In this document: positions 1-64,000 of the stretch, in pieces | Numbering within the stretch: the first letter of the stretch is position 1 | Layout of the letters: the number at the start of each line of letters is the position of its first letter | Assembly (NCBI RefSeq): GCF_029963765.1 | Contig: NZ_JALBYU010000002.1 | Coordinates: 124,001 to 188,000 of the forward strand | Direction of reading: 5' to 3' | Source: Pseudomonas sp. UYIF39 | Lineage (GTDB): Bacteria; Pseudomonadota; Gammaproteobacteria; Pseudomonadales; Pseudomonadaceae | DNA: 64,000 bases | Position numbers and translations under genes: made by a program | Notes under the pieces: model-generated | What the model saw: only the letters and a program-made list of their open reading frames with translations | The model's database searches: none | What the model was told of the DNA's origin: nothing

Positions 1-1598
1 AAACCATCAAAACCCTCGCCGAACTCGGGGTGATTTTCCTGATGTTCTGCCTGGGCCTGGAGTTCAGCCTGCGCAAGCTGTTCAAAGTTGGCGCCACCGC
101 GTTCATCGCGGCGTTCCTGGAAATCGTGCTGATGATCTGGATCGGCTACGAGATCGGTCGCTGGTTCGACTGGAACACCATGGACTCGCTGTTCCTCGGC
201 GCGATCCTGGCGATTTCCTCGACCACCATCATCGTCAAGGCGCTCAACGATCTGAAAATGAAGAACGAGCGCTTTGCCCAGCTGATTTTCAGCGTGCTGA
301 TCGTCGAGGATATTCTTGGTATCGGCATCATCGCCTTGCTGTCGAGCATCGCGGTCAGCGGCACGGTTAGTTCCGGCGAAGTGTTTTCAACGGTCGGCAA
401 GCTCTCGCTGTTCATGATCGTCGCACTGGTCATCGGCATCCTGCTGGTGCCACGATTGCTGGCTTACGTGGCGAAGTTCGAAAGCAATGAGATGCTGCTG
501 ATCACGGTGTTAGGCCTGTGTTTCGGCTTCTGTCTGCTGGTGGTCAAACTTGAGTACAGCATGGTGCTCGGTGCCTTCCTGATTGGCGCGATCATGGCTG
601 AATCCCGGCAGTTGCTGAAAATCGAGCGCTTGATCGAACCGGTTCGCGACCTGTTCAGTGCGATCTTCTTTGTCGCCATTGGGCTGATGCTCGATCCGAT
701 GATTCTGCTGCAATATGCGTGGCCGATTGCGGTGATCACCGTGGCCGTGGTGCTGGGCAAAATGTTCTCCTGCGGCCTTGGCGCCTTTATCGCTGGTAAT
801 GATGGACGCACCTCACTTCGAGTCGGGATGGGGCTTTCGCAGATTGGCGAATTTTCTTTCATCATCGCGGCGCTGGGCATGACGTTGCAGGTCACCAGCA
901 ACTTCCTTTACCCGGTCGCCGTTGCCGTCTCGGTGATCACCACGTTGCTGACGCCCTACCTGATCCGCGCGGCTGATCCGCTGTCGGTCAAGCTTGCCGC
1001 GGTGATGCCGAAGCGACTGGGCAGGGTATTGGGGATGTACGGCGAATGGCTACGCAGCATCCAGCCTCAGGGCGAGGGCGCGTTGCTGGCGTCGATGATT
1101 CGGCGGATTCTGTTGCAGGTGGGGGTCAATCTGGCGCTGGTGATTGCGATCTTCTTCTCGGGTGCTTTTTTCGCCGAGCGCATGTCCGCTTACCTGCAAG
1201 ACTGGATCAGCGACCCGAGTTGGCAGAAAGCGTTGATTTGGGGCGGGGCGTTGCTGTTGTCGCTGCCGTTCCTGATCGCCGCCTATCGCAAGCTCAAGGC
1301 GCTCTCGATGCTGTTGGTGGAGATGGGCGTGAAGCCGGAGATGGCTGGCCGCCACACGCAGCGAGTGCGTCGGGTGATCGCCGAAGTGATCCCGATCCTC
1401 TCGCTGCTGGTGATTTTTCTACTGCTGGCAGCCTTGTCGGCCAGTATTCTGCCGACCAACAAGTTGCTGGTGCTGATCGTCATCGTCGCGGCCGCTATAG
1501 CGGCGCTGCTCTGGCGCTGGTTCATCCGTGTGCACACGCGGATGCAGGTGGCGTTGCTCGAAACACTGGACAACCACAAGGATTCGTCCTGGCATTAA
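1..1598 (+). CDS. CPA2-type cation:proton antiporter (KefB/KefC-like), 5' truncated
   Basis: The reading frame is open from the first bases, and the family motif around LAELGVIFLMFCLGLEFS lies at the very start, so roughly 55-65 N-terminal residues are outside the window. The remaining ~530 residues are almost all hydrophobic helices, typical of the Na+/H+ exchanger fold that swaps K+ or Na+ for H+ across the inner membrane. The segment EFSFIIAALGM and the charged helix ending GAIMAESRQLLKIERLIEPVRDLFSAIFF are characteristic of the family. The C-terminal part carries extra membrane helices and a short polar tail (HKDSSWH) instead of the TrkA-N/RCK nucleotide-binding domain of KefC, so gating by NAD or glutathione adducts is unlikely. 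The ion is not predictable. Confidence 0.88.
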   Translation, partial: TIKTLAELGVIFLMFCLGLEFSLRKLFKVGATAFIAAFLEIVLMIWIGYEIGRWFDWNTMDSLFLGAILAISSTTIIVKALNDLKMKNERFAQLIFSVLIVEDILGIGIIALLSSIAVSGTVSSGEVFSTVGKLSLFMIVALVIGILLVPRLLAYVAKFESNEMLLITVLGLCFGFCLLVVKLEYSMVLGAFLIGAIMAESRQLLKIERLIEPVRDLFSAIFFVAIGLMLDPMILLQYAWPIAVITVAVVLGKMFSCGLGAFIAGNDGRTSLRVGMGLSQIGEFSFIIAALGMTLQVTSNFLYPVAVAVSVITTLLTPYLIRAADPLSVKLAAVMPKRLGRVLGMYGEWLRSIQPQGEGALLASMIRRILLQVGVNLALVIAIFFSGAFFAERMSAYLQDWISDPSWQKALIWGGALLLSLPFLIAAYRKLKALSMLLVEMGVKPEMAGRHTQRVRRVIAEVIPILSLLVIFLLLAALSASILPTNKLLVLIVIVAAAIAALLWRWFIRVHTRMQVALLETLDNHKDSSWH

Positions 1599-1619
1599 CC
1601 CTGTGGCGCGTTAGACGTC

Positions 1620-2027
1620 TCAGCTTTCCAGCCAGACATCCCGCGCCCAGTGCCACACCGATTCCCAGGTTTCTTCGGCGATCAGCTCTTCTTCGGCCAA
1701 CCACAGCACCACGGTGCCGTCTTCTTCGACCAGGTAGTAGTTGTCACCGTCCTGGCAGATCGGAATCATGCTGCGATCAATACCCGCATCCCAGGCGTTG
1801 GCGGCAACGTCCGGCAGATAGGTGTGGGATTGTGGGTCGGTAACGGTCACCGGCTCCAGGCTGCCGTAGACGACGTCGCTGACGGTCAGCAAAAACTCTC
1901 TGAAGACAAACGGAATGTCGATGAACAGCTGTTCTTCGATTTCCACCAGCTGATCTTCGTCGGGCAACTCCAAGGGGACCGGTACCGGTTCGTTGGCTTC
2001 ACGCAGTTGTTCGATGATTTCTTCCAC
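1620..2027 (-). CDS. SMI1/KNR4-family protein
   Basis: A 135-residue acidic protein with GTG start, preceded by a GAGG ribosome-binding site 9 bases upstream. The N-terminal helix, the LPDEDQLVEIEEQL stretch and the later DGDNYYLVEEDGTVVLW strand pattern match the SMI1/KNR4 (SUKH) fold. Family members act as intracellular immunity proteins in contact-dependent toxin systems or as stand-alone housekeeping proteins. No toxin gene is adjacent and the gene sits alone between convergent and co-directional neighbours, so an orphan housekeeping role is as likely as immunity. The family call is fairly good; the function is unknown. Confidence 0.7.
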   Translation of the reverse strand: MEEIIEQLREANEPVPVPLELPDEDQLVEIEEQLFIDIPFVFREFLLTVSDVVYGSLEPVTVTDPQSHTYLPDVAANAWDAGIDRSMIPICQDGDNYYLVEEDGTVVLWLAEEELIAEETWESVWHWARDVWLES

Positions 2028-2109
2028 GTCCGGGATCCTCTTGCTTGATGGCGCGGTTTAGTTGGGGCGGTTTATACAGTAGCTCGCTATAGATGCAACT
2101 GCGAAATAG

Positions 2110-2135
2110 AAAACCCCAGCCAGGGCTGGGGTTTT
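2110..2135 (-). terminator. Bidirectional rho-independent terminator
   Basis: A perfect 12-base inverted repeat, AAAACCCCAGCC followed by AG and GGCTGGGGTTTT, gives a GC stem flanked by A and T tracts on both strands. It lies just after the stop of the Tim44-domain gene and before the SMI1-like gene on the minus strand. Confidence 0.85.
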
Positions 2136-2163
2136 CATTACAGCATGCTTAACGCGGGAGGGA

Positions 2164-3036
2164 TCAGCCGTTCTGGCGGATACCGGCGACTAGCCAAGGC
2201 TGGTTTTCGCCCTGCGGACGTTCCATGTTCCAGCTTTCGCTGAACACTTCGCCCTGGTCGAAACGAGAGGTCTTCGACACACCGGTGAAGGTCAGGGTGG
2301 CGATGGTCTTGTCGGCACGATCATCCACGCCGTCCAGTTGAACATTGAGGTTATCAATGTAGGTGGACTGGAAACCGTCGCCCAGATCGGCACGTTCGCG
2401 CTTGAGGAACTCCAGCAGTTGCGGGGTCACGAACTCGGCGATCTTGTCCATTTCGTTGGCGTCCCAGTGTTGCTGCAGGGACTGGAAGTGGTTGCGGGCT
2501 GCTTCAATGAAGTTCTTTTCATTGAACCAGGCCGGAGCGTTGATCACCGGACGAGCGGCAACCGGTGCTGCCGAACCGCCGAAGATCGAACCGCCAGCAG
2601 GCTTCTGTTCGAACACTTCACGCTGTATCGGTGCGCCAGCTGGAGCCATGTGCTCCTGCTGCTTGCGACGACGAGCGGCGATGAAACGGAAAATCAGAAA
2701 GGCGATGACCGCCATGATCAGGATGTCGAAGATCTGCATGCCCTGGAAGCCGCCGCCCATGAACATGGAGGCCAACAGGCCACCGGCAGCGATACCGGCC
2801 AGAGGGCCGAGCCAGCGCGAAGCACCACCGGCCTTGGCAGCAGCGCCCGCGGCACCGGCCGCACCGGCAGTGGCAGCAGCACCGCCTACGCCAGGAGAAG
2901 AAGGAGCCATTTGGCTGGTCTGGTGAGTCGGCGCAGCGCCGGAGCTCTTACCGCCACCAAAGCGCTTGGCGTTGGCGTCGAGGCTCATCGTCAGGCCGAT
3001 GCACAACGCCATGGCGATGCTAAGAAAACGTTTCAT
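2164..3036 (-). CDS. Tim44-like domain membrane protein
   Basis: The start is placed at MKRFLSIAMALCIGLTMSLDANA, a signal-peptide-like segment; an upstream in-frame codon at 3051 would put polar residues before it. After a Gly/Ala-rich low-complexity stretch (about 30-75), two hydrophobic segments with GG-rich turns follow (about 75-120), then basic AARRRKQQE. The C-terminal ~130 residues (AWFNEKNFIEAARNHFQSLQQHWDANEMDKIAEFVTP) form the Tim44-like domain also found in bacterial membrane proteins. In mitochondria the domain docks the import motor on the membrane; in bacteria the role is not established. Length of 290 residues is normal for Pseudomonas homologues. The gene is monocistronic, with a strong terminator directly downstream. 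Confidence 0.85.
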   Translation of the reverse strand: MKRFLSIAMALCIGLTMSLDANAKRFGGGKSSGAAPTHQTSQMAPSSPGVGGAAATAGAAGAAGAAAKAGGASRWLGPLAGIAAGGLLASMFMGGGFQGMQIFDILIMAVIAFLIFRFIAARRRKQQEHMAPAGAPIQREVFEQKPAGGSIFGGSAAPVAARPVINAPAWFNEKNFIEAARNHFQSLQQHWDANEMDKIAEFVTPQLLEFLKRERADLGDGFQSTYIDNLNVQLDGVDDRADKTIATLTFTGVSKTSRFDQGEVFSESWNMERPQGENQPWLVAGIRQNG

Positions 3037-3214
3037 AAAGGGAATTCCCATTTGTGGATGGCACGCGCGCCATGTTGCACAGCTGAAGTGTTACTGGCTA
3101 GCGGCAGAGTGTTTCGGGCTTTTGCCTGACAGGTTGCGTTCAGCTTCAGTCAGCGCAATAAGGCCTGTTAACTTTGGTCCGTAGGATAGGTGGATAAGTT
3201 CTGTAGGAAGGGGC

Positions 3215-3655
3215 CTAGCGGCGCAGCGCCAGCATGGCCACACCGGCTGTAATCAGGCCGATTCCACCCCATTGGCGCAGGTCGAGTTTTTCGCCCAGCA
3301 GGATCACGCCGAGCACCGCCACCAGTACCACGCTGAGCTTGTCCACCGGAGCGACCAGTGAGGCCGGCCCCAGTTTCAGTGCGCGGAAGTAGCAGATCCA
3401 CGAGGCACCGGTGGCCAGTCCCGACAGCAGCAGGAACAGGTAGCTCCTGGCAGAGATCGATCCTAATGACTGATATTGGCCCGTGGCGTACAAAATCAAG
3501 GCCAGGCTGACCAAAACCACCAGGGTACGCAGTAGGGTGGCGAAGTCGGAGTTGACGTTTTCGATACCGATTTTCGCGAAAATGGCGGTCATGGCGGCAA
3601 AGGCTGCCGACATCAGGGCCCAGAATGTCCAGGAAGAAAAGAAGCCTGAGCCCAT
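3215..3655 (-). CDS. Half-size EamA (DMT) family permease
   Basis: The start MGSGFFSSWTFWALMSAAFAAMTAIFAKIG is preceded by AGAGGAAT at proper spacing, and the ~30 residues upstream in the same frame are polar and not credible. The 146-residue protein has five hydrophobic helices and one EamA repeat, ending in GGIGLITAGVAMLALRR. Full-length drug/metabolite transporters have two such repeats (ten helices), so this one must act as a homo- or heterodimer, as known for single-repeat family members. The motif RALKLGPASLVAPVDKLSVVLVAVLGVILLGEKL is the typical core. The substrate is unknown. Confidence 0.85.
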   Translation of the reverse strand: MGSGFFSSWTFWALMSAAFAAMTAIFAKIGIENVNSDFATLLRTLVVLVSLALILYATGQYQSLGSISARSYLFLLLSGLATGASWICYFRALKLGPASLVAPVDKLSVVLVAVLGVILLGEKLDLRQWGGIGLITAGVAMLALRR

Positions 3656-3711
3656 GCATATTCCTCTGTGTAGGTCGTTCCCATGCAGAGCCTGGGAACG
3701 ATCAGGCCGTA

Positions 3712-5895
3712 CTAAATGGCTTCCAGCTTCGCATAACCCAGCATCAGCCACTTGCTGCCTTCGCTGAAGTTCACCTGCACCCGGGCCTGAGCCCCGGCAC
3801 CTTCGAAGTTCAGGATCACGCCGTCGCCAAACACCGAATGCCGTACGGCCTGGCCGAGGCTGAACCCGGTATCCGGGATCTCGCTACCGCCAAACAGGCT
3901 GCTGGAGCTCTGCTGCTGGCCACCGCCGAACGGACGGCTGACGCTGTTGGACAGCCGCACTTCCTGGATCAGGCCTTTCGGCACTTCACGTACGAAACGC
4001 GACACCTTGTTGTAAGTCTCGCTGCCGTACAGGCGTCGGGTCTCAGCATAGGTCATCACCAGGTTCTGCATGGCCCGGGTGATACCGACGTAGGCCAAAC
4101 GGCGCTCCTCTTCAAGACGACCCGGTTCTTCAAGGCTCATCTTGTGCGGGAACAGGCCTTCTTCCATGCCCACCAGGAACACGTAAGGGAATTCCAGACC
4201 TTTGGCGCTGTGCAAAGTCATCAACTGAATGCTGTCTTCGTGCTCGTCGGCCTGAGTATCTCCGGCCTCCAGCGACGCGTGACCGAGGAACGCCGCCAAT
4301 GGCGTCAGGTCTTCGTCTTCTTCAGCGTTTTCGAAGTTGCGCGCGGCGCTGACCAGCTCCTCAAGGTTTTCTACCCGGGCCTGGCCTTTCTCGCCTTTTT
4401 CCGCTTCGTGGTAGGCGATCAGCCCGGACTGCTCGATGACGGTCTGCGTCATCAGATGCAGCGGCATTTCCATGCACTTGGCGGCGAGGTTCTCGATCAG
4501 CTCAATAAATGCGCCCAGCGCGCCAGCGGCACGGCCGGTCAGGCCTTTGTTAGCCACCAGCAAGCTCATGGCTTCCCACATCGACACATCGCTGTGACGG
4601 GCATGGTCGCGGATCGCTTCAACGGTTTTCTCGCCGATACCGCGGGCCGGAACGTTGATCACCCGTTCCAGCGCTGCATCGTTGCCACGACCTTCCAGCA
4701 AACGCAGGTAGGCCATGGCGTTTTTGATTTCTGCCCGTTCGAAGAAGCGCTGACCGCCGTAGATTCGGTACGGAATGCGCTCACGCAGCAAGGCTTCTTC
4801 CAAAACGCGTGATTGGGCGTTGGAGCGGTACAAAATCGCGATATCGCTGCGGGCCAAGCCGGTTTTCAGCGCGCTTTCGATGGTTTCCACCACGTAGCGT
4901 GCTTCATCGTGTTCGTTGAACGCGGCGTACAGGTTGATTGCTTCGCCTTCGCCGCCGTCGGTCCACAGTTCTTTGCCCATGCGCCCAGTGTTATTGGCGA
5001 TCAGGGCGTTGGCCGCTTTAAGGATGCCGGCGGTGGAGCGGTAGTTCTGCTCCAGACGAATGGTCTCGGCATCCGGGAAATCGTCGGAATACTGATAGAT
5101 GTTCTCGATTTTCGCGCCGCGCCAGCCGTAGATCGACTGATCGTCGTCGCCGACCACCATCAGGCTGTCGCCGCCCTTGGCCAGCAGACGCAACCAGGCG
5201 TACTGCACGGCGTTGGTGTCCTGGAACTCGTCCACCAGAATGTGCCGGAAGCGCTTCTGATAGTGCGCCAGCAGGCCCGGATGATCGCGCCACAGATCGA
5301 GGGCGCGCAGCAGCAATTCGGAGAAGTCGATCACGCCAGCGCGCAGGCACGCAGCCTCATAGGCTTCATAAATGCTGCGCATGGTTGCCAGGAACAGGTC
5401 GCCGCTGGCTTGAATGTGTTGCGGACGCAGACCTTCGTCTTTCTGCCCGTTGATGAACCATTGGGCCTGACGGGCCGGCCAGCGTTGTTCGTCCAGGCCC
5501 AGCTCGCGGATCACCCGCTTGACCAGCCGTTGCTGGTCGTCGCTGTCGAGAATCTGGAAAGTCTGGCTCAGGCCGGCTTCCTGCCAGTGCGCCCGCAACA
5601 AGCGGTGCGCCAGGCCGTGGAAGGTGCCGACCCACATACCGGCCGGGTTGATACCCATCAACTGCTCGATGCGATGGCGCATCTCGGCAGCGGCCTTATT
5701 GGTGAAGGTCACCGACAGGATGGAGTGGGGCGAGGCGTTTTCGACCTGGATCAACCAGGCGATACGGTGCACCAGCACTCGGGTTTTACCGGAACCAGCA
5801 CCGGCCAGGACCAACTGACGACCCACGGAGGCAGCTACGGCCTGGCGTTGGGCATCGTTGAGGGAGTTCAGCAGAAGGGAGAGATCATCGCGCAT
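3712..5895 (-). CDS. uvrD: DNA helicase II (UvrD)
   Basis: 727 residues, the usual length of Pseudomonas UvrD. Superfamily 1A helicase motifs are complete: Q motif LNDAQRQAV, Walker A AGAGSGKT at residues 31-38, Walker B VDEFQDTN near 220, GDDDQSIYGWRGA, LEQNYRST, and LMTLHSAKGLEFPYVFLVGMEEGLFPH before VGITRA. The C-terminal SH3-like tail (GQAVRHSVFGDGVILNFEG) marks UvrD rather than Rep. The enzyme unwinds DNA 3' to 5' in nucleotide excision repair (removing UvrC and the cut oligonucleotide) and methyl-directed mismatch repair, and strips RecA from DNA. No LexA-type box was recognised in the upstream region, so SOS control is not evident. Confidence 0.97.
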   Translation of the reverse strand: MRDDLSLLLNSLNDAQRQAVAASVGRQLVLAGAGSGKTRVLVHRIAWLIQVENASPHSILSVTFTNKAAAEMRHRIEQLMGINPAGMWVGTFHGLAHRLLRAHWQEAGLSQTFQILDSDDQQRLVKRVIRELGLDEQRWPARQAQWFINGQKDEGLRPQHIQASGDLFLATMRSIYEAYEAACLRAGVIDFSELLLRALDLWRDHPGLLAHYQKRFRHILVDEFQDTNAVQYAWLRLLAKGGDSLMVVGDDDQSIYGWRGAKIENIYQYSDDFPDAETIRLEQNYRSTAGILKAANALIANNTGRMGKELWTDGGEGEAINLYAAFNEHDEARYVVETIESALKTGLARSDIAILYRSNAQSRVLEEALLRERIPYRIYGGQRFFERAEIKNAMAYLRLLEGRGNDAALERVINVPARGIGEKTVEAIRDHARHSDVSMWEAMSLLVANKGLTGRAAGALGAFIELIENLAAKCMEMPLHLMTQTVIEQSGLIAYHEAEKGEKGQARVENLEELVSAARNFENAEEDEDLTPLAAFLGHASLEAGDTQADEHEDSIQLMTLHSAKGLEFPYVFLVGMEEGLFPHKMSLEEPGRLEEERRLAYVGITRAMQNLVMTYAETRRLYGSETYNKVSRFVREVPKGLIQEVRLSNSVSRPFGGGQQQSSSSLFGGSEIPDTGFSLGQAVRHSVFGDGVILNFEGAGAQARVQVNFSEGSKWLMLGYAKLEAI

Positions 5896-6151
5896 CGGGG
5901 CATTCTAGGGGGCGGCGTCACACCGGGCAAACCCTGCATTGTTTTAGCCGATGAAAGATAGGTGCAGGACGACCGGTCGGTCACTGGCTGCAGGTGTTGG
6001 CGGGGCTCGCTTGGCTGCTTTTACACGGGGCCAGCAGTCGATACTTTGGTCTATTTATGATCTGGGGCAGTTTGGTCCGGGCATTTGCTTGTGTATGCTC
6101 CGTCGACGTTTCGGGCGCATGCTCACCATTATAAGAACAAGAACATTGCCT

Positions 6152-9025
6152 ATGACCCTCAGCACCGACCTGTCGGGCCCCGTTGTGGAGCCCCGGGTTA
6201 TCCGCAAACAGTACGCCATGGAAATGGCGGTCGAACGCACGCGTCTGCTTTATCAGGGCTCGTTGCTGCCCACGTTATTCATGTTGATCAACGGTCTGGT
6301 CTGCGCTGGCTTGCTTTGGAGTCCGCAGCGTTACTTCCTGGTCAGCGTCTGGCTGGTGTGGCTGTTGTCGCTGGTGGCGTTGCGGGTGATTCAAGTCGCG
6401 GCCTTCGATTCGGCGATACCCAATCGTCAGGCCCATCCGATTTGGCGCCGCATGTTTTTGCTGGGGTCGGCCATGACCGGCCTGACCCTGGCTGGCGCCG
6501 GCATTGCCCTGGTACCCGCCGATAACTTCATGCAACAAGCCTGGGTGTTCGGCCTGATCGGCGCCGCAGCGCTTTCGGCCAGCGTTGCCTACGCGGTCAG
6601 CCTGCCGGCGTTCCTGTCCTTTACCTTGCCCTGTCTGTTGCCGGCCATCGGCTATCTGTTCTGGGGTGGCGATGAACAAGATCAGGGCTGGGGCTGGTTC
6701 GGTCTGATTTTACTGGGCGCGTTGAGTGTGGTCGCCTGGCAGGTCAATCGGCTCATCGATAGCGGACTGTTGCGGCGCTTCCAGAATCAGGCACTGATCG
6801 AACACTTGCAGCAGGCCCAAAGCAGCAGCGATCAGCTCAATCAAAAGCTGGGCAAGGAAATCGACCAGCGCCGTCGTGCCGAAGACGAACTGCGGCAAAT
6901 TCAGATCGAACTGGAAAGCCGCGTTGCTCAGCGCAGCCTGGAGCTGGACGCCGCCAATCAAGCCCTGAGCAAGAGTGAAGCGCGTCTGGCGCTGGCGTTG
7001 AAGGCCAGTGAGCTCGGGTTGTGGGACTGGAACCTGCAAACCGACGAAGTCCATCACACCCATCTACAGGAACTGTTCGGCCTGGAGCCGGAATTTGTGA
7101 CGGCGATGCTTCGCCACCTCAAGCCGCGCCTGCACCCCGATGACTTGCCGTCGCTCAAGCGTGCGCTGGTCGAGCATTTGAAGGGCCGCAGCGAGGACTA
7201 CCAGATTGAGTACCGCGTGCGCCACGGCGATGGCCACTGGGTCTGGATCGAAGACCGTGGTCGAGCCGTTGAGCGCGGCGAAAATGGCCGAGTGATCCGC
7301 ATGGTCGGCACCCGTCGCGACATCAGCGTCAGCAAAGGTCTGGAAGAACAGCGGCAATTGGCCGCGACGGTGTTCGAAGCCGCCAGCGAAGGCATCGTGA
7401 TTTTCGATCCGAATTACGCGCTGATCGCGGTCAATCAGGCCTTCAGCCGAGTCACCGGCTATGACTTTGAAGACATGATCGGACGCAACGTGGTCGAGTT
7501 GCCGTGTAGCCGCGATGCCCGTCGACACTACGGGGCGATTCATCAGGCGCTGGAGCAGCACGGCAGTTGGCAGGGCGAGCTGGTAGAAACCCGCAAGAAT
7601 GGCGAGTTGTATCCGCAATGGTTGCAACTGAACGCTGTGCGCGATGCTCGAGGAAATGTAAGCCATATCGTGGGCTTCTTCGCCGATCTATCGGCTCGGC
7701 GCGAATCTGAAGAGCGCATGCGTTACCTGACTCATTACGACGAATTGACGGGTCTGGCTAACCGTTCACTGTTCCGCGAACGACTCAGCGAGGCCCATCA
7801 GCGGGTGCGTCAGGGCGGCCACCGCAGTCTGGCGTTGCTGCACATCAATCTGGATCGTTTCAAGCTGCTCAACGACAGCCTTGGCCATGAAGTCGCCGAC
7901 CAGCTCTTGCAGAAGATGGCCCGGCGGCTGGTCAATGCATTGCCTGAAGCAGACACCATCGCTCGTTTATCCGGCGATGAGTTTGCCGTGTTGTTCAATG
8001 CCTACGGCAACCTGTCGAGTCTGGCGCGAGTGGCGACCCGACTGTCGAACAAGCTGCGTTTGCCGATCACTGTCGAGGGCCATGAACTGGTTGTTAGCGC
8101 GTCCATGGGCATCAGTATGTTGCCGGACAACGCGCGAGAAATTTCCGCGCTGGTCCATCAGTCAAATATGGCCATGCAGCACGCCAAACACTTGGGCGGA
8201 AATAACTTCCAGTTCTACACCGACAGTCTGCAAGCCAGCACGCTGGAGCGCTTGCAGCTGGAAAATCAGCTGCGTAAGGCTATTGAAGAGAAGCAGCTGA
8301 AGGTGTTTTACCAACCGAAGCTGTGCCTCGCCACGGGCCGCCTGAATGCCGCCGAGGCGCTGGTGCGCTGGGATCACCCGACCATGGGCCGTGTGCCGCC
8401 GGGGGACTTCATCGGCCTGGCCGAGGAAACCGGGTTGATCGGCCCGATCGGCGAGTTCGTATTGCGTCAGGCCTGCTGGCAAGCCTGTGAGTGGCAGCGT
8501 CAGGGGCTTGAACCGATTCGGGTGTCGGTCAATCTGTCGGTGCATCAATTGCGTCAGGGCAAACTGGTCAGCCTGGTGCGTCAGGTGCTGGAGGAAACCG
8601 GTCTGGCGCCGCATTACCTCGAGCTGGAACTCACCGAAAGTCAGTTGCTGGACAGCGTTGAACACATCATCGCGACCTTCCAGCAATTGCGTGATTTGGG
8701 GGTTAAGTTGGCGATTGATGACTTTGGCACCGGGTACTCGTCCCTGAGCTACCTCAAGCGCATCCCGGTGGATTACGTGAAGATCGATCAGGCGTTTATC
8801 CGCGGTCTGGGGGAGGGTAGCGAGGATGCGTCGATCACCCGGGCAATCATTGCCATGGCGCACGGCTTGTCGCTCAAAGTGGTGGCCGAGGGTGTGGAGC
8901 GGACAGAGCAGTTGGAGTTTTTGATAGCCGAGCACTGCGATGAAGTACAGGGCTATTTGATTAGCCGCCCGGTCGAGGCCGAAGGCCTGGCAGCACTGTT
9001 GCGTGCGGACGCGAAACCCTTATAG
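6152..9025 (+). CDS. Membrane PAS-GGDEF-EAL cyclic-di-GMP protein
   Basis: The start is taken at MTLSTDLSGP, since upstream in-frame codons overlap the promoter region. The 957-residue protein has five or six hydrophobic helices (about 40-210), a coiled coil with LEHLQQAQSSSDQLNQKL (about 220-275), two PAS/PAC domains (about 280-400 and 400-520), a GGDEF domain with the variant signature SGDEF at about 607, and an EAL domain from about 700. The EAL domain keeps EALVRW, ELTESQLL, DDFGTGYSS, VKID and EGVE, so c-di-GMP phosphodiesterase activity is plausible; the GGDEF half may be catalytically active, or only bind GTP and regulate the EAL half. The gene is divergent from uvrD and appears monocistronic. 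The ligand of the PAS domains cannot be predicted. Confidence 0.93.
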   Translation: MTLSTDLSGPVVEPRVIRKQYAMEMAVERTRLLYQGSLLPTLFMLINGLVCAGLLWSPQRYFLVSVWLVWLLSLVALRVIQVAAFDSAIPNRQAHPIWRRMFLLGSAMTGLTLAGAGIALVPADNFMQQAWVFGLIGAAALSASVAYAVSLPAFLSFTLPCLLPAIGYLFWGGDEQDQGWGWFGLILLGALSVVAWQVNRLIDSGLLRRFQNQALIEHLQQAQSSSDQLNQKLGKEIDQRRRAEDELRQIQIELESRVAQRSLELDAANQALSKSEARLALALKASELGLWDWNLQTDEVHHTHLQELFGLEPEFVTAMLRHLKPRLHPDDLPSLKRALVEHLKGRSEDYQIEYRVRHGDGHWVWIEDRGRAVERGENGRVIRMVGTRRDISVSKGLEEQRQLAATVFEAASEGIVIFDPNYALIAVNQAFSRVTGYDFEDMIGRNVVELPCSRDARRHYGAIHQALEQHGSWQGELVETRKNGELYPQWLQLNAVRDARGNVSHIVGFFADLSARRESEERMRYLTHYDELTGLANRSLFRERLSEAHQRVRQGGHRSLALLHINLDRFKLLNDSLGHEVADQLLQKMARRLVNALPEADTIARLSGDEFAVLFNAYGNLSSLARVATRLSNKLRLPITVEGHELVVSASMGISMLPDNAREISALVHQSNMAMQHAKHLGGNNFQFYTDSLQASTLERLQLENQLRKAIEEKQLKVFYQPKLCLATGRLNAAEALVRWDHPTMGRVPPGDFIGLAEETGLIGPIGEFVLRQACWQACEWQRQGLEPIRVSVNLSVHQLRQGKLVSLVRQVLEETGLAPHYLELELTESQLLDSVEHIIATFQQLRDLGVKLAIDDFGTGYSSLSYLKRIPVDYVKIDQAFIRGLGEGSEDASITRAIIAMAHGLSLKVVAEGVERTEQLEFLIAEHCDEVQGYLISRPVEAEGLAALLRADAKPL

Positions 9026-9098
9026 GGGCTACATGGAGCGCATGTGGCGTGAAATGGGGACATCGAGTTACGCATTGAGCAGGCAAAAAGCCGATTCA

Positions 9099-9113
9099 TG
9101 TAGTATAACTACA
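9099..9113. promoter_or_regulatory. Palindromic operator (HexR-box-like)
   Basis: TGTAGT-ATA-ACTACA has perfect 6-base arms and resembles the gammaproteobacterial HexR consensus (TGTAAT, three A/T bases, ATTACA). It lies about 47 bases before the start of the RpiR-family gene, at a position suited to autorepression. Confidence 0.6.
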
Positions 9114-9160
9114 AGCGTGCTACATCCCCGGCACCTGCCAATAACAAAGAGTCCAGCCCT

Positions 9161-10027
9161 TTGAATCTGCTGCAACACATCGCCCAGTCACGCCACCTCT
9201 TACGCAAGTCGGAGCTCAAGGTCGCCGACCACGTGCTGCTTGATCCTGCGGCGGTGATGCACAGCTCCATGGCCGACCTGGCCCACAACGTGGGCATTAG
9301 CGAACCGACCATCGTGCGGTTCTGTCGCGCCATCGGTTGCTCCGGCTTCCAGGACCTGAAGCTGAAACTGGCACAGAGCCTGGCTGCCGGCGCGAGCTTC
9401 GGGCAGTTCGCGATTCATGAAGACGACTCGGTCGCTGACTACAGCCTGAAAATCTTCGACACCACCCTGCACACGCTGATGGAGGTTCGCGAGAAGCTTG
9501 ATCCAGTGGAGTTGCAGCGTGCTGTGTCGCTCATGTCGCAGGCCCAGCGAGTCGAGTTCTATGGCTTTGGCGCGTCGGGTGCAGTGGCGGCCGATGCCCA
9601 GCACAAGTTCTTCCGTTTGTTGCTGACGGCGGCGGCGTATTCCGACCCGCACATGCAGGCGATGTCGGCGGTCACGTTGAAACCGACCGACGTGGCGATC
9701 TGTATTTCCCAGTCCGGGCGTTCCAAAGATTTGTTGATCACTGCCAACCTGGTGCGCGAGAGTGGCGCTTCGCTGATTACCTTGTGCCCGAGCCAGACAC
9801 CGCTGGCCGAACTGTCGACCGTCAACCTGGCGATTGATGTGCACGAAGACACGGAGATCTATACACCGCTGACCTCGCGCATTGCCCATCTGGTGGTGAT
9901 CGACGTGTTGGCGATGGGCGTGGCCATGGCGCGCGGGCCGAGCCTGGTCAATCACCTCAAGAGCGTCAAGCGCAGCCTGCGCAGCTTGCGGCTGTCGCCT
10001 AAATCGGTAAAAGCGCTGGACGATTGA
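9161..10027 (+). CDS. HexR-like RpiR-family transcriptional regulator
   Basis: TTG start with AAAGAG nine bases upstream; no ATG or GTG exists in frame before the preceding stop at 9101. The 288 residues contain an N-terminal helix-turn-helix (HTH_6; ...MADLAHNVGISEPTIVRFCRAIGCSGFQDLKL, about 35-75) and a sugar-isomerase SIS domain (about 125-260; GFGASGAVAADAQHKFFRLL, CISQSGRSKDLL). HexR proteins use SIS to sense 2-keto-3-deoxy-6-phosphogluconate and repress Entner-Doudoroff and central carbon genes. Here the gene is not beside zwf-pgl-edd but upstream of the pyruvate carboxylase block, corresponding by position to PAO1 PA5438. Control of pyruvate or anaplerotic metabolism is therefore an inference. 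A fitting palindrome lies in its own promoter. Confidence 0.88.
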   Translation: MNLLQHIAQSRHLLRKSELKVADHVLLDPAAVMHSSMADLAHNVGISEPTIVRFCRAIGCSGFQDLKLKLAQSLAAGASFGQFAIHEDDSVADYSLKIFDTTLHTLMEVREKLDPVELQRAVSLMSQAQRVEFYGFGASGAVAADAQHKFFRLLLTAAAYSDPHMQAMSAVTLKPTDVAICISQSGRSKDLLITANLVRESGASLITLCPSQTPLAELSTVNLAIDVHEDTEIYTPLTSRIAHLVVIDVLAMGVAMARGPSLVNHLKSVKRSLRSLRLSPKSVKALDD

Positions 10028-10053
10028 TTCTGCTGGAAGGTCGTACCGACCTT

Positions 10054-10109
10054 ATCGCGAGCAAGCTCGCTCCCACATTTGACCGCGTTCTCCTGTGGGC
10101 GAGCTTGGT
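10054..10109. repeat. REP element with degenerate partner
   Basis: ATCGCGAGCAAGCTCGCTCC followed by CACATTT is the Pseudomonas intergenic REP sequence. A degraded, inverted second copy (GTGGGCGAGCTTGGTCC) follows about 15 bases later. It lies downstream of the RpiR-family gene. Confidence 0.8.
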
Positions 10110-10238
10110 CCGGGCGGCGTTCCGACGATGGCGTCCTGGAAAGCGCCGAAAATTCATATCCCTGTAACCCGCCCGCCGCCAAACCGTCATCCCTCGCGCC
10201 TATCTTGAAACTCCCGTAATCGCCTTGGGAGACTCGAA

Positions 10239-10448
10239 ATGGCCCAGCCCTACGAAGAACGCAACAGCGCCGCCAGAACCCGTCGTCAGCAGGAAGACCA
10301 GCGCCGCATGGAATTTCGCCGCGCTATCGAAGATCGCTGCGAACGTCGCCAACTGCTGGCCGAGATCGGTGATTTCCCTGAGCTGGAGCTCAACTACTGG
10401 CAGGCGGCACCGGCAACTTCCCGTCGAAACGCTCAACCAGCGCGCTGA
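10239..10448 (+). CDS. Small PA3496-like charged protein
   Basis: The 69-residue product starts MAQPYEERNSAARTRRQQED and is very rich in Arg, Glu and Gln. It resembles the short Pseudomonas PA3496-type proteins (putative envelope integrity protein), which share the RRQQEDQRRMEFRRAIED core and a later PEL motif. A good ribosome-binding site (GGGAG, seven bases before ATG) supports it. The last 59 bases overlap the 3' end of the convergent lysR gene, so the C-terminal tail NAQPAR is encoded antisense to the regulator's end. Family identification is from memory of the motif; the function is unknown. Confidence 0.65.
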   Translation: MAQPYEERNSAARTRRQQEDQRRMEFRRAIEDRCERRQLLAEIGDFPELELNYWQAAPATSRRNAQPAR

Positions 10449-11352
10449 TCTGCACCCGCTCGCTGCGAATAAACGCAAGGAACGCGTGCGCCACCGGTGA
10501 CAGCCGTTTTGCCTTGGCTTGCACCAGGCACCAGCTGCGGTATAGCGGCAGCTCTTCGACGGGCAACTCGATCAATCCGCCGGTCGCCAACTCAAGGTTC
10601 AGGGCGTGACGCGTCAACAGCGCCACGCCCAGCCCCGCCAGCACACATTCACGCTGGGCTTCGGCTGACGAGACTTCCTGGGTCTGGTTGAAGTGCACGC
10701 GCTTCTCTTTGAAATATTCTTCGCATGCCAGCCGAGTCCCGGAGCCGAGTTCGCGCATCAGCAGTGTGTAGGGTTCAAGATCCTGCAAACGCAGCGGGCC
10801 CATGTGGCACAGCGGATGATTCGGTGGCGCCACGGCAACGATCGGGTTGTTGAGGAACGGCAAGAACTCCAGCCCCATGTCCTGCGGCACCATGGACATG
10901 ATCACCAAATCGTCGCGGTTGTCCGACAGTCGTCGAATTACCTGCCCGCGATTGACCACCGTCAGTTGCAGATTCACTTCCGGATGCTGGCGCTTGAACG
11001 CGGCAAACAGATGCGGCACGAAATACTTGGCGCTGGATTCCACCGCCAGTTTCAGCTGGCCTTGCAGCGATCCCTGCATGTCTGAAAGCTGCATGTCGAG
11101 GTTTTCCAGGCGCCCGAAAATGTCCCGGCTGGCGCGTTGAAGGGCCTCGGCTGCCTCGGTCATGTAGAGCTTTTTGCCGACGTAATCGAACAAAGGCTGA
11201 CCAATCAGCTCCTCAAGTTGACGGATTTGTAGGCTCACGGCAGGTTGTGTGAGAGACATTTCGTCAGCTGCGCGGCTGTAGGACCGCAAATCACAGACCT
11301 CATTGAAGATCTGTAATTGACGTAATGTCATACGCATCAAGGACTTACGCAT
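10390..11352 (-). CDS. pycR: LysR-type regulator divergent from pyruvate carboxylase
   Basis: 320 residues with N-terminal winged helix-turn-helix (MTLRQLQIFNEVCDLRSYSRAADEMSLTQPAVSLQIRQLEE, about 8-65) and a two-lobed effector domain (about 95-300) of the CbbR-like subgroup. Start options are the ATG at 11352 and later ATGs in MRKSLMRMT; the longest is kept. The gene is divergent from pycAB, and the position matches PAO1 PA5437, known as PycR, the regulator of the pyruvate carboxylase genes. An inverted repeat typical of LysR-type sites (11390-11405) sits in the shared intergenic region. The inducer is not predictable. The 3' end overlaps a small convergent gene. Confidence 0.88.
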   Translation of the reverse strand: MRKSLMRMTLRQLQIFNEVCDLRSYSRAADEMSLTQPAVSLQIRQLEELIGQPLFDYVGKKLYMTEAAEALQRASRDIFGRLENLDMQLSDMQGSLQGQLKLAVESSAKYFVPHLFAAFKRQHPEVNLQLTVVNRGQVIRRLSDNRDDLVIMSMVPQDMGLEFLPFLNNPIVAVAPPNHPLCHMGPLRLQDLEPYTLLMRELGSGTRLACEEYFKEKRVHFNQTQEVSSAEAQRECVLAGLGVALLTRHALNLELATGGLIELPVEELPLYRSWCLVQAKAKRLSPVAHAFLAFIRSERVQISALVERFDGKLPVPPASS

Positions 11353-11389
11353 TTTATAGGTGCTCTCACCGCAGGCTGATGAGGCAACT

Positions 11390-11405
11390 ATAAGTCTTTA
11401 CTTAT
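11390..11405. promoter_or_regulatory. Candidate LysR-type binding site (PycR)
   Basis: ATAAG-TCTTTA-CTTAT is an inverted repeat 38 bases upstream of the pycR start and about 140 bases upstream of pycA. Spacing and symmetry fit LysR-family recognition sites, so it may serve both divergent promoters. Confidence 0.5.
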
Positions 11406-11492
11406 GGCTGACCCAATAATTAATCATTTTTGTTAATCCCTTGTGGGGGCTAGTGTGGAGCCGCGACTGAATCGAAACATTTGGTCACGCGT

Positions 11493-11512
11493 CGACCTGG
11501 TCTAGCAGGTCG
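11493..11512 (+). promoter_or_regulatory. Hairpin in the pycA leader
   Basis: CGACCTG-GTCTAG-CAGGTCG forms a 7-bp stem with 6-base loop, ending 30 bases before the GTG start of pycA. No T tract follows, so it is not a terminator; it could affect mRNA stability or be a protein site. Confidence 0.4.
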
Positions 11513-11542
11513 TGGGTACCACCGGCTCAAGGGAACCTCCAA

Positions 11543-12958
11543 GTGATAAAAAAGATCCTGATCGCCAACCGTGGTGAGATTGCCGTACGAATCGTACGTG
11601 CCTGCGCCGAGATGGGCATTCGCTCGGTCGCGATCTATTCCGACGCCGACCGCCATGCGTTGCATGTGAAGCGCGCGGACGAGGCCCACAGCATCGGTGC
11701 CGAGCCACTGGCCGGCTACCTGAATGCGCGCAAGCTGGTGAATCTGGCGGTAGAAACCGGTTGCGATGCGCTGCACCCCGGCTACGGTTTCCTCTCGGAA
11801 AACGCTGAACTGGCAGATATCTGCGCCGAGCGCGGCATCAAGTTCATCGGTCCATCGGCTGAAGTGATTCGCCGCATGGGCGACAAGACCGAAGCCCGTC
11901 GCAGCATGATCAAGGCTGGCGTACCCGTCACCCCGGGGACCGAAGGCAACGTCGCGGACATTGCGGAAGCCTTGATCGAAGGCGACCGCATCGGTTATCC
12001 GGTGATGCTCAAGGCGACTTCCGGTGGCGGCGGCCGTGGTATCCGTCGCTGCGACAGCCGGGAAGAACTTGAACAAGCATTCCCTCGTGTCATTTCCGAA
12101 GCCACCAAGGCCTTCGGTTCGGCGGAAGTGTTCCTCGAAAAATGCATCGTCAATCCGAAACACATCGAAGCGCAGATCCTCGGCGACAGTTTTGGCAATG
12201 TGGTGCACCTGTTCGAGCGTGACTGCTCGATCCAGCGCCGTAACCAGAAGCTCATCGAGATCGCCCCGAGCCCGCAACTGACCCCTGAACAGCGCGCCTA
12301 CATCGGCGATCTGTCGGTGCGCGCAGCCAAGGCCGTGGGTTATGAGAACGCCGGCACCGTGGAGTTCCTGCTCGCCGAGGGCGAGGTGTACTTCATGGAG
12401 ATGAACACCCGGGTGCAGGTGGAACACACCATCACCGAAGAAATCACCGGCATCGACATCGTTCGCGAGCAGATCCGCATTGCTTCCGGTCTGCCGCTTT
12501 CGGTGAAACAGGAAGACATCCAGCACCGCGGTTTCGCGCTGCAATTCCGGATCAACGCCGAAGACCCGAAAAACAACTTCCTGCCGAGCTTCGGCAAGAT
12601 CACCCGTTACTATGCCCCCGGCGGCCCCGGCGTGCGTACCGACACGGCGATCTACACCGGCTACACCATTCCGCCGTTCTACGACTCCATGTGCCTGAAA
12701 CTGGTGGTCTGGGCGTTGACCTGGGAAGAGGCGATGGACCGTGGCTTGCGCGCCCTGGACGACATGCGTCTGCAAGGGGTCAAGACCACCGCCGCGTACT
12801 ACCAGGAAATCCTGCGTAACCCGGAATTCCGTAGCGGCCAGTTCAACACCAGCTTCGTTGAAAGCCACCCAGAACTGACCAACTACTCGATCAAGCGCAA
12901 ACCCGAAGAGCTGGCCCTGGCCATCGCCGCCGCCATCGCCGCCCACGCAGGCCTGTGA
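11543..12958 (+). CDS. pycA: Pyruvate carboxylase subunit A (biotin carboxylase)
   Basis: GTG start with AAGGGAACCTCC upstream. The 471 residues form a complete biotin carboxylase: N-terminal domain IANRGEIAVRIVRACAEMGI, ATP-grasp with glycine-rich KATSGGGGRGIR (about 155-168), VEFLLAEGEVYFMEMNTRVQVEHT, and the C-terminal domain up to about 450. It carboxylates biotin with ATP and bicarbonate and passes the carboxyl to subunit B, to form oxaloacetate from pyruvate (anaplerosis). The AccC paralogue of acetyl-CoA carboxylase is close in sequence, but the adjacent transcarboxylase gene 11 bases downstream identifies this as the pyruvate carboxylase subunit. The ending HPELTNYSIKRKPEELALAIAAAIAAHAGL is typical of PycA. 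Confidence 0.95.
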   Translation: MIKKILIANRGEIAVRIVRACAEMGIRSVAIYSDADRHALHVKRADEAHSIGAEPLAGYLNARKLVNLAVETGCDALHPGYGFLSENAELADICAERGIKFIGPSAEVIRRMGDKTEARRSMIKAGVPVTPGTEGNVADIAEALIEGDRIGYPVMLKATSGGGGRGIRRCDSREELEQAFPRVISEATKAFGSAEVFLEKCIVNPKHIEAQILGDSFGNVVHLFERDCSIQRRNQKLIEIAPSPQLTPEQRAYIGDLSVRAAKAVGYENAGTVEFLLAEGEVYFMEMNTRVQVEHTITEEITGIDIVREQIRIASGLPLSVKQEDIQHRGFALQFRINAEDPKNNFLPSFGKITRYYAPGGPGVRTDTAIYTGYTIPPFYDSMCLKLVVWALTWEEAMDRGLRALDDMRLQGVKTTAAYYQEILRNPEFRSGQFNTSFVESHPELTNYSIKRKPEELALAIAAAIAAHAGL

Positions 12959-12969
12959 GGAATAGAACA

Positions 12970-14778
12970 ATGAGCAAACAAATCTACGTTACCGACACAA
13001 TCCTGCGCGACGCCCACCAATCGCTGCTCGCGACCCGCATGCGCACCGAAGACATGCTGCCGATCTGCGACAAGCTCGACAAAGTCGGCTACTGGTCGCT
13101 GGAAGTCTGGGGCGGCGCGACTTTCGACGCCTGCGTACGTTTTCTCAAAGAAGACCCGTGGGAGCGTCTGCGCCAACTGCGCGCGGCGTTGCCTAACACT
13201 CGCCTGCAAATGCTCCTGCGTGGCCAGAACCTGCTGGGCTACCGCCACTACAGCGACGACGTGGTCAAAGCCTTTGTCGCCAAGGCCGCGGTCAACGGCA
13301 TCGATGTGTTCCGCATCTTCGACGCCATGAACGACGTGCGTAACCTGCGCGTCGCCATCGAAGCGGTGAAAGCCGCCGGCAAACACGCTCAAGGCACCAT
13401 CGCTTACACCACCAGCCCGGTGCACACCATCGAGGCGTTCGTGGCGCAAGCCAAGCAGATGGAAGCCATGGGTTGCGACTCGGTGGCGATCAAGGACATG
13501 GCTGGCCTGCTGACTCCGTACGCCACTGGCGAACTGGTCAAGGCATTGAAATCCGAGCAATCGCTGCCAGTGTTCATTCACTCGCACGACACCGCTGGCA
13601 TGGCCACCATGTGCCAACTCAAGGCCATCGAAAACGGCGCCGATCACATCGACACCGCGATCTCGAGCTTCGCATCGGGCACCAGCCACCCGGGCACCGA
13701 GTCGATGGTTGCCGCCCTTAAAGGCAGCGAGTTTGACACCGGCCTGAACTTGGAGCTGCTGCAAGAGATCGGTTTGTACTTCTACGCCGTGCGCAAGAAA
13801 TACCACCAGTTCGAAAGCGAATTCACCGCCGTCGACACCCGCGTTCAAGTCAACCAGGTACCGGGCGGGATGATTTCCAACCTGGCCAACCAGTTGAAAG
13901 AGCAGGGCGCCCTGAACCGCATGGGCGAAGTGCTGGCCGAAATCCCCCGCGTTCGTGAAGACCTCGGCTTCCCGCCACTGGTGACCCCGACCTCGCAGAT
14001 CGTCGGCACCCAGGCGTTCTTCAACGTGCTGGCCGGTGAGCGCTACAAGACCATCACCAACGAAGTGAAGCTCTACCTGCAGGGCGGCTATGGCAAAGCG
14101 CCGGGCACCGTGAACGAAAAACTGCGTCGCCAGGCCATCGGCAACGAAGAAGTGATCGACGTGCGTCCGGCCGACCTGCTCAAGCCGGAAATGACCAAAC
14201 TGCGTGCCGAAATCGGCACAGTGGCCAAGTCTGAAGAAGACGTGCTGACCTATGCCATGTTCCCGGACATCGGGCGCAAGTTCCTCGAAGAACGCGCGGC
14301 CGGCACCCTGACCCCGGAAGTGCTGTTGCCGATTCCTGAAGCCGGCAGCGTGGCCTCGGCCGGCGGCGAAGGCGTGCCGACCGAGTTCGTCATCGACGTC
14401 CACGGCGAAACCTACCGCGTCGACATCACCGGTGTCGGCGTCAAGGCTGAAGGCAAGCGTCACTTCTACCTGACCATCGACGGCATGCCGGAAGAAGTGG
14501 TGTTCGAACCGCTCAACGAATTCGTCAGCGGTGGCAGCAGCAAGCGCAAGCAAGCCACTGCACCGGGCCACGTCAGCACCACCATGCCGGGCAACATCGT
14601 CGACGTGCTGGTCAAGGAAGGCGATACCGTGAAAGCCGGCCAGGCCGTGCTGATCACCGAAGCGATGAAGATGGAAACCGAAGTCCAATCGGCCATCGCC
14701 GGCAAAGTCACCGCCATCCACGTGGCCAAGGGCGACCGGGTGAACCCGGGCGAAATCCTGATCGAGATCGAAGGCTGA
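12970..14778 (+). CDS. pycB: Pyruvate carboxylase subunit B (carboxyltransferase, biotin carrier)
   Basis: Start MSKQIYVTDTILRDAHQS with GAGGAAT before it; a GTG at 12955 overlaps the pycA stop and lacks a site. Residues 5-~300 form the TIM-barrel carboxyltransferase (DTILRDAHQSL, KDMAGLLTP, HSHDT metal-binding residues), followed by the PYC_OADA domain to about 470 and a C-terminal biotinyl domain with the signature EAMKMET, lysine 567 being the biotin site. The annotation oxaloacetate decarboxylase alpha subunit is common for such sequences, but no membrane beta or gamma subunit is present and pairing with pycA indicates carboxylation. 602 residues is the normal length. A strong terminator follows. 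Confidence 0.95.
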   Translation: MSKQIYVTDTILRDAHQSLLATRMRTEDMLPICDKLDKVGYWSLEVWGGATFDACVRFLKEDPWERLRQLRAALPNTRLQMLLRGQNLLGYRHYSDDVVKAFVAKAAVNGIDVFRIFDAMNDVRNLRVAIEAVKAAGKHAQGTIAYTTSPVHTIEAFVAQAKQMEAMGCDSVAIKDMAGLLTPYATGELVKALKSEQSLPVFIHSHDTAGMATMCQLKAIENGADHIDTAISSFASGTSHPGTESMVAALKGSEFDTGLNLELLQEIGLYFYAVRKKYHQFESEFTAVDTRVQVNQVPGGMISNLANQLKEQGALNRMGEVLAEIPRVREDLGFPPLVTPTSQIVGTQAFFNVLAGERYKTITNEVKLYLQGGYGKAPGTVNEKLRRQAIGNEEVIDVRPADLLKPEMTKLRAEIGTVAKSEEDVLTYAMFPDIGRKFLEERAAGTLTPEVLLPIPEAGSVASAGGEGVPTEFVIDVHGETYRVDITGVGVKAEGKRHFYLTIDGMPEEVVFEPLNEFVSGGSSKRKQATAPGHVSTTMPGNIVDVLVKEGDTVKAGQAVLITEAMKMETEVQSAIAGKVTAIHVAKGDRVNPGEILIEIEG

Positions 14779-14811
14779 GTTAACAGCCTCGATATACCGC
14801 TTTAAACCTCG

Positions 14812-14838
14812 GGGGGGCATGTGCTCCCCTTTTTTTTT
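14812..14838 (+). terminator. Rho-independent terminator of pycAB
   Basis: GGGGGGCA-TG-TGCTCCCC forms a short GC stem (one mismatch) followed by nine T residues, 35 bases after the pycB stop. Confidence 0.85.
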
Positions 14839-14856
14839 GCCCCGGGTTTTTGGCTG

Positions 14857-17100
14857 TTAGAAACTCATTCGCCACTGACCCGTGACGCCGTGGTTTCGGC
14901 TGTCGGTGCCAATCTCGCCAGTGAGACCGACGCCCAGGGTGTGTTTTGCTGACAATCCAAGGTCCAGCCCTGCATCGACCAGCAGACTGTCACGGTCCAG
15001 TGGCGCGCCGGAAACGGTGAAGTTTTTTCCGCCCGTCACCAATCGTTGACGGGTATCGCTGTAGACGTCCCCGTAAGTGTGTTTCCAGCCGGCACTGAAC
15101 CGCGGCGTCAGTTGCATGCCGTTATCCAGCGTGTTGAGCTTCGCCAGCCGCAGGCCGAATGTGCTGTTCAAATTGTTCTGCGTTTGACCGTGTACTTTCA
15201 GCGCCGCTGCGCCACCTTTTTCCGTGTAAGTGTCGCGCTTATAGCGTTGGTAGCCCAGGCTGGCAAACGGTTCGATGCTGACGTTGGCCCGGCCCAGGTT
15301 GTAACCCAATTCCGCAAAGGCCTGCTGGGTGTTGGCATCGTAACGGCCTTCGGGGCGGTCGCTGAAACCTTTGAAGGCAACGCGGCGTTTAGTGCTGCCG
15401 TCGTGGCTGCTATAGGTCGCGCCCAGGCGCAGGGACATTGGTCCGTTTTGACGTAGGGCATAAGCTCCCAAATGCCAGCTGTCGAGATCGCCGTCGAGTC
15501 CTCGGCTGTCCAGGCGCGTTTCGGATTTGCCACTCATCAACCCGATGCGCCATTCCTCATCGATGCCCCAATCCGCTCCCAGTACCAGGCCTTGGGTTGT
15601 GTGTTTCAGAGCGTCGTAGTCGCGATCCAGCGTCCCGCCGTGACCCAATGCTTGAAGCCAGACCCGGCCATTGTCTTCGTTGCCGGCGGCCAGGCGTGGT
15701 GCATTGCGCCTGGTGGAATTGCTGTAGCTACTGGCGCTGTCCAGCTGACGCATGGCCGAGAGCATGGTCCCGCTGATTGGGCTGTCACTGTTCAGGGTCG
15801 CTTTTGCAAGGTTGGCGTTGTTGCCGCCAGCCAGCTGTTCGATGGCAACAGATGCCGTTTGTTTGTCAGCGCTGAGCATGGCTGCGACAGCAGCGTTTGT
15901 GGGGCTGGATGCCTTTGGCACTGTTGCGACAGGATTGGCCGCTGGGGGTGGCGTTGCGGCTGGCGAATGTTTTTCAGCGGTAGTTGTCGGTGTGGAGACC
16001 GGGACGGATGTGTCGGTACTTGCCGGTGGATTCGGGGCTTCCGCGACGGAGGGTGCTTGAGGTATGTCCGTTGGCTCTTCAATGCTTTGGGCGGCTTCCC
16101 TCCCGTTATCCGTGATTGCGACAGCATCCAACGGCACATCGTTACGCACGAGGATCAGACCGACTTTCTTTTCCTGGTAGTCGAGCTTGGGCGTTAAAAA
16201 GGCAAGGTTGTTGAGAACTTTCCCAAATTCCCCTTCGACTTTATTGGCAACAAGGATGTTGTTTTCGCTGATTAGCGGGTAGTCACCCGGTGCTGCAACG
16301 ATGTTCAGTGTGGCGCCGCCAAGGCTGGCGGTGCCATCGACTATTATCGTTTCACTTTTGCGGTCGGCATTGACCTCGTAGGTTAGCTCGGCAGTTTTTG
16401 AGAGATCCAAGTTACCGTTAACTTTCGGTGCTCCGTGCAAACTGTCTACAGTAAGCTTTCCGTTTACCTTCAGGGAACCGGTTAAACCGTTGCCCGCAAA
16501 AGCGCCTTTTTCATGGATAACGACGTCGCCTTCGATAGTTCCCGGGTTGTGCAGGGTGCCTCCTGATTGCACGGTCGCTCCGCCGCCAATCTTCCCGTTG
16601 TTGACAAGCGTTCCTTGGGTCAGCGCCCCACCTTGGATATGCCCATTATTGATTAGCGTTGCTTTTGAACGTATCAAGACACCGGTATTGAAATCACCGG
16701 AACCATTCATGGTCCAAGTGCTTCGTTTGAGCTCCAGGCCTTCAAAACGACGACTCTCGCCTAACGTGCCACCGCTCGCAGTATCGAGTTGCAGGAAGTT
16801 GACACCGTCACCACCGTCGATCAATCCGGAAAGGACTCCTCGGCTGGACACAATGACCAGATCATCTCCATCGCCGAATGTCCGATCAACACCATCCGCT
16901 GCTTTGCTGATGGTGGTTTTGTTGGTGGCGGGATCATTTATAAATGCGTCCAGCGCCGCCATGAGCTGCTCTGGCGACTCATCCGGTGGTGCGGTGGTAT
17001 CCGCGGAGATCTGCTGAGCCATCGAAAATTCAGCGCAACCCACTGCAAGCGCAATGGCCAGTGCCAGGTGTTTTGGTCGGTGTTTGTGTTGAACAGGCAT
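14857..17100 (-). CDS. Autotransporter outer-membrane protein
   Basis: Start MPVQHKHRPKHLALAIALAVGCAEFSMAQQ gives a clear signal peptide with basic n-region; the in-frame upstream codon at 17130 is TTG and adds little. The passenger (about 30-340) is rich in repeated short strands such as NNGHIQGGALTQGTLVNNGKIGGGATVQSGGTL, consistent with a beta-helix. A Pro/Ala/Thr-rich linker (about 345-420) separates it from a C-terminal beta-barrel (about 470-747) ending in the aromatic RMSF signature for outer-membrane insertion. The barrel exports the passenger to the cell surface (type Va secretion). No catalytic motif of a protease or esterase was seen in the passenger, so adhesion or biofilm function is only a guess. 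The Pro-rich linker is unusual. Confidence 0.85.
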   Translation of the reverse strand: MPVQHKHRPKHLALAIALAVGCAEFSMAQQISADTTAPPDESPEQLMAALDAFINDPATNKTTISKAADGVDRTFGDGDDLVIVSSRGVLSGLIDGGDGVNFLQLDTASGGTLGESRRFEGLELKRSTWTMNGSGDFNTGVLIRSKATLINNGHIQGGALTQGTLVNNGKIGGGATVQSGGTLHNPGTIEGDVVIHEKGAFAGNGLTGSLKVNGKLTVDSLHGAPKVNGNLDLSKTAELTYEVNADRKSETIIVDGTASLGGATLNIVAAPGDYPLISENNILVANKVEGEFGKVLNNLAFLTPKLDYQEKKVGLILVRNDVPLDAVAITDNGREAAQSIEEPTDIPQAPSVAEAPNPPASTDTSVPVSTPTTTAEKHSPAATPPPAANPVATVPKASSPTNAAVAAMLSADKQTASVAIEQLAGGNNANLAKATLNSDSPISGTMLSAMRQLDSASSYSNSTRRNAPRLAAGNEDNGRVWLQALGHGGTLDRDYDALKHTTQGLVLGADWGIDEEWRIGLMSGKSETRLDSRGLDGDLDSWHLGAYALRQNGPMSLRLGATYSSHDGSTKRRVAFKGFSDRPEGRYDANTQQAFAELGYNLGRANVSIEPFASLGYQRYKRDTYTEKGGAAALKVHGQTQNNLNSTFGLRLAKLNTLDNGMQLTPRFSAGWKHTYGDVYSDTRQRLVTGGKNFTVSGAPLDRDSLLVDAGLDLGLSAKHTLGVGLTGEIGTDSRNHGVTGQWRMSF

Positions 17101-17170
17101 CGAGTACGGCCTCTTTTGAAAGGAGGCCAAACTCTAAGAGGCAGGCTATAGGTACCGATGTCAGCTGCTT

Positions 17171-17186
17171 CCCGCAGGCTTGCGGG
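17171..17186. other. Small hairpin upstream of the autotransporter gene
   Basis: CCCGCA-GGCT-TGCGGG forms a 6-bp GC stem in the gap between the autotransporter start and the ABC permease end. Without a T tract on either strand it is not a good terminator. Confidence 0.3.
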
Positions 17187-17321
17187 GGTTGTCAGAAGGT
17201 TGTGTAGAAAATTGCCCGCCTCCTGAGGAAGGCTGTTTTTACCCGATCTGGCTGACGCTTTTTCTTACAACAAATCGAGACATGGTCGGCTATCGCAACT
17301 CGAAAACTCATCTGCCTTTCA

Positions 17322-18158
17322 CTAACTACGGCTCAAATACGCCTTCCCATAATGCCGCTCCATCCGCGCCTGAATCAGCTCCAACCCAATCGACATCACC
17401 CAATAAATCACCGCCGCTGTCGTCAGCATTTCGATGTAGCGATAGCTCGAACGCCCATACGATTGCGCCAAAAACATCACCTCCCAAACCCCCATCACCG
17501 AGATCAGCGACGAGTCTTTGAGCATCGAGATGAATTGGTTGGTGGTCGGCGGGATGATGGTGCGCATGGCCTGGGGCAGGGTGACGCGCCAGAAAATCAC
17601 GGTTTCGCGCATGCCCAAGGCCAGGGATGCCTCGCGTTGGCCGTGGGGGACGCCGAGGATGCCGGCGCGGAAGATTTCGCTGAGGTACGCGCCGTAATTT
17701 AGCGACAGGGCAATGATGCCGGCGGCGATGGCACCGGGCACGATGCCGAGTTGTGGCAGGCCGAGGTAGATCAGCAGGATCTGGATCAGTAGCGGTGTGC
17801 CACGAAAGAACGAGGCATAGAAGCTCGCAATCCCGAAGGCCACGGCGCTTTTCGACAGCCGTGCCAGGGCGGTGATGAAGCCCAGAAGCGAGGAGGTCAC
17901 GATCGAGCACAGGCACAGAAACAGCGTCAGCGCCGCGCCCTGCAGGAAGCCGTTGGGCGCCAGGTGCAGGCCGATCAGGTTCGGCAGTTTGTCGAGGATG
18001 ATCGAGAACTTCAGGTCGAAGCTCAGGAAGAAGCTGGCGAACAATCCGAGCATCGCTGCCCAGGTCAGGTACAGCCGCGTGCGGAAACCGAAGATCCGTT
18101 GTAGCAGCGACTCAGCCACCGGTTGCGGCGGCTGGGGAGGTTTTGGGAAAGAAGTCAT
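17322..18158 (-). CDS. Polar amino-acid ABC transporter permease (HisM/GlnP-like)
   Basis: 278 residues with a proline-rich N-terminus, an extra first helix (about 30-50) and the HEQRo-type permease core from about 70. The EAA loop reads SEIFRAGILGVPHGQREASLALGMRETVIFWRVTLPQAMRTIIPP, the contact for the ATPase. It transports a polar amino acid across the inner membrane with the binding protein encoded just upstream (the ATGA overlap of four bases couples translation). No ATP-binding gene is present in the operon, so an ATPase from elsewhere must be shared. The divergent homocysteine methyltransferase suggests a methionine- or S-methylmethionine-type substrate; this is inference. Confidence 0.9.
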   Translation of the reverse strand: MTSFPKPPQPPQPVAESLLQRIFGFRTRLYLTWAAMLGLFASFFLSFDLKFSIILDKLPNLIGLHLAPNGFLQGAALTLFLCLCSIVTSSLLGFITALARLSKSAVAFGIASFYASFFRGTPLLIQILLIYLGLPQLGIVPGAIAAGIIALSLNYGAYLSEIFRAGILGVPHGQREASLALGMRETVIFWRVTLPQAMRTIIPPTTNQFISMLKDSSLISVMGVWEVMFLAQSYGRSSYRYIEMLTTAAVIYWVMSIGLELIQARMERHYGKAYLSRS

Positions 18159-18976
18159 TTACTGATGTCGGCACCGATCCATTTTTGCGAGAGCTTGCTC
18201 AACGTACCGTCCTGTTTCAGCTGAGCGAAAACGTCACGCACTTTGGCGTCCCACTGAGCGTCGCCCTTTTCAATGGCCACCGAGTTCGGCTCTGAGTACA
18301 GCGGCTCGCCGGCGAGCTTGAAGCGCTTGTCTTCGGTCAGGCGCGGCTGGGCGGTGACAAGGTTGGTGAGGATCGCATCCAGTCGAACGCCAGCGCCCAG
18401 GCCGAGGTCCTGGAAGGCCACATTGTCGGTGTCATACGGCGCGATCTGCACGTCCTCGAACGGGTACTGCAATTGAGTGTCTTCGGCGCCTTCGATCACC
18501 AGGTTCTTGTTCAGGTAGCTTTCGTAGCTGGAGGCACTGGTGAGGCCGACTTTTTTGCCGCTCAGGTCCTTGGCGCTGTGGATGCTGTCGTCCTTGGCGT
18601 TGACCACGATCACGGCTGGCGAGGCGTAGTACTCGACCGGGAAGTCGAAGACCTCGGCGCGGGCCTTGCTCGGGGTCATGGAGCAGATGCAGATGTCGTA
18701 GCGCCCACTCCAGCGGCCGGCCGCGATCACGTCCCAGGACGGGATTTCGAGGCGCAGTTTGACGCCCAGTTTGTCTGCCACGGCCTTGGCCACGTCGACG
18801 TCGAATCCATCGAGCTGGTTCTGATCATTGAGGAACGAGAAGGGTGGATAGCTTTCCATCAACACGCCCACCAGTTCTTTTTTTTGCTCGACACGATCCA
18901 GCGTCGCGCCGCCAAAGGCTTGGCTGGAGGCAGCCAGAATCGTCAGGCCCAGGGCCAGTAGTGGTTGGAATTTCAC
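18155..18976 (-). CDS. Periplasmic amino-acid-binding protein of ABC transporter
   Basis: GTG start, signal peptide MKFQPLLALGLTILAASSQAFGGA, then an SBP_bac_3 fold: LVGVLMESYPPFSFLNDQNQLDGFDVDVAKAVADKLGVKLRLEIPSWDVIAAG is the typical amino-acid-binding start, with the ligand-binding Arg in CSMTPSKARAEVFDF. 273 residues is the standard size. The stop overlaps the permease start by four bases, forming an operon of two genes without ATPase. The charged residues of the pocket suggest a polar amino acid, but specificity cannot be read. The promoter lies in the 97-base gap shared with the divergent methyltransferase gene. Confidence 0.9.
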   Translation of the reverse strand: MKFQPLLALGLTILAASSQAFGGATLDRVEQKKELVGVLMESYPPFSFLNDQNQLDGFDVDVAKAVADKLGVKLRLEIPSWDVIAAGRWSGRYDICICSMTPSKARAEVFDFPVEYYASPAVIVVNAKDDSIHSAKDLSGKKVGLTSASSYESYLNKNLVIEGAEDTQLQYPFEDVQIAPYDTDNVAFQDLGLGAGVRLDAILTNLVTAQPRLTEDKRFKLAGEPLYSEPNSVAIEKGDAQWDAKVRDVFAQLKQDGTLSKLSQKWIGADISK

Positions 18977-19073
18977 AGTCGATCCCTGATAAAAAAGTGG
19001 TTGTTATTAACCGGATGGTGCGTATTAAATAGTTATAAGAGCGACTCTGATAGTGAGTTATTTTCATAAGCTT

Positions 19074-19988
19074 ATGAGTGAAAAGCATATGGGCGCAGCA
19101 AGCACAGTAATTCTGGATGGCGGCATGGGTCGTGAGTTGCAGCGGCGAGGCGCGCCGTTCAGGCAGCCCGAGTGGTCGGCGCTGGCCTTGAGCGAAGCGC
19201 CACAAGCGGTAGAGGCGGTGCACTCGGCTTATATCGAAAGCGGTGCGAATGTGATTACCAGCAACAGTTACGCGGTGGTGCCGTTTCACATTGGCGAAGA
19301 GCGTTTTGCAGCCGAAGGGCAGGCGCTCGCGGCGTTGGCCGGTGAGCTGGCTCGGCGCGCTGTAGAGGCTTCGGGCAAAGCGGTGCGTGTGGCCGGCTCA
19401 TTGCCGCCGCTTTTTGGGTCCTATCGTCCGGACCTTTTCGATGCTGTTCGGGCGACTGAATTGTTGGCGCCGCTGGTGAAGGGGCTCGCGCCTCATGTCG
19501 ATCTGTGGCTGGCGGAAACCCAGAGCTCAATCGTTGAAGCGCGAGCGATCCACGCCGGTCTGCCAACGGACGGCAAGCCGTTCTGGCTGTCGTTTACCCT
19601 GAAGGATGAGGACACGGACGAGGTGCCGCGCTTGCGTTCGGGTGAGCCGGTGGCTGAAGCCGCCGCCGTGGCGGCTGAGCTGGGCGTCGAGACGTTGCTG
19701 TTCAACTGCAGCCAGCCGGAAGTGATCGGTGCTGCGATTGATGCCGCGCGGGAGACCTTCGAGCGTTTGGGGGTGAAGATTCACATCGGCGCTTACGCCA
19801 ATGCCTTCCCGCCGCAACCGAAAGAGGCCACCGCCAACGACGGTCTGGACCCGTTGCGTGAAGACCTTGATCCGCCGGGTTATTTGCAGTGGGCGGCTGA
19901 TTGGAAAGAGCGCGGCGCCAGTCATTTGGGCGGTTGCTGCGGGATCGGGCCGGAGCACATCGCGGTGCTTGCCCAGAAATTAGCGTGA
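19074..19988 (+). CDS. mmuM: Homocysteine S-methyltransferase
   Basis: Starts at 19053 (GTG), 19074 (ATG, MSEKHMGAAST) and 19089 (ATG) are all possible and none has a strong ribosome-binding site; 19074 is used. The 304-residue protein is a methionine-synthase-type TIM barrel: ILDGGMGRELQRRG at the start, zinc-binding cysteines in LLFNCSQP and in GGCCGIGPEHI at the C-terminus. It transfers a methyl group to homocysteine, using S-methylmethionine (or betaine-like donors in relatives) to form methionine. Its divergent neighbour is an amino-acid ABC transporter, which would fit uptake of the methyl donor. A REP pair follows directly. Confidence 0.88.
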   Translation: MSEKHMGAASTVILDGGMGRELQRRGAPFRQPEWSALALSEAPQAVEAVHSAYIESGANVITSNSYAVVPFHIGEERFAAEGQALAALAGELARRAVEASGKAVRVAGSLPPLFGSYRPDLFDAVRATELLAPLVKGLAPHVDLWLAETQSSIVEARAIHAGLPTDGKPFWLSFTLKDEDTDEVPRLRSGEPVAEAAAVAAELGVETLLFNCSQPEVIGAAIDAARETFERLGVKIHIGAYANAFPPQPKEATANDGLDPLREDLDPPGYLQWAADWKERGASHLGGCCGIGPEHIAVLAQKLA

Positions 19989-19992
19989 AGCC

Positions 19993-20057
19993 AATCGCGA
20001 GCAAGCTCGCTCCCACAGGTTCAACGCAACCCATGTGGGAGCGAGCTTGCTCGCGAT
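19993..20057. repeat. REP pair (inverted REPs) between convergent genes
   Basis: Two perfectly complementary 25-base arms (AATCGCGAGCAAGCTCGCTC and its inverse) separated by 15 bases. It sits between the stop of mmuM and the stop of the convergent acetyltransferase, where it could act as a transcript end or mRNA stabiliser. Confidence 0.9.
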
Positions 20058-20080
20058 TGCGTCCGTTCGGGCGCCGAAGA

Positions 20081-20752
20081 TTACCCGCGGCACTCCGCCA
20101 GGGTTTTCACCTGCCCAGATTCCGTCTGGTTCTCATCGGACAGCCAGCGCTCAAATCCCGCCCCGATTGCCGGCCATTCCGAGTCTAGAATCGAATACCA
20201 CGCCGTATCCCGGTTCTGCCCCTTCACCACCATGTGCTGGCGAAAAACCCCTTCAAAACTGAACCCCAGACGCTCGGCCGCGTATTTGGAGCGGGCGTTG
20301 CCGTTGTTGCACTTCCACTCCAGGCGTCGGTAACCCAAGGCAAACGACTCTTTGGCGAGCAGATAAACCGCCTCGGTGCTTTTCGGCGAGCGCTGCATCG
20401 GCGCGCCAAACGTGACATGGCCGATCTCGATCCGACCTTGAGAAGGAACAATCGACATCAAACTGAGGATGCCCTGCACATCGCCGCTGGCACGGTCGAT
20501 CACGCTGAAGAAGTACGGGTCGCTATTGGCCGCATGATTGTTCAGCCAATCGTTGAACGCGCTGCGCTCCGGGAAAGGACCGTAAGGCAAATAGTCCCAG
20601 AGTTTCGGGTCGGCACCCGGTCCTTGCAGAGCCTCCCACAAACCGTCGGCGTGACGCGCCGGGTCGAGTTTTTCCAGGCGGATGAAACGCCCTTCGATGG
20701 TTTGAACCGACGGTGCCGGAACGCCTTTCCAGTCGGCGAGTGAAATCGACAT
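20081..20752 (-). CDS. GNAT-family N-acetyltransferase (RimJ/RimL-like)
   Basis: 223 residues with AAGGAG seven bases before ATG. The Acetyltransf_3 pattern is present: ...TIEGRFIRLEKLDPARHADGLWEAL, GRIEIGHVTFGAPMQRSPKSTEAVYLLAKESFALGYRRLEWKCNNGNARSKYAAERLGFSFEGVFRQHMVVKG. The NARSKYAAERLGF motif is the acetyl-CoA-binding end of RimJ-type enzymes that acetylate protein N-termini or small amines; the target here is unknown. It is the last of a paiB-GNAT-GNAT operon, with 17 bases to the preceding gene. Confidence 0.85.
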   Translation of the reverse strand: MSISLADWKGVPAPSVQTIEGRFIRLEKLDPARHADGLWEALQGPGADPKLWDYLPYGPFPERSAFNDWLNNHAANSDPYFFSVIDRASGDVQGILSLMSIVPSQGRIEIGHVTFGAPMQRSPKSTEAVYLLAKESFALGYRRLEWKCNNGNARSKYAAERLGFSFEGVFRQHMVVKGQNRDTAWYSILDSEWPAIGAGFERWLSDENQTESGQVKTLAECRG

Positions 20753-20769
20753 GCTGCTCTCCTTGAACC

Positions 20770-21216
20770 TTAAATGGCTTTGCGAAACTGGATGAAACCG
20801 GGGCGTTCGGCAATGCGCTCATAGAGCTGAATCGCAGTGGCATTGGTTTCGTGGGTCAGCCAGTGGACCTTGCAGCAACCGTCCTCTTTGGCTGTCGCGT
20901 AAACGAATTCGATCAACTGTCGGCCGACGCCAGTGCCTCGGGTTTCAGGCGTTACCAACAGGTCTTGCAGGTAGCAGGAGTTTTCGATGCTCCAGTTCGA
21001 ACGATGGTAGATGAAGTGCACCATGCCCACCGCTTTGTCATCGGCCCAGGCCAGCGCGGCATGGGTCGGTTCGCTCGGGTCGAGCATGCGCTGCCAGGTG
21101 CTTTGGGTGACGGCCTCAGGCAGTTCGGTGTTGTAGAAACGCAGGTACGCTTGCCACAAGGGTAACCAGGCGGCGTGGTCGTCGGCGGTGACCTGGCGGA
21201 TGTCGATCTGACTCAT
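20770..21216 (-). CDS. GNAT-family N-acetyltransferase
   Basis: 148 residues with the classical GNAT core: motif A is LQDLLVTPETRGTGVGRQLIEFVYATAKEDG (about 85-115), followed by WLTHETNATAIQLYERI. It acetylates an amine or amino acid with acetyl-CoA; the sequence resembles the spermidine- or small-molecule-type GNATs, and the substrate is not assigned. TTAAGGAAC precedes the start. It lies ten bases downstream of the paiB-like gene and 17 upstream of the second GNAT, indicating one transcript. Operons of PaiB with GNAT (PaiA) in Bacillus affect sporulation and protease genes; the functional parallel is inference. Confidence 0.85.
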   Translation of the reverse strand: MSQIDIRQVTADDHAAWLPLWQAYLRFYNTELPEAVTQSTWQRMLDPSEPTHAALAWADDKAVGMVHFIYHRSNWSIENSCYLQDLLVTPETRGTGVGRQLIEFVYATAKEDGCCKVHWLTHETNATAIQLYERIAERPGFIQFRKAI

Positions 21217-21225
21217 GTTCGTTCC

Positions 21226-21849
21226 TTAACGCATCAAGTGGGCGAGGGCCTGGTCGTGCACATCAGGGCTGGCGGCAAGCCCCTCGCGCACACCGGCGAT
21301 GTCTGCAGCGTTGCGGTTCTGGCTGAGCTTGCGTTTGCCTTCCAGGCGCTGGATCGGCAAGGCAAAACCGACGATGGCCTTGAGCATCCCGTCAATGTAG
21401 TCGGCGGGGGCATCGGCGACTTTCCATGGACTGGCGCGACCCGCTTCATGACGATCAGTCAGCGCGCTGACCAGAGTGAGCAGGCGATCGGCGTCGGTGA
21501 ACACTTCGGCCGTGCCGTACGCATGCACGGCGACGTAGTTCCAGGTCGGCACGACTTTGCCGTGCTCGGCTTTGCTCGGGTAAAACCCCGGGCTGACGTA
21601 AGCGTCGGCACCGGCAAAAATGACCAGGGCTTCGGCGCCGTTCTGCAGTTCCTTCCATTGCGGATTGGCCTTGGCAAAGTGTCCATAAAGGGTGCCATTC
21701 GGGCCCTGGTCTGAGCTCAACAGCAGCGGCAAATGGCTGGCTTGCAGGCCTTGTTCCCCGTGTGTGACCAACACAGCGAGGCGGGTACCGAGTATCTGCT
21801 GGTGCAGTTCATGCAAATCATCTATGGCAAAGCTGCTTGGCGTGTACAT
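21226..21849 (-). CDS. PaiB-like FMN-binding protein
   Basis: Start MYTPSSFAIDDLHELHQQI with AAGGAAAA before it; the ~26 residues upstream in frame are rejected. The 207-residue product is a PaiB-family FMN-binding split-barrel protein: GTLYGHFAKANPQW, ALVIFAGADAYVSPGFYPSK, VPTWNYVAVHAYG, and the C-terminal IVGFALPIQRLEGKRKLSQNR, all hallmark motifs. PaiB of Bacillus was described as a negative transcriptional regulator; in proteobacteria it may bind FMN or haem. It heads the operon with two GNAT genes and is divergent from a MocR regulator, which probably controls it. Confidence 0.88.
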   Translation of the reverse strand: MYTPSSFAIDDLHELHQQILGTRLAVLVTHGEQGLQASHLPLLLSSDQGPNGTLYGHFAKANPQWKELQNGAEALVIFAGADAYVSPGFYPSKAEHGKVVPTWNYVAVHAYGTAEVFTDADRLLTLVSALTDRHEAGRASPWKVADAPADYIDGMLKAIVGFALPIQRLEGKRKLSQNRNAADIAGVREGLAASPDVHDQALAHLMR

Positions 21850-21869
21850 GGAGATTTTCCTTGGCGAAT

Positions 21870-21922
21870 GCCTGCATCCTAGGCAGGCTATTGGTCTGTT
21901 GTAAGAGCCATTAACGACCAAT
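21870..21922. promoter_or_regulatory. Inverted repeats in the paiB-mocR intergenic region
   Basis: Two structures lie in the 90-base gap: GCCTGC-ATCCTAG-GCAGGC (21870-21888) and ATTGGTC-(19 bases)-GACCAAT (21890-21922). Both are placed between divergent start codons and could be operators for the MocR regulator. Confidence 0.45.
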
Positions 21923-21939
21923 TTCATAGGTCCATTGCC

Positions 21940-23490
21940 ATGACCAGCGAGCCACTGTCCTTGTCATTCAACCCGGCCGGTATCGAACTCGATCGCCGTC
22001 AGGGTTTGAGCCGTCAGCTCTATCAAGCCTTGCGGGTGCGAGTGCTCGACGGTCGGCTGGCCAGCGGTACGCGATTACCGGCCAGTCGCGATCTGGCGGC
22101 GGCGTTGTCGATTTCCCGAAACAGCGTGGTCCGGGCCTACGATCAGCTCTACGCCGAGGGCTTTATTGAAGGACGCGTGGGTGACGGGACGTATGTCGCG
22201 CAATTGCCTCAATCAGTATTGCCGGTAAAAAAACTATCCACAAAAGTATCCACAGGGTTGTCAACAGGGTTACCCACAGCCTTATCCACAAATTGGCTGG
22301 ATTTACCTGAGGTTTCATCCAGCAAAGTTATCCACAGCGGTGCGCTCGGGCGCGTGGAAAAGAACCATTTGGCCTTGCCGCCGAGTGGTCCGCCCCGCGC
22401 CTTTCGCGTGGGAGTTCCGGCTTTCGACCTGTTTCCTTTCGAGGTCTGGGCCAAGCTGAATGCGGCTTTCTGGCGTAAACCGGATCTTCAGCAGTTGTGT
22501 TACGGCGATCCTGCGGGCGATGCACGATTACGCGGTTTGATTGCCGCGTATCTGCGCAGCTCCCGGGGGATGCAGTGCACGGCTGAGCAAATAGTGATCA
22601 CCAGTGGCGCACAGCAGGGGATTAGCCTTTGTGCACAGCTGCTGGTAGAGCCGGGCGATGGCGTGGCGATCGAGAATCCGGGGTATCGGGCGGCGGGTCA
22701 TGCGTTCGCCGTGGCCGGTGCGCGATTGCACGGGGTGGCGGTGGACAGCGACGGCATCGACTGCACCGAATTGAACGGGCTCAACGATTGTCGATTGGCC
22801 TATGTCACGCCGTCGCATCAGTACCCGACCGGGGTGGTGATGAGTCTGGCGCGGCGGCTGGAGTTGTTGGCTTGGGCCGAGCGAACCGAGGGTTGGATCG
22901 TCGAGGATGATTACGATGGCGAGTATCGTTACAGCGGCGCGCCACTGGCACCGCTGGCTGCGCTTGATCGTCACGGGCGGGTGCTCTACGTCGGCACGTT
23001 CGGCAAAGTGGCATTCCCGGCATTGCGCCTGGGCTATCTGGTGCTGCCACCGTCATTGGTAGACGCTTTCGCCCAGCGTCGCGCGGTCGATGTGCGCCAC
23101 TCCGAGGTGAGCACCCAGGCCGTCATGGCCGAGTTCATGGCGGCCGGGCATTTCCAGCGGCATATCCGCCGCATGCGCCGCGCCGCGTTGAGTCGCCGCA
23201 ATACTCTTCTGGCCAACTGGCCCTCGGATATTTCCGGGGTTGGCAGCCTGCCGAGTGTGGCGGCTGGGCTGCACCTGGCGGTGGCGGTCGACACTCAGGC
23301 CCGCGAACGCGAACTGATTGAAGCCGCCGCCAGTGTCGATGTGGAGATCAACGGCCTGAGCAGTTACTGGTTACCGGATTCGAGAAACACTGTGGATCAA
23401 CGCGCCGGGTTGGTGCTGGGCTTTGCGGCGGTGCCCGAGGCGGCGATCAGCGCAGCGCTCGGGCGATTGCAAAAGGCTTGGCGTCCCTGA
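21940..23490 (+). CDS. MocR/GabR-family regulator (wHTH plus aminotransferase-like domain)
   Basis: 516 residues. N-terminal GntR winged helix (about 20-85; LPASRDLAAALSISRNSVVRAYDQLYAEGFIEGR) is joined by a long linker (about 90-150) to a fold-type I aminotransferase domain (about 155-510) with PLP-binding lysine in GTFGKVAFPALRLGY and DDYDGEYRY. MocR proteins bind PLP and regulate nearby genes of amine, GABA or vitamin B6 metabolism. It is divergent from the paiB-GNAT-GNAT operon. The linker encodes four-residue repeats such as KLST-KVST-GLST-GLPT-ALST, underlain by a 12-base DNA repeat that resembles DnaA boxes. Confidence 0.92.
   Translation: MTSEPLSLSFNPAGIELDRRQGLSRQLYQALRVRVLDGRLASGTRLPASRDLAAALSISRNSVVRAYDQLYAEGFIEGRVGDGTYVAQLPQSVLPVKKLSTKVSTGLSTGLPTALSTNWLDLPEVSSSKVIHSGALGRVEKNHLALPPSGPPRAFRVGVPAFDLFPFEVWAKLNAAFWRKPDLQQLCYGDPAGDARLRGLIAAYLRSSRGMQCTAEQIVITSGAQQGISLCAQLLVEPGDGVAIENPGYRAAGHAFAVAGARLHGVAVDSDGIDCTELNGLNDCRLAYVTPSHQYPTGVVMSLARRLELLAWAERTEGWIVEDDYDGEYRYSGAPLAPLAALDRHGRVLYVGTFGKVAFPALRLGYLVLPPSLVDAFAQRRAVDVRHSEVSTQAVMAEFMAAGHFQRHIRRMRRAALSRRNTLLANWPSDISGVGSLPSVAAGLHLAVAVDTQARERELIEAAASVDVEINGLSSYWLPDSRNTVDQRAGLVLGFAAVPEAAISAALGRLQKAWRP
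22231..22336 (+). repeat. 12-bp tandem repeat carrying DnaA-box-like motifs
   Basis: Five consecutive 12-base units end in CTATCCACA, GTATCCACA, TTGTCAACA, TTACCCACA and TTATCCACA (starting at 22234, 22246, 22258, 22270, 22282). A sixth exact TTATCCACA lies at 22328-22336. TTATCCACA is the consensus DnaA box. The array is inside the linker coding region of the MocR gene and uses the rare threonine codon ACA throughout. Confidence 0.7.
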
Positions 23491-23512
23491 GGTCGAAGAC
23501 TTTCGTCAGGTT

Positions 23513-24628
23513 TCAGGTCCCGGACTTGATCTTGGTCCAGGCCCGGGTCCGCGCCCGTTCGGCATCACGGGGCAGCGGTTGCAGGGTGTAAAGCGTGCTC
23601 ATCGCCGTTTCGGTGGGGTACAGATTCGGGTTGTTGCGGATCGCCGGGTCGACCAGTTCTGTGGCGTCCTTGTTCGGGTTCGGGTAACCGACGAAGTCGC
23701 TGACCGGTGCAATCACCTGCGGCTGCAACAAGTAGTTGATGAAGGTGTAGGCGTCTTCCGGGTTCTTCGCGCCTTTCGGGATGGAGAGCATGTCGAACCA
23801 GATCGGCGCGCCTTCTTTCGGCAGGCGCATGTCGACGATCACGCCGTTCTTGGCTTCCTTCGCGCGGTTGGCGGCCTGGGAGAAGCTGCCGGAATAACCG
23901 ACCGCGACGCAGATGTCACCGTTGGCAATGTCGGCCATGTACTTGGAGGAATGGAAGTAGGTGATGTACGGACGAATCTTCATCAACAGCGCTTCAGCCT
24001 TTTCGTAGTCCGCCGGCTTCTTGCTGTTGGGGTCCAGGCCGAGGTGTTGCAGGGCCAGCGGCAGAATCTCCGACGGCGAGTCGAGTAGCGCGACGCCGCA
24101 CTGCTTGAGCTTGCTGATGTTCTCTTCCTTGAAGATGAGGTCCCAGCTGTCCACCGGTGCGTTGTCACCCAGGGCGGCTTTGACCTTGTCCGGGTTGAAG
24201 CCGATCAGGATGGTGCCGTACATGTAGGGCACGGCGAATTTGTTGCCCGGATCGTTGCCTTCCAGCAGCTTCATCAGCTTGGGATCGAGGTGGTTCCAGT
24301 TCGGCAGTTTGCTGCGGTCCAGTGGCTGGAACACACCGGCCTCGATCTGCTTGGCGAGGAATACGTTGGACGGCACCACCACGTCATAGCCGGAGTTACC
24401 GGTCAGCAGCTTGGCCTCCAACGCTTCGTTGGTGTCGAAGATGTCGTAGACCAGTTTGGTCTGGGTGTTCTGGGCCTTGAAGTCTTCCAGCGTTTTGGGG
24501 GTGATGTAGTCGAACCAGTTGTAGACGCGCAATGTTCGCTCTTCAGCATGAACGGCACCACTGAGCAATGTGGCGCACAGTACTGTGGGGAAGAGTGCGG
24601 GCGCGATAAAACGCTTGAGACTGATCAT
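23513..24628 (-). CDS. Polyamine-type periplasmic binding protein (PotF/SpuD-like)
   Basis: Signal peptide MISLKRFIAPALFPTVLCATLLSGAVHAEE with GAGGAAT before the ATG. The mature part starts RTLRVYNWFDYITPKTLEDFKAQ, the standard opening of the putrescine/spermidine-binding family, and contains DIFDTNEALEAKLLTGNSGYDVVVPSN and later AVGYSGSFSQAANRA. The 371-residue protein would deliver a polyamine or acetylpolyamine to an ABC permease not encoded here. It follows the amidohydrolase gene by 12 bases, so the two are co-transcribed; the pairing recalls PAO1 PA1410 with aphA-type PA1409. No potGHI genes follow. Confidence 0.9.
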   Translation of the reverse strand: MISLKRFIAPALFPTVLCATLLSGAVHAEERTLRVYNWFDYITPKTLEDFKAQNTQTKLVYDIFDTNEALEAKLLTGNSGYDVVVPSNVFLAKQIEAGVFQPLDRSKLPNWNHLDPKLMKLLEGNDPGNKFAVPYMYGTILIGFNPDKVKAALGDNAPVDSWDLIFKEENISKLKQCGVALLDSPSEILPLALQHLGLDPNSKKPADYEKAEALLMKIRPYITYFHSSKYMADIANGDICVAVGYSGSFSQAANRAKEAKNGVIVDMRLPKEGAPIWFDMLSIPKGAKNPEDAYTFINYLLQPQVIAPVSDFVGYPNPNKDATELVDPAIRNNPNLYPTETAMSTLYTLQPLPRDAERARTRAWTKIKSGT

Positions 24629-24640
24629 TGTTCTAATTCC

Positions 24641-25672
24641 TCATTGGGCGCTTTCAAAACCTTCGAGAACGTTCACGGCATTGATGCCGATTTCTTCTAC
24701 CGCGTAGCCGCCTTCCATCACGAACAGCGTCGGCTTACCGAGGCCGGCGATGCGCGCGCCCATGGCCAGGTAATCCGGGCTGTCGAGCTTGAACTGGGAG
24801 ATCGGATCGTCCTTGAACGTATCAACGCCCAGGGATACGACGACGATATCGGCGCCGTACTTTTCGATCTCTTTGCAGGCTTGTTCCAGCGCGGCGCTCC
24901 AACTGTCCCAACCGCTGCCGGCGGGCAAAGGGTAGTTGAAGTTGAAGCCTTCGCCGGCCCCTTCACCCAGCTCATCTTCGTAGCCGAGGAAGAACGGGAA
25001 CTCCGCTTCCGGATGACCATGGATCGAGGTGAACAGCACGTCGCTGCGCTCATAGAAAATCGATTGAGTACCGTTGCCGTGGTGGTAGTCGACGTCGAGG
25101 ATCGCGACTTTTTTATGGCCCTGATCGAGGAACGCCTGCGCGGCGATGGCGGCGTTGTTGAGGTAGCAATAACCGCCCATCAAATCGCTGGCGGCGTGGT
25201 GTCCTGGTGGACGGCATAAGGCGAAGGCACTGCGGGCGCCGCGCTGAATGACGGCTTGCGCGGTCAACGCGACTTGCGCCGCACTGTATGCCGCTTGCCA
25301 GGTACCGGCGGTAATCGGTGCGCCACCGTCGAAGCTGTAATAGCCGAGCTGGCCGTGCAGGCTGGTGGGCATGATCCGGCGCAGGGTGCGGGCTGGCCAG
25401 GTGTAGGGCAGCAAGTCGCCGTCGGTGCCGAATTCGGTCCAGCGCGTCCAGGCACCTTTGAAGAAGTCGAGGTAGTCGCGGCTGTGGACGCGCGCGATCG
25501 GGTCGAGGCCGAAATCCTGGGGCGCCTCCACAGGGCCGAGGTCGCGGTACTGCACGCGCTGCAGAACATGGTCGGCCCGCGAGGGCATTTCGAAGCAGGG
25601 CATCAGTTGCCCGTCCATCAATTCGCAACGGCCGTGGTGCAGGTGGTGATCGTCCGAGTAGATCGTCAGCAT
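24641..25672 (-). CDS. aphA: Acetylpolyamine amidohydrolase (histone deacetylase superfamily)
   Basis: Start MLTIYSDDHHLHHGRCELMDG with GGAGAACAAGAA before it; 33 upstream residues in the same frame are rejected. The 343-residue enzyme has the zinc amidohydrolase motifs: CRPPGHHAASDLMGGYCYLNNAAIAA, ILDVDYHHGNGTQSIFYERSDVLF, SLGVDTFKDDPI and EGGYAVEEIG. It removes acetyl groups from acetylputrescine, acetylcadaverine or related amines, allowing growth on acetylpolyamines. It is first in an operon with a polyamine-type binding protein. Direct repeats upstream (25744-25774) could bind the convergent-side AraC regulator. Confidence 0.9.
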   Translation of the reverse strand: MLTIYSDDHHLHHGRCELMDGQLMPCFEMPSRADHVLQRVQYRDLGPVEAPQDFGLDPIARVHSRDYLDFFKGAWTRWTEFGTDGDLLPYTWPARTLRRIMPTSLHGQLGYYSFDGGAPITAGTWQAAYSAAQVALTAQAVIQRGARSAFALCRPPGHHAASDLMGGYCYLNNAAIAAQAFLDQGHKKVAILDVDYHHGNGTQSIFYERSDVLFTSIHGHPEAEFPFFLGYEDELGEGAGEGFNFNYPLPAGSGWDSWSAALEQACKEIEKYGADIVVVSLGVDTFKDDPISQFKLDSPDYLAMGARIAGLGKPTLFVMEGGYAVEEIGINAVNVLEGFESAQ

Positions 25673-25743
25673 TTCTTGTTCTCCGCAGGCTGATTCGGTT
25701 GAACACAGTCTTGCGGCGCGCGGCGTTTGAGAGAACGGCAGGA

Positions 25744-25774
25744 AAGGCCAAAAGGGGATCGATATGGCCAAAAC
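25744..25774. promoter_or_regulatory. Direct repeat upstream of aphA (candidate AraC site)
   Basis: AAAGGCCAAAAG and TATGGCCAAAAC start 20 bases apart, so both face the same side of the helix, about 72 bases before the aphA start. AraC-type regulators commonly bind direct repeats of this spacing, and an AraC gene is adjacent. Confidence 0.5.
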
Positions 25775-25849
25775 ATTTGACCGAATTTCGCCCCTTATTG
25801 GCGCGGGTGTGGTCCAGCTCAGAGCATGGGAACGATCATTGGTGCTGGG

Positions 25850-26842
25850 TCAGGGCCGGAACTGACTCGGCGCCACGCCGCTCCAGCGCACAAAGGCATG
25901 GCGGAAACTCGCGGTCTCGCTGAAACCCAATGCCTCGGCGATTTGATAGATCGGCAGTTGGTCCTCACACAGCATTTGTTTGGCCCGCTCGAATCGCAGC
26001 TCATCAAGCAATTCCTGATAGCTGCAGCCCAGATCCTTCAGGTGCCGACGCAAGGTGCGCGCCGAGCAATTCATCTGCTCGGCCAAACCTTCTAGGCCGG
26101 GCGCCGCATTTAACTGCGCGCTGAGCAGTTGGCGGATTCGCCCCAGCCACACCTGGCGACCCGTGAACTCGGTGTTCTGTTTGCGGCAGCGTTCGGCCAT
26201 GGCCTGATGGGTGATGACATCGGCCAGTGGCAAGGGTTGATCGAGCCAGCGTTTATCAAAGGCGAAGGCGTTGGACGCAGCGTCGAACTGCAAGGGGCAA
26301 TCGAAACGTTCGGTGTAGCGTGCCTGATAGTCCGGTGCCGGGTATTCGAAGCGGGCGCCAAGCAGCGGCAACGGTTGGCCGAGCAAGTCTTCGCAAGTGA
26401 CCTTCATCGAAACCAGGCAAAACTCGACATTGAATGGCGCCAGCGCAGGTTTTTCCCGATAGTCGCCAGCAGTGAGCCAAATGCGCTCGTTATCCTCTTC
26501 CAGGCTCAACTCGAACAGTGTTCCTAATAGCGCCGGATAGTGCAGTGCCAGCCGCAAGGCGTCACCTAAAGTGGCGCTGGTGAGTAAGGCGTACCCGAGC
26601 ATGCCGTAAGACGAAACATGCATTCGCCGGCCCAGTTCCAGGCCGATATCGTGGCGTAACGCGACGGCATTGGCACACACCAGCATTTCCTGGTTGGTGG
26701 TAATGCGCGTGTCCGCCCGGCTCAGATCCGCCGCGCTGATACCGCTTCCGGCGAGTAGTGCTTCGCTCGACAGACCTTCGGCCTTGAAGGTGTTGAGCAC
26801 CAGGGAGACAGCGTTGAGGGTGGTGAGGTGGGAGTGGAGCAT
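25850..26842 (-). CDS. AraC-family transcriptional regulator (Arabinose_bd type)
   Basis: 330 residues. The N-terminal ~190 residues form the Arabinose_bd / OruR-like domain (RRMHVSSYGMLGYALLTSATLGDALRLALHYPALLG). The C-terminal ~100 residues hold two helix-turn-helix units: LEGLAEQMNCSARTLRRHLKDLGCSYQELLDELRFERAKQML and IYQIAEALGFSETASFRHAFVRWSGVAPSQFRP. The gene is transcribed in the same direction as aphA and lies upstream of it, separated by ~180 bases. Control of the acetylpolyamine operon is a reasonable inference. The ATG at 26842 has only a weak ribosome-binding site. Confidence 0.9.
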   Translation of the reverse strand: MLHSHLTTLNAVSLVLNTFKAEGLSSEALLAGSGISAADLSRADTRITTNQEMLVCANAVALRHDIGLELGRRMHVSSYGMLGYALLTSATLGDALRLALHYPALLGTLFELSLEEDNERIWLTAGDYREKPALAPFNVEFCLVSMKVTCEDLLGQPLPLLGARFEYPAPDYQARYTERFDCPLQFDAASNAFAFDKRWLDQPLPLADVITHQAMAERCRKQNTEFTGRQVWLGRIRQLLSAQLNAAPGLEGLAEQMNCSARTLRRHLKDLGCSYQELLDELRFERAKQMLCEDQLPIYQIAEALGFSETASFRHAFVRWSGVAPSQFRP

Positions 26843-26900
26843 GGGGTGTTCCAGCCTTGGGATGCTGGAACGGCAGCAAGTTACATGCCTGACGATGATT

Positions 26901-26934
26901 CCCTGCGGGAGCGAGCAAGCTCGCTCCCGCAGGG
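26901..26934. repeat. Compact REP-type hairpin
   Basis: CCCTGCGGGAGCGAGC-AA- followed by its exact complement gives 16-bp arms, then TTTT on the plus strand. It is a fused REP pair between the asparaginase stop and the AraC start, and may double as a transcription or degradation barrier. Confidence 0.8.
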
Positions 26935-26946
26935 TTTTGGGTTGTG

Positions 26947-27951
26947 TCAGCTGAGTTCGCCGCAGAGGTCGAGTTCTACAAGGCGCCGCACTTCAGCGGT
27001 GTCGAGCCCGGCGCCCAGCAAGCCATGCAATTTGCCGAACGCTGCTTCGCGGGTCATGCCGCCACCCGAAAGTACGCCAACGCCACGCAACCGGCTGCCG
27101 GCCTCGTAAACATCCAGCTCGACGCCACCTTCATGGCATTGCGTAACCGCCACCACCACAACACCCTTGTCCCGCGCCCGTTCCAGGCTGGCGAGAAACT
27201 CGGGGTTATCGCTTGGCCCGGTGCCGCTGCCGTAGCACTCCAGCACCAGGCCCTGAATGCCACTGTCGAGCAGGCCGTCCAGTATCTCGGCGCCGATGCC
27301 GGGGAACAGCGGCAGCACAGCGACTTTCGCCAGTTGCTTGGGCTGGTTGTAGGTCAGCAATAACGGTATTGAAGAAGCCTTCGCACCGCCACCCTGACGC
27401 TCAAGACGCTTGAACGGATGGCGACCGAAACTGCGCACCTTCGCGCAACGGGTCGGGTCCAGCAGTTCGCCGTGGAAGTACAGATGAACGCCCGGCGCCA
27501 GGCCTTGGCCCAGCGCAACCAGCGCACCGCTGAGGTTTTCCCAGGCGTCACTGTCAGTCACACCAGCCGGCAGCATGGAACCGGTGAACACCACGCGGGC
27601 ATGCAGACCGAGTAATTGAAAACTCATGGCCGCCGCGCTGTAGGCGAGGGTGTCGGTGCCATGCAGGATCAGCACGCTGTCGCAACCCTGGACATCGACG
27701 GCGTCGACCACCGCTTCACGCAGTTGCTGCCAGTAAGCCGGGCTCATGTTGGCGCTGTCGATCAGCGGCGACATCTCGCGAAAGCGCCACTGCGGCACGA
27801 CAAGGTCAGGCTGGCTGTGCAGATACTCGCGCATCCGTGCTTCGAAACCGGACGCCGGGGCCAGGCCGTGAGCACTGGCTTGCATACCGATGGTGCCGCC
27901 GGTGTAGAGCACCATGACGTGCTGGGCGGCAGGGTAGGTCGAGGAATTCAT
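26947..27951 (-). CDS. L-asparaginase (type I, cytoplasmic)
   Basis: Start MNSSTYPAAQ with GGAG nine bases upstream; 18 residues upstream in the frame are not needed. 334 residues with no signal peptide. The two catalytic threonine motifs are present: TGGTIG at 17-22 and HGTDT at 97-101, the latter with the Asp-Lys relay typical of the family. The enzyme hydrolyses asparagine to aspartate and ammonia. Its neighbours AGCS transporter and aspA on the same strand make an aspartate/asparagine-catabolic neighbourhood, although separate terminators indicate individual units. Distinction from glutaminase-asparaginase cannot be settled by reading. Confidence 0.88.
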   Translation of the reverse strand: MNSSTYPAAQHVMVLYTGGTIGMQASAHGLAPASGFEARMREYLHSQPDLVVPQWRFREMSPLIDSANMSPAYWQQLREAVVDAVDVQGCDSVLILHGTDTLAYSAAAMSFQLLGLHARVVFTGSMLPAGVTDSDAWENLSGALVALGQGLAPGVHLYFHGELLDPTRCAKVRSFGRHPFKRLERQGGGAKASSIPLLLTYNQPKQLAKVAVLPLFPGIGAEILDGLLDSGIQGLVLECYGSGTGPSDNPEFLASLERARDKGVVVVAVTQCHEGGVELDVYEAGSRLRGVGVLSGGGMTREAAFGKLHGLLGAGLDTAEVRRLVELDLCGELS

Positions 27952-28016
27952 GGGGGTTCTCCGAGAACGATGACAGCTTGCGGTCGAGCATGACGCTGAC
28001 CGCACACTGTGTCACG

Positions 28017-28045
28017 CCGGGCGCAGGGGGTGCGCCCGGTTTTTT
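28017..28045 (+). terminator. Hairpin with T tract, plus-strand orientation
   Basis: CCGGGCGCA-GGGGG-TGCGCCCGG then six T residues. The T tract is on the plus strand while both neighbouring genes are on the minus strand; on the minus strand the stem is preceded, not followed, by the tract. It lies between the asparaginase start and the symporter stop. Confidence 0.6.
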
Positions 28046-28050
28046 ACCGA

Positions 28051-29502
28051 TCAGCGTTGCGCTGCAGGTACGCCTTGCGGCTCAGCCTCAGCCTTGGTGG
28101 CGGCCGCTGGCGAATTGGCTGGCCAGGCTTTCAAGTCCAGGTCCAGATCCGGGAACTTGCTCGAATCGAACACCGGCGTCTTGATCCCGGCCGCGCGCTG
28201 GTCATCGTAGTCACGCAGGATGCGCATGCCGACTTTGAACAGCAGGAACAGCGCGATCAGGTTCACAAACGCCAGCAGGGTCATGGTGATGTCAGCGAAG
28301 GCGAACACCGTGCCGAGGTTTTCGATAGCGCCCCAGAAGATCAACACCAGGACCAGTGCGCGGTAGCCGATCAGCGCCTTGCGGTTTTCACCGATCAGGA
28401 AACGCAGGTTGCTCTCGCCCAGGTAGTAGTTGTAGAGGATCGAGGTGAACACGAACAACGACAGGGCCACGGAAATGAAGCTGCGGCCCCAGTCACCGAC
28501 TACGGCAGCCAGCGAGTTTTGGGTCAGGGCAATGCCGTCGCCTTCGAAGCCCGGGGTGTAGAAGCCCGAGAGCAGAATCAGCAACGCGGTGCAGGTGCAG
28601 ATCACGAAGGTGTCGAGGAACACGCTGAACGCCTGAACCACACCTTGTGCCACCGGGTGCTCGACCGACGCGACCGCAGCCACGTTTGGCGCACTGCCCA
28701 GGCCCGCTTCGTTGGCGAACACGCCACGCTTCACGCCCATGACGATGGCGGTGCCGATCAGGCCACCGAAGGCCTGGTCGAGACCGAAGGCGCTTTTGAC
28801 GATGGTCATCAGCATGCCCGGCACGTGGTCGAACTGCAGCACGATCACGTAGATGGTCACGCCGATGTACACCAGGGTTTTCACCGGCACCAACAGGTCA
28901 GCGACCTTGGCGATGCGCTTGATACCACCGATGAACACCAGACCCAGCAACACCGCCAGGGCCAGGCCCGTGTAAGTGGGGTCGAGGTCGAAAGCGTTTT
29001 TCAGCGAGTGGGTCACGGCGTGGGATTGCAGACCGTTGAAGGCGAAGCCGAAGGTGATCAGTAGCAGGAACGCCATGATCATGCCCAGCCAGCGTTTCTG
29101 CAGGCCGTGCTGGATGTAATAGGACGGGCCGCCACGGTACGTGCCGTCGGAGTCGCAGCGCTTGTAGAGCTGGCCGAGGGAGCATTCGAAGAAGCTGCTG
29201 GACATCCCGACCAGTGCGGTCACCCACATCCAGAACACCGCACCTGGACCACCCAGGGTCACGGCGATACCGACGCCGGCGATGTTACCCGCACCGACGC
29301 GACCGGCGAGGCTGAGCATCAGGGCCTGAAACGAACTGAGTTGGCCGGCGCTGCTTTTGAGGCTGTCGCCGAACACCGAGAACATGTGGAAGAAGTGACG
29401 CAATTGAACGAAACGCGAGCGGATCGTGAAGTAGCTACCGAGCCCGACAATGAGCACGATCAGTACTTTCCCTGAGAGGAAGTCGTTAATGACTTCGAGC
29501 AT
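28051..29502 (-). CDS. Alanine/glycine:cation symporter (AGCS family)
   Basis: 483 residues with GAGGAATAATCC before the ATG. Eleven or so hydrophobic helices carry the AGCS signature: SFQALMLSLAGRVGAGNIAGVGIAVTLGGPGAVFWMWVTALVGMSSSFFECSLGQLY near residues 55-120. Members import alanine or glycine with Na+ or H+ across the inner membrane. The final ~35 residues form an Ala/Pro-rich polar tail. Likely monocistronic; it is on the same strand as asparaginase and aspA, consistent with amino-acid uptake and catabolism. The exact substrate is inferred from family only. Confidence 0.92.
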   Translation of the reverse strand: MLEVINDFLSGKVLIVLIVGLGSYFTIRSRFVQLRHFFHMFSVFGDSLKSSAGQLSSFQALMLSLAGRVGAGNIAGVGIAVTLGGPGAVFWMWVTALVGMSSSFFECSLGQLYKRCDSDGTYRGGPSYYIQHGLQKRWLGMIMAFLLLITFGFAFNGLQSHAVTHSLKNAFDLDPTYTGLALAVLLGLVFIGGIKRIAKVADLLVPVKTLVYIGVTIYVIVLQFDHVPGMLMTIVKSAFGLDQAFGGLIGTAIVMGVKRGVFANEAGLGSAPNVAAVASVEHPVAQGVVQAFSVFLDTFVICTCTALLILLSGFYTPGFEGDGIALTQNSLAAVVGDWGRSFISVALSLFVFTSILYNYYLGESNLRFLIGENRKALIGYRALVLVLIFWGAIENLGTVFAFADITMTLLAFVNLIALFLLFKVGMRILRDYDDQRAAGIKTPVFDSSKFPDLDLDLKAWPANSPAAATKAEAEPQGVPAAQR

Positions 29503-29767
29503 GGATTATTCCTCGCTGTTTTTTGTGTAGGCAAATGCTGTGCGGTCAGAAACATCGCGTTACACCGGTTTGCGCGCGGCAAAACAGGTGAGGCGAAGGT
29601 TCGTCCCGATTTCATATTGCGGGTTTGTTATTAGTTCGGGTTTCGCATGGGTTTGGGCCTCGTTACCGACGACCACTCACGCGAAGAGGGGCGGCACTAT
29701 ACCTATGAGCGTGCCGTCCGTCTGCACGGTTGTGGTGCAAGAATCGAAACGAGGTGCTGCCAAGATC
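29503..29767. other. Intergenic region without recognised gene
   Basis: 265 bases upstream of the symporter start, extending the gap to aspA. No open frame with a credible ribosome-binding site was seen. The symporter promoter should be here, but no clear -35/-10 pair stood out. Confidence 0.5.
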
Positions 29768-29768
29768 A

Positions 29769-29822
29769 AAAGATCGCAGCCTTCGGCAGCTCCTACTAGA
29801 GCTGCCGAAGGCTGCGATCTTT
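29769..29822. repeat. Intergenic inverted repeat (GATCGCAGCC family)
   Basis: 24-base perfect arms AAAGATCGCAGCCTTCGGCA.. with a six-base loop. The same core recurs at 39839-39937 and 52206-52267, so this is a dispersed second repeat family distinct from the REPs. Confidence 0.8.
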
Positions 29823-29867
29823 GCGGTGTCAGACATATTCGCTATCCGCATAACAGTTAAAAAAAAG

Positions 29868-29904
29868 GGCTTGGGGAGTAAATCCCCAAGCCCTCAAAAG
29901 GTGA
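29868..29904 (-). terminator. Rho-independent terminator of aspA
   Basis: AGGGCTTGGGGA-GTAAA-TCCCCAAGCCCT: a 12-bp stem followed on the minus strand by nine or so T residues. It lies about 80 bases downstream of the aspA stop. Confidence 0.9.
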
Positions 29905-29984
29905 GAGGTGTCTAGTCCCTCGACCTGGTGAGCGTGGCGCTTCGTACTCTTCGTTAAAAGAGCAGGCGCCGGCGTTGCGTTCGG

Positions 29985-31409
29985 TTAAGCCTTCAGAGGC
30001 ACCAGACGCGGAGCAATCATGTTTTCCGGGCGCAGGATGTCGGCGAGCATTTCGTCGTCGAGCAAGCCTTCTTCGCGCACCAGTTCCAGTACGCCGCGGC
30101 CGCTTTCGAGGGCGATACGGGCGATACGGGTGGCGTTTTCATAGCCGATGTACGGGTTCAGCGCGGTGACCAGACCGATCGAGTGCTCGACCAGTTCGCG
30201 GCAACGCTCTTCGTTGGCGGTGATGCCGACGATGCAGTGCTCGCGCAGCATGTCCATGGCGCGTTGCAGCAGGCGGATCGAGTCGAAGATCTTGAACGCG
30301 ATCAGCGGCTCCATCACGTTCAATTGCAACTGGCCGCCTTCGGCTGCGATGGTCAGGGCCAGGTCGTTGCCGATGATCTGGAATGCCACCTGGTTAACCG
30401 CTTCCGGGATAACCGGGTTGACTTTGCCGGGCATGATCGAGCTGCCTGGCTGACGCGCTGGCAGGTTGATTTCGTTGATGCCGGTGCGTGGGCCGCTGGA
30501 CAGCAGGCGCAGGTCGTTGCAGATCTTCGACAGCTTGACCGCGGTGCGCTTGAGCATGCCGGAGAACAGCACGAAGGCGCCCATGTCAGAGGTGGCTTCG
30601 ATCAGGTCGGCAGCCGGAACCAGCGGTTGACCGCTGATCAGCGCCAGACGCTGAACGGCCAGGTGCTGGTAACGCGGGTCGGCGTTGATGCCGGTACCGA
30701 TCGCGGTGCCGCCCAGGTTCACTTCGGTCAGCAGTTCAGGTGCCAGTGTTTTCAGGCGTGCCAGGTCTTCGCTCAATGTGGTGGCGAAGGCGCGGAATTC
30801 CTGGCCGAGGGTCATCGGCACGGCGTCTTGCAGCTGGGTACGGCCCATCTTCAATACGTGGCTGAATTCCTGGCCCTTGGCAGCGAACGCCTGGATCAGG
30901 CTGTCGAGGCTGGCCAGCAGCGCGTCGTGGCCCAGCAGCAGACCCAGACGGATCGCGGTCGGGTAGGCGTCGTTGGTCGACTGCGCCATGTTCACGTCGT
31001 TGTTCGGGTGCAGGTATTGATATTCGCCCTTCTGGTGACCCATGGCCTCCAGCGCGATGTTGGCGATGACTTCGTTGGCATTCATGTTGGTTGAAGTGCC
31101 AGCGCCGCCTTGAATCATGTCCACCACGAACTCTTCGTGGAAATCGCCGCGGATCAAACGTGCACAGGCTTCGCTGATGGCAGCGTGCTTGGCTTCGCTC
31201 AGGTGACCCAGTTCGCGGTTGGCGTCAGCGGCGGCCTGTTTGACCATGGCCAGGCCGACAACCAGCTTCGGGTAATGCGAAATCGGAACGCCGGAGAGAC
31301 GGAAGTTGTTCACCGCTCGCAGGGTCTGGATGCCGTAATACGCTTGAGCAGGTACTTCGAGTACGCCAAGCAGGTCTTTTTCTGTGCGGAAAGATGCAGC
31401 GGAGGACAT
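29985..31409 (-). CDS. aspA: Aspartate ammonia-lyase
   Basis: Start MSSAASFRTEKDLLGVLEVPAQAYYG; an alternative ATG four codons upstream (31421) cannot be excluded. 474 residues, the typical length for Pseudomonas AspA. The fumarase/aspartase superfamily signature GSSIMPGKVNP is present around residue 320, with ENMIQGGAGTSTNMN-type active-site residues near 95 (here VDMIQGGAGTSTNMNANEV). It deaminates L-aspartate to fumarate and ammonia in the cytoplasm. The gene is divergent from a lysR gene, with an LTTR-type site between them (31506-31522), and positions match PAO1 PA5429 and PA5428. A strong terminator follows. Confidence 0.95.
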   Translation of the reverse strand: MSSAASFRTEKDLLGVLEVPAQAYYGIQTLRAVNNFRLSGVPISHYPKLVVGLAMVKQAAADANRELGHLSEAKHAAISEACARLIRGDFHEEFVVDMIQGGAGTSTNMNANEVIANIALEAMGHQKGEYQYLHPNNDVNMAQSTNDAYPTAIRLGLLLGHDALLASLDSLIQAFAAKGQEFSHVLKMGRTQLQDAVPMTLGQEFRAFATTLSEDLARLKTLAPELLTEVNLGGTAIGTGINADPRYQHLAVQRLALISGQPLVPAADLIEATSDMGAFVLFSGMLKRTAVKLSKICNDLRLLSSGPRTGINEINLPARQPGSSIMPGKVNPVIPEAVNQVAFQIIGNDLALTIAAEGGQLQLNVMEPLIAFKIFDSIRLLQRAMDMLREHCIVGITANEERCRELVEHSIGLVTALNPYIGYENATRIARIALESGRGVLELVREEGLLDDEMLADILRPENMIAPRLVPLKA

Positions 31410-31505
31410 GATAGAAATCATCTCGATATGGACCCGGTCTGTGCCGGAACACTGCAAATGCTAGGCTTGTGGAGAATTTTGGGCCAATGCTGTTAAACAC
31501 TAGCC

Positions 31506-31522
31506 TATGCACATTCGGCATA
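31506..31522. promoter_or_regulatory. LysR-type binding site between aspA and lysR
   Basis: TATGC-ACATTCG-GCATA is an inverted repeat with seven-base spacer fitting the T-N11-A pattern of LysR-type sites. It lies 97 bases before aspA and 68 before the lysR gene, in their shared promoter region. Confidence 0.55.
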
Positions 31523-31589
31523 ATGCCCGTGTGACGCCGTGTCTGCGGCGAGCGTGTGACCTAAATTGGTGCGTGTCCGGGAGGGCGTG

Positions 31590-32507
31590 ATGAACCTTGA
31601 AAGTAAATGGCTTGAGGACTTTAGTGCTCTGGCCGCCACCCGCAGCTTCTCCCAGGCTGCCGAACGACGCTTCGTGACTCAGCCGGCATTCAGTCGACGG
31701 ATCCGCAGCCTTGAAGCCGCGCTGGGGCTGACCCTGGTCAATCGCTCGCGCACGCCGATCGAACTGACGGCGGCGGGGCAGCTGTTTCTGGTCACCGCGC
31801 GGACAGTGGTCGAGCAGCTCGGTGAAGTGTTGCGACACCTTCATCACTTGGAAGGCGGGCAGGGCGAGGTGATACAGGTCGCCGCCGCTCACTCCCTGGC
31901 GTTGGGGTTCTTCCCGCGCTGGATCGCGCAATTGCGTAATGAAGGCCTGAACATCGCGACGCGCCTGGTGGCAACCAACGTCGGTGATGCGGTGCATGCC
32001 CTGCGCGAAGGCGGTTGTGATCTGATGTTGGCGTTCTATGACCCGGATGCCGCGATGCAGATGGACCCGGAGATTTTCCCGTCGCTGCACCTTGGCGACA
32101 CCGAAATGCTCCCGGTTTGCGCAGCTGATGCCGACGGCAAGCCACTGTTCGATCTGGAAGGCGAAGGCAGTGTGCCGCTGCTCGCTTACAGCGCCGGTGC
32201 ATTTCTCGGGCGTTCGGTGAACTTGCTGCTGCGTCAGCGTGCGCTGCGCTTCAGCACCATTTACGAAACCGCTATGGCCGACAGCCTTAAAAGCATGGCG
32301 CTGGAAGGATTGGGCATTGCCTGGGTGCCGCGGCTCAGCGTGCGCGCCGAACTGGCTCGCGGTGAACTTGTGGTTTGCGGCGGCCCGCAATGGCATGTGC
32401 CGCTGGAGATTCGCCTGTACCGCTGCGCGCTGGTGCGCAAGGCGAACGTGCGGTTGCTGTGGCGCAAACTTGAGGGTGGTGCCGCCCAAGGAACAACCGG
32501 ATCCTGA
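31590..32507 (+). CDS. LysR-family regulator divergent from aspA
   Basis: Start MNLESKWLEDFSALAATRSFSQAAERRF with GGGAGGGCGTG before it; 8 residues upstream in frame are rejected. 305 residues: N-terminal winged helix (FSQAAERRFVTQPAFSRRIRSLEAALGLTLVNRSRTPIELTAAGQ, about 18-65) and a ligand-binding domain. The hypotheses are control of aspA and autoregulation from the divergent region, based on position and the LTTR site between them. The opening MNLESKWLEDFSALA resembles regulators of the YjiE/HypT type, but the Met residues involved in hypochlorite sensing were not checked. Confidence 0.88.
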   Translation: MNLESKWLEDFSALAATRSFSQAAERRFVTQPAFSRRIRSLEAALGLTLVNRSRTPIELTAAGQLFLVTARTVVEQLGEVLRHLHHLEGGQGEVIQVAAAHSLALGFFPRWIAQLRNEGLNIATRLVATNVGDAVHALREGGCDLMLAFYDPDAAMQMDPEIFPSLHLGDTEMLPVCAADADGKPLFDLEGEGSVPLLAYSAGAFLGRSVNLLLRQRALRFSTIYETAMADSLKSMALEGLGIAWVPRLSVRAELARGELVVCGGPQWHVPLEIRLYRCALVRKANVRLLWRKLEGGAAQGTTGS

Positions 32508-32524
32508 GACCTGCGAATGTCTAA

Positions 32525-32614
32525 TGTGGGAGTGAGCCTGCTCGCGAATGCGGTACATCAGTCGACATCAATGTTGCCTGACACAACGCTTTCGCGAGCA
32601 GACTCGCTCCCACA
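32525..32614. repeat. REP pair downstream of lysR
   Basis: TGTGGGAGTGAGCCTGCTCG and the inverse TTCGCGAGCAGACTCGCTCC bracket a 42-base spacer. Both arms carry the same compensated variation (T for C and A for G), which keeps the structure mostly paired. Confidence 0.85.
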
Positions 32615-32635
32615 GTAGATTTGTGGTGTATTCCG

Positions 32636-32651
32636 TTGACCTTAAGGTCAA
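32636..32651. promoter_or_regulatory. 16-bp perfect palindrome upstream of purE
   Basis: TTGACCTTAAGGTCAA is fully self-complementary. It lies about 80 bases upstream of the candidate purE -10 element (TATACT, 32719-32724). The regulator is unknown; it does not match the PurR box known from E. coli. Confidence 0.5.
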
Positions 32652-32718
32652 TAAAACCGGCGCTTTGCGCCGTATGACAGATGGTCGTATCGGGGGCTGT
32701 TTATCTGCTTCATTGAGG

Positions 32719-32724
32719 TATACT
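32719..32724 (+). promoter_or_regulatory. Candidate purE promoter -10 element
   Basis: TATACT within TTGAGGTATACTGCG; the -35 region 17 bases upstream (GCTGTT) is poor. Transcription from here would start near 32731 and make a leader of about 110 bases containing three hairpins. Confidence 0.4.
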
Positions 32725-32767
32725 GCGCGGCCTTCGGCCGGTTCGTCCGGCCATAATTCGTACAATC

Positions 32768-32800
32768 AAGCCACGCATTTTGCGTGGCTTGTTGTTTTTT
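32768..32800 (+). terminator. Terminator-like hairpin in the purE leader
   Basis: AAGCCACGCA-TTT-TGCGTGGCTT then GTTGTTTTTT: a perfect 10-bp stem with T-rich tail, 38 bases before the purE start and downstream of the candidate promoter. Position fits an attenuator, although it might instead terminate a short upstream RNA. Upstream, the bases GGCCG at 32736-32740 can pair either with CGGCC (32728-32732) or CCGGCC (32747-32752). Confidence 0.65.
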
Positions 32801-32838
32801 GACGCGCCTGCGGGCGCCCAGAGAGAAGAGGCACGACG

Positions 32839-33330
32839 ATGAGTGCACTGGTTGGCGTGATCATGGGCTCCAAGTCCGATTGGTCCACCCTTAGCCACAC
32901 CGCCGATATGCTGGAAAAGCTCGGCATTCCTTACGAGGTGAAAGTGGTCTCTGCCCACCGCACCCCGGACCTGCTCTTCCAGTACGCCGAAGAGGCTGAG
33001 GCGCGAGGCATCGAGGTGATCATCGCCGGTGCTGGCGGCGCGGCTCACTTGCCAGGTATGTGTGCGGCCAAGACCCACCTGCCAGTGCTGGGCGTGCCGG
33101 TGCAGTCGTCGATGCTGTCGGGCGTCGATTCGCTGCTGTCTATCGTGCAGATGCCCGCGGGCATTCCGGTCGCCACCCTGGCCATCGGCAAGGCTGGCGC
33201 GATCAACGCAGCGTTGCTCTCGGCGAGTATCCTTGGCGCCAAGCACCCGCAGTTCCACGCGGTGCTGAAAAAATTCCGCGCTGAGCAGACAGACAGCGTC
33301 CTGGAAAATCCAGACCCACGCATCGCCTGA
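32839..33330 (+). CDS. purE: 5-(carboxyamino)imidazole ribonucleotide mutase
   Basis: 163 residues starting [15 protein letters not shown], the family's phosphate-binding motif at 10-15. [11 protein letters not shown] (about 36-46) and [12 protein letters not shown] (about 65-76) with active-site His complete the class I PurE signature. It rearranges N5-CAIR to CAIR in de novo purine synthesis, the partner of PurK. GAGAAGAGG precedes the start. Only 11 bases separate its stop from purK, so the genes form an operon, fed by the leader with hairpins upstream. Confidence 0.97.
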
Positions 33331-33341
33331 GGTTGTTGACG

Positions 33342-34424
33342 ATGAAGATCGGTGTAATCGGTGGCGGCCAGTTGGGTCGCATGTTGGCGCTGGCGGGCAC
33401 TCCGCTGGGCATGAACTTCGCTTTCCTGGACCCCGCGCCGGATGCTTGCGCAGCCGCGTTGGGCGAGCACCTGCGGGCCGATTACGGCGATCAGGATCAC
33501 CTGCGTCAGCTGGCCGAAGAAGTCGATTTGGTGACTTTCGAGTTCGAAAGCGTCCCGGCCGAAACCGTGGCTTTCCTGTCGCAATTCGTCCCGGTCTACC
33601 CGAGCGCCGAAGCCCTGCGCATCGCTCGCGATCGCTGGTTCGAGAAGAGCATGTTCAAGGACCTGGGGATTCCCACCCCGGCGTTCGCCGACATTCAATC
33701 GCAAGCCGATCTGGACGCTGCCGTGGCTTCGATCGGTCTGCCGGCCGTGCTGAAAACCCGCACCCTGGGTTACGACGGCAAGGGCCAGAAAGTCCTGCGT
33801 AAACCTGAAGACGTGGTCGGCACGTTCGCCGAACTAGGCAGCGTGGCCTGCCTGTTGGAAGGCTTCGTGCCGTTTACCGGTGAAGTCTCGTTGATCGCCG
33901 TGCGCGCTCGCGATGGCGAAACGAAGTTCTACCCGCTGGTTCACAACACTCACGACAGCGGCATTCTTAAACTGTCCGTGGCCAGCACCGATCACCCGCT
34001 GCAAGCCTTGGCGCAAGACTATTCCAGCCGTGTACTCAAGCAACTGAACTACGTTGGCGTGATGGCGTTCGAGTTCTTTGAAGTCGATGGTGGCCTCAAG
34101 GCTAACGAGATTGCTCCGCGCGTGCACAACTCAGGTCACTGGACCACTGAAGGTGCCGAGTGCAGCCAGTTCGAAAACCACCTGCGGGCCGTTGCCGGTC
34201 TGCCGCTGGGTTCGACGGCCAAGGTCGGCGAGAGCGCGATGCTCAACTTCATCGGTAAAGTACCGGAGACCGAGAAAGTCCTGGCCATTGCCGATTGCCA
34301 TCTGCATCACTATGGCAAGGCGTTCAAGGTCGGTCGCAAGGTCGGTCACGCCAACCTGCGCTGCGCCGACAAGGCCACGCTGGAGCAGCAGATCCTCAAG
34401 GTCGAAGCGCTCATCGCCGAATAG
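33342..34424 (+). CDS. purK: 5-(carboxyamino)imidazole ribonucleotide synthase
   Basis: Start MKIGVIGGGQLGRMLALAG; an ATG 9 bases earlier gives only MLT. 360 residues with the ATP-grasp fold: N-terminal dinucleotide-like GGGQLGRM, DRWFEKSMFKDLGIPTP, lysine-containing KTRTLGYDGKGQ, and the catalytic EIAPRVHNSGHWT around residue 245. PurK uses ATP and bicarbonate to carboxylate AIR to N5-CAIR, the substrate of PurE upstream. The overlap of gene functions and 11-base spacing make co-transcription nearly certain. Confidence 0.97.
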   Translation: MKIGVIGGGQLGRMLALAGTPLGMNFAFLDPAPDACAAALGEHLRADYGDQDHLRQLAEEVDLVTFEFESVPAETVAFLSQFVPVYPSAEALRIARDRWFEKSMFKDLGIPTPAFADIQSQADLDAAVASIGLPAVLKTRTLGYDGKGQKVLRKPEDVVGTFAELGSVACLLEGFVPFTGEVSLIAVRARDGETKFYPLVHNTHDSGILKLSVASTDHPLQALAQDYSSRVLKQLNYVGVMAFEFFEVDGGLKANEIAPRVHNSGHWTTEGAECSQFENHLRAVAGLPLGSTAKVGESAMLNFIGKVPETEKVLAIADCHLHHYGKAFKVGRKVGHANLRCADKATLEQQILKVEALIAE

Positions 34425-34531
34425 TTTCATGTGGCAGCGGCGGAACCATTCAGGGCCCGCCGTTCTCTCATGGCAGGATGCAGAAGTCTGACTAGGCTTT
34501 CGCATAGCCAAACCAATCAGAGGGAAATGCC

Positions 34532-34777
34532 ATGGGAATTATCGGAACCATCTTTATCGGCTTGATCGTCGGCCTGCTGGCTCGGTTCTTGAAGCCGGGT
34601 GACGACAGCATGGGCTGGATCATGACCATCCTGCTCGGTATCGGCGGTTCGCTGGCGGCCACTTACGGCGGCCAGGCTCTGGGCATCTATCACGCGGGCG
34701 AAGGCGCTGGCTTCATCGGTGCGCTGGTCGGCGCGGTGGTGTTGCTGGTGATCTTCGGTTTGATCAGAAAGAACTGA
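34532..34777 (+). CDS. GlsB/YeaQ/YmgE-family small membrane protein
   Basis: 81 residues, nearly all in three hydrophobic helices: MGIIGTIFIGLIVGLLARFLKPG, MGWIMTILLGIGGSLAATYGG, and GFIGALVGAVVLLVIFGLIRKN. The LARFLKPGDDSMGWIMTILLGIGG motif is the Transgly_assoc family, often stress-associated. GAGGGAAATGCC precedes the ATG. The function is not established; it sits alone between purK and a secreted DUF3299 protein. Confidence 0.9.
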   Translation: MGIIGTIFIGLIVGLLARFLKPGDDSMGWIMTILLGIGGSLAATYGGQALGIYHAGEGAGFIGALVGAVVLLVIFGLIRKN

Positions 34778-34790
34778 TCCAAAGCGACAA

Positions 34791-34821
34791 AGCCCCCTCT
34801 GCGCCGCACGCAGAGAGGGCT
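34791..34821. terminator. Imperfect hairpin after the GlsB-family gene
   Basis: AGCCCCCTCTGCG and CGCAGAGAGGGCT pair with one mismatch around a 5-base loop. No T tract follows on the plus strand; it may slow or end the transcript of the upstream gene. Confidence 0.5.
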
Positions 34822-34866
34822 AGAATGCTCGGCGTTGCACCGTCCTCTCCTTTGCCGAGCACCTCC

Positions 34867-35403
34867 ATGCGCCGTCTTTTGCTGACCTTCCTATTACTGG
34901 GTACGGGCCTTGCCCACGCCGGCGAACTGCCGGAAACCGATTGGCTCGAATTGATGCCAAAGTCGGACCAGAAAGCCCTCGAGGCAATGCCCGAAATCGA
35001 CCACAACTCCCCCGAATCCAATGGCACCTTTACCCAAAAGGGTGGCATGAAGCAGAGCAAGGGCTTGCCGGCGGTGATGTATTCGACCAAAACCGTGCCG
35101 TCGATGAACGACAAGAACATCCGCATCGGTGGTTATCCGGTGCCGCTGGAATCCGACGCCAAGGGCCGCAGCACGCTGTTTTTCCTCGTGCCGTATCCGG
35201 GCGCCTGCATCCACGTGCCGCCGCCACCACCTAATCAATTGGTGTTGGTGCGTTATCCGAAAGGTTTGAAGCTGAATGACATCTATACACCGCTGTGGGT
35301 GACCGGCACGCTGAAGGTCGAGAAGGTCAACAACGACCTGGCTGACGCAGCGTATGCGCTGGATGCGGCGAAGGTGCGGGTGGTAAAGGAATCAGATCTG
35401 TAA
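34867..35403 (+). CDS. DUF3299 periplasmic protein
   Basis: The start MRRLLLTFLLLGTGLAHAGELPE gives a clear signal peptide; 14 upstream residues in frame are rejected. 178 residues with the DUF3299 core: NIRIGGYPVPLESDAKGRSTLFFLVPYPGACIHVPPPPPNQLVLV. The PGACIHVPPPPPNQ motif with a conserved Cys is diagnostic. Relatives are found beside ABC or lipoprotein export genes, but the role is unknown. The REP pair downstream separates it from the convergent mutarotase gene. Confidence 0.85.
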   Translation: MRRLLLTFLLLGTGLAHAGELPETDWLELMPKSDQKALEAMPEIDHNSPESNGTFTQKGGMKQSKGLPAVMYSTKTVPSMNDKNIRIGGYPVPLESDAKGRSTLFFLVPYPGACIHVPPPPPNQLVLVRYPKGLKLNDIYTPLWVTGTLKVEKVNNDLADAAYALDAAKVRVVKESDL

Positions 35404-35430
35404 CGCGTATCGAGCCTGACAAAGATCAAC

Positions 35431-35520
35431 TGTGGGAGCGAGCTTGCTCGCGATGAGGCCATAACATTCAGCATCTATGTTGACTGTTATACCGCCATCG
35501 CGAGCAAGCTCGCTCCCACA
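35431..35520. repeat. REP pair between convergent genes
   Basis: TGTGGGAGCGAGCTTGCTCG (continuing CGATG) and its exact inverse at the other end are 40 bases apart; an inner ATAACA/TGTTAT extends the pairing. It lies between the DUF3299 stop and the mutarotase stop. Confidence 0.9.
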
Positions 35521-35537
35521 ATGTTCTATGGTGTTGC

Positions 35538-36437
35538 TTATAGGGGTTTGCTGCCGATGCTGACGCCGAGGGTATGACTGGCGCCCGGCGCCAGCGTCAC
35601 CACATCATCCATCACATTCGCCGTTTCAATGCACAGCATGCGCTGCCAGCCATCGTCGGCCATGTCACTGAACGCCGCAGCGCGTTCAATCCACGGATTC
35701 CAGATCACCGCCGAGCGTGAGCCGCTGCTGGTCAGCTCGATGCGCCGTTCCCAGGCCGGATCGACAATGCTCAGCTTCGCCGGGGTATTGAGATAGATAC
35801 GATCGGTCTCGCCGACAAAACGCAGATCGCCGGTCTGAGTGACTGTTCTCCAGTCGTCCAGGGTTTCGATGTAACTCAAGCCATCCAGCCCTTCGACATG
35901 CACTTCGCGTACATCGCTGACCGCGAAATAGCTGTGCAGCGCCTGGCTGATGGTGACTTTGTCAGCGCCCTGGTTATGGCTGGTCAGGTTGATGTGCAGT
36001 TGCTCATCCAGACGAATGCTCAGCTTCAAATCCACTTGATGCGGCCAGCCGGGCAAGCCGCCTTCAGGGTAAGGCAGAACAAACTCCACCTTGAGGCTTT
36101 CGCCCTCGGTTTCAATGCCGCCCAGTTCCCAGTCCATCGCCCTTACCAGCCCGTGGGCGGTCGGCGCTTCGTTGCTGACGCGCATCGCCTGAACGCTCTG
36201 CGGGTTGCGCGGCAAGTTGCCGAACCACGGCCAGCACACCGGAACCCCGGCGCGGATGCTCTTGCCAGTCTTGAACACTGCCTCGTCGTTGAGCCAGATC
36301 AGCGGCGGTTGCCCGGCCACTTGATAACTGAGGATGTGCGCGCCCTGCTGGGCAACCAGCAGTTCGGCCTGACCGTGGCGGATGCGCCAGCAGTTCAGTT
36401 CATCCAGTTTCACGGCTTCAACGTTGGGCGTGCTCAT
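35538..36437 (-). CDS. D-hexose-6-phosphate mutarotase (YeaD-like)
   Basis: Start MSTPNVEAVKLDELNCWRIRHGQAEL with GAGAGTTGCCAC before it; 11 upstream residues are not needed. 299 residues with the galactose-mutarotase (aldose-1-epimerase) beta-sandwich: GQAELLVAQQGAHILSYQ, VPVCWPWFG, AHGLVRAMDWEL, and EVHVEGLDGLSYIETL. It interconverts alpha and beta anomers of glucose-6-phosphate and related sugars in the cytoplasm. The His in AHGLVR and Glu in the IWNPW-to-MLCIETANV segment are the expected catalytic residues. Single gene; it reads towards the REP pair. Confidence 0.9.
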   Translation of the reverse strand: MSTPNVEAVKLDELNCWRIRHGQAELLVAQQGAHILSYQVAGQPPLIWLNDEAVFKTGKSIRAGVPVCWPWFGNLPRNPQSVQAMRVSNEAPTAHGLVRAMDWELGGIETEGESLKVEFVLPYPEGGLPGWPHQVDLKLSIRLDEQLHINLTSHNQGADKVTISQALHSYFAVSDVREVHVEGLDGLSYIETLDDWRTVTQTGDLRFVGETDRIYLNTPAKLSIVDPAWERRIELTSSGSRSAVIWNPWIERAAAFSDMADDGWQRMLCIETANVMDDVVTLAPGASHTLGVSIGSKPL

Positions 36438-36494
36438 GTGGCAACTCTCGATCAGGAACAATGACTGCAATGGACCGCAGAAAGGTCGCAGTGT

Positions 36495-36899
36495 TTAACG
36501 AGCTCTAGGCGGAACCGAACGGGTGCGACCGCTGCCGTCGATGGCGACGAACACAAACACGGCTTCAGTCACTTTACGCCACTCGCTGGACAGCGGATCG
36601 TCACTCCAGACTTCGACCATCATCTGAATCGAGCTGCGGCCGATTTCCAGCGCCTGGGTATAGAAGGAGAGCTGAGCGCCCACCGCTACCGGAACCAGAA
36701 ATGCCATGCGGTCGATCGCAACCGTAGCCACGCGGCCACCCGCGACTTTGCTGGCCATTGCGGTGCCGGCCAAATCCATCTGCGACACCAGCCAACCGCC
36801 GAAAATATCGCCAAAGCCGTTGGTTTCGCGGGGAAGCGCGGTAATTTGCAGGGCCAGGTCGCCTTGCGGGATTGGATCTTCTTGTTCGAGCTCTATCAT
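36495..36899 (-). CDS. Acyl-CoA thioesterase (YciA-like hotdog)
   Basis: 134 residues with a hotdog fold: ALPRETNGFGDIFGGWLVSQMDLAGTAMASKVAGGRVATVAIDRMAF. The NGFGDIFGGWL motif with the catalytic Asp in helix alpha1 is characteristic of YciA-type enzymes, which hydrolyse CoA thioesters of short to medium fatty acids. Located 58 bases upstream of the mutarotase gene on the same strand, possibly in one transcript. The gap beyond it (36900-37263) has no other gene. Confidence 0.9.
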   Translation of the reverse strand: MIELEQEDPIPQGDLALQITALPRETNGFGDIFGGWLVSQMDLAGTAMASKVAGGRVATVAIDRMAFLVPVAVGAQLSFYTQALEIGRSSIQMMVEVWSDDPLSSEWRKVTEAVFVFVAIDGSGRTRSVPPRAR

Positions 36900-37263
36900 G
36901 CCGGGGGTGCCTCTGACCCGTGACTCTCATTGGTACTTCAGGTGAATAGCCGTCTCAAGGAAAAACGATTCAGCCCCGAACATACTACGTTCGTCACGTT
37001 TTTCGTAAGGCGCCTAAAGGGAAACTCTGCGAAATCGGCTGACAGCTGCCAACGACGTTTTCGCACAGCAACCCCTTACAAGCAGATGCAGGATTGCGAG
37101 TATATCGGTCGGTAGACTCCGAGACGACCGTCCGGTTCTCATTTCGACCGTCAAATACGCACCTCTATGTGCTTTTTCGAACAATTTGTTATCGTGCCGG
37201 ACCTGCCCAAGCCTCAGCCAGCGTTGTTGGGGTTGCAGATCCGACTATAAGAGAAGCCTTGCC
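36900..37263. other. Intergenic region with promoters only
   Basis: A 364-base gap between divergent genes. The only open frame (61 codons, at 36930) has no credible ribosome-binding site. AAGAGAAG before 37264 is the ribosome-binding site of the MHS-family gene. No repeat or terminator structure was seen. Confidence 0.5.
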
Positions 37264-38562
37264 ATGACCACAGCGCCCTCGAGCATCGCGCAGTCCACTC
37301 AATCCGCACGTCCGCTGACCCGCAGTGATTACAAGACTTTGTCGTTGTCTGCCCTGGGCGGTGCGCTGGAGTTTTACGATTTCATCATCTTCGTGTTCTT
37401 CGCCACGGTGGTCGGCAAGCTGTTCTTCCCGGCCGACATGCCCGAGTGGCTGCGCTTGATGCAGACCTTCGGGATCTTTGCCGCCGGCTACCTGGCGCGG
37501 CCACTGGGCGGCATCGTCATGGCGCACTTCGGCGACCTGCTGGGACGCAAGAAGATGTTCACCCTGAGCATTTTCATGATGGCGGTGCCGACCCTGATCA
37601 TGGGCCTGCTACCGACTTACGCGCAGATCGGCATGTGGGCGCCGATCCTGTTGCTGCTGATGCGGGTGATTCAAGGCGCTGCGATTGGCGGTGAAGTGCC
37701 GGGCGCGTGGGTATTCGTTTCCGAACACGTACCGCAGCGTCATATCGGTTATGCCTGCGGCACCCTGACCAGCGGTCTGACGGCTGGCATCCTGCTGGGC
37801 TCGCTGGTCGCCACCGCGATCAACAGCATTTACACCCCGGTCGAAGTCTCGGATTACGCCTGGCGGATTCCGTTCCTGCTGGGTGGCGTATTCGGCCTGT
37901 TCTCGGTTTACCTGCGCCGCTGGCTGCACGAGACCCCGGTGTTCGCCGAGCTGCAACTGCGCAAGGCCCTGGCAGAAGAAGTGCCGCTGCGCGCCGTGTT
38001 GCGCGACCATCGCGGGGCGATCCTGATTTCCATGCTGCTGACCTGGCTGCTGTCCGCCGGCATCATCGTGGTCATCCTGATGACCCCGGCCGTGCTGCAG
38101 ACTGTCTACCACTTCTCGCCAACCACCGCGTTGCAGGCCAACAGCCTGGCGATCGTGTTTCTGAGCCTGGGCTGCGTCGCCTCCGGTGCATTGGCTGACC
38201 GCTTCGGCGCGGGTCGTGTCTTCGTGTTCGGCAGTGCTGCGTTGCTGATCAGTTCGTGGACCTTCTATCACAGCCTGTTCAACCACCCGGACTGGCTGTT
38301 CCCGATGTACGCCTTGACCGGCTTGCTGGTCGGCACCATCGGTGCAGTGCCGTATGTGATGGTCAAAGCATTCCCGGCGGTGGTGCGCTTTAGCGGGCTG
38401 TCGTTCTCCTACAACCTGGCCTACGCCATCTTTGGCGGCCTGACCCCGATGGTGGTGACGCTGCTGCTGAAGGAAAGCCCGATGGGGCCGGCCTATTACG
38501 TAGCGATCATTTGCGGTGTCGGGATTTTGGTGGGTGCTTATCTTTGGAAGAAGGGGCGTTAA
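37264..38562 (+). CDS. MFS transporter, metabolite:H+ symporter (MHS) family
   Basis: Start MTTAPSSIAQSTQSARPLTRSDYK, with AAGAGAAG 10 bases upstream; 26 upstream residues are rejected. 432 residues with twelve helices. Family signatures include GALEFYDFIIFVFFATVVGKLFFP (first helix with the D of MHS members), RPLGGIVMAHFGDLLGRKKMF in loop 2-3, and RVIQGAAIGGEVPGAWVFVSEHV in helix 5. It probably imports a dicarboxylate, sugar acid or osmolyte with H+; the substrate is unknown. Located immediately before pstS, as in PAO1 (PA5370), but separated by a REP pair. Confidence 0.9.
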   Translation: MTTAPSSIAQSTQSARPLTRSDYKTLSLSALGGALEFYDFIIFVFFATVVGKLFFPADMPEWLRLMQTFGIFAAGYLARPLGGIVMAHFGDLLGRKKMFTLSIFMMAVPTLIMGLLPTYAQIGMWAPILLLLMRVIQGAAIGGEVPGAWVFVSEHVPQRHIGYACGTLTSGLTAGILLGSLVATAINSIYTPVEVSDYAWRIPFLLGGVFGLFSVYLRRWLHETPVFAELQLRKALAEEVPLRAVLRDHRGAILISMLLTWLLSAGIIVVILMTPAVLQTVYHFSPTTALQANSLAIVFLSLGCVASGALADRFGAGRVFVFGSAALLISSWTFYHSLFNHPDWLFPMYALTGLLVGTIGAVPYVMVKAFPAVVRFSGLSFSYNLAYAIFGGLTPMVVTLLLKESPMGPAYYVAIICGVGILVGAYLWKKGR

Positions 38563-38593
38563 ACCGACGCCTTTTCATCGACTGCACTGGCCT

Positions 38594-38670
38594 CATCGCG
38601 AGCAAGCTCGCTCCCACATTGGTTCTGTGTTTAACGCAGATCCCCTGTGGGAGCGAGCTTGCTCGCGATG
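38594..38670. repeat. REP pair between MFS gene and pstS
   Basis: CATCGCGAGCAAGCTCGCTC (continuing CCACA) and its inverse are separated by 27 bases. It isolates the transporter transcript from the pstS promoter. Confidence 0.9.
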
Positions 38671-38722
38671 AAGTCGACGCGAAATATCCTGCAAAAAAGC
38701 CAAATGGTGGCCTTTCATCCAA

Positions 38723-38751
38723 TTGTCATATTTCAGCCATAGAGTGTTCAC
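38723..38751 (+). promoter_or_regulatory. PHO box of pstS
   Basis: TTGTCAT-ATTT-CAGCCAT-AGAG-TGTTCAC gives three repeats at 11-base steps, the first two fitting the PhoB consensus CTGTCAT. A -10 (GATACT, 38762-38767) follows 10 bases later, as expected of PhoB-activated promoters. Confidence 0.8.
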
Positions 38752-38806
38752 ACGGCCTGCTGATACTTGGCCCCGACTTAACACACCTATCTGCTAGGAG
38801 TAAGGC

Positions 38807-39808
38807 ATGAAACTGAAGCGTTTGATGGCGGCAATGACTTTTGTCGCTGCTGGCGTTGCGACTGCCAACGCGTTCGCCGCTGTTGACCCGTCGATCCCGA
38901 GCTACACCAAAACCACTGGTGTGTCGGGCAACCTGTCCAGCGTCGGGTCCGATACCCTGGCCAATCTCATGACCCTGTGGGCTGAGAACTACAAAAAAGA
39001 ATACCCGAACGTAAACATCCAGATTCAGGCCGCTGGCTCCGCCACTGCGCCACCTGCGCTGACTGAAGGCACCTCTAACCTGGGCCCGATGAGCCGCAAG
39101 ATGAAGGACACCGAACTGGCTGCCTTCGAGCAGAAGTACGGTTACAAGCCAACCGCAATCCCGGTTGCCGTGGATGCCCTGGCTGTCTTCGTTCACAAAG
39201 ACAACCCGATCCAGCACCTGACCATGGAACAAGTCGACGCGATCTTCTCGTCCACTCGTCTGTGCGGCGCCAAGACCGAAGTCAAAACCTGGGGTGATCT
39301 GGGTGTGACCGGCGACCTGGCCAACAAGCCGGTTCAGCTGTTCGGTCGTAACTCGGTTTCCGGCACCTACGGCTACTTTAAAGAAGAAGCCCTGTGCAAA
39401 GGCGACTACAAGCCAAACGTCAACGAACAACCTGGCTCGGCTTCGGTCGTCCAGTCGATCAGCTCCTCGCTGAACGGCATCGGTTACTCGGGCATCGGCT
39501 ACAAAACCGCTAGCGTGAAAACCGTTGCTCTGTCGAAGAAAGGCAGTACCGAGTTCATCGAAGACACCGAAGAAAACGCACTGAACGGCAAATACCCGCT
39601 GTCGCGTTTCCTCTACGTTTACGTCAACAAAGCCCCGAACAAGCCTCTGGCCCCGCTGGAAGCCGAGTTCGTGAAACTGGTTCTGTCCAAACAGGGCCAG
39701 GAAGTTGTGGTGAAAGACGGCTACATCCCACTGCCAGCCAAGGTTGCTGCAAAAGCACTGGCTGACCTGGGTCTGCAGGAAGGCGGCGCTGAAGTCGCAA
39801 AAAAGTAA
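38807..39808 (+). CDS. pstS: Phosphate-binding periplasmic protein
   Basis: 333 residues with signal peptide [24 protein letters not shown]. The mature part has [59 protein letters not shown], the phosphate-binding loop of the PstS family, and later [18 protein letters not shown]. It captures inorganic phosphate in the periplasm for PstCAB. Located after a PHO box; the stop is followed by a hairpin (39815-39837) and a large repeat, and pstC has its own PHO box, so pstS is a separate or partly separate transcript, consistent with its high demand. Confidence 0.96.
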
Positions 39809-39814
39809 AACCCT

Positions 39815-39837
39815 GAGTCCGGGGTAAACCCGGACTC
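39815..39837 (+). terminator. Hairpin after pstS
   Basis: GAGTCCGGG-GTAAA-CCCGGACTC: a 9-bp stem directly after the pstS stop. No T tract follows, so it could stop RNA degradation or partly end transcription rather than act as a full terminator. Confidence 0.55.
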
Positions 39838-39838
39838 T

Positions 39839-39937
39839 GTAGGAGCTGTCGAGTGAAACGAGGCTGCGATCTTTTGATCTGGCCTCTAACCGCAAGATCA
39901 AAAGATCGCAGCCTCGGTTTCCTCGACAGCGCCTACA
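39839..39937. repeat. Long inverted repeat (GATCGCAGCC family)
   Basis: GTAGGAGCTGTCGAG...AAACGAGGCTGCGATC and AGATCAAAAGATCGCAGCCT...CTCGACAGCGCCTAC pair almost completely over about 42 bases. It belongs to the same dispersed family as 29769-29822 and 52206-52267. Confidence 0.85.
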
Positions 39938-39997
39938 CCCCCAAATTTTCGGTCCGCTGCCAGTTCCCACAGGCGGCGGATTTGTTGCGTCACCGCA

Positions 39998-40015
39998 TTG
40001 TCATCTTTCTGTCAT
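39998..40015 (+). promoter_or_regulatory. PHO box of pstC
   Basis: TTGTCAT-CTTT-CTGTCAT matches the PhoB consensus in 13 of 14 repeat positions. It ends only 22 bases before the first ATG of pstC; the expected -10 and start of transcription would coincide with that ATG. Confidence 0.85.
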
Positions 40016-40037
40016 ACAGGATCGCTAGGGTGTGCGA

Positions 40038-42320
40038 ATGAATGATCTGGCCAATTCCACCATGACTACTAATCCCCCCAAGCGAATTGACTTCAATACG
40101 CCTGAGCTGCAACGAAAGCGCCGCATCCGCGCGCTCAAAGATCGCCTGACCCGCTGGTACGTCCTCGTTGGCGGCCTCGCCGTTCTCGGCGCGATCACGC
40201 TGATCTTTTTCTTCCTCGCTTACGTTGTCGCGCCCCTGTTTCAGGGCGCCGACTTGACCGTCAAGGACGCCATCACGCCCGCCTGGATGCAAGACGCCGG
40301 CAAGCCGTTGATGATCTCCCTGGAAGAACAGAACCAGGTCGCCATGCGGGTTTCCGACAAGGGCCAGGCGTTGTTCTTCGATATCGACAGTGGCGCTGAA
40401 CTCAAGCGTGTCGATCTGTCGATTCCGGCCGGCACTACCGTGACCTCCATTGGCGAAGACCAACCAGGCCATCCATTGGTGGCGGTGGGCTTGTCCAACG
40501 GTCAGGCGCTGGTGTTCCGTCACACGTATAAAGTCAGCTACCCGGACGGCAAGAAAACCATCTCGCCAGCCATCGAATACCCATATGGCGAAACGCCGAT
40601 TGCGCTGAACGAGGCGGGCGGTGCCCTGGAGCACATCAGCCTTAACGCCACCGACACAACCCTGATGCTGGTCGGTTCTACCGGTTCACAACTCAATGTT
40701 TTGTCGCTGACCAGCGAAGAAAACATGATGACCGGTGAAGTCACCAACGAGCAGAAGCGCATCGATCTGCCGCAGATGACCGAGCCGGTGAACAACATCT
40801 TCGTCGACCCACGTCAGCAGTGGCTGTACGTGATTAACGGTCGCGCCCAGGCCGACGTGTTCAGCCTGCGCGACAAGAGCCTCAACGGTCGCTACAAACT
40901 GCTGGATGACGGCGAAGCGCAGATCACTGCCAGTACTCAACTGGTGGGCGGCATCTCGCTGATCCTCGGCGATTCCAAGGGCGGTCTGGCCCAGTGGTTC
41001 ATGGCTCGCGACCACGATGGCGAACTGCGTCTGAAGCAGATTCGTAACTTCCAGATGGGCACTGCGCCGATCGTTGAAATCACCGCTGAAGAACGTCGCA
41101 AAGGCTTCATCGCCCTCGATGCGTCCGGCAAGCTCGGCGTGTTCCACAGCACCGCCCACCGCACCTTGCTGGTGGATCAGGTGGTCGATGGCCAAGGCAT
41201 TTTTGGCCTGTCGCCACGGGCCAACCGGGTGATCGTGGAGGCGGGCGGCAAGATTCAGCCGCTGCTGCTCGACAACCCGCACCCGGAAGTGTCGTGGAGC
41301 GCGTTGTGGAGCAAGGTCTGGTACGAGAACTACGACGAGCCTAAATACGTCTGGCAATCGACTGCCGCCAACACTGACTTCGAACCCAAGCTGAGTTTGT
41401 CTCCGCTGACTTTCGGTACGTTGAAAGCCGCGTTCTACGCCATGCTGCTGGCCGCACCTCTGGCCGTCGCCGCTGCAATCTACACTGCGTATTTCATGGC
41501 CCCGGGCATGCGCCGCAAGGTCAAACCGGTGATCGAACTGATGGAAGCGATGCCGACGGTGATCCTCGGTTTCTTCGCCGGCCTGTTCCTCGCACCGTAT
41601 GTGGAAGGGCATTTGCCGGGCATCTTCAGTCTGCTGATGCTCTTGCCGATCGGCATTCTGGTAGCGGGTTTCACCTTCAGCCGCTTGCCTGAGTCCATCC
41701 GCCTGAAAGTGCCGGAAGGCTGGGAAAGCGCGATCCTGATTCCGGTGATCCTGTTCGTGGGCTGGCTCTCGCTGTACATGAGCCCGTACATGGAAACCTG
41801 GTTCTTCGGCGGCGACATGCGCATGTGGATCTCCCACGACCTGGGCATCACCTACGACCAGCGCAACGCACTGGTGGTCGGTCTGGCCATGGGCTTCGCG
41901 GTGATCCCGAACATCTACTCCATTGCCGAAGACGCCGTGTTCAGCGTGCCTCGCGGTTTGACCCTCGGTTCCCTGGCCCTCGGTGCCACGCCGTGGCAGA
42001 CCATGACCCGCGTGGTGATCCTCACCGCCAGCCCGGGCATCTTCTCGGCGCTGATGATCGGCATGGGCCGTGCGGTCGGTGAAACCATGATCGTACTGAT
42101 GGCCACCGGTAACACCCCGGTCATGGAAATGAACCTGTTCGAAGGTCTGCGAACGCTGGCCGCCAACGTCGCGGTGGAAATGCCCGAATCGGAAGTCGGC
42201 GGCAGCCACTACCGCGTGCTGTTCCTCTCGGCGCTGGTGCTGCTGTTGTTCACCTTCGTCATGAACACCCTCGCGGAACTGATTCGTCAGCGTCTGCGCA
42301 AGAAATACTCGTCGCTTTAA
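40038..42320 (+). CDS. pstC: Phosphate ABC transporter permease PstC
   Basis: ATG at 40038 (MNDLANSTM) with AGGGTG upstream; a second ATG at 40062 (MTTNPPKRIDF) is an alternative, favoured if transcription starts at the nearby PHO box. 760 residues: a first helix at about 45-65, a large periplasmic WD-like domain (about 70-450) typical of Pseudomonas PstC and absent from the 319-residue E. coli protein, then the permease core from about 460 with TYYFMAPGMRRKVKPVIELMEAMPTV-like loop (here YFMAPGMRRKVKPVIELMEAMPTVI) and GATPWQTMTRVVIL. It forms the inner-membrane channel with PstA. Confidence 0.95.
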   Translation: MNDLANSTMTTNPPKRIDFNTPELQRKRRIRALKDRLTRWYVLVGGLAVLGAITLIFFFLAYVVAPLFQGADLTVKDAITPAWMQDAGKPLMISLEEQNQVAMRVSDKGQALFFDIDSGAELKRVDLSIPAGTTVTSIGEDQPGHPLVAVGLSNGQALVFRHTYKVSYPDGKKTISPAIEYPYGETPIALNEAGGALEHISLNATDTTLMLVGSTGSQLNVLSLTSEENMMTGEVTNEQKRIDLPQMTEPVNNIFVDPRQQWLYVINGRAQADVFSLRDKSLNGRYKLLDDGEAQITASTQLVGGISLILGDSKGGLAQWFMARDHDGELRLKQIRNFQMGTAPIVEITAEERRKGFIALDASGKLGVFHSTAHRTLLVDQVVDGQGIFGLSPRANRVIVEAGGKIQPLLLDNPHPEVSWSALWSKVWYENYDEPKYVWQSTAANTDFEPKLSLSPLTFGTLKAAFYAMLLAAPLAVAAAIYTAYFMAPGMRRKVKPVIELMEAMPTVILGFFAGLFLAPYVEGHLPGIFSLLMLLPIGILVAGFTFSRLPESIRLKVPEGWESAILIPVILFVGWLSLYMSPYMETWFFGGDMRMWISHDLGITYDQRNALVVGLAMGFAVIPNIYSIAEDAVFSVPRGLTLGSLALGATPWQTMTRVVILTASPGIFSALMIGMGRAVGETMIVLMATGNTPVMEMNLFEGLRTLAANVAVEMPESEVGGSHYRVLFLSALVLLLFTFVMNTLAELIRQRLRKKYSSL

Positions 42321-42335
42321 GAAAGGTAGAAGTCT

Positions 42336-44006
42336 GTGAAACAGAACTCCCTGAAAGGATGGTTCAAGAGCGGCGCCCCTGGCGTCTGGATCAGCGGTGG
42401 CGCGGTGTCCATCGCGGTCATCATGACCATAGGCTTGCTGGCAGTGATTGCCGTGCGCGGTCTGGGCCACTTCTGGCCGGCCGACCTGGTGCATGCCAGT
42501 TACGACGTGCCGGGTCAGGCTAATCACCTCGTCATTGGCGAAGTGGTGCAGAAAGAAGAAGTGCCGCGCGAGCGTCTTAAAAGTGCTGGCCTGCCGGTGC
42601 CCGATCAGGGCCCGGAGTTCATGACCCGCGAGCTGATCAAGGTCGGCAACCGTGACCTGAATGGCAACGACTTCACCTGGATCGTCGGCGAGTGGCTGAC
42701 TAGCCAGAAGACGCCGCCCGAGCTGATGACCATCGAGCGTCGCGAGTGGGGCAACTTCTACGGCTACCTGGTCAACGTCAAACAGGATGGCAAGGTCATC
42801 GCTGAAGGCGAAGCCGCATGGCCAGAGTTGCAGGCTCGTGTCGATCGCGTCAACAAACTCGCCGCGCAGCTCAAAAATCTGGAAAAAACCGACATTGGCG
42901 CAATCAACGCAGGGCTGGAGCGCTTGCGTCTGCACGGTCGCAAGCTGGAACTGGCCGGGACAATGGATGCTACCGCGCAAGCGGACGTGGAGTCCGAGCG
43001 CGCCGAGCTGAACGCTCGTTATCAGAACATCGAAGCACGCCTGAACGACCTGCACGCCCAGTTCAACCGCGACAGCCTCACGGCCCGCGATGCCAACGGC
43101 AAAGAGATCGAAATCGGCATCGGCAAAGTGGTTCATGCCTACCAGCCGAACGCCATGGGTACGTTCACCAAGATCGGTTTCTACTTCAGCAAGGTCTGGG
43201 AGTTCCTGAGTGACGACCCGCGTGAAGCGAACACCGAAGGCGGGATCTTCCCGGCGATTTTCGGCACCGTGATGATGACGTTGATCATGGCGATGATCGT
43301 GACGCCATTCGGCGTGCTGGCGGCGGTCTATCTGCGTGAATACGCGAAACAGAACACCATGACGCGCTTGATCCGCATCGCCGTGAACAACCTCGCGGGT
43401 GTTCCGGCGATCGTTTACGGCGTGTTCGGTCTGGGCTTCTTCGTCTATGTGCTGGGCGGTTCGGTCGACCGGTTGTTCTTCCCGGAAGCGCTGCCGGCAC
43501 CGACCTTCGGTACACCGGGCCTGCTCTGGGCGTCCCTGACCCTGGCGCTGCTGGCGGTGCCGGTAGTGATCGTGGCCACCGAAGAAGGCCTCGCGCGGAT
43601 TCCTCGCACCGTGCGCGAAGGCTCGTTGGCCCTCGGCGCAACCAAGGCTGAAACCTTGTGGAAGATCGTGCTGCCGATGGCCAGCCCGGCGATGATGACC
43701 GGCATGATCCTGGCCGTGGCTCGCGCCGCCGGTGAAGTGGCGCCGCTGATGCTGGTGGGTGTGGTGAAACTGGCGCCGTCGCTGCCGGTGGATGGTAACT
43801 ACCCGTACTTGCACCTGGACCAGAAGATCATGCACTTGGGCTTCCACATCTATGACGTCGGCTTCCAGAGCCCGAACGTCGAGGCCGCGCGGCCGCTGGT
43901 GTACGCCACGGCGCTGCTGCTGGTGCTGGTGATTGCCACGCTCAACCTGTCGGCCGTCTATATCCGAAACCACCTGCGCGAAAAATACAAAGCGCTGGAT
44001 AGCTGA
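42336..44006 (+). CDS. pstA: Phosphate ABC transporter permease PstA
   Basis: GTG start 15 bases after the pstC stop with AGGTAGAAG before it. 556 residues: one N-terminal helix (about 25-50), a periplasmic insert with coiled coil (about 60-270, e.g. RVDRVNKLAAQLKNLEKTD), and the permease core from about 300 (FPAIFGTVMMTLIMAMIVTPFGVLAAVYLREYAKQNTM) with the EAA-like loop GSLALGATKAETLWKIVLPMASP. The pstA of enteric bacteria lacks the periplasmic part. It pairs with PstC to import phosphate. Part of the pstCAB-phoU operon. Confidence 0.95.
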   Translation: MKQNSLKGWFKSGAPGVWISGGAVSIAVIMTIGLLAVIAVRGLGHFWPADLVHASYDVPGQANHLVIGEVVQKEEVPRERLKSAGLPVPDQGPEFMTRELIKVGNRDLNGNDFTWIVGEWLTSQKTPPELMTIERREWGNFYGYLVNVKQDGKVIAEGEAAWPELQARVDRVNKLAAQLKNLEKTDIGAINAGLERLRLHGRKLELAGTMDATAQADVESERAELNARYQNIEARLNDLHAQFNRDSLTARDANGKEIEIGIGKVVHAYQPNAMGTFTKIGFYFSKVWEFLSDDPREANTEGGIFPAIFGTVMMTLIMAMIVTPFGVLAAVYLREYAKQNTMTRLIRIAVNNLAGVPAIVYGVFGLGFFVYVLGGSVDRLFFPEALPAPTFGTPGLLWASLTLALLAVPVVIVATEEGLARIPRTVREGSLALGATKAETLWKIVLPMASPAMMTGMILAVARAAGEVAPLMLVGVVKLAPSLPVDGNYPYLHLDQKIMHLGFHIYDVGFQSPNVEAARPLVYATALLLVLVIATLNLSAVYIRNHLREKYKALDS

Positions 44007-44089
44007 TAGCTGCCGCAAAAATTGAATGGGCTGCTGGCCTCAATGCCAGCCGCTCACTGAACCGAATTTGTTAGCACAGGGAGCCTCCC

Positions 44090-44923
44090 ATGCAGCACGA
44101 AGCACATACCCACGGCATCAACATGTCTGCCCTGGGCCGCGACAAACAGAGCCTGAGTCTTGAACAGGAAACTGTGGCCATTGAAGTGCCGGGCCTGAGC
44201 CTGTTTTATGGCGACAAACAAGCGCTGTTCGACGTCAGCATGAACATCCCGAAACAGCGCGTGACGGCCTTCATCGGCCCGTCCGGCTGCGGCAAGTCCA
44301 CGCTGCTGCGCACCTTCAACCGTATGAACGACCTGGTGGATGGCTGCCGTGTCGAAGGCGAGATCAACCTCTACGGCAACAACATCTACCGTAAAGGCGA
44401 AGACGTGGCCGAGCTGCGTCGCCGGGTCGGCATGGTGTTCCAGAAGCCCAACCCATTCCCGAAAACCATTTATGAAAACGTGGTTTACGGCCTGCGCATC
44501 CAGGGCATCAACAAGAAGCGCATCCTCGACGAAGCCGTCGAGTGGGCGTTGAAAGGCGCAGCGCTGTGGGACGAAGTCAAAGACCGTCTGCACGAGTCGG
44601 CACTTGGCCTGTCCGGTGGTCAGCAACAACGTCTGGTGATCGCCCGCACCATCGCCGTGGAACCTGAAGTGCTGTTGCTCGACGAACCGTGCTCGGCACT
44701 CGACCCGATCTCCACGCTGAAAGTCGAAGAGCTGATCTACGAACTGAAATCGAAGTTCACCATCGTCATCGTGACCCACAACATGCAACAGGCCGCGCGG
44801 GTTTCCGACTACACGGCGTTCATGTACATGGGCAAACTGGTGGAATTCGGCGACACCGACACCCTGTTCACCAATCCGGCGAAGAAGCAGACTGAAGACT
44901 ACATCACGGGTCGCTACGGCTAG
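44090..44923 (+). CDS. pstB: Phosphate ABC transporter ATP-binding protein
   Basis: 277 residues with full ABC motifs: Walker [10 protein letters not shown] at 63-71, LSGGQQQRL signature, Walker [14 protein letters not shown] and the H-loop ITVTHN-equivalent ([16 protein letters not shown]). The first ~30 residues are an extra polar N-terminus common in Pseudomonas PstB. GGGAGCCTCCC precedes the ATG. It powers phosphate import and, with PhoU, keeps PhoR in the phosphatase state when phosphate is high. Spacing of 83 bases from pstA and 71 to phoU is compatible with a single operon. Confidence 0.96.
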
Positions 44924-44994
44924 GAAGCTGTTGTTGCTCACTGAACTGACGCTGCGGTCCACCGCACCTTACCGGACGCTCCAAGGACGCCAAC

Positions 44995-45756
44995 ATGATT
45001 AGCAAAGAAGGCCTTACCCATCACATCTCTGCGCAGTTCAACGCTGAGCTCGAGGAAGTGCGCAGCCACCTCCTGGCCATGGGCGGGCTGGTGGAAAAGC
45101 AGGTCAACGACGCGGTAACCGCGCTGATCGAGGCCGACTCCGGTCTGGCCCAGCAGGTTCGCGAGATCGACGACCAGATCAACCAGATGGAACGCAACAT
45201 CGACGAAGAATGCCTGCGCATTCTGGCCCGTCGACAGCCTGCGGCGTCGGACTTGCGTCTGATCATCAGCATCTCCAAGTCGGTGATCGACCTTGAGCGT
45301 ATCGGTGACGAAGCGACCAAGATCGCCCGTCGCGCCATCCAGTTGTGCGAGGAAGGCGAAGCTCCGCGGGGTTACGTCGAGGTTCGCCACATCGGCGACC
45401 AGGTCCGCAACATGGTTCGCGATGCGCTGGACGCGTTTGCCCGCTTCGACGCCGACCTGGCGTTGTCGGTGGCGCAGTACGACAAGATCATCGACCGCGA
45501 ATACAAGACCGCCCTGCGTGAACTTGCCACCTACATGATGGAAGACCCGCGCTCTATCACGCGGGTCTTGAGCATCATTTGGGTGCTGCGTTCGCTGGAG
45601 CGGATCGGCGACCACGCACGCAATATCTCGGAGCTGGTGATTTACCTGGTGCGCGGCACCGACGTGCGGCACCTGGGCCTCAAGCGCATGAAAGAAGAAG
45701 TTGAAGGCACAAGTGGCGAAACCGCTAATGTTCCGGGCAGAGCTGACGATAAGTAA
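44995..45756 (+). CDS. phoU: Phosphate signalling complex protein PhoU
   Basis: 253 residues of two helical-bundle repeats; signature motifs are MGGLVEKQVNDAVTALIEADSGLA, DDQINQMERNIDEECLRILARRQP and the second-repeat RSLERIGDHARNISELVIYLVRGTD. PhoU binds metals through its conserved acidic residues, inhibits Pst at high phosphate and bridges the transporter to PhoR to prevent PhoB phosphorylation. It is the last gene of the pst operon and is closed by a strong terminator. Confidence 0.96.
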   Translation: MISKEGLTHHISAQFNAELEEVRSHLLAMGGLVEKQVNDAVTALIEADSGLAQQVREIDDQINQMERNIDEECLRILARRQPAASDLRLIISISKSVIDLERIGDEATKIARRAIQLCEEGEAPRGYVEVRHIGDQVRNMVRDALDAFARFDADLALSVAQYDKIIDREYKTALRELATYMMEDPRSITRVLSIIWVLRSLERIGDHARNISELVIYLVRGTDVRHLGLKRMKEEVEGTSGETANVPGRADDK

Positions 45757-45772
45757 GATTGCCTGAGAAAAG

Positions 45773-45799
45773 CGCCCGGCCTTTTGGCCGGGCGTTTTT
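45773..45799 (+). terminator. Rho-independent terminator of pstCAB-phoU
   Basis: CGCCCGGCC-TTTT-GGCCGGGCG then TTTTTG: 9-bp GC stem with T tract, 17 bases after the phoU stop. Confidence 0.92.
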
Positions 45800-45923
45800 G
45801 TTTGTGGTCGATGAATTCGAAAGCAGCACCCGCGAACGAAAAGTCCCGGCGTGACTGAAGGTTTTTGGCAATGTGCCATCAGCAAAGCGGTATGCTTGCC
45901 GGGATTTTTTAAAGGGGTGATGG

Positions 45924-46874
45924 ATGAGTAAGGTCAGTGTGTTGGTCGTGGACGACGCGTCGTTCATTCGTGACCTGGTGAAGAAGTGCTTGCGCAACTA
46001 CTTCCCGGGGATGCGGATCGAAGACGCGGTCAACGGCAAAAAGGCTCAGGCTTTGCTGGCACGGGAAGCGTTCGACCTGGTCCTGTGTGACTGGGAAATG
46101 CCGGAAATGTCCGGCCTGGAGCTGCTGACCTGGTGCCGCGAGCAGGACAACCTCAAGACCATGCCGTTCGTGATGGTGACCAGCCGGGGCGATAAAGAGA
46201 ACGTCGTCCAGGCGATTCAGGCCGGGGTTTCCGGCTACGTGAGCAAGCCGTTCACCAACGAGCAACTGCTGACCAAGGTCAAGCAGGCCCTGAACAAGGT
46301 CGGCAAGCTCGACACCTTGATGAACAGCGCGCCGACCAAAATGAACTCGGCGTTCGGCAACGATTCCCTGAGCGCATTGACGGGCGGCAAGGCTGCCGTG
46401 GTCGCGCCTGCAGCGGCGCCGGTCAACCCGTTCGCCAAACCTGTCGCCGCCGCGCCGGCCCCGGCAGCCGCTGCGTCTCGCGGTCTGCTCAACAGCCCGC
46501 CGATCAAGCCTCCAGCGTCCTCCGCAGCGCTAACGGGCGGTCGTGGCCAGGGCCAACTGCGCCTGCCGAACGGCATTCAGCAATGTGTGATCAAGGCCTT
46601 GAGTCTCAAGGAAGCACTGCTGGTGGTGAAGCGCACCGATGCCCTGCCGCAAGTGCTCGACAGCGCAGTGCTCGACCTGGAGCAGGGCGATAACGCCGAA
46701 ACCGCTCGTCTGAACGGCTACCTGCACGCCATCGTCGCCCACGAGCCAAAGCCCGACAGCGATTGGCTGCAACTGACCTTCCGCTTTGTCGACCAGGATG
46801 CGCAGAAGCTCGACTACATCTCCCGATTGATAGCACGTGGTACGGCGCAGAAGCATTTCATACCGGGCGCGTAA
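45924..46874 (+). CDS. Response regulator with CheY-like receiver and unassigned C-terminus
   Basis: 316 residues, GGGGTGATGG before ATG. Residues 4-125 are a CheY-type receiver with acidic pocket DD at 10-11, phospho-acceptor Asp56 in LCDWEMPEMSG, VTSRG and KPF lysine near 108. An Ala/Pro-rich linker (about 150-205) leads to a C-terminal ~110 residues (QLRLPNGIQQCVIKALSLKEALLVVKRTD...FVDQDAQKLDYISRLIARG) that end with a motif seen in PilZ-type regions, but a PilZ RxxxR is not visible. No DNA-binding motif. Gene position corresponds to PAO1 PA5364. Partner kinase unknown. Confidence 0.85.
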   Translation: MSKVSVLVVDDASFIRDLVKKCLRNYFPGMRIEDAVNGKKAQALLAREAFDLVLCDWEMPEMSGLELLTWCREQDNLKTMPFVMVTSRGDKENVVQAIQAGVSGYVSKPFTNEQLLTKVKQALNKVGKLDTLMNSAPTKMNSAFGNDSLSALTGGKAAVVAPAAAPVNPFAKPVAAAPAPAAAASRGLLNSPPIKPPASSAALTGGRGQGQLRLPNGIQQCVIKALSLKEALLVVKRTDALPQVLDSAVLDLEQGDNAETARLNGYLHAIVAHEPKPDSDWLQLTFRFVDQDAQKLDYISRLIARGTAQKHFIPGA

Positions 46875-46896
46875 TCTTCGTCGCCTGACAGGCCAC

Positions 46897-46962
46897 CATC
46901 GCGAGCAAGCTCGCTCCCACATTTGAAATGCATACCAATGTGGGAGCGAGCTTGCTCGCGAT
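46897..46962. repeat. REP pair between response regulator and M23-like gene
   Basis: CATCGCGAGCAAGCTCGCTC (continuing CCACATT) and its inverse flank a 15-base spacer. Confidence 0.9.
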
Positions 46963-47081
46963 GAGGCCTTCGAATTCACCACACATCCGCTGAACTGCCC
47001 ATTTTGAAACATCTGCCGACTACCCGGGTCCATTGCAGCTGCTAGGCTCCTACCCAGGCCTCACTCGACAGAATCTTGCCC

Positions 47082-47978
47082 ATGCTCGCGCGCCTGCTGT
47101 TTTTCTGCGGTCTTTTCATGGCCTCCACCTCGGCGATGGCCATGACGATCTACAAGTCCACCGACGCCAATGGCGTGGTCTCCTACAGCGACCGCCCCAC
47201 GACAGGCTCCAAGGTGTTCGTTTTTCGTGATCGCATGGTCGAGAATCTTGAGCGTCAGGTGTACCTCGTCATCACGAAGAAGAAGGGCGTGGACAGCGTT
47301 TACGTGCGCAATGACCTGTATGCGCCGGTAGAAATCGAGTTGAGCTTCGGCGGGCTGAAGAACGTCAGTGGTGCGCCAAGCCGACCGATTCGCCGGGTGA
47401 TGCCGGCGCGCAGCAGTATTCGTCTGGCGCTGCTCACGGCCACGCAGCCCGAAAGTCCACTCGCGTATACCCCAAAATTTGAATACTCCCTGGGCGACCC
47501 CTCAGGGGCCGCCATGGCCTATCGATACCCGTTGCCCTGGCGCGGTGGACCGTTTCGGCTGAGTCAGGGCGCCAACGGTCAATACAGCCACTTCGGTCCC
47601 AAGAACCGTTACGCCATGGACATCGCCATGCCCGAAGGCACGCCGATCATCGCGGCGCGAGGCGGTGTGGTGGTGAAAACCGAGAATGCCCAGACCGGGC
47701 GCGGCACCGATCCGTCGGGTAATTTCGTGCGGGTGCTGCACGATGACGGGACGATGGGCGTGTATCTGCACCTCAAGCAAGGTTCGGTGAGCGTTCGCGA
47801 GGGGCAACGGGTGTCGGTGGGGAGTCCGCTGGCCTTGTCGGGCAATACCGGCAACAGCAGCGGGCCACACCTGCATTTCGTGGTGCAGCGCAATACCGGG
47901 TTGGGGCTGGTGTCGATCCCGTACCAGTTCAATCAACCGGTAGGCAGCCTGCCGAACTTTGCGCTCGGCAAGCAGTGA
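47082..47978 (+). CDS. Secreted M23-like peptidase domain protein
   Basis: Start MLARLLFFCGLFMASTSAMAMTIYKS, a signal peptide; TTG six bases earlier is rejected. A DUF4124-like region (about 22-55, YKSTDANGVVSYSDRPTTG) precedes the M23 domain (about 150-290) with MDIAMPEGTPIIAARGGVV and the second motif GPHLHFVVQRN. In active LytM-type enzymes the first zinc site reads HxxxD; here the residue four before the Asp is Arg (NRYAMD), so zinc binding through that residue is lost unless a nearby His substitutes. The protein may be a degenerate peptidoglycan hydrolase or an activator like EnvC/NlpD. 298 residues, position as PAO1 PA5363. Confidence 0.88.
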   Translation: MLARLLFFCGLFMASTSAMAMTIYKSTDANGVVSYSDRPTTGSKVFVFRDRMVENLERQVYLVITKKKGVDSVYVRNDLYAPVEIELSFGGLKNVSGAPSRPIRRVMPARSSIRLALLTATQPESPLAYTPKFEYSLGDPSGAAMAYRYPLPWRGGPFRLSQGANGQYSHFGPKNRYAMDIAMPEGTPIIAARGGVVVKTENAQTGRGTDPSGNFVRVLHDDGTMGVYLHLKQGSVSVREGQRVSVGSPLALSGNTGNSSGPHLHFVVQRNTGLGLVSIPYQFNQPVGSLPNFALGKQ

Positions 47979-47994
47979 AGGTGATGGGGATTAA

Positions 47995-48100
47995 TTGTGG
48001 CGAGGGGATTTATCCCCGTTGGACGGCGAAGCCGCCCCAAAGCTTCTAGTTAAAGCGGGGTCGCTTCGCGACCCAACGGGGATAAATCCCCTCACCACAA
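47995..48100. repeat. Inverted repeat of the AGGGGATTTATCCCC family
   Basis: TTGTGGCGAGGGGATTTATC (continuing CCCGTTGG) and CCAACGGGGATAAATCCCCT (continuing CACCACAA) are near-perfect inverted arms around a 50-base spacer with inner stem TCGCTTCGCGA. Third type of dispersed repeat in the window. Confidence 0.85.
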
Positions 48101-48126
48101 AAGCCCGCTGACCACTCGTGCTGCAA

Positions 48127-49467
48127 TCAATCCAGCATCAACACCTTGGCCAGAATGATCTTCGGCCCTTTCATCTTCTTGATGATGATCCGCAAGCCTT
48201 CGACTTCCAGTACTTCTTCCTCTTCCGGCACCCGTTTCAGGGTTTCGTAGACCAGCCCGGCGAGGGTTTCGGCTTCGATGTGGTCCAAGTCGATGCCCAG
48301 CAGGCGCTCGACCTTGAACAGCGGCGTGTCGCCGCGCACCAGCAGCTTGCCCGGCTGGTACGCGAGGATCCCGCGCTCAGCCTTGCGGTGTTCGTCCTGA
48401 ATGTCGCCGACCAACACTTCCAGCACGTCTTCCATGGTCAGGTAGCCGATGATGTTGCCATCGGCTTCCTCGACCAGGGCGAAGTGCGAGCCGCCTTTGC
48501 GGAACTGTTCCAGCAACTGCGACAGCGGCAAATGGCGCGAAACCCGCTCCAGCGGCCGGGTCAGTTCGGCGAGGTTGAACGACTCGGGAATGTGGTCCAG
48601 GGCCGCTAGCTCCAGCAGCAGATCCTTGATGTGCAGCAGGCCGACGAACTCCTGACGATCGCTGTCGTACACCGGATAACGGCTGAACTTGTGGCGACGG
48701 AACATCGCCAGGATTTCCTTCAGCGGCGCGTTGAACTCCAGCGTCACCAGGTCTTCCCGGGAGTTGGCCCAGTCGACCACTTCCAGCTCGCCCATTTCCA
48801 CCGCCGAGGCCAAAACGCGCATGCCTTGGTCGCTCGGGTCCTGGCCACGGCTGGAGTGCAGGATCAGTTTCAGTTCTTCACGGCTGTAATGGTGCTCGTG
48901 ATGAGGGCCGGGTTCACCTTGGCCGGCGATCCGCAGGATCGTGTTGGCGCTGGCGTTGAGCAGGTAAATGGCCGGGTACATCGCCCAGTAAAACAGGTAC
49001 AGCGGCACGGCAGTCCAAAGCGACAGCAGCTCGGGTTTGCGGATGGCCCAGGATTTCGGGGCCAGCTCACCGACCACGATGTGCAGGTACGAGATGACGA
49101 AGAACGCGGCGAAGAACGACACGCCTTTGACCACTTCGGCCGACTGCACGCCGACGGCTTCAAGGATTGGTTCGAGGATGTGCGCGAACGCCGGCTCACC
49201 GACCCAGCCAAGTCCAAGGGACGCAAGCGTGATACCCAATTGGCACGCCGAGAGGTACGCATCGAGCTGACTGTGAACGGTGCGCAGAATGTGTCCGCGC
49301 CAGCCGTTTTTTTCAGCGATGGCTTCGACCCGGGTCGAGCGCAATTTGACCATGGCAAATTCGGCCGCAACGAAAAATCCGTTGAGCAAAACCAGGATCA
49401 GAGCAAAAAGAATCATGCCGAAATCGGCGAAGAGAGTCGCGAGGGTCAAGCCAGGGGAAGGGTCCAT
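48127..49467 (-). CDS. CNNM/CorC-HlyC-type membrane protein with CBS domains
   Basis: Start MDPSPGLTLATLFADFGMILFALILVLLNGFFVAAEFAMVKLRST; a TTG 10 codons earlier is rejected. 446 residues: a DUF21/CNNM membrane domain with four helices (about 15-200), two CBS domains (about 215-340; MFRRHKFSRYPVYDSDRQEFVGLLHIKDLLL and GNIIGYLTMEDVLEVLVGDI) and a CorC_HlyC C-terminal domain (about 350-430). Members export or regulate Mg2+ and Co2+. Sits next to phoR; order as PAO1 PA5362. Co-regulation with phosphate genes is possible but not shown. Confidence 0.92.
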   Translation of the reverse strand: MDPSPGLTLATLFADFGMILFALILVLLNGFFVAAEFAMVKLRSTRVEAIAEKNGWRGHILRTVHSQLDAYLSACQLGITLASLGLGWVGEPAFAHILEPILEAVGVQSAEVVKGVSFFAAFFVISYLHIVVGELAPKSWAIRKPELLSLWTAVPLYLFYWAMYPAIYLLNASANTILRIAGQGEPGPHHEHHYSREELKLILHSSRGQDPSDQGMRVLASAVEMGELEVVDWANSREDLVTLEFNAPLKEILAMFRRHKFSRYPVYDSDRQEFVGLLHIKDLLLELAALDHIPESFNLAELTRPLERVSRHLPLSQLLEQFRKGGSHFALVEEADGNIIGYLTMEDVLEVLVGDIQDEHRKAERGILAYQPGKLLVRGDTPLFKVERLLGIDLDHIEAETLAGLVYETLKRVPEEEEVLEVEGLRIIIKKMKGPKIILAKVLMLD

Positions 49468-49590
49468 GATGGAGTTTTGCGGGTTCCGTGTATTCAAAAA
49501 ATGGGGGAATGCGGTGCCTGAAGGGCAGGCACAAGTCAGCCAATGTAGCGGCTGACTGATCGATTGCCTAGAGGCGCGTGCCGGCCGGTA

Positions 49591-50913
49591 TCAGTCGGTG
49601 GCGCTGATGACCCGGGATTTGGTGACCTGAGCCGGCGCAAAATGGCAGGTAAACGTGCTGCCATGCCCCGGCACGCTGCTGATTTCCATCCGTGCGCGAT
49701 GTCGCAGCAACACGTGTTTGACGATCGCCAGCCCCAGGCCCGTACCTCCAGTGTTGGAGTTTCGGCTCGAATCGACACGGTAGAAGCGTTCGGTCAGACG
49801 CGGCAGGTGTTTGCTGTCGATACCGATGCCGGAGTCCTGCACGCTCAAGTGTGCGCCTTGCTCATCACCCCACCAGCGAATGCGGATATTGCCTTCGGCC
49901 GGGGTGTATTTCACCGCGTTGAACACCAGATTGGAAAACGCACTGCGCAATTCGGCTTCGCTGCCCTTGAGCAGAATCGTCGGGTCGGCTTCCAGGGTGA
50001 TCTTCTGATTGCGCTGGGCGGACAGTTGCTGAGCGTCGCTCTTGATCGATTGCAGCAAGCCGTCGATGGCCACCGGCTGGTTGTCCGACGGGTAATCGGT
50101 GGCTTCCAGTTTGGCCAGCAGCAGCAAGTCGTTGAGCAACGTCTGCATGCGCGCACCTTGCTGCTGCATTTGCTGTAAGGCACGGGTCCAGCGCGGGTTC
50201 ACGTCCTCGACGTTGTCGAGCAGGGTTTCCAGATAACCGCAGATCACCGTCAGCGGCGTGCGCAGTTCATGGGAGACGTTGGCGATGAAGTCTTTGCGCA
50301 TTTGTTCCAGTTGATGGATGCGCGTCACGTCGCGCACCAGCATCAGGTGTTCATTGTTGCCGTAGCGGGTGATGTACAGCTGAATGCGTAGGCGATCGTT
50401 GATCGGTGAAGGGATTTCCAGCGGCTCGGCGTAACTGTCCTGCTCGAAGTATTCCTTGAAGCGCGGATGGCGGACGAGGTTGGTGACCGGTTGGCCGCTG
50501 TCTTGCGGGGTCTTGAGGCCGAGCAGGGTTTCGGCGGCGCGGTTCCACCATTCGAGGTTGCCGTCGCTGTCGAGCATGATCACTGCATCTTTCAGCGCAG
50601 CGGTGGATTCCTGAACACGGTCGATCACCGCTTGCAGGCGCCCGCGTACTCGTTGGTCGCGGCGTTGCAGGTGGTAGATGCTGTCGAACACTTCGCCCCA
50701 CAGGCCATAGCCATCGGGCGGTGCCTCATCGGATTTGTGCAGGCGCAGCCATTCGTGCAGTCGCAGCAGTTGCTTGAGGGTCCAGGCCAGGTAAAGGCCC
50801 AGGCCCGCGGCGAGGCTCCAGCCGTAGTAGCCGGTAATCAGGCCGATCACCAGGCAACCGGTCACCAGCAAAAGCATGTGGCGGATCAGGGTGCCATGCC
50901 AGTTTTGGTTCAC
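49591..50913 (-). CDS. phoR: Phosphate regulon sensor kinase PhoR
   Basis: GTG start, 440 residues. Two N-terminal membrane helices (about 10-50), a charged DUF3329-like cytoplasmic region and PAS domain (about 95-200; VIMLDSDGNLEWWNRAAETLLGL), then HisKA with phospho-acceptor His215 in ANVSHELRTP, and a HATPase domain with N-box FSNLVFNAVKYTP, G1 QDSGIGIDSKHLP and G2 GTGLGLAIVKHVL. It phosphorylates PhoB when phosphate is low and is held inactive through PhoU/Pst. Follows phoB by 45 bases in one operon. Confidence 0.96.
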   Translation of the reverse strand: MNQNWHGTLIRHMLLLVTGCLVIGLITGYYGWSLAAGLGLYLAWTLKQLLRLHEWLRLHKSDEAPPDGYGLWGEVFDSIYHLQRRDQRVRGRLQAVIDRVQESTAALKDAVIMLDSDGNLEWWNRAAETLLGLKTPQDSGQPVTNLVRHPRFKEYFEQDSYAEPLEIPSPINDRLRIQLYITRYGNNEHLMLVRDVTRIHQLEQMRKDFIANVSHELRTPLTVICGYLETLLDNVEDVNPRWTRALQQMQQQGARMQTLLNDLLLLAKLEATDYPSDNQPVAIDGLLQSIKSDAQQLSAQRNQKITLEADPTILLKGSEAELRSAFSNLVFNAVKYTPAEGNIRIRWWGDEQGAHLSVQDSGIGIDSKHLPRLTERFYRVDSSRNSNTGGTGLGLAIVKHVLLRHRARMEISSVPGHGSTFTCHFAPAQVTKSRVISATD

Positions 50914-50958
50914 TTGAACGCGCGTCCTTGTCAGCTTGTCGGGCGGGAAAGATCCGGA

Positions 50959-51648
50959 TCAGGCTTTGGTAGAAAACCGGTAGCCGGTGCCGCGCACGGT
51001 TTGTACCAGATTTTCGTACGCCTCACCGAGGGCTTTGCGCAGGCGACGGATGTGCACGTCGACGGTGCGTTCTTCGACATAGACGTTGCCGCCCCAAACC
51101 TGATCCAGCAACTGGCCACGGGTGTAGGCACGTTCCTGGTGGGTCATGAAGAATTGCAGCAGGCGGTATTCGGTCGGGCCCATCTCGGCGGGCTTGCCGT
51201 CGATGGTCACACGGTGGCTGATCGGGTCCAGCAGCAGGCCGCCGACTTCGATCGGTGTCTCGCCATCGGTTGGACCGGCACGGCGCAGCACTGCTTTCAG
51301 GCGCGCGACCAGCTCGCGTGGGGAAAAAGGCTTGGTGATGTAGTCATCGGCGCCGACTTCCAGGCCCTGGATCTTGTTGTCCTCTTCTCCCTTGGCGGTG
51401 AGCATGATGATCGGGATGTCCCCGGTCAGCTCATCGCGCTTGAGGCGTCGGGCCAACTCGATGCCGGACGTGCCGGGCAGCATCCAGTCGAGCAGGATCA
51501 GGTCCGGCTTGCGGTCGACGATGATGGCGTGGGCCTGTTGTGAGTTCTCAGCCTCTATGCAGTCATAGCCGGCCATTTCCAACGCAACGGCGATCATTTC
51601 GCGAATGGGCGCTTCGTCGTCGACGATCAGGATGCTCCTGCCAACCAT
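50959..51648 (-). CDS. phoB: Phosphate regulon response regulator PhoB
   Basis: 229 residues. Receiver domain with DD at 10-11, phospho-acceptor Asp54 in [11 protein letters not shown], and Lys106; OmpR-type winged helix from about 130 with [77 protein letters not shown] precedes the ATG. Phosphorylated PhoB binds PHO boxes (CTGTCAT-type repeats) to activate pst, pho and related genes. A PHO box for autoactivation lies at 51703-51720. In operon with phoR. Confidence 0.97.
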
Positions 51649-51661
51649 GCCTTTAATCCTC

Positions 51662-51679
51662 TTGTCATTTAACTGTCTT
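51662..51679 (+). promoter_or_regulatory. Second PHO-box-like site, opposite orientation
   Basis: TTGTCAT-TTAA-CTGTCTT lies on the plus strand 14 bases before the phoB ATG. It faces away from phoB towards the gene at 51802 and is followed nine bases later by TAGATA, a possible -10 (51689-51694). Confidence 0.55.
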
Positions 51680-51702
51680 GCGCCGCATTAGATAACGGAA
51701 TT

Positions 51703-51720
51703 ATTGCAGTCGTGTGACAG
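51703..51720 (-). promoter_or_regulatory. PHO box of phoB
   Basis: On the minus strand, CTGTCAC-ACGA-CTGCAAT, followed after about 10 bases by TCTAAT as -10. It matches PhoB autoactivation sites in structure and lies 55 bases before the phoB start. Confidence 0.75.
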
Positions 51721-51801
51721 TATTTTAGTCGCCCGGCGATTGTTGTGATCCTGAACTAAACTCTAATTCCGAATCCTGACAACCACAAAAGGAAGGTTTC
51801 C

Positions 51802-52185
51802 ATGAAGCAATACTCGCAATCCTTTAAAGCTTTGATGCTGACTGCGGTCATGGCTTTGCCATCAATGGCCTTCGCGGCTGAGCCTGCAATGATGAAAGAC
51901 GGGATGATGGTCGATCATAAGGGTATGACGGTGTACACGTTCGACAAGGACGCTGGCGGCAAGTCTATGTGTAACGGTGATTGTGCCAAGAACTGGCCAC
52001 CGATGATGGCCCCGGCGGGTGCCAAGGCCGAAGGCAAATGGAGCGTCATCAAGCGTGATGACGGCATGATGCAATACGCTTACGACGGTAAGCCGCTGTA
52101 CACCTTTATGAAGGACGAAAAGCCCGGAGAAATGAAAGGTGACGGCATGAAAGACGTGTGGCACGTGATGCGCGAGCACAAGTAA
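51802..52185 (+). CDS. Secreted COG4315 repeat protein
   Basis: 127 residues with signal peptide MKQYSQSFKALMLTAVMALPSMAFAAE. The mature part holds two repeats, GMTVYTFDKDAGGKSMCNGDCAKNWPP and GKPLYTFMKDEKPGEMKGDGMKDVW, of the Lipoprotein_15 (Yx(FWY)xxD) family. Met-rich segments and the two Cys in SMCNGDC are noticeable and could bind metal or redox partners. Function unknown. AAAGGAAGG precedes the ATG. It is divergent from phoB and lies downstream of the plus-strand PHO-box-like site, so Pho control is possible. Confidence 0.88.
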   Translation: MKQYSQSFKALMLTAVMALPSMAFAAEPAMMKDGMMVDHKGMTVYTFDKDAGGKSMCNGDCAKNWPPMMAPAGAKAEGKWSVIKRDDGMMQYAYDGKPLYTFMKDEKPGEMKGDGMKDVWHVMREHK

Positions 52186-52205
52186 GTGATTCGCTGAAGC
52201 CGTAA

Positions 52206-52267
52206 AAAGATCGCAGCCTGCGGCAGCTCCTTGTAAACATCAGGAGCTGTTGCGGGCTGCGATCTTT
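52206..52267. repeat. Inverted repeat (GATCGCAGCC family)
   Basis: AAAGATCGCAGCCTGCGGCA.. and ..TGTTGCGGGCTGCGATCTTT pair with few mismatches (24-base arms). Between the COG4315 gene and the ubiA stop. Confidence 0.8.
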
Positions 52268-52280
52268 GCGCTTCATAACC

Positions 52281-53171
52281 TCAGCGCAGCGCGTAATCCA
52301 GCACAATCCCGACAAAAATTGCCAACCCGGCCCAGTGGTTGTGCAGAAACGCCTGGAAGCAGCGCATCCGGTCCTTGCCGCGGGTGTACCAGAACTCCCA
52401 CGCAAAACAGCCCGCCGCCGCCAGCAATCCCAAGTGGAACCAGCCACCGAGCTCGAATTTCGACCCGGCCAGCAGCAGACAACCCAGCGCCAACCCTTGC
52501 AGGGTCAGGATGATCACCCGGTCCGCGTCGCCAAAAAGAATCGCCGTGGATTTCACACCGATCTTCAAGTCATCGTCGCGGTCGGTCATGGCGTAGTAGG
52601 TGTCGTAGCCCACCGTCCACAGCAGGTTGGCGATCCACAGCAACCACGCCGCCGCCGGCAGTTCACCGGTTTCGGCGGTGAACGCCATCGGCATCCCCCA
52701 GGAGAACGCCGCGCCCAGCACCACTTGCGGGTAATAGGTGTAGCGCTTCATGAACGGGTAAGTGAAGGCCAGTGCCAAACCGCCGAACGACAGCCAGACT
52801 GTGGCCGCATTGGTGCATAGCACCAACAGGAAACTCACGCCCATCAGCAGCGCGAAGAACATCAGGGCTTCTTTGGAACTGATCTTGCCGCTGACCAACG
52901 GCCGCTGTTCGGTGCGTTTCACGTGGCCGTCGACCTTGCGGTCTGCCCAATCGTTGATCACGCAGCCGCCGGCGCGGGTCAGCACCACGCCCAGGACGAA
53001 AATCACCACGTTGGCCAGCGACGGCGAACCTTTACCTGCAATCCACAGAGCCCACAGCGTCGGCCACAGCAGCAGGTAAATGCCGATCGGTTTGTCCATG
53101 CGGGTCAGCTGAATGAAATCCCAAGCCCGTGGATTTAAGCGATTCAGGGACTTGAGCAGGCTCTGGTACAT
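52281..53171 (-). CDS. ubiA: 4-hydroxybenzoate octaprenyltransferase
   Basis: Start [19 protein letters not shown], overlapping the ubiC stop by one base (TGATG); 36 residues upstream in frame lie inside ubiC and are rejected. 296 residues with eight or nine helices; the first Asp-rich motif is [15 protein letters not shown] and the second [27 protein letters not shown], typical of UbiA prenyltransferases. It joins the polyprenyl chain to 4-hydroxybenzoate in the inner membrane for ubiquinone synthesis, using the product of UbiC just upstream. Confidence 0.96.
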
Positions 53172-53734
53172 CAGCAATTCTCCGGATGGGCGCGGGTGGC
53201 GTTCCACAAGGTCGGCAAGAAAATTTCCGCCACCAGCACACTCAAGGCGCCGCGGTCGAAACGCGAACGGCGGCCCCACAGTTCAGGTGCCTGGGACTCC
53301 ATCGGCAGCCACTCCTGAGGATAGTGACAAACCTCGATAGCGCGGCGCTGGAACGCTTGATCGCAAAACAGCAATTCCCCCAGGGAGCGGCTGCCCAACT
53401 CGTCCATGTGCAGACCGTCGCCCTGCAACGCGCTACGCGCCGCCACGCTGCGGGCAAACACCCAGGCTTCGCCGTGGCCGCGCAGATACACCTCGCGAAC
53501 CCAGCCCTCGCTGCCTTCGGCCAGGTCCAGGGCGGCGCATTCGTCGGCGCGCAGTGATTGCCAGCCTTCGAAGAGTGGCGTGACGCTGAAGCCGTCATTC
53601 GACAAACGGATCAGCCGTCGGGTCAAAGAGCCTTCATCGAACAGCCAGTCGAGGGTAGACGTGTCGGGGAGGGGCGTCAGTTGGCTGCGAGGGAGCCAAA
53701 GGGGGGGCACGGCGGGGAATTTTGAGTGCGGCAC
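53171..53734 (-). CDS. ubiC: Chorismate pyruvate-lyase
   Basis: GTG start; 187 residues. UbiC pattern: [60 protein letters not shown] and [27 protein letters not shown]. Active-site Arg in REVYL and Glu in VAEIFLP are present. It converts chorismate to 4-hydroxybenzoate and pyruvate, the first committed ubiquinone step. Translationally coupled to ubiA. Divergent from rubredoxin, unlike the enteric ubiCA location. Confidence 0.92.
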
Positions 53735-53934
53735 AGTGAGTCATTATTGGCAGCAAATGAGGCGGCGAGCTTACCATGTCAGCCGGCGATTTTGATTGAT
53801 CCGGCCGGCCATTGCGTCGAACAGGCTTGCATCTGCCGGGCCCGATCAGTACAAAACGCGCTGAGCCGGACGGCAGCGCTCCAATCATCGACCGTTCGCG
53901 CCGGCAAAAGCCTGAATCTTGAGGATGTACGTGA

Positions 53935-54102
53935 ATGAAAAAGTGGCAATGTGTGGTCTGCGGCCTGATTTATAACGAAGCCGACGGCTGGCCGGACGAC
54001 GGCATTGCGCCGGGCACGCTGTGGCAAGACGTGCCGGAAGACTGGCTGTGCCCGGACTGCGGCGTGGGCAAGATGGATTTCGAAATGATCGAAATCAACT
54101 AA
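53935..54102 (+). CDS. rubA: Rubredoxin
   Basis: 55 residues, too short for usual ORF cut-offs. The reading is [19 protein letters not shown]... [20 protein letters not shown]. Two CxxCG-type pairs (CVVCG at 6-10 and CPDCG near 39) coordinate one iron. It carries electrons for alkane hydroxylase or oxidative-stress reductases. The rubredoxin reductase gene follows after 19 bases, giving an NAD(P)H to rubredoxin relay. Only one rubredoxin gene is visible here, while PAO1 has two in this position. Confidence 0.95.
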
Positions 54103-54121
54103 GACATTAGAGGAGTAAGGA

Positions 54122-55270
54122 ATGAACGCACCTGTCGTGATCGTCGGCACCGGGCTAGCTGGCTACAACCTGGCCCGGGAGTTTCGCAAACTCGATGGCG
54201 AAACCCCGCTGCTGCTGATTACTGCAGATGACGGACGCTCCTACTCCAAGCCGATGCTCTCCACCGGCTTCGGCAAAAACAAAGACGCCGACGGCCTGAG
54301 CATGGCCGAACCCGGCACCATGGCCGAGCAGTTGAAGGCCGAAGTGCGTACTCACACGCGCATCAGTGGCATCGACCCTGGCCACAAGCGCTTGTGGATC
54401 GGTGAGGAAGCGGTGTTTTACCGTGACCTGATCCTCGCCTGGGGCGCAGAAACCGTGCGAGTGCCAATTGAAGGCGACGCGGCTGACGCAGTCTTCCCGA
54501 TCAACGATCTGGAAGACTACGCACGTTTTCGCGCGGCTGCGGCCGGCAAACGTCGGGTGTTGTTGCTCGGCGCCGGCCTGATTGGCTGCGAGTTCGCCAA
54601 CGACCTGATCCTTGGCGGCTACGAGGTGCAACTGGTTGCACCGTGCGAGCAGGTGATGCCGACCCTGTTGCACCCGGCGGCGGCCGCTGCGGTCCAGGCC
54701 GGGCTGGAAAGCCTGGGCGCACGCTTCCACCTTGGGCCGGTGCTCAATCGCTTGCAGCGCGTTGCTGACGGACTGGAAGCGCATCTGTCCGATGGCCAGG
54801 TGATCCCTTGCGACGTGGTGGTGTCGGCCATTGGTCTGCGTCCGCGCATCGACCTGGCGGCGGCGGCCGGTGTGCAGGTCAATCGCGGTGTGGTGGTCGA
54901 TCGCCACCTGAAAACCTCCCACGCCAATATCTATGCCTTGGGCGACTGCGCCGAAGTCGATGGGCTGAATCTGTTGTACGTCATGCCCCTCATGAGCTGT
55001 GCGAGAGCGCTGGCCCAGACCCTCGCCGGAAACCCGACGGCGGTAAGTTATGGCCCGATGCCCATCACCGTAAAAACGCCAGTCTGCCCATTGGTGGTTT
55101 CACCGCCGCCACGGGGTTTGGAGGGCGTCTGGACGGTCGAAGGGCAGGGCGCGGACATCAAGGTATTGTGCCGCGATGCCAGCGGCAAACTGCTGGGTTA
55201 TGCCCTGACAGGCGCGGCGGTGATGGAAAAACTGGCCCTGAACAAAGAACTTCCGGCATTGCTGGCGTAA
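54122..55270 (+). CDS. Rubredoxin-NAD(+) reductase
   Basis: 382 residues of the two-dinucleotide-binding-domain flavoprotein family. FAD motif [21 protein letters not shown] at the N-terminus, NAD(H) motif [17 protein letters not shown] near residue 142, and third FAD motif [13 protein letters not shown] near 275. It transfers electrons from NADH through FAD to rubredoxin encoded just upstream. GAGGAGTAAGGA precedes the ATG. C-terminal ~100 residues form the rubredoxin-reductase-specific domain. Confidence 0.95.
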
Positions 55271-55462
55271 ATACCGGTCGTTCTGTCGGAATCACCCCTC
55301 TTTTGCCCTTACAAAGGTCGCGCCGAGACTGGCGCGGCTCTTCGCTGCGTGCCATCCTCACTCCCGTCTGCCGCAGAGTAGAGCACCTGCGGCGCTTTGG
55401 GCGCTGTTCCAACGAGAACAGCACGGACATAACAACAAAAAACCGTCAAAGGGGCTTCACTA

Positions 55463-55738
55463 ATGCGTAAACCAGAACTCGCCGCTGCAATTGCTGAAAA
55501 AGCAGACCTCACCAAAGAACAGGCCAACCGCGTTCTCAACGCCGTTCTCGAAGAAATCACCGGCGCTCTGCACCGCAAGGACAGCGTCACGCTGGTGGGC
55601 TTCGGTACCTTCCTGCAACGCCACCGCGGTGCCCGCACCGGCAAAAACCCGCAAACCGGTGAGCCCGTCAAAATCAAGGCCAGCAACACTGTTGCGTTCA
55701 AGCCAGGCAAATCGTTGAAAGACAGCGTTAATCCGTAA
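55463..55738 (+). CDS. hupA: HU family DNA-binding protein
   Basis: 91 residues beginning MRKPELAAAIAEKADLTKEQANRVLNAVLEEIT, with the beta-arm RHRGARTGKNPQTGEPVKIKASNTVAFKPGKSLKDSVN. HU binds and bends DNA as a dimer in the nucleoid. The proline at the tip of the beta-arm (NPQTGEP) is present. AAAGGGGCTTCACTA precedes the start. A strong terminator follows 40 bases later. Confidence 0.95.
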   Translation: MRKPELAAAIAEKADLTKEQANRVLNAVLEEITGALHRKDSVTLVGFGTFLQRHRGARTGKNPQTGEPVKIKASNTVAFKPGKSLKDSVNP

Positions 55739-55775
55739 CACGCACCGACTTCCCGCGTAGCCGGGTGAGCGGGAT

Positions 55776-55816
55776 AAAAAATGGGCACGCCAACGAGGTT
55801 GGGTGCCCATTTTTTT
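55776..55816 (+). terminator. Rho-independent terminator of hupA
   Basis: AAAAATGGGCACGCCAAC-GAG-GTTGGGTGCCCATTTTTT: long stem with one bulged G, flanked by A and T tracts. Confidence 0.92.
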
Positions 55817-55949
55817 ATGGGGCGAGGGTAACGCCAATCAGTTAAGCCAAGACGCGATCCGTGTAGCAGCTGGCGAAGCCTGCGTTCGGCTGCGCAGCAG
55901 TCGTAAAATCAGAAAATGCGATGCGTCAGGCTCAACGTGCACTCAGGGT

Positions 55950-56333
55950 CTACGACTGCTTGGCGAGTATCGCTGCCATCTCCGGCTCATCCAGATGATC
56001 CAGCGTTCGCTCCACCATCAAATGCACGCCGTCAGCCATGCGGCTGAGCGCTAAGGCTACGGAACGGCGGGAACCGTCCACGTCGTCGGCGAGGTTCGCG
56101 GCGATGGCGCTGATGGACAGCAAATCTTCCGAGGCATTGGCGAGAAGGGTTTCAGGGTTGATGTCCGGGCAGACGCGGAAGAGCTGGCCGTTGCGTTTTG
56201 GTGGTTTGGGGTCGGCTGGCGGGAAGTGATGGCCGAGGGCGCGCTCGGCGGCTTCGTTGAGTTTGTTTGAATCGGGGCTTTCGTAGGGGGAGACGGGATC
56301 GGTATCGGGTGGGTTGGGTGTGACCTTGAACAT
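55950..56333 (-). CDS. DUF6124-family protein
   Basis: Start MFKVTPNPPDTDPVSPYES with AAGGA upstream; 11 residues further upstream in the frame are rejected. 127 residues: a disordered, proline-rich N-terminus and a helical C-terminal half (LFRVCPDINPETLLANASEDLLSISAIAANLADDVDGSRRSVALALSRMADGVHLMVERTLDHL). This pattern is abundant and multi-copy in Pseudomonas (DUF6124), with unknown function. Located between HU and the duplicated DUF2931 genes. Confidence 0.75.
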   Translation of the reverse strand: MFKVTPNPPDTDPVSPYESPDSNKLNEAAERALGHHFPPADPKPPKRNGQLFRVCPDINPETLLANASEDLLSISAIAANLADDVDGSRRSVALALSRMADGVHLMVERTLDHLDEPEMAAILAKQS

Positions 56334-56691
56334 GATCTTCAATTCCTTGAATGATGCTGACAACACTTCGCCGACTAAACGAAGGGGTGGCAGCTGTACG
56401 CAGGTTAGTCGGACCGGGGAATTGAAGAAGCCGGCGCACCCGAAGGTGCCCTACGCACAGCCACCATCAAATGCAGGTAGGAAATACCTGTCTGACAGAA
56501 GCTTGTGCATCTTCAATTACCAGCGAGCGACTAAACCCGATCACTGATGGGCAGTGACAGGAACCAAGTTACCGACCGCCCCCAAGGCGCACAAGCCGGC
56601 GGATTCTGGCGTAGCCGTAGGCAACGACGCAAGGTGTTGTAGCTTTCACGACGTTACCTACAAGGCTTTTAAACAAGCATGGTCAAGCGGT
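56334..56691. other. Intergenic region, nothing recognised
   Basis: 358 bases between the DUF6124 gene start and the immunity gene repeat. No credible gene, REP or terminator was found; base composition is less GC-rich than the surrounding core genes, suggesting accessory DNA. Confidence 0.4.
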
Positions 56692-56719
56692 GTTTAGCCA
56701 TCGAAAATCTTGGCGCTCC

Positions 56720-57406
56720 CTACCAACTTCCATAGGGAATGCCGAATTTGTCGATGTAGGCTTTGGACTCCTCTGAAAGCGGCCGATGTTTTCCATTGGA
56801 CGTGCCCCCGTAGGGGCCTTTGGGACTGATCGTGCCTTGGACTCGGGTGACTTCGGTCGATTGAAGACAGGCCCCACCCAACCACACTTTGGCGACTCCT
56901 CCTGGCGCCAGGTCGATAGTCAAAAACTTTCGGTAATCGGTTTTCCATTTGCCTACCGCACCGCAATAAGCTGTTTCACCCTTGAGCATGGTGTTCCGCG
57001 CAGATTGGGGGATCTCGATGTAGGCCTCGTAGGTCTGCGGTTCTGCCATGGACTGCCAGCGCACATAAACCAAACGAGGCAGGTCAGCCCCCGTTACATA
57101 TCGACCTTTTCCTCCCGGATCTTTAAACCATCCTTTTGCATCACCCTTGAAGTGAGCCGGTATACCTTTACTTAGCCCTCGGGGATAACCAGTCGAGGGT
57201 ATTCCTCTACCAGCGCCCCGAAACACATGTGCATTGATATCCACGACGTCAGCGGTTTCAATCCAAACCTCCATATAGTCGGGCGCAAAAAAATTGAGGC
57301 TCCAAGCGTCGTAAGGTAAGGATCTACTCCCGTAAGAGGCACATCCTCCCAACAACACAAATAGCAGCGCAAGGCCGGCCTTAAGCGGGGATGAGCGCTT
57401 ACGCAT
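56720..57406 (-). CDS. DUF2931 lipoprotein, copy 2 (likely T6SS immunity)
   Basis: Start MRKRSSPLKAGLALLFVLLGGCASYG, an upstream extended frame being read through the effector remnant. Lipobox LGGC with Cys22, so the protein is a lipoprotein, probably periplasmic. 228 residues of DUF2931: LNFFAPDYMEVWIETADVVDINAHVFRGAG, VYVRWQSMAEPQTYEAYIEIP. Paralogous to the neighbouring gene (57513-58199), most positions identical by eye. DUF2931 proteins adjacent to Tle1-type phospholipases are likely immunity proteins that block the effector in the periplasm. The two copies may differ in specificity. Confidence 0.8.
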   Translation of the reverse strand: MRKRSSPLKAGLALLFVLLGGCASYGSRSLPYDAWSLNFFAPDYMEVWIETADVVDINAHVFRGAGRGIPSTGYPRGLSKGIPAHFKGDAKGWFKDPGGKGRYVTGADLPRLVYVRWQSMAEPQTYEAYIEIPQSARNTMLKGETAYCGAVGKWKTDYRKFLTIDLAPGGVAKVWLGGACLQSTEVTRVQGTISPKGPYGGTSNGKHRPLSEESKAYIDKFGIPYGSW

Positions 57407-57407
57407 T

Positions 57408-57470
57408 GGGATGCATAACGCGCTCTTGGTACTCCGCGGGCCGATTGATAAACATGATGTCAGAAGCAAT
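57408..57470 (-). pseudogene. Remnant of the effector gene 3' end
   Basis: On the minus strand the frame gives ..IMFINRPAEYQERVMHPNA then stop, aligning with the C-terminus of the VgrG-Tle1 protein (..IVFIDRPAENYVRVVHPHE, stop). It ends where the second immunity gene begins, as the intact gene does with the first. About 20 codons of similarity are seen. Confidence 0.75.
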
Positions 57471-57483
57471 AGCTGTCGGATGG

Positions 57484-58262
57484 TGTTTAACCTTCGGAAG
57501 TATTGGCACTCCTTACCAACTCCCATAGGGGATTCCGAACTTTTCGATATAGGCTTTGGACTCTTCTGAAAGCGGCCGATGTTTTCCATTGGACGTGCCC
57601 CCGTAGGGGCCTTTGGAACTGATCGTGCCTTGGACACGGATGGCTTCGGTCGACAATAGGCATTGGCCGCCAAGCCATACCTTGGCGATTCCTCCTGGCG
57701 CCAGGCCCACTACCACCATGTCTCGATAATCCGTTATCCATTTACCGTCCGCACGACAAAAGGTTCTTTCACCCTGGAGCATGGTTTTGCGCGCCGATTC
57801 GGGGATCTCTATGTACGCTTCATAAGTCTGCGGTTCGGCCATGGACTGCCAGCGTACGTAGACCAAACGTGGAAGGTCAGCACCCCTTACGAACCGACCT
57901 TTTCCTGTCGGATTTTTAAACCATCCTTTTGCATCACCCCTAAAACGGGTTGGTATGCCTTTACTTAGCCCTCGGGGATAACCAGTCGCGGGAACCCCGC
58001 TACCCGCACCTCGAAATACACGCTCCTTGATATCAACGACATCCGCCGTTTCGATCCAGACCTCCATGTAGTCGGGTGAAAAAAATCTGAGGCTCCAATC
58101 GTCATAGGGCAATGATCTGTGTTCGCCAAAGGCACATCCGCCCAACAGTGGGATCAGCAGCACAAAGCCTAATTTGAGCATCCATGGGCGCTTACTCATG
58201 GGGATGTACCACGCGTACATAGTTTTCGGCGGGTCGATCGATAAACACGATGTTCAGATCGC
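57484..58262. repeat. Duplicated unit 1 (effector tail plus immunity gene)
   Basis: The intact counterpart of 56692-57470; period between units is about 792 bases. Boundaries were found by matching 30 bases beyond the immunity stop and 60 bases of the effector end. Confidence 0.75.
57513..58199 (-). CDS. DUF2931 lipoprotein, copy 1 (likely T6SS immunity)
   Basis: Start MSKRPWMLKLGFVLLIPLLGGCAFG; its ATG overlaps the stop of the effector gene by eight bases, so the two are translationally coupled. Signal peptide and lipobox LGGC with Cys22. 228 residues, nearly the same layout as copy 2. Sequence core LRFFSPDYMEVWIETADVVDIKERVFRGAGSGVPATGYPRGL. Immunity to the fused Tle1-type effector is inferred from gene position, family and periplasmic localisation. 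Confidence 0.85.
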   Translation of the reverse strand: MSKRPWMLKLGFVLLIPLLGGCAFGEHRSLPYDDWSLRFFSPDYMEVWIETADVVDIKERVFRGAGSGVPATGYPRGLSKGIPTRFRGDAKGWFKNPTGKGRFVRGADLPRLVYVRWQSMAEPQTYEAYIEIPESARKTMLQGERTFCRADGKWITDYRDMVVVGLAPGGIAKVWLGGQCLLSTEAIRVQGTISSKGPYGGTSNGKHRPLSEESKAYIEKFGIPYGSW

Positions 58263-61200
58263 TCTCGTTCCAGCCCTTGGCAGCATTCCAATTGGCAGAC
58301 AGATGTATGTAACGGCGAAAGAGCAACTCCTCTTCGTCAAGGCTCAAGCTCGCGCGCCGGGTGTCACCCAGCGCATAAGCCATCAGTTTTTCGGCAATCG
58401 GTTTCAACTCCTCTGGTAACGCGTACTTTTGATCCGCATCGTCAATAACCATGAACGGGACGTCGTGCCTGGCCCCCAACTCGCGCATGATTCGCAGGTA
58501 AACCAACGCCAGATCGTTGCGCACAGTCCGCTCGCTGTGGATCGCTGCATAGACATTTTTCGATTTGGATCTGTCGCCTTTTGCGTTGCTAGTCATCTCC
58601 ACCGCCCAAGTTTTCACCTTCAGTGTCAGCCCATACAGATTGAGCTGATCCTGAAGGCGACCCAGTTCTTGCTCAGCCCAGCGATAGGCAGTTGACGCTG
58701 TAGAAGGCACGTAAAGATCTTCGTCGCGGCTACAGCGCGGCTTACTGAGCAGAACTCGTTCAATGATGTTCGGTAGATACCCGCCACCCAGGTCAGAGTG
58801 GACGCCGGGGAGCACGATATCGGCGGTGCCGGCGCTGTTGAGCGAGAAGTTGTGGCGACGCTCATCCCCTGCCACCAAATGCACAACTTTTTTTGCGATA
58901 TCGGGCGCTAGAAACAAGTTGACGCCGGGGTTTATGGCGTCATGGACGCTCAAGTCGCCGTCGGTAATGCTAGCGACGGCGGCAGCGGTATCGAAGATGC
59001 CGATAAAGTTTATGGAGACGTCGGTGTTGGCGCGCCAGGCAAAATTTTCGATGAACAGTGAAGAGTCGCTTGGCAATAACTCTGCCAATGGATTTTGTTC
59101 TCCTTTCGATACTTCATTGGCAAAGTGCCGTGCGGCAGCGGCGCCGCGACTGAAGCCGAAGATATCAAACTCGACAGACTCAACTTTCCGGTTGGGGTTT
59201 GCCAATTCGAATAGACGAATTTCACTAAAGATACTTGCCGGGCTTTGCTTAACTCTTTCCAATACACCTTGGGCACCGATGCCGGTTGCCAGTGAAAAAG
59301 GTGAATCCCCTTCGCCACTGCTAGTACCGATGCCATCCAGATAAACGGGGATGTACCCTATGGTTTCGTCATCAGCCAAGAGCCGCTGACTGTCATTGGT
59401 GTACAGCTCATACAGCTTCGCCACATTACTCGTATCATTCCCATAGCTGCTCTCCGGCGTGCTCCCCAAACCGTCATACCCATTAGCCTGACAAAACTGC
59501 CGAATATCCTCAGCCTCCTCCAGCAGATTCACATCTCGCGCATAGCACCCAGCAACCATCTCACTGTTGGATCGGTTGTTCCCGGTGCCATCAAAAAACA
59601 CGCCAATCCGCAAAGTAATCCCTTCCTCTTCGACTTCTTCCTCCTCTTCCTCCAGCTCATCCGATTCATTTTCTTTTGATGGCTCAGGCGCGACGGACAC
59701 CAACAAGCCCGCCGCAGCCCCCTGCAGTAATGTATGTGCAGCCGTACCCGGCGTTGGAGAACCGCCGACCTCAATCGCGCTACTACTGAAAATACCGTCG
59801 GAGTTGAGCACGATGTGTTGATCGCCGACCTTTATGGAAAGGCTCTCACCCGCATCTATCACAAGGTGCGCGCCTGCCTTGATGTGCATGTGCTGACCGG
59901 CTTCGATAACCAGCGTTTTCTCCGATTTTGTGTGGCTGTCCCCAGAGACATGCAGGTAGTCGTTGCCGCTGACCTGGATTTTTCGATCCGACGTGATAGT
60001 GAGGTGCTCTTCAGATCCCAGCACCGTAATACGGTCGCCCTTGATGGTGACTCGACTCTTATTACCCACCTCAATCCGGCTGTCGTTCTCAACCTTCTGT
60101 TCCATATCCCGCTGAGCACGCAGGTAGATCAACTCATCGCCAGCGCGATCGTCCATCGACAGTTCGTTGTAGCCACCCGTAGTGGGGGAGCTGTGGGTTC
60201 GAAGTACGGTTTTGGTTTTATTTTCAGGCAATGAGTAGGGCGGCGGCGTGACCTTGTTGATCAGGCAACCGGTTATCAATGGATTATCGGGATTGCCCTC
60301 GAGGTAGGTAACGAGGACTTCCATCCCGATACGCGGAATGATCACCGTGCCAAAGTTATCGCCCGCCCAGCTGGACGCTACCCGCAGCCAGCAACTGCTG
60401 TTTTCGTTGTTGCGTTCAGACCGGTCCCAGAAAAATTTGACTTTCACGCGACCGTATTCGTCGCAGTAAATCTCCTCACCGACAGGCCCGGTGACGCGGG
60501 CGGTCTGGCAATTCAGCAGGAGCCTTGGTGCCGGCATCGGTGGCCGATAAAACACATCCCAGGGAATTGCACTGAAGCTGTTGCGGTAGCCCTGAACAAA
60601 GCCTTCCTCAGGTTCGGTCGCACTGGTGGCGAACTCCTGGAGCACTTGAGGCTGCTTCCCGGAGTGGGTCACGCTTAGCAGCAGCCATAGATCGTTGTGC
60701 GTTTCGTGTGGGCATTTCGTCAGGTCGAAAAAGTGGCCGCTGCGCAGCGTGGGCTGGTCGCTTTTGCCTTCCGCCAACTGATAATCGACTCGGTGCCGTT
60801 CCAGTGCCTGCCGGGCAAGTTCTTTGCCGCGCTTTTCGCTCTCTAATGTCAGCGGGTAACTATAGTCTTCGAGCTTGGGGTCGAACTCAGCAGTAAAGCG
60901 ACTTTCCAGCAACGCGTTCGGACGTTTCAGGTCGTAGTCACGGCGGGTCACCACGCTGGGGCGGGTTTTGAAACCCATGGAAAACTGGCTGACGACCGGA
61001 TGCTCTGCCACCATGCCGGAGTCTTGCTGATACGGCGTTTCGCCCAGTTTGGGGAAGTATGTCTGGTCATCGGTAAACACCAGCACATGGCCTTCCAGGG
61101 AATGCTGGTGATGCCACGTAATGCCTTCCTCGGCGCAGAGCCGCTGGACGAACTCCAAATCATTTTCCCGGTATTGAGTGCAGTATTCGCGCGCGGGACT

Positions 61201-61614
61201 TGTTTTGACGTGGAAGGTAAAGGCATCGGCCTGAATGCCGTGCCCCTTGAGGACCTGATCGATGATTTGCGGCACCGTCTGACCCTGGAAAATTCTCTGA
61301 TCCTGGCTGAACTGCAAATAATGCAGTGCCGGCACCAGGTTCACGCGATAGCGGGTCAGGCGTTTACCAGCATCACCTGCGGACACACCTTCGATGTGTC
61401 CGTGAATACCTTCGCCGTCCAGGCCGAATTGCAGAAATGCAGGTTGGTGAAGCAGTGTCTCCAGATCGATATCCGGGTACTCGCTGACCAGATCGACGCT
61501 GATTGAGTACAACGCGCTGATGGTTTCAGTGCCTTCAAAGGCCAGCACTTTAAAGTCGTTGCGCACCGTCGGGATTACGAGGGTGAATTGAGGGGCATTA
61601 GCAGATGCGAACAC
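58192..61614 (-). CDS. vgrG: Evolved VgrG with C-terminal Tle1-type phospholipase (DUF2235)
   Basis: GTG start with AAGGATAAG upstream; 1140 residues. About 1-640 is a full VgrG/TssI (phage gp27/gp5-like spike): [53 protein letters not shown], then the gp5 beta-prism repeats. An acidic linker ([15 protein letters not shown] type, about 645-662) joins a DUF2235 domain (about 665-1000) with GFSRG at 820-824 (nucleophile Ser822), IFDTAAA and [10 protein letters not shown] supplying the Asp and His of a lipase triad. It would pierce target cells and degrade membrane phospholipids. Immunity genes follow on the same strand, tssA is divergent. Confidence 0.93.
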   Translation of the reverse strand: [1140 protein letters not shown]

Positions 61615-61787
61615 GCGCTTATCCTTTTGCTACTTTAGCTCGTCCTTAAGCTGAGAGAGAAAAATCGCGACGCCCAAGTCATGCCTGGCCCGAGCAGGTC
61701 GCCAAAATGCCCTGCACGCTAACAAGGCATCCAAAGTATTGATGTAGGAGGGGTCTTGAAGCCCGGTATGAAATTTCCGCGATACCG

Positions 61788-61808
61788 AAAGTTCCATTTT
61801 GGAACTTT
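61788..61808. promoter_or_regulatory. Hairpin or operator near vgrG
   Basis: AAAGTTCCA-TTT-TGGAACTTT, a perfect 9-base inverted repeat about 175 bases before the vgrG start. Its half-site TTGGAACT also occurs in the inverted repeat near tssA (62241-62256). Confidence 0.4.
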
Positions 61809-61824
61809 GTTTGAAACATAAAAA

Positions 61825-61855
61825 TGCCATCACAATGATGGCACTTTTCTTATTG
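61825..61855. terminator. Terminator between vgrG and tssA
   Basis: TGCCATC-ACAAT-GATGGCA with CTTTTCTT after it on the plus strand and TTTTTATG after it on the minus strand. It would end a minus-strand transcript reading through 61919-62158. Confidence 0.6.
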
Positions 61856-61918
61856 GCTTTTGTCGCTCGCCGTTTAATTCATGGATATCGGTAACATTTC
61901 GGAATGCTCCTACATTTA

Positions 61919-62158
61919 TCATTTTGTATTTTTGGCATGATTCGCATCCGCCTCAGGGAGCGAATCGACAATGAATACGGCATTTATTAAGGTGAAAGAG
62001 TCGGAAGGCTCTATCTCAACGGTTTCCAGCCAGCTGGTCGCACAATGAACAATTAAACCAATCTCAGGGATTCCCCTGCTACATATAGGGACATCTCCTA
62101 CGAGATAAAAACACACTTCGTCTTGTTGTTTAATCAGATGCTTGCTAGTGGCCATCAT
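61919..62158 (-). CDS. Possible small protein between vgrG and tssA
   Basis: 79 codons: MMATSKHLIKQQDEVCFYLV ... ending DANHAKNTK. It resembles no family I know. No good ribosome-binding site precedes the ATG pair, but a terminator-like hairpin lies 65 bases downstream in the right direction, and the gap of 676 bases is long for a T6SS promoter region. The composition is AT-richer than core genes. Listed as doubtful. Confidence 0.3.
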   Translation of the reverse strand: MMATSKHLIKQQDEVCFYLVGDVPICSRGIPEIGLIVHCATSWLETVEIEPSDSFTLINAVFIVDSLPEADANHAKNTK

Positions 62159-62240
62159 CGTGAGTACGATGCGCGCACTTGAAAGAGCACGAACTCAATT
62201 GGATGAGACTCATCGCAGCTCTTTGATTCTGTCCCCGCGT

Positions 62241-62256
62241 CATTGGAACTCCAATG
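62241..62256. promoter_or_regulatory. Inverted repeat upstream of tssA
   Basis: CATTGG-AACT-CCAATG, 35 bases before the tssA start. It shares TTGGAACT with the repeat near vgrG, so a common regulator could link the divergent genes. Confidence 0.4.
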
Positions 62257-62290
62257 GGCGTATGACTGTAATCCTAATTAAAGGCCATGG

Positions 62291-63847
62291 ATGTCCTACT
62301 CAAGCAAACTTTCCGCTCATTACCTCGAACTCGCAAAAACCTCTGTTTCCAAAGAGAATTTCGCGGGCGAGGACGTTCGCTTTTCGAGCGAATATGAGGC
62401 ATTGGAAAGCGAGCTGGGCAAAGCCCAATCCATGCACGAAAGCGGTCAGATCGACTGGCTGAAAATCCGCGAAAACAGTGAAAACCTGCTGCGCACCCAG
62501 TCCAAGGATTTGCGGGTTGGCGCCTGGCTGACCTGGGCTCTGTACCAGCGCGAATCCTTTCAGGGGCTGCTGGCCGGCCTCGGACTTCTGCACCACCTGT
62601 GCGAAAACCACTGGGCCGAAGTCCACCCGAACAAGGCCCGCACCCGCTCCGCTGCCATCAGTTGGTTGGTACCGCGTCTTGAGCAGGTGCTGACCGAAAA
62701 CGTCGCGATCAAAGAGCAGTTGCCGATGTTCCGGCGGCTGGTCGAACACCTTGAAGGTCTCGATGCCGCTTGCACCGAGCATTTGGGGGATGACGCTCCG
62801 CTGCTGCTGCCGATTTCCCGCCGCTTGAAAAACATGGTCCAGCGTGCCGCTGACAACCAGCCGGAACCTGGCGTCGTCGGCGCGGCGGTGGCCCAGGTCA
62901 AACAGGCTGCCACGCAACTGTTCACCCCCGGCGCACCGATCGATAACGAGAAAGAAGCCCACAAGGCCCTGCGCGCCCAGCAGGAAAACGCCCGTCCGCT
63001 GTGTGCCTGGTGGCTCAAGCAGAAAGCCACCGACCTGCGCGCCTTGCGCCTCAATCGCACACTGTTGTGGTTGCCCATCGATGCGGTGCCCGAGCGCAAT
63101 GCCGAGCAGATCACCGTTCTGCGCGGCTTGCCGGCCGACAAGTTGAAGGCCTACCAAGACCGTTACGACCAGGCCAAATACGCCGATCTGCTGGTGGAAC
63201 TGGAGGCGAGCCTGGCGAAGGCGCCGTTCTGGTTCGATGGCCAGCGAATGGTTTGGGAGTGCCTCCAGGGGCTCAACGCCGAGATGGCAATGCGCGAAGT
63301 GGAGATCCACTTCGCGCTTTTGATTCAGCGCCTGCCCGGCATCATCGAATTGCGATTCCATGACGGCGCCCCGTTTGCCGATCCGGCCACCCGCGCCTGG
63401 GTCAGCGCCCACGTCATGCCGCACCTGCAAAGCGCCAGTGCGCCGCGCAAGGTCGAAGTCGCCGACAGCCAGCCGGCCTGGGAAGTGGCCCTGGAAGAAG
63501 TCTTGCCGATCCTGCGCAAGGACGGCCTCAAGGCCGCCGTGCAGATCCTCAAGCAAGGCCTGCAAAGCGCCCAAGGCGGACGTGCCCGGTTCTTCTGGCA
63601 GTTCGCCCTCGCGCGGCTGTGCTTCAAGGCCAAGAAATACGAACTGGCCAGGACCCAACTCGAAACGCTGGACCAAACATTACAGGACTCAGGCCTGAAC
63701 GCCTGGGAGCCCGATCTTGCGCTGGAAGTGCTGCATTTACTGCATAGCTGCTGCGAGTTGTTACCGCAGAACCATGCCGTACGTGAACGCAAGGAAGAGA
63801 TTTATCGCAGGCTGTGCCACCTCGATCTCGAAGTGGTACTCGAATAG
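62291..63847 (+). CDS. tssA: Type VI secretion protein TssA
   Basis: 518 residues starting MSYSSKLSAHYLELAKTSVS. The ImpA_N domain (about 25-160) shows RVGAWLTWALYQRESFQGLLAGLGLLHHLCENHWAEVHP with the family's W-rich core; a helical middle and a C-terminal VasJ-like domain (LEEVLPILRKDGLKAAVQILKQGLQSAQGGRARFFWQFALARLCFKAKKYELARTQLETLDQ) follow. TssA primes baseplate and sheath assembly at the membrane complex. It begins a plus-strand operon continuing with tssB 32 bases downstream. Confidence 0.93.
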   Translation: MSYSSKLSAHYLELAKTSVSKENFAGEDVRFSSEYEALESELGKAQSMHESGQIDWLKIRENSENLLRTQSKDLRVGAWLTWALYQRESFQGLLAGLGLLHHLCENHWAEVHPNKARTRSAAISWLVPRLEQVLTENVAIKEQLPMFRRLVEHLEGLDAACTEHLGDDAPLLLPISRRLKNMVQRAADNQPEPGVVGAAVAQVKQAATQLFTPGAPIDNEKEAHKALRAQQENARPLCAWWLKQKATDLRALRLNRTLLWLPIDAVPERNAEQITVLRGLPADKLKAYQDRYDQAKYADLLVELEASLAKAPFWFDGQRMVWECLQGLNAEMAMREVEIHFALLIQRLPGIIELRFHDGAPFADPATRAWVSAHVMPHLQSASAPRKVEVADSQPAWEVALEEVLPILRKDGLKAAVQILKQGLQSAQGGRARFFWQFALARLCFKAKKYELARTQLETLDQTLQDSGLNAWEPDLALEVLHLLHSCCELLPQNHAVRERKEEIYRRLCHLDLEVVLE

Positions 63848-63879
63848 GCCCCAGGGCCACAACCGCAAGGAGAATAGCC

Positions 63880-64000
63880 ATGGCCAAAGAAGGCTCGGTA
63901 GCCCCCAAGGAACGCATCAACGTCACTTTCAAACCTGCCACCGGTGGTGCTCAGGAAGAGATTGAACTGCCGTTGAAACTACTGGCAATCGGTGACTACA
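63880..64000 (+). CDS. tssB: Type VI secretion sheath protein TssB, 3' truncated by window end
   Basis: The visible 40 codons read MAKEGSVAPKERINVTFKPA ... EIELPLKLLAIGDYT. This is the TssB/VipA/ImpB beginning (the ..PKERINVTFKP.. and ELPLKLLAIGDYT motifs). AAGGAGAATAGCC before the ATG is a strong ribosome-binding site. It pairs with TssC to build the contractile sheath. The remainder of the T6SS cluster presumably follows beyond the window. Confidence 0.93.
   Translation, partial: MAKEGSVAPKERINVTFKPATGGAQEEIELPLKLLAIGDY

Follow-up and report, generated by a model that had tools for sequence, protein, structure and literature searches.

The region upstream of phoB in Pseudomonas sp. UYIF39 carries two PHO boxes that face each other, and it raises the question of what the second box, close to the phoB start codon, does there. 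The initial annotation of this DNA had described the pair as lying around a shared -10 and offered two ideas for it: divergent PhoB promoters that exclude each other, one for phoBR and one towards a COG4315 gene, or a built-in brake on phoB. Both boxes are indeed present in the window, i.e. the whole stretch of 64,000 nucleotides that was analyzed, at 51662–51679 on the plus strand and at 51703–51720 on the minus strand. The features of the locus are as follows.

49591–50913, minus strand: phoR, sensor kinase, 3′ of phoB and on the same strand (open reading frame; TIGR02966, 461 bits, cut-off 334.2)
50959–51648, minus strand: phoB, phosphate regulon response regulator, 229 aa (open reading frame; TIGR02154, 362 bits, cut-off 296.2; PF00072 and PF00486)
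51662–51679, plus strand: reverse-oriented PHO box, proposed PhoB autorepression site, TTGTCATTTAACTGTCTT (TTGTCAT-TTAA-CTGTCTT), conserved, with 2 mismatches to CTGTCATNNNNCTGTCAT
51679–51680, minus strand: predicted phoB transcription start, 7–8 nt beyond the end of TCTAAT
51687–51692, minus strand: predicted -10 of the phoB promoter, TCTAAT, inside TTATCTAAT, part of a conserved core
51703–51720, minus strand: activating PHO box of phoB, CTGTCACACGACTGCAAT (CTGTCAC-ACGA-CTGCAAT), 3 mismatches to CTGTCATNNNNCTGTCAT, 10 bp from the -10
51756–51762, plus strand: CTAAACT, putative -10-like motif of the COG4315/PF03640 gene (CTAN[AG]CT conserved)
51802–52185, plus strand: gene for a COG4315-type secreted protein, PF03640 Lipoprotein_15 (113.1 bits, cut-off 24.4), divergent from phoB

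Both phoB and phoR exceed the NCBIfam equivalog cut-offs. The COG4315 label of the divergent gene comes from the initial annotation, while the domain found here is PF03640. The phoB protein of the window shares 97–99% identity with those of named P. fluorescens strains and 99% with those of P. migulae and P. frederiksbergensis. With the phoB start at ATG 51648 (minus strand), the intergenic region between phoB and the COG4315 gene is 153 bp. For comparison, upstream regions of phoB were collected from 149 genomes of the genus and 80 named loci. Ten Halomonadaceae loci (L074–L083), which lack the promoter core described below, were excluded, leaving 219 regions in which the same species may be counted twice, once in each set.

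The minus-strand box is the ordinary PhoB activation site of phoBR. The gap between this box and TCTAAT is exactly 10 bp, as for a PhoB-activated promoter reading in the minus direction, and the core [GC][TC]TATCTAAT, a pattern drawn up after inspection of the upstream sequences, precedes phoB in all 149 genus genomes and all 70 named Pseudomonas-family loci (219/219), whereas it was not found at any of the ten Halomonadaceae phoB loci. The same 10-bp distance separates PHO boxes from the hexamers TAGAGT and TAGGGT upstream of two other genes of the window, which from their translations we take to be pstS and pstC. Before pstS, three tandem half-sites (CTTTCAT, TTGTCAT and CAGCCAT) follow each other with an 11-bp period at 38712–38740 (+), and TAGAGT (38740–38745) overlaps the last base of the third. 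Between pstS and pstC, a PHO box with 1 mismatch lies at 39998–40015 (+), 10 bp before TAGGGT, which suggests a separate PhoB promoter for pstC. When 51600–51850 was scanned with the sigma70 consensus, one promoter-like site came up on the minus strand (ATCACA, 16, TAAAAT; 51749–51722) and none on the plus strand. The minus-strand site lies upstream of the activating box and could be a basal phoB promoter; TAAAAT or TAAATT occurs in many fluorescens-group rows. In P. aeruginosa, PhoB binds its own promoter and deletion of phoB lowers the promoter (PMC12506140). As far as the consulted parts of that article go, these data fit autoactivation, the activating half of the arrangement, and are silent on a brake.

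Since TCTAAT lies 10 bp beyond the activating box, the phoB start is placed at about 51680 or 51679. The plus-strand box, hereafter the reverse box, would thus begin at the start point and cover about the first 18 transcribed bases (+1 to +18), pointing back at the promoter and leaving 13 bases before the phoB ATG. It contains the tracts TGTCA and TGTCT 6 bp apart, i.e. with the canonical 11-bp half-site period, and matches 12 of 14 consensus bases, with 2 mismatches as against 3 in the activating box. The two boxes face each other across 51687–51695 with their centres 41 bp apart. If the start is as predicted, the reverse box is both antisense and overlapping with the polymerase footprint, as is an autorepression site of the E. 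coli type.

We propose that the reverse box is a site of PhoB autorepression, i.e. a brake that acts when PhoB~P is abundant, and we consider this somewhat probable. It is the better of the two earlier ideas and our best reading: position, strand, conservation and the precedent of E. coli support it, with PhoB binding and repression as its presumed part. PhoB~P at 51703–51720 would replace a -35 and help RNA polymerase start at about 51679/51680. Once accumulated, PhoB~P would also fill the reverse box, which overlies the predicted start and the beginning of the transcript. A filled box would occupy the place that RNA polymerase needs, so that the phoB promoter would be shut by its own product. 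The net circuit would join positive feedback to a concentration-limited brake.

The precedent is the E. coli phoB promoter, where two antisense PhoB half-sites around the -10 bind with a KD of 4.9 µM and their mutation relieves autorepression (Gao and Stock 2018, PMC6194859, in the parts consulted). The authors argue that the coupling of autoactivation with autorepression makes the response faster but leaves its steady level no higher. As in E. coli, a second, antisense PhoB site beside the activating PHO box is placed to block RNA polymerase, and positive and negative feedback are coupled, which is proven in E. coli and proposed for Pseudomonas. The likeness is one of position and orientation, not of sequence homology. 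Whereas in E. coli the repression site is located around the -10, with tracts 5 bp apart, the Pseudomonas reverse box lies downstream of the -10 with the canonical 6 bp between tracts, and it is restricted to certain lineages. In V. cholerae, the phoBR promoter has a strong activation site and a weaker repression site (Diniz 2011, as cited in PMC6194859), and this repression site is said in the same passage to differ in position from that of E. coli. One difference counts against a brake: the E. coli repression site is the weak one, unlike the Pseudomonas reverse box, which surpasses the activating box by consensus match. If affinity follows consensus match, a Pseudomonas brake would act early and strongly, not late.

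The reverse box, with at most 2 mismatches, is found in 88 of the 149 genus genomes and in 30 of the 70 named loci. On the phoB codon tree, the clade that has L001 (the window) and L015 as its defining loci, both of which bear the box, comprises 56 loci, and every one keeps the box with 2 mismatches; presence of the box in 60 of the 100 tree loci needs 3 changes. Among 59 box-bearing loci the 18 columns of the reverse box have changed 3 times in total, and those of the activating box equally often, whereas the 94 fourfold sites in the codon alignment of phoB average 8.63 changes each, with 6 sites invariant. When sets of 18 fourfold sites were drawn 100,000 times, no set reached so low a total. 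As these loci were picked for carrying the box and include related, non-independent rows, the count of changes is biased, and the 56/56 figure is less so. In the same loci the columns upstream change 9.07 times each and the last ten bases of the leader 5.70 times, values taken at gapless fixed offsets and therefore inflated by insertions, which leave the fourfold comparison unaffected. Three loci (L049, L056 and L058) carry one extra phoB codon. Judged by these sequence comparisons, the reverse box is strongly conserved and is not there by chance.

Strong conservation can also have other grounds. The stretch might be conserved as phoB leader or initial transcribed sequence, with a part in ribosome access, mRNA stability, promoter escape or the choice of start, and might resemble a PHO box only secondarily; we regard this as possible but rather unlikely. 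The 4-base spacer is nearly as fixed as the half-sites in the 59 box-bearing loci, more than PhoB should need, and the GAGG ribosome site lies directly next to the distal half, both of which fit a leader role. So does the proximal half (AAGACAG/ATGACAG), whose range far exceeds that of the distal half: even putida-like leaders contain AAGACA, as AAGACAC or similar, with a different sequence where the distal half would be, and the single P. aeruginosa record examined has AAGACAG only. This is wider than a two-half-site operator needs and leaves room for a role in transcription initiation, which may account for some of the conservation. Against a leader role, putida-like leaders replace the distal half and still precede phoB, and folding of the phoB leader gave no RNA structure (box unpaired, z-score 0.16, 113 of 200 shuffles folding equally well or better). 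The ATG inside the box lies at varying distances from the phoB ATG, with no conserved overlapping frame. An upstream open reading frame starting at this ATG is ruled out by the varying distance.

Leaders of other lineages also bear on the leader role, as both half-sites are present with differing spacers in several of them. When full-box and putida-like leaders are set aside, 55 distinct ones are left, of which 16 contain a box with at most 4 mismatches, as against a mean of 0.94 and a maximum of 4 in 300 shuffles, a contrast that is not a probability because the rows are related. Apart from full-box leaders, 26 distinct ones have the proximal half in register; in these the distal half holds 0.74 bits and the spacer 0.52 bits, so that by this alignment the distal half appears to be kept somewhat better than the spacer, by a modest difference; the 1.63 bits of the proximal half follow from its use as the selection criterion and are not evidence.

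A further explanation is that the reverse box is bound by another regulator of the OmpR/PhoB family, or by PhoB as a helper, e.g. as a dimer that reaches across the promoter to touch the activating one. A site over +1 to +18 normally obstructs the polymerase, which counts against such a role. The fixed distance between the reverse box and the -10 in the full-box leaders compared would suit it, and so would the report that BfmR, another response regulator, binds and activates P. aeruginosa phoB (PMC8025907). However, the BfmR motif published there, TACAA-N3-GATACA in the parts of the article consulted, is unlike the reverse box. We consider this explanation quite unlikely.

The divergent arrangement put forward at first, in which the reverse box and 51687–51695 would drive a transcript into the COG4315 gene and the two promoters would be mutually exclusive, finds less support still, and we regard it as very unlikely. 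In its favour, the box is on the right strand with a GATAAC hexamer 11 bp beyond it, and 84 of the 88 genus genomes (of 149) that bear it with at most 2 mismatches also have COG4315. The shared -10 holds for the minus direction, with TCTAAT at 10 bp, and fails for the plus direction: at the canonical 10 bp beyond the reverse box stands AGATAA, which matches TATAAT at 1 of 6 positions. At 11 bp there is GATAAC (4/6, without the first and the last T), and TTAGAT (3/6), nearest to the -10 that had been proposed at 51689, lies 8 bp beyond the box. The reverse box thus lacks a -10 hexamer at 10 bp, unlike the phoB, pstS and pstC boxes of the window. The plus-strand hexamer region is fixed regardless, because the same bases form the minus-strand -10.

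Moreover, the COG4315 gene has a conserved motif of its own, CTAN[AG]CT, which we take to be a sigma70/sigmaS -10. It occurs in 94 of 138 distinct intergenic regions (mean 2.3, maximum 7 in 50 shuffles). Of 150 usable loci, 121 have it ahead of COG4315, both where the reverse box is present (87/110) and where it is not (34/40); 8 of 158 loci had no usable start and were left out. The motif most often lies 45–46 nt before the COG4315 start (63 loci), though some of the 150 starts are misplaced and 14 loci put it 7 nt before the assigned start.

Among the 116 genus genomes that bear COG4315, 22, putida-like ones among them, have no reverse box (at least 7 mismatches). Conversely, six box-bearing genomes (L015, L056, L095, L143, L155 and L231) have no adjoining COG4315, i.e. 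no tblastn match at E 1e-3 within about 1 kb of the phoB core, so that a COG4315 gene does not follow wherever the box is conserved. In four of these (L015, L095, L143 and L155) ubiA is the next gene recognised, lying on the phoB strand and ending 107–174 nt from the phoB start; plus-strand open reading frames of at least 60 aa antisense across ubiA are spurious, as we take them. L231 has its own plus-strand open reading frame of 279 aa beside phoB. The presence of the reverse box where no recognised plus-strand gene follows supports a brake.

The number of matches to CTGTCATNNNNCTGTCAT over the window as a whole says little. With at most 3 mismatches there are 7 in the window, as against 3.95 ± 1.90 in shuffled sequence, and 10 of 100 shuffles reached 7, so that the total for the window is not significant. 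What stands out is that three of the seven lie between phoB and COG4315, within 153 bp for which the shuffled rate predicts about 0.01; two of the three (51651–51668 and 51662–51679) have one half-site in common. In the whole genome of 6.59 Mb, 36 sites with at most 2 mismatches compare with 11 for a reversed control pattern, and 320 with at most 3 mismatches compare with 191. Chance is better judged from conservation than from match counts, and although those 11 control matches and the lack of significant enrichment in the window would allow for it, the position and conservation of the reverse box make a chance match extremely improbable.

If the reverse box is a brake, it would differ between lineages. 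A further, rather doubtful idea is that in the fluorescens and syringae lineages the box binds PhoB at least as well as the activating box, giving a tight and dominant negative feedback (a pulse or a clamp), while putida-like genomes have no brake and P. aeruginosa has half a site; the time course of the phosphate response would then vary among Pseudomonas lineages owing to a single 18-bp operator with an origin independent of that in E. coli. A second, differently placed and lineage-restricted brake in Pseudomonas would suggest that this circuit design evolved more than once, and the fluorescens and putida groups would offer a natural comparison, with and without the brake, of its value. No repression site at a Pseudomonas phoB is reported in the titles and abstract openings covered.

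Three further records touch on the arrangement of the locus. A 92.8-kb record called a P. aeruginosa plasmid (L262, NZ_CP070468.1) carries phoR, phoB, a divergent 384-bp gene for a hypothetical protein and ubiA, and looks like a stretch of chromosome. At two of the Halomonadaceae loci (L075 and L077), several sense-strand TGTCA tracts lie before phoB, replacing the Pseudomonas arrangement.
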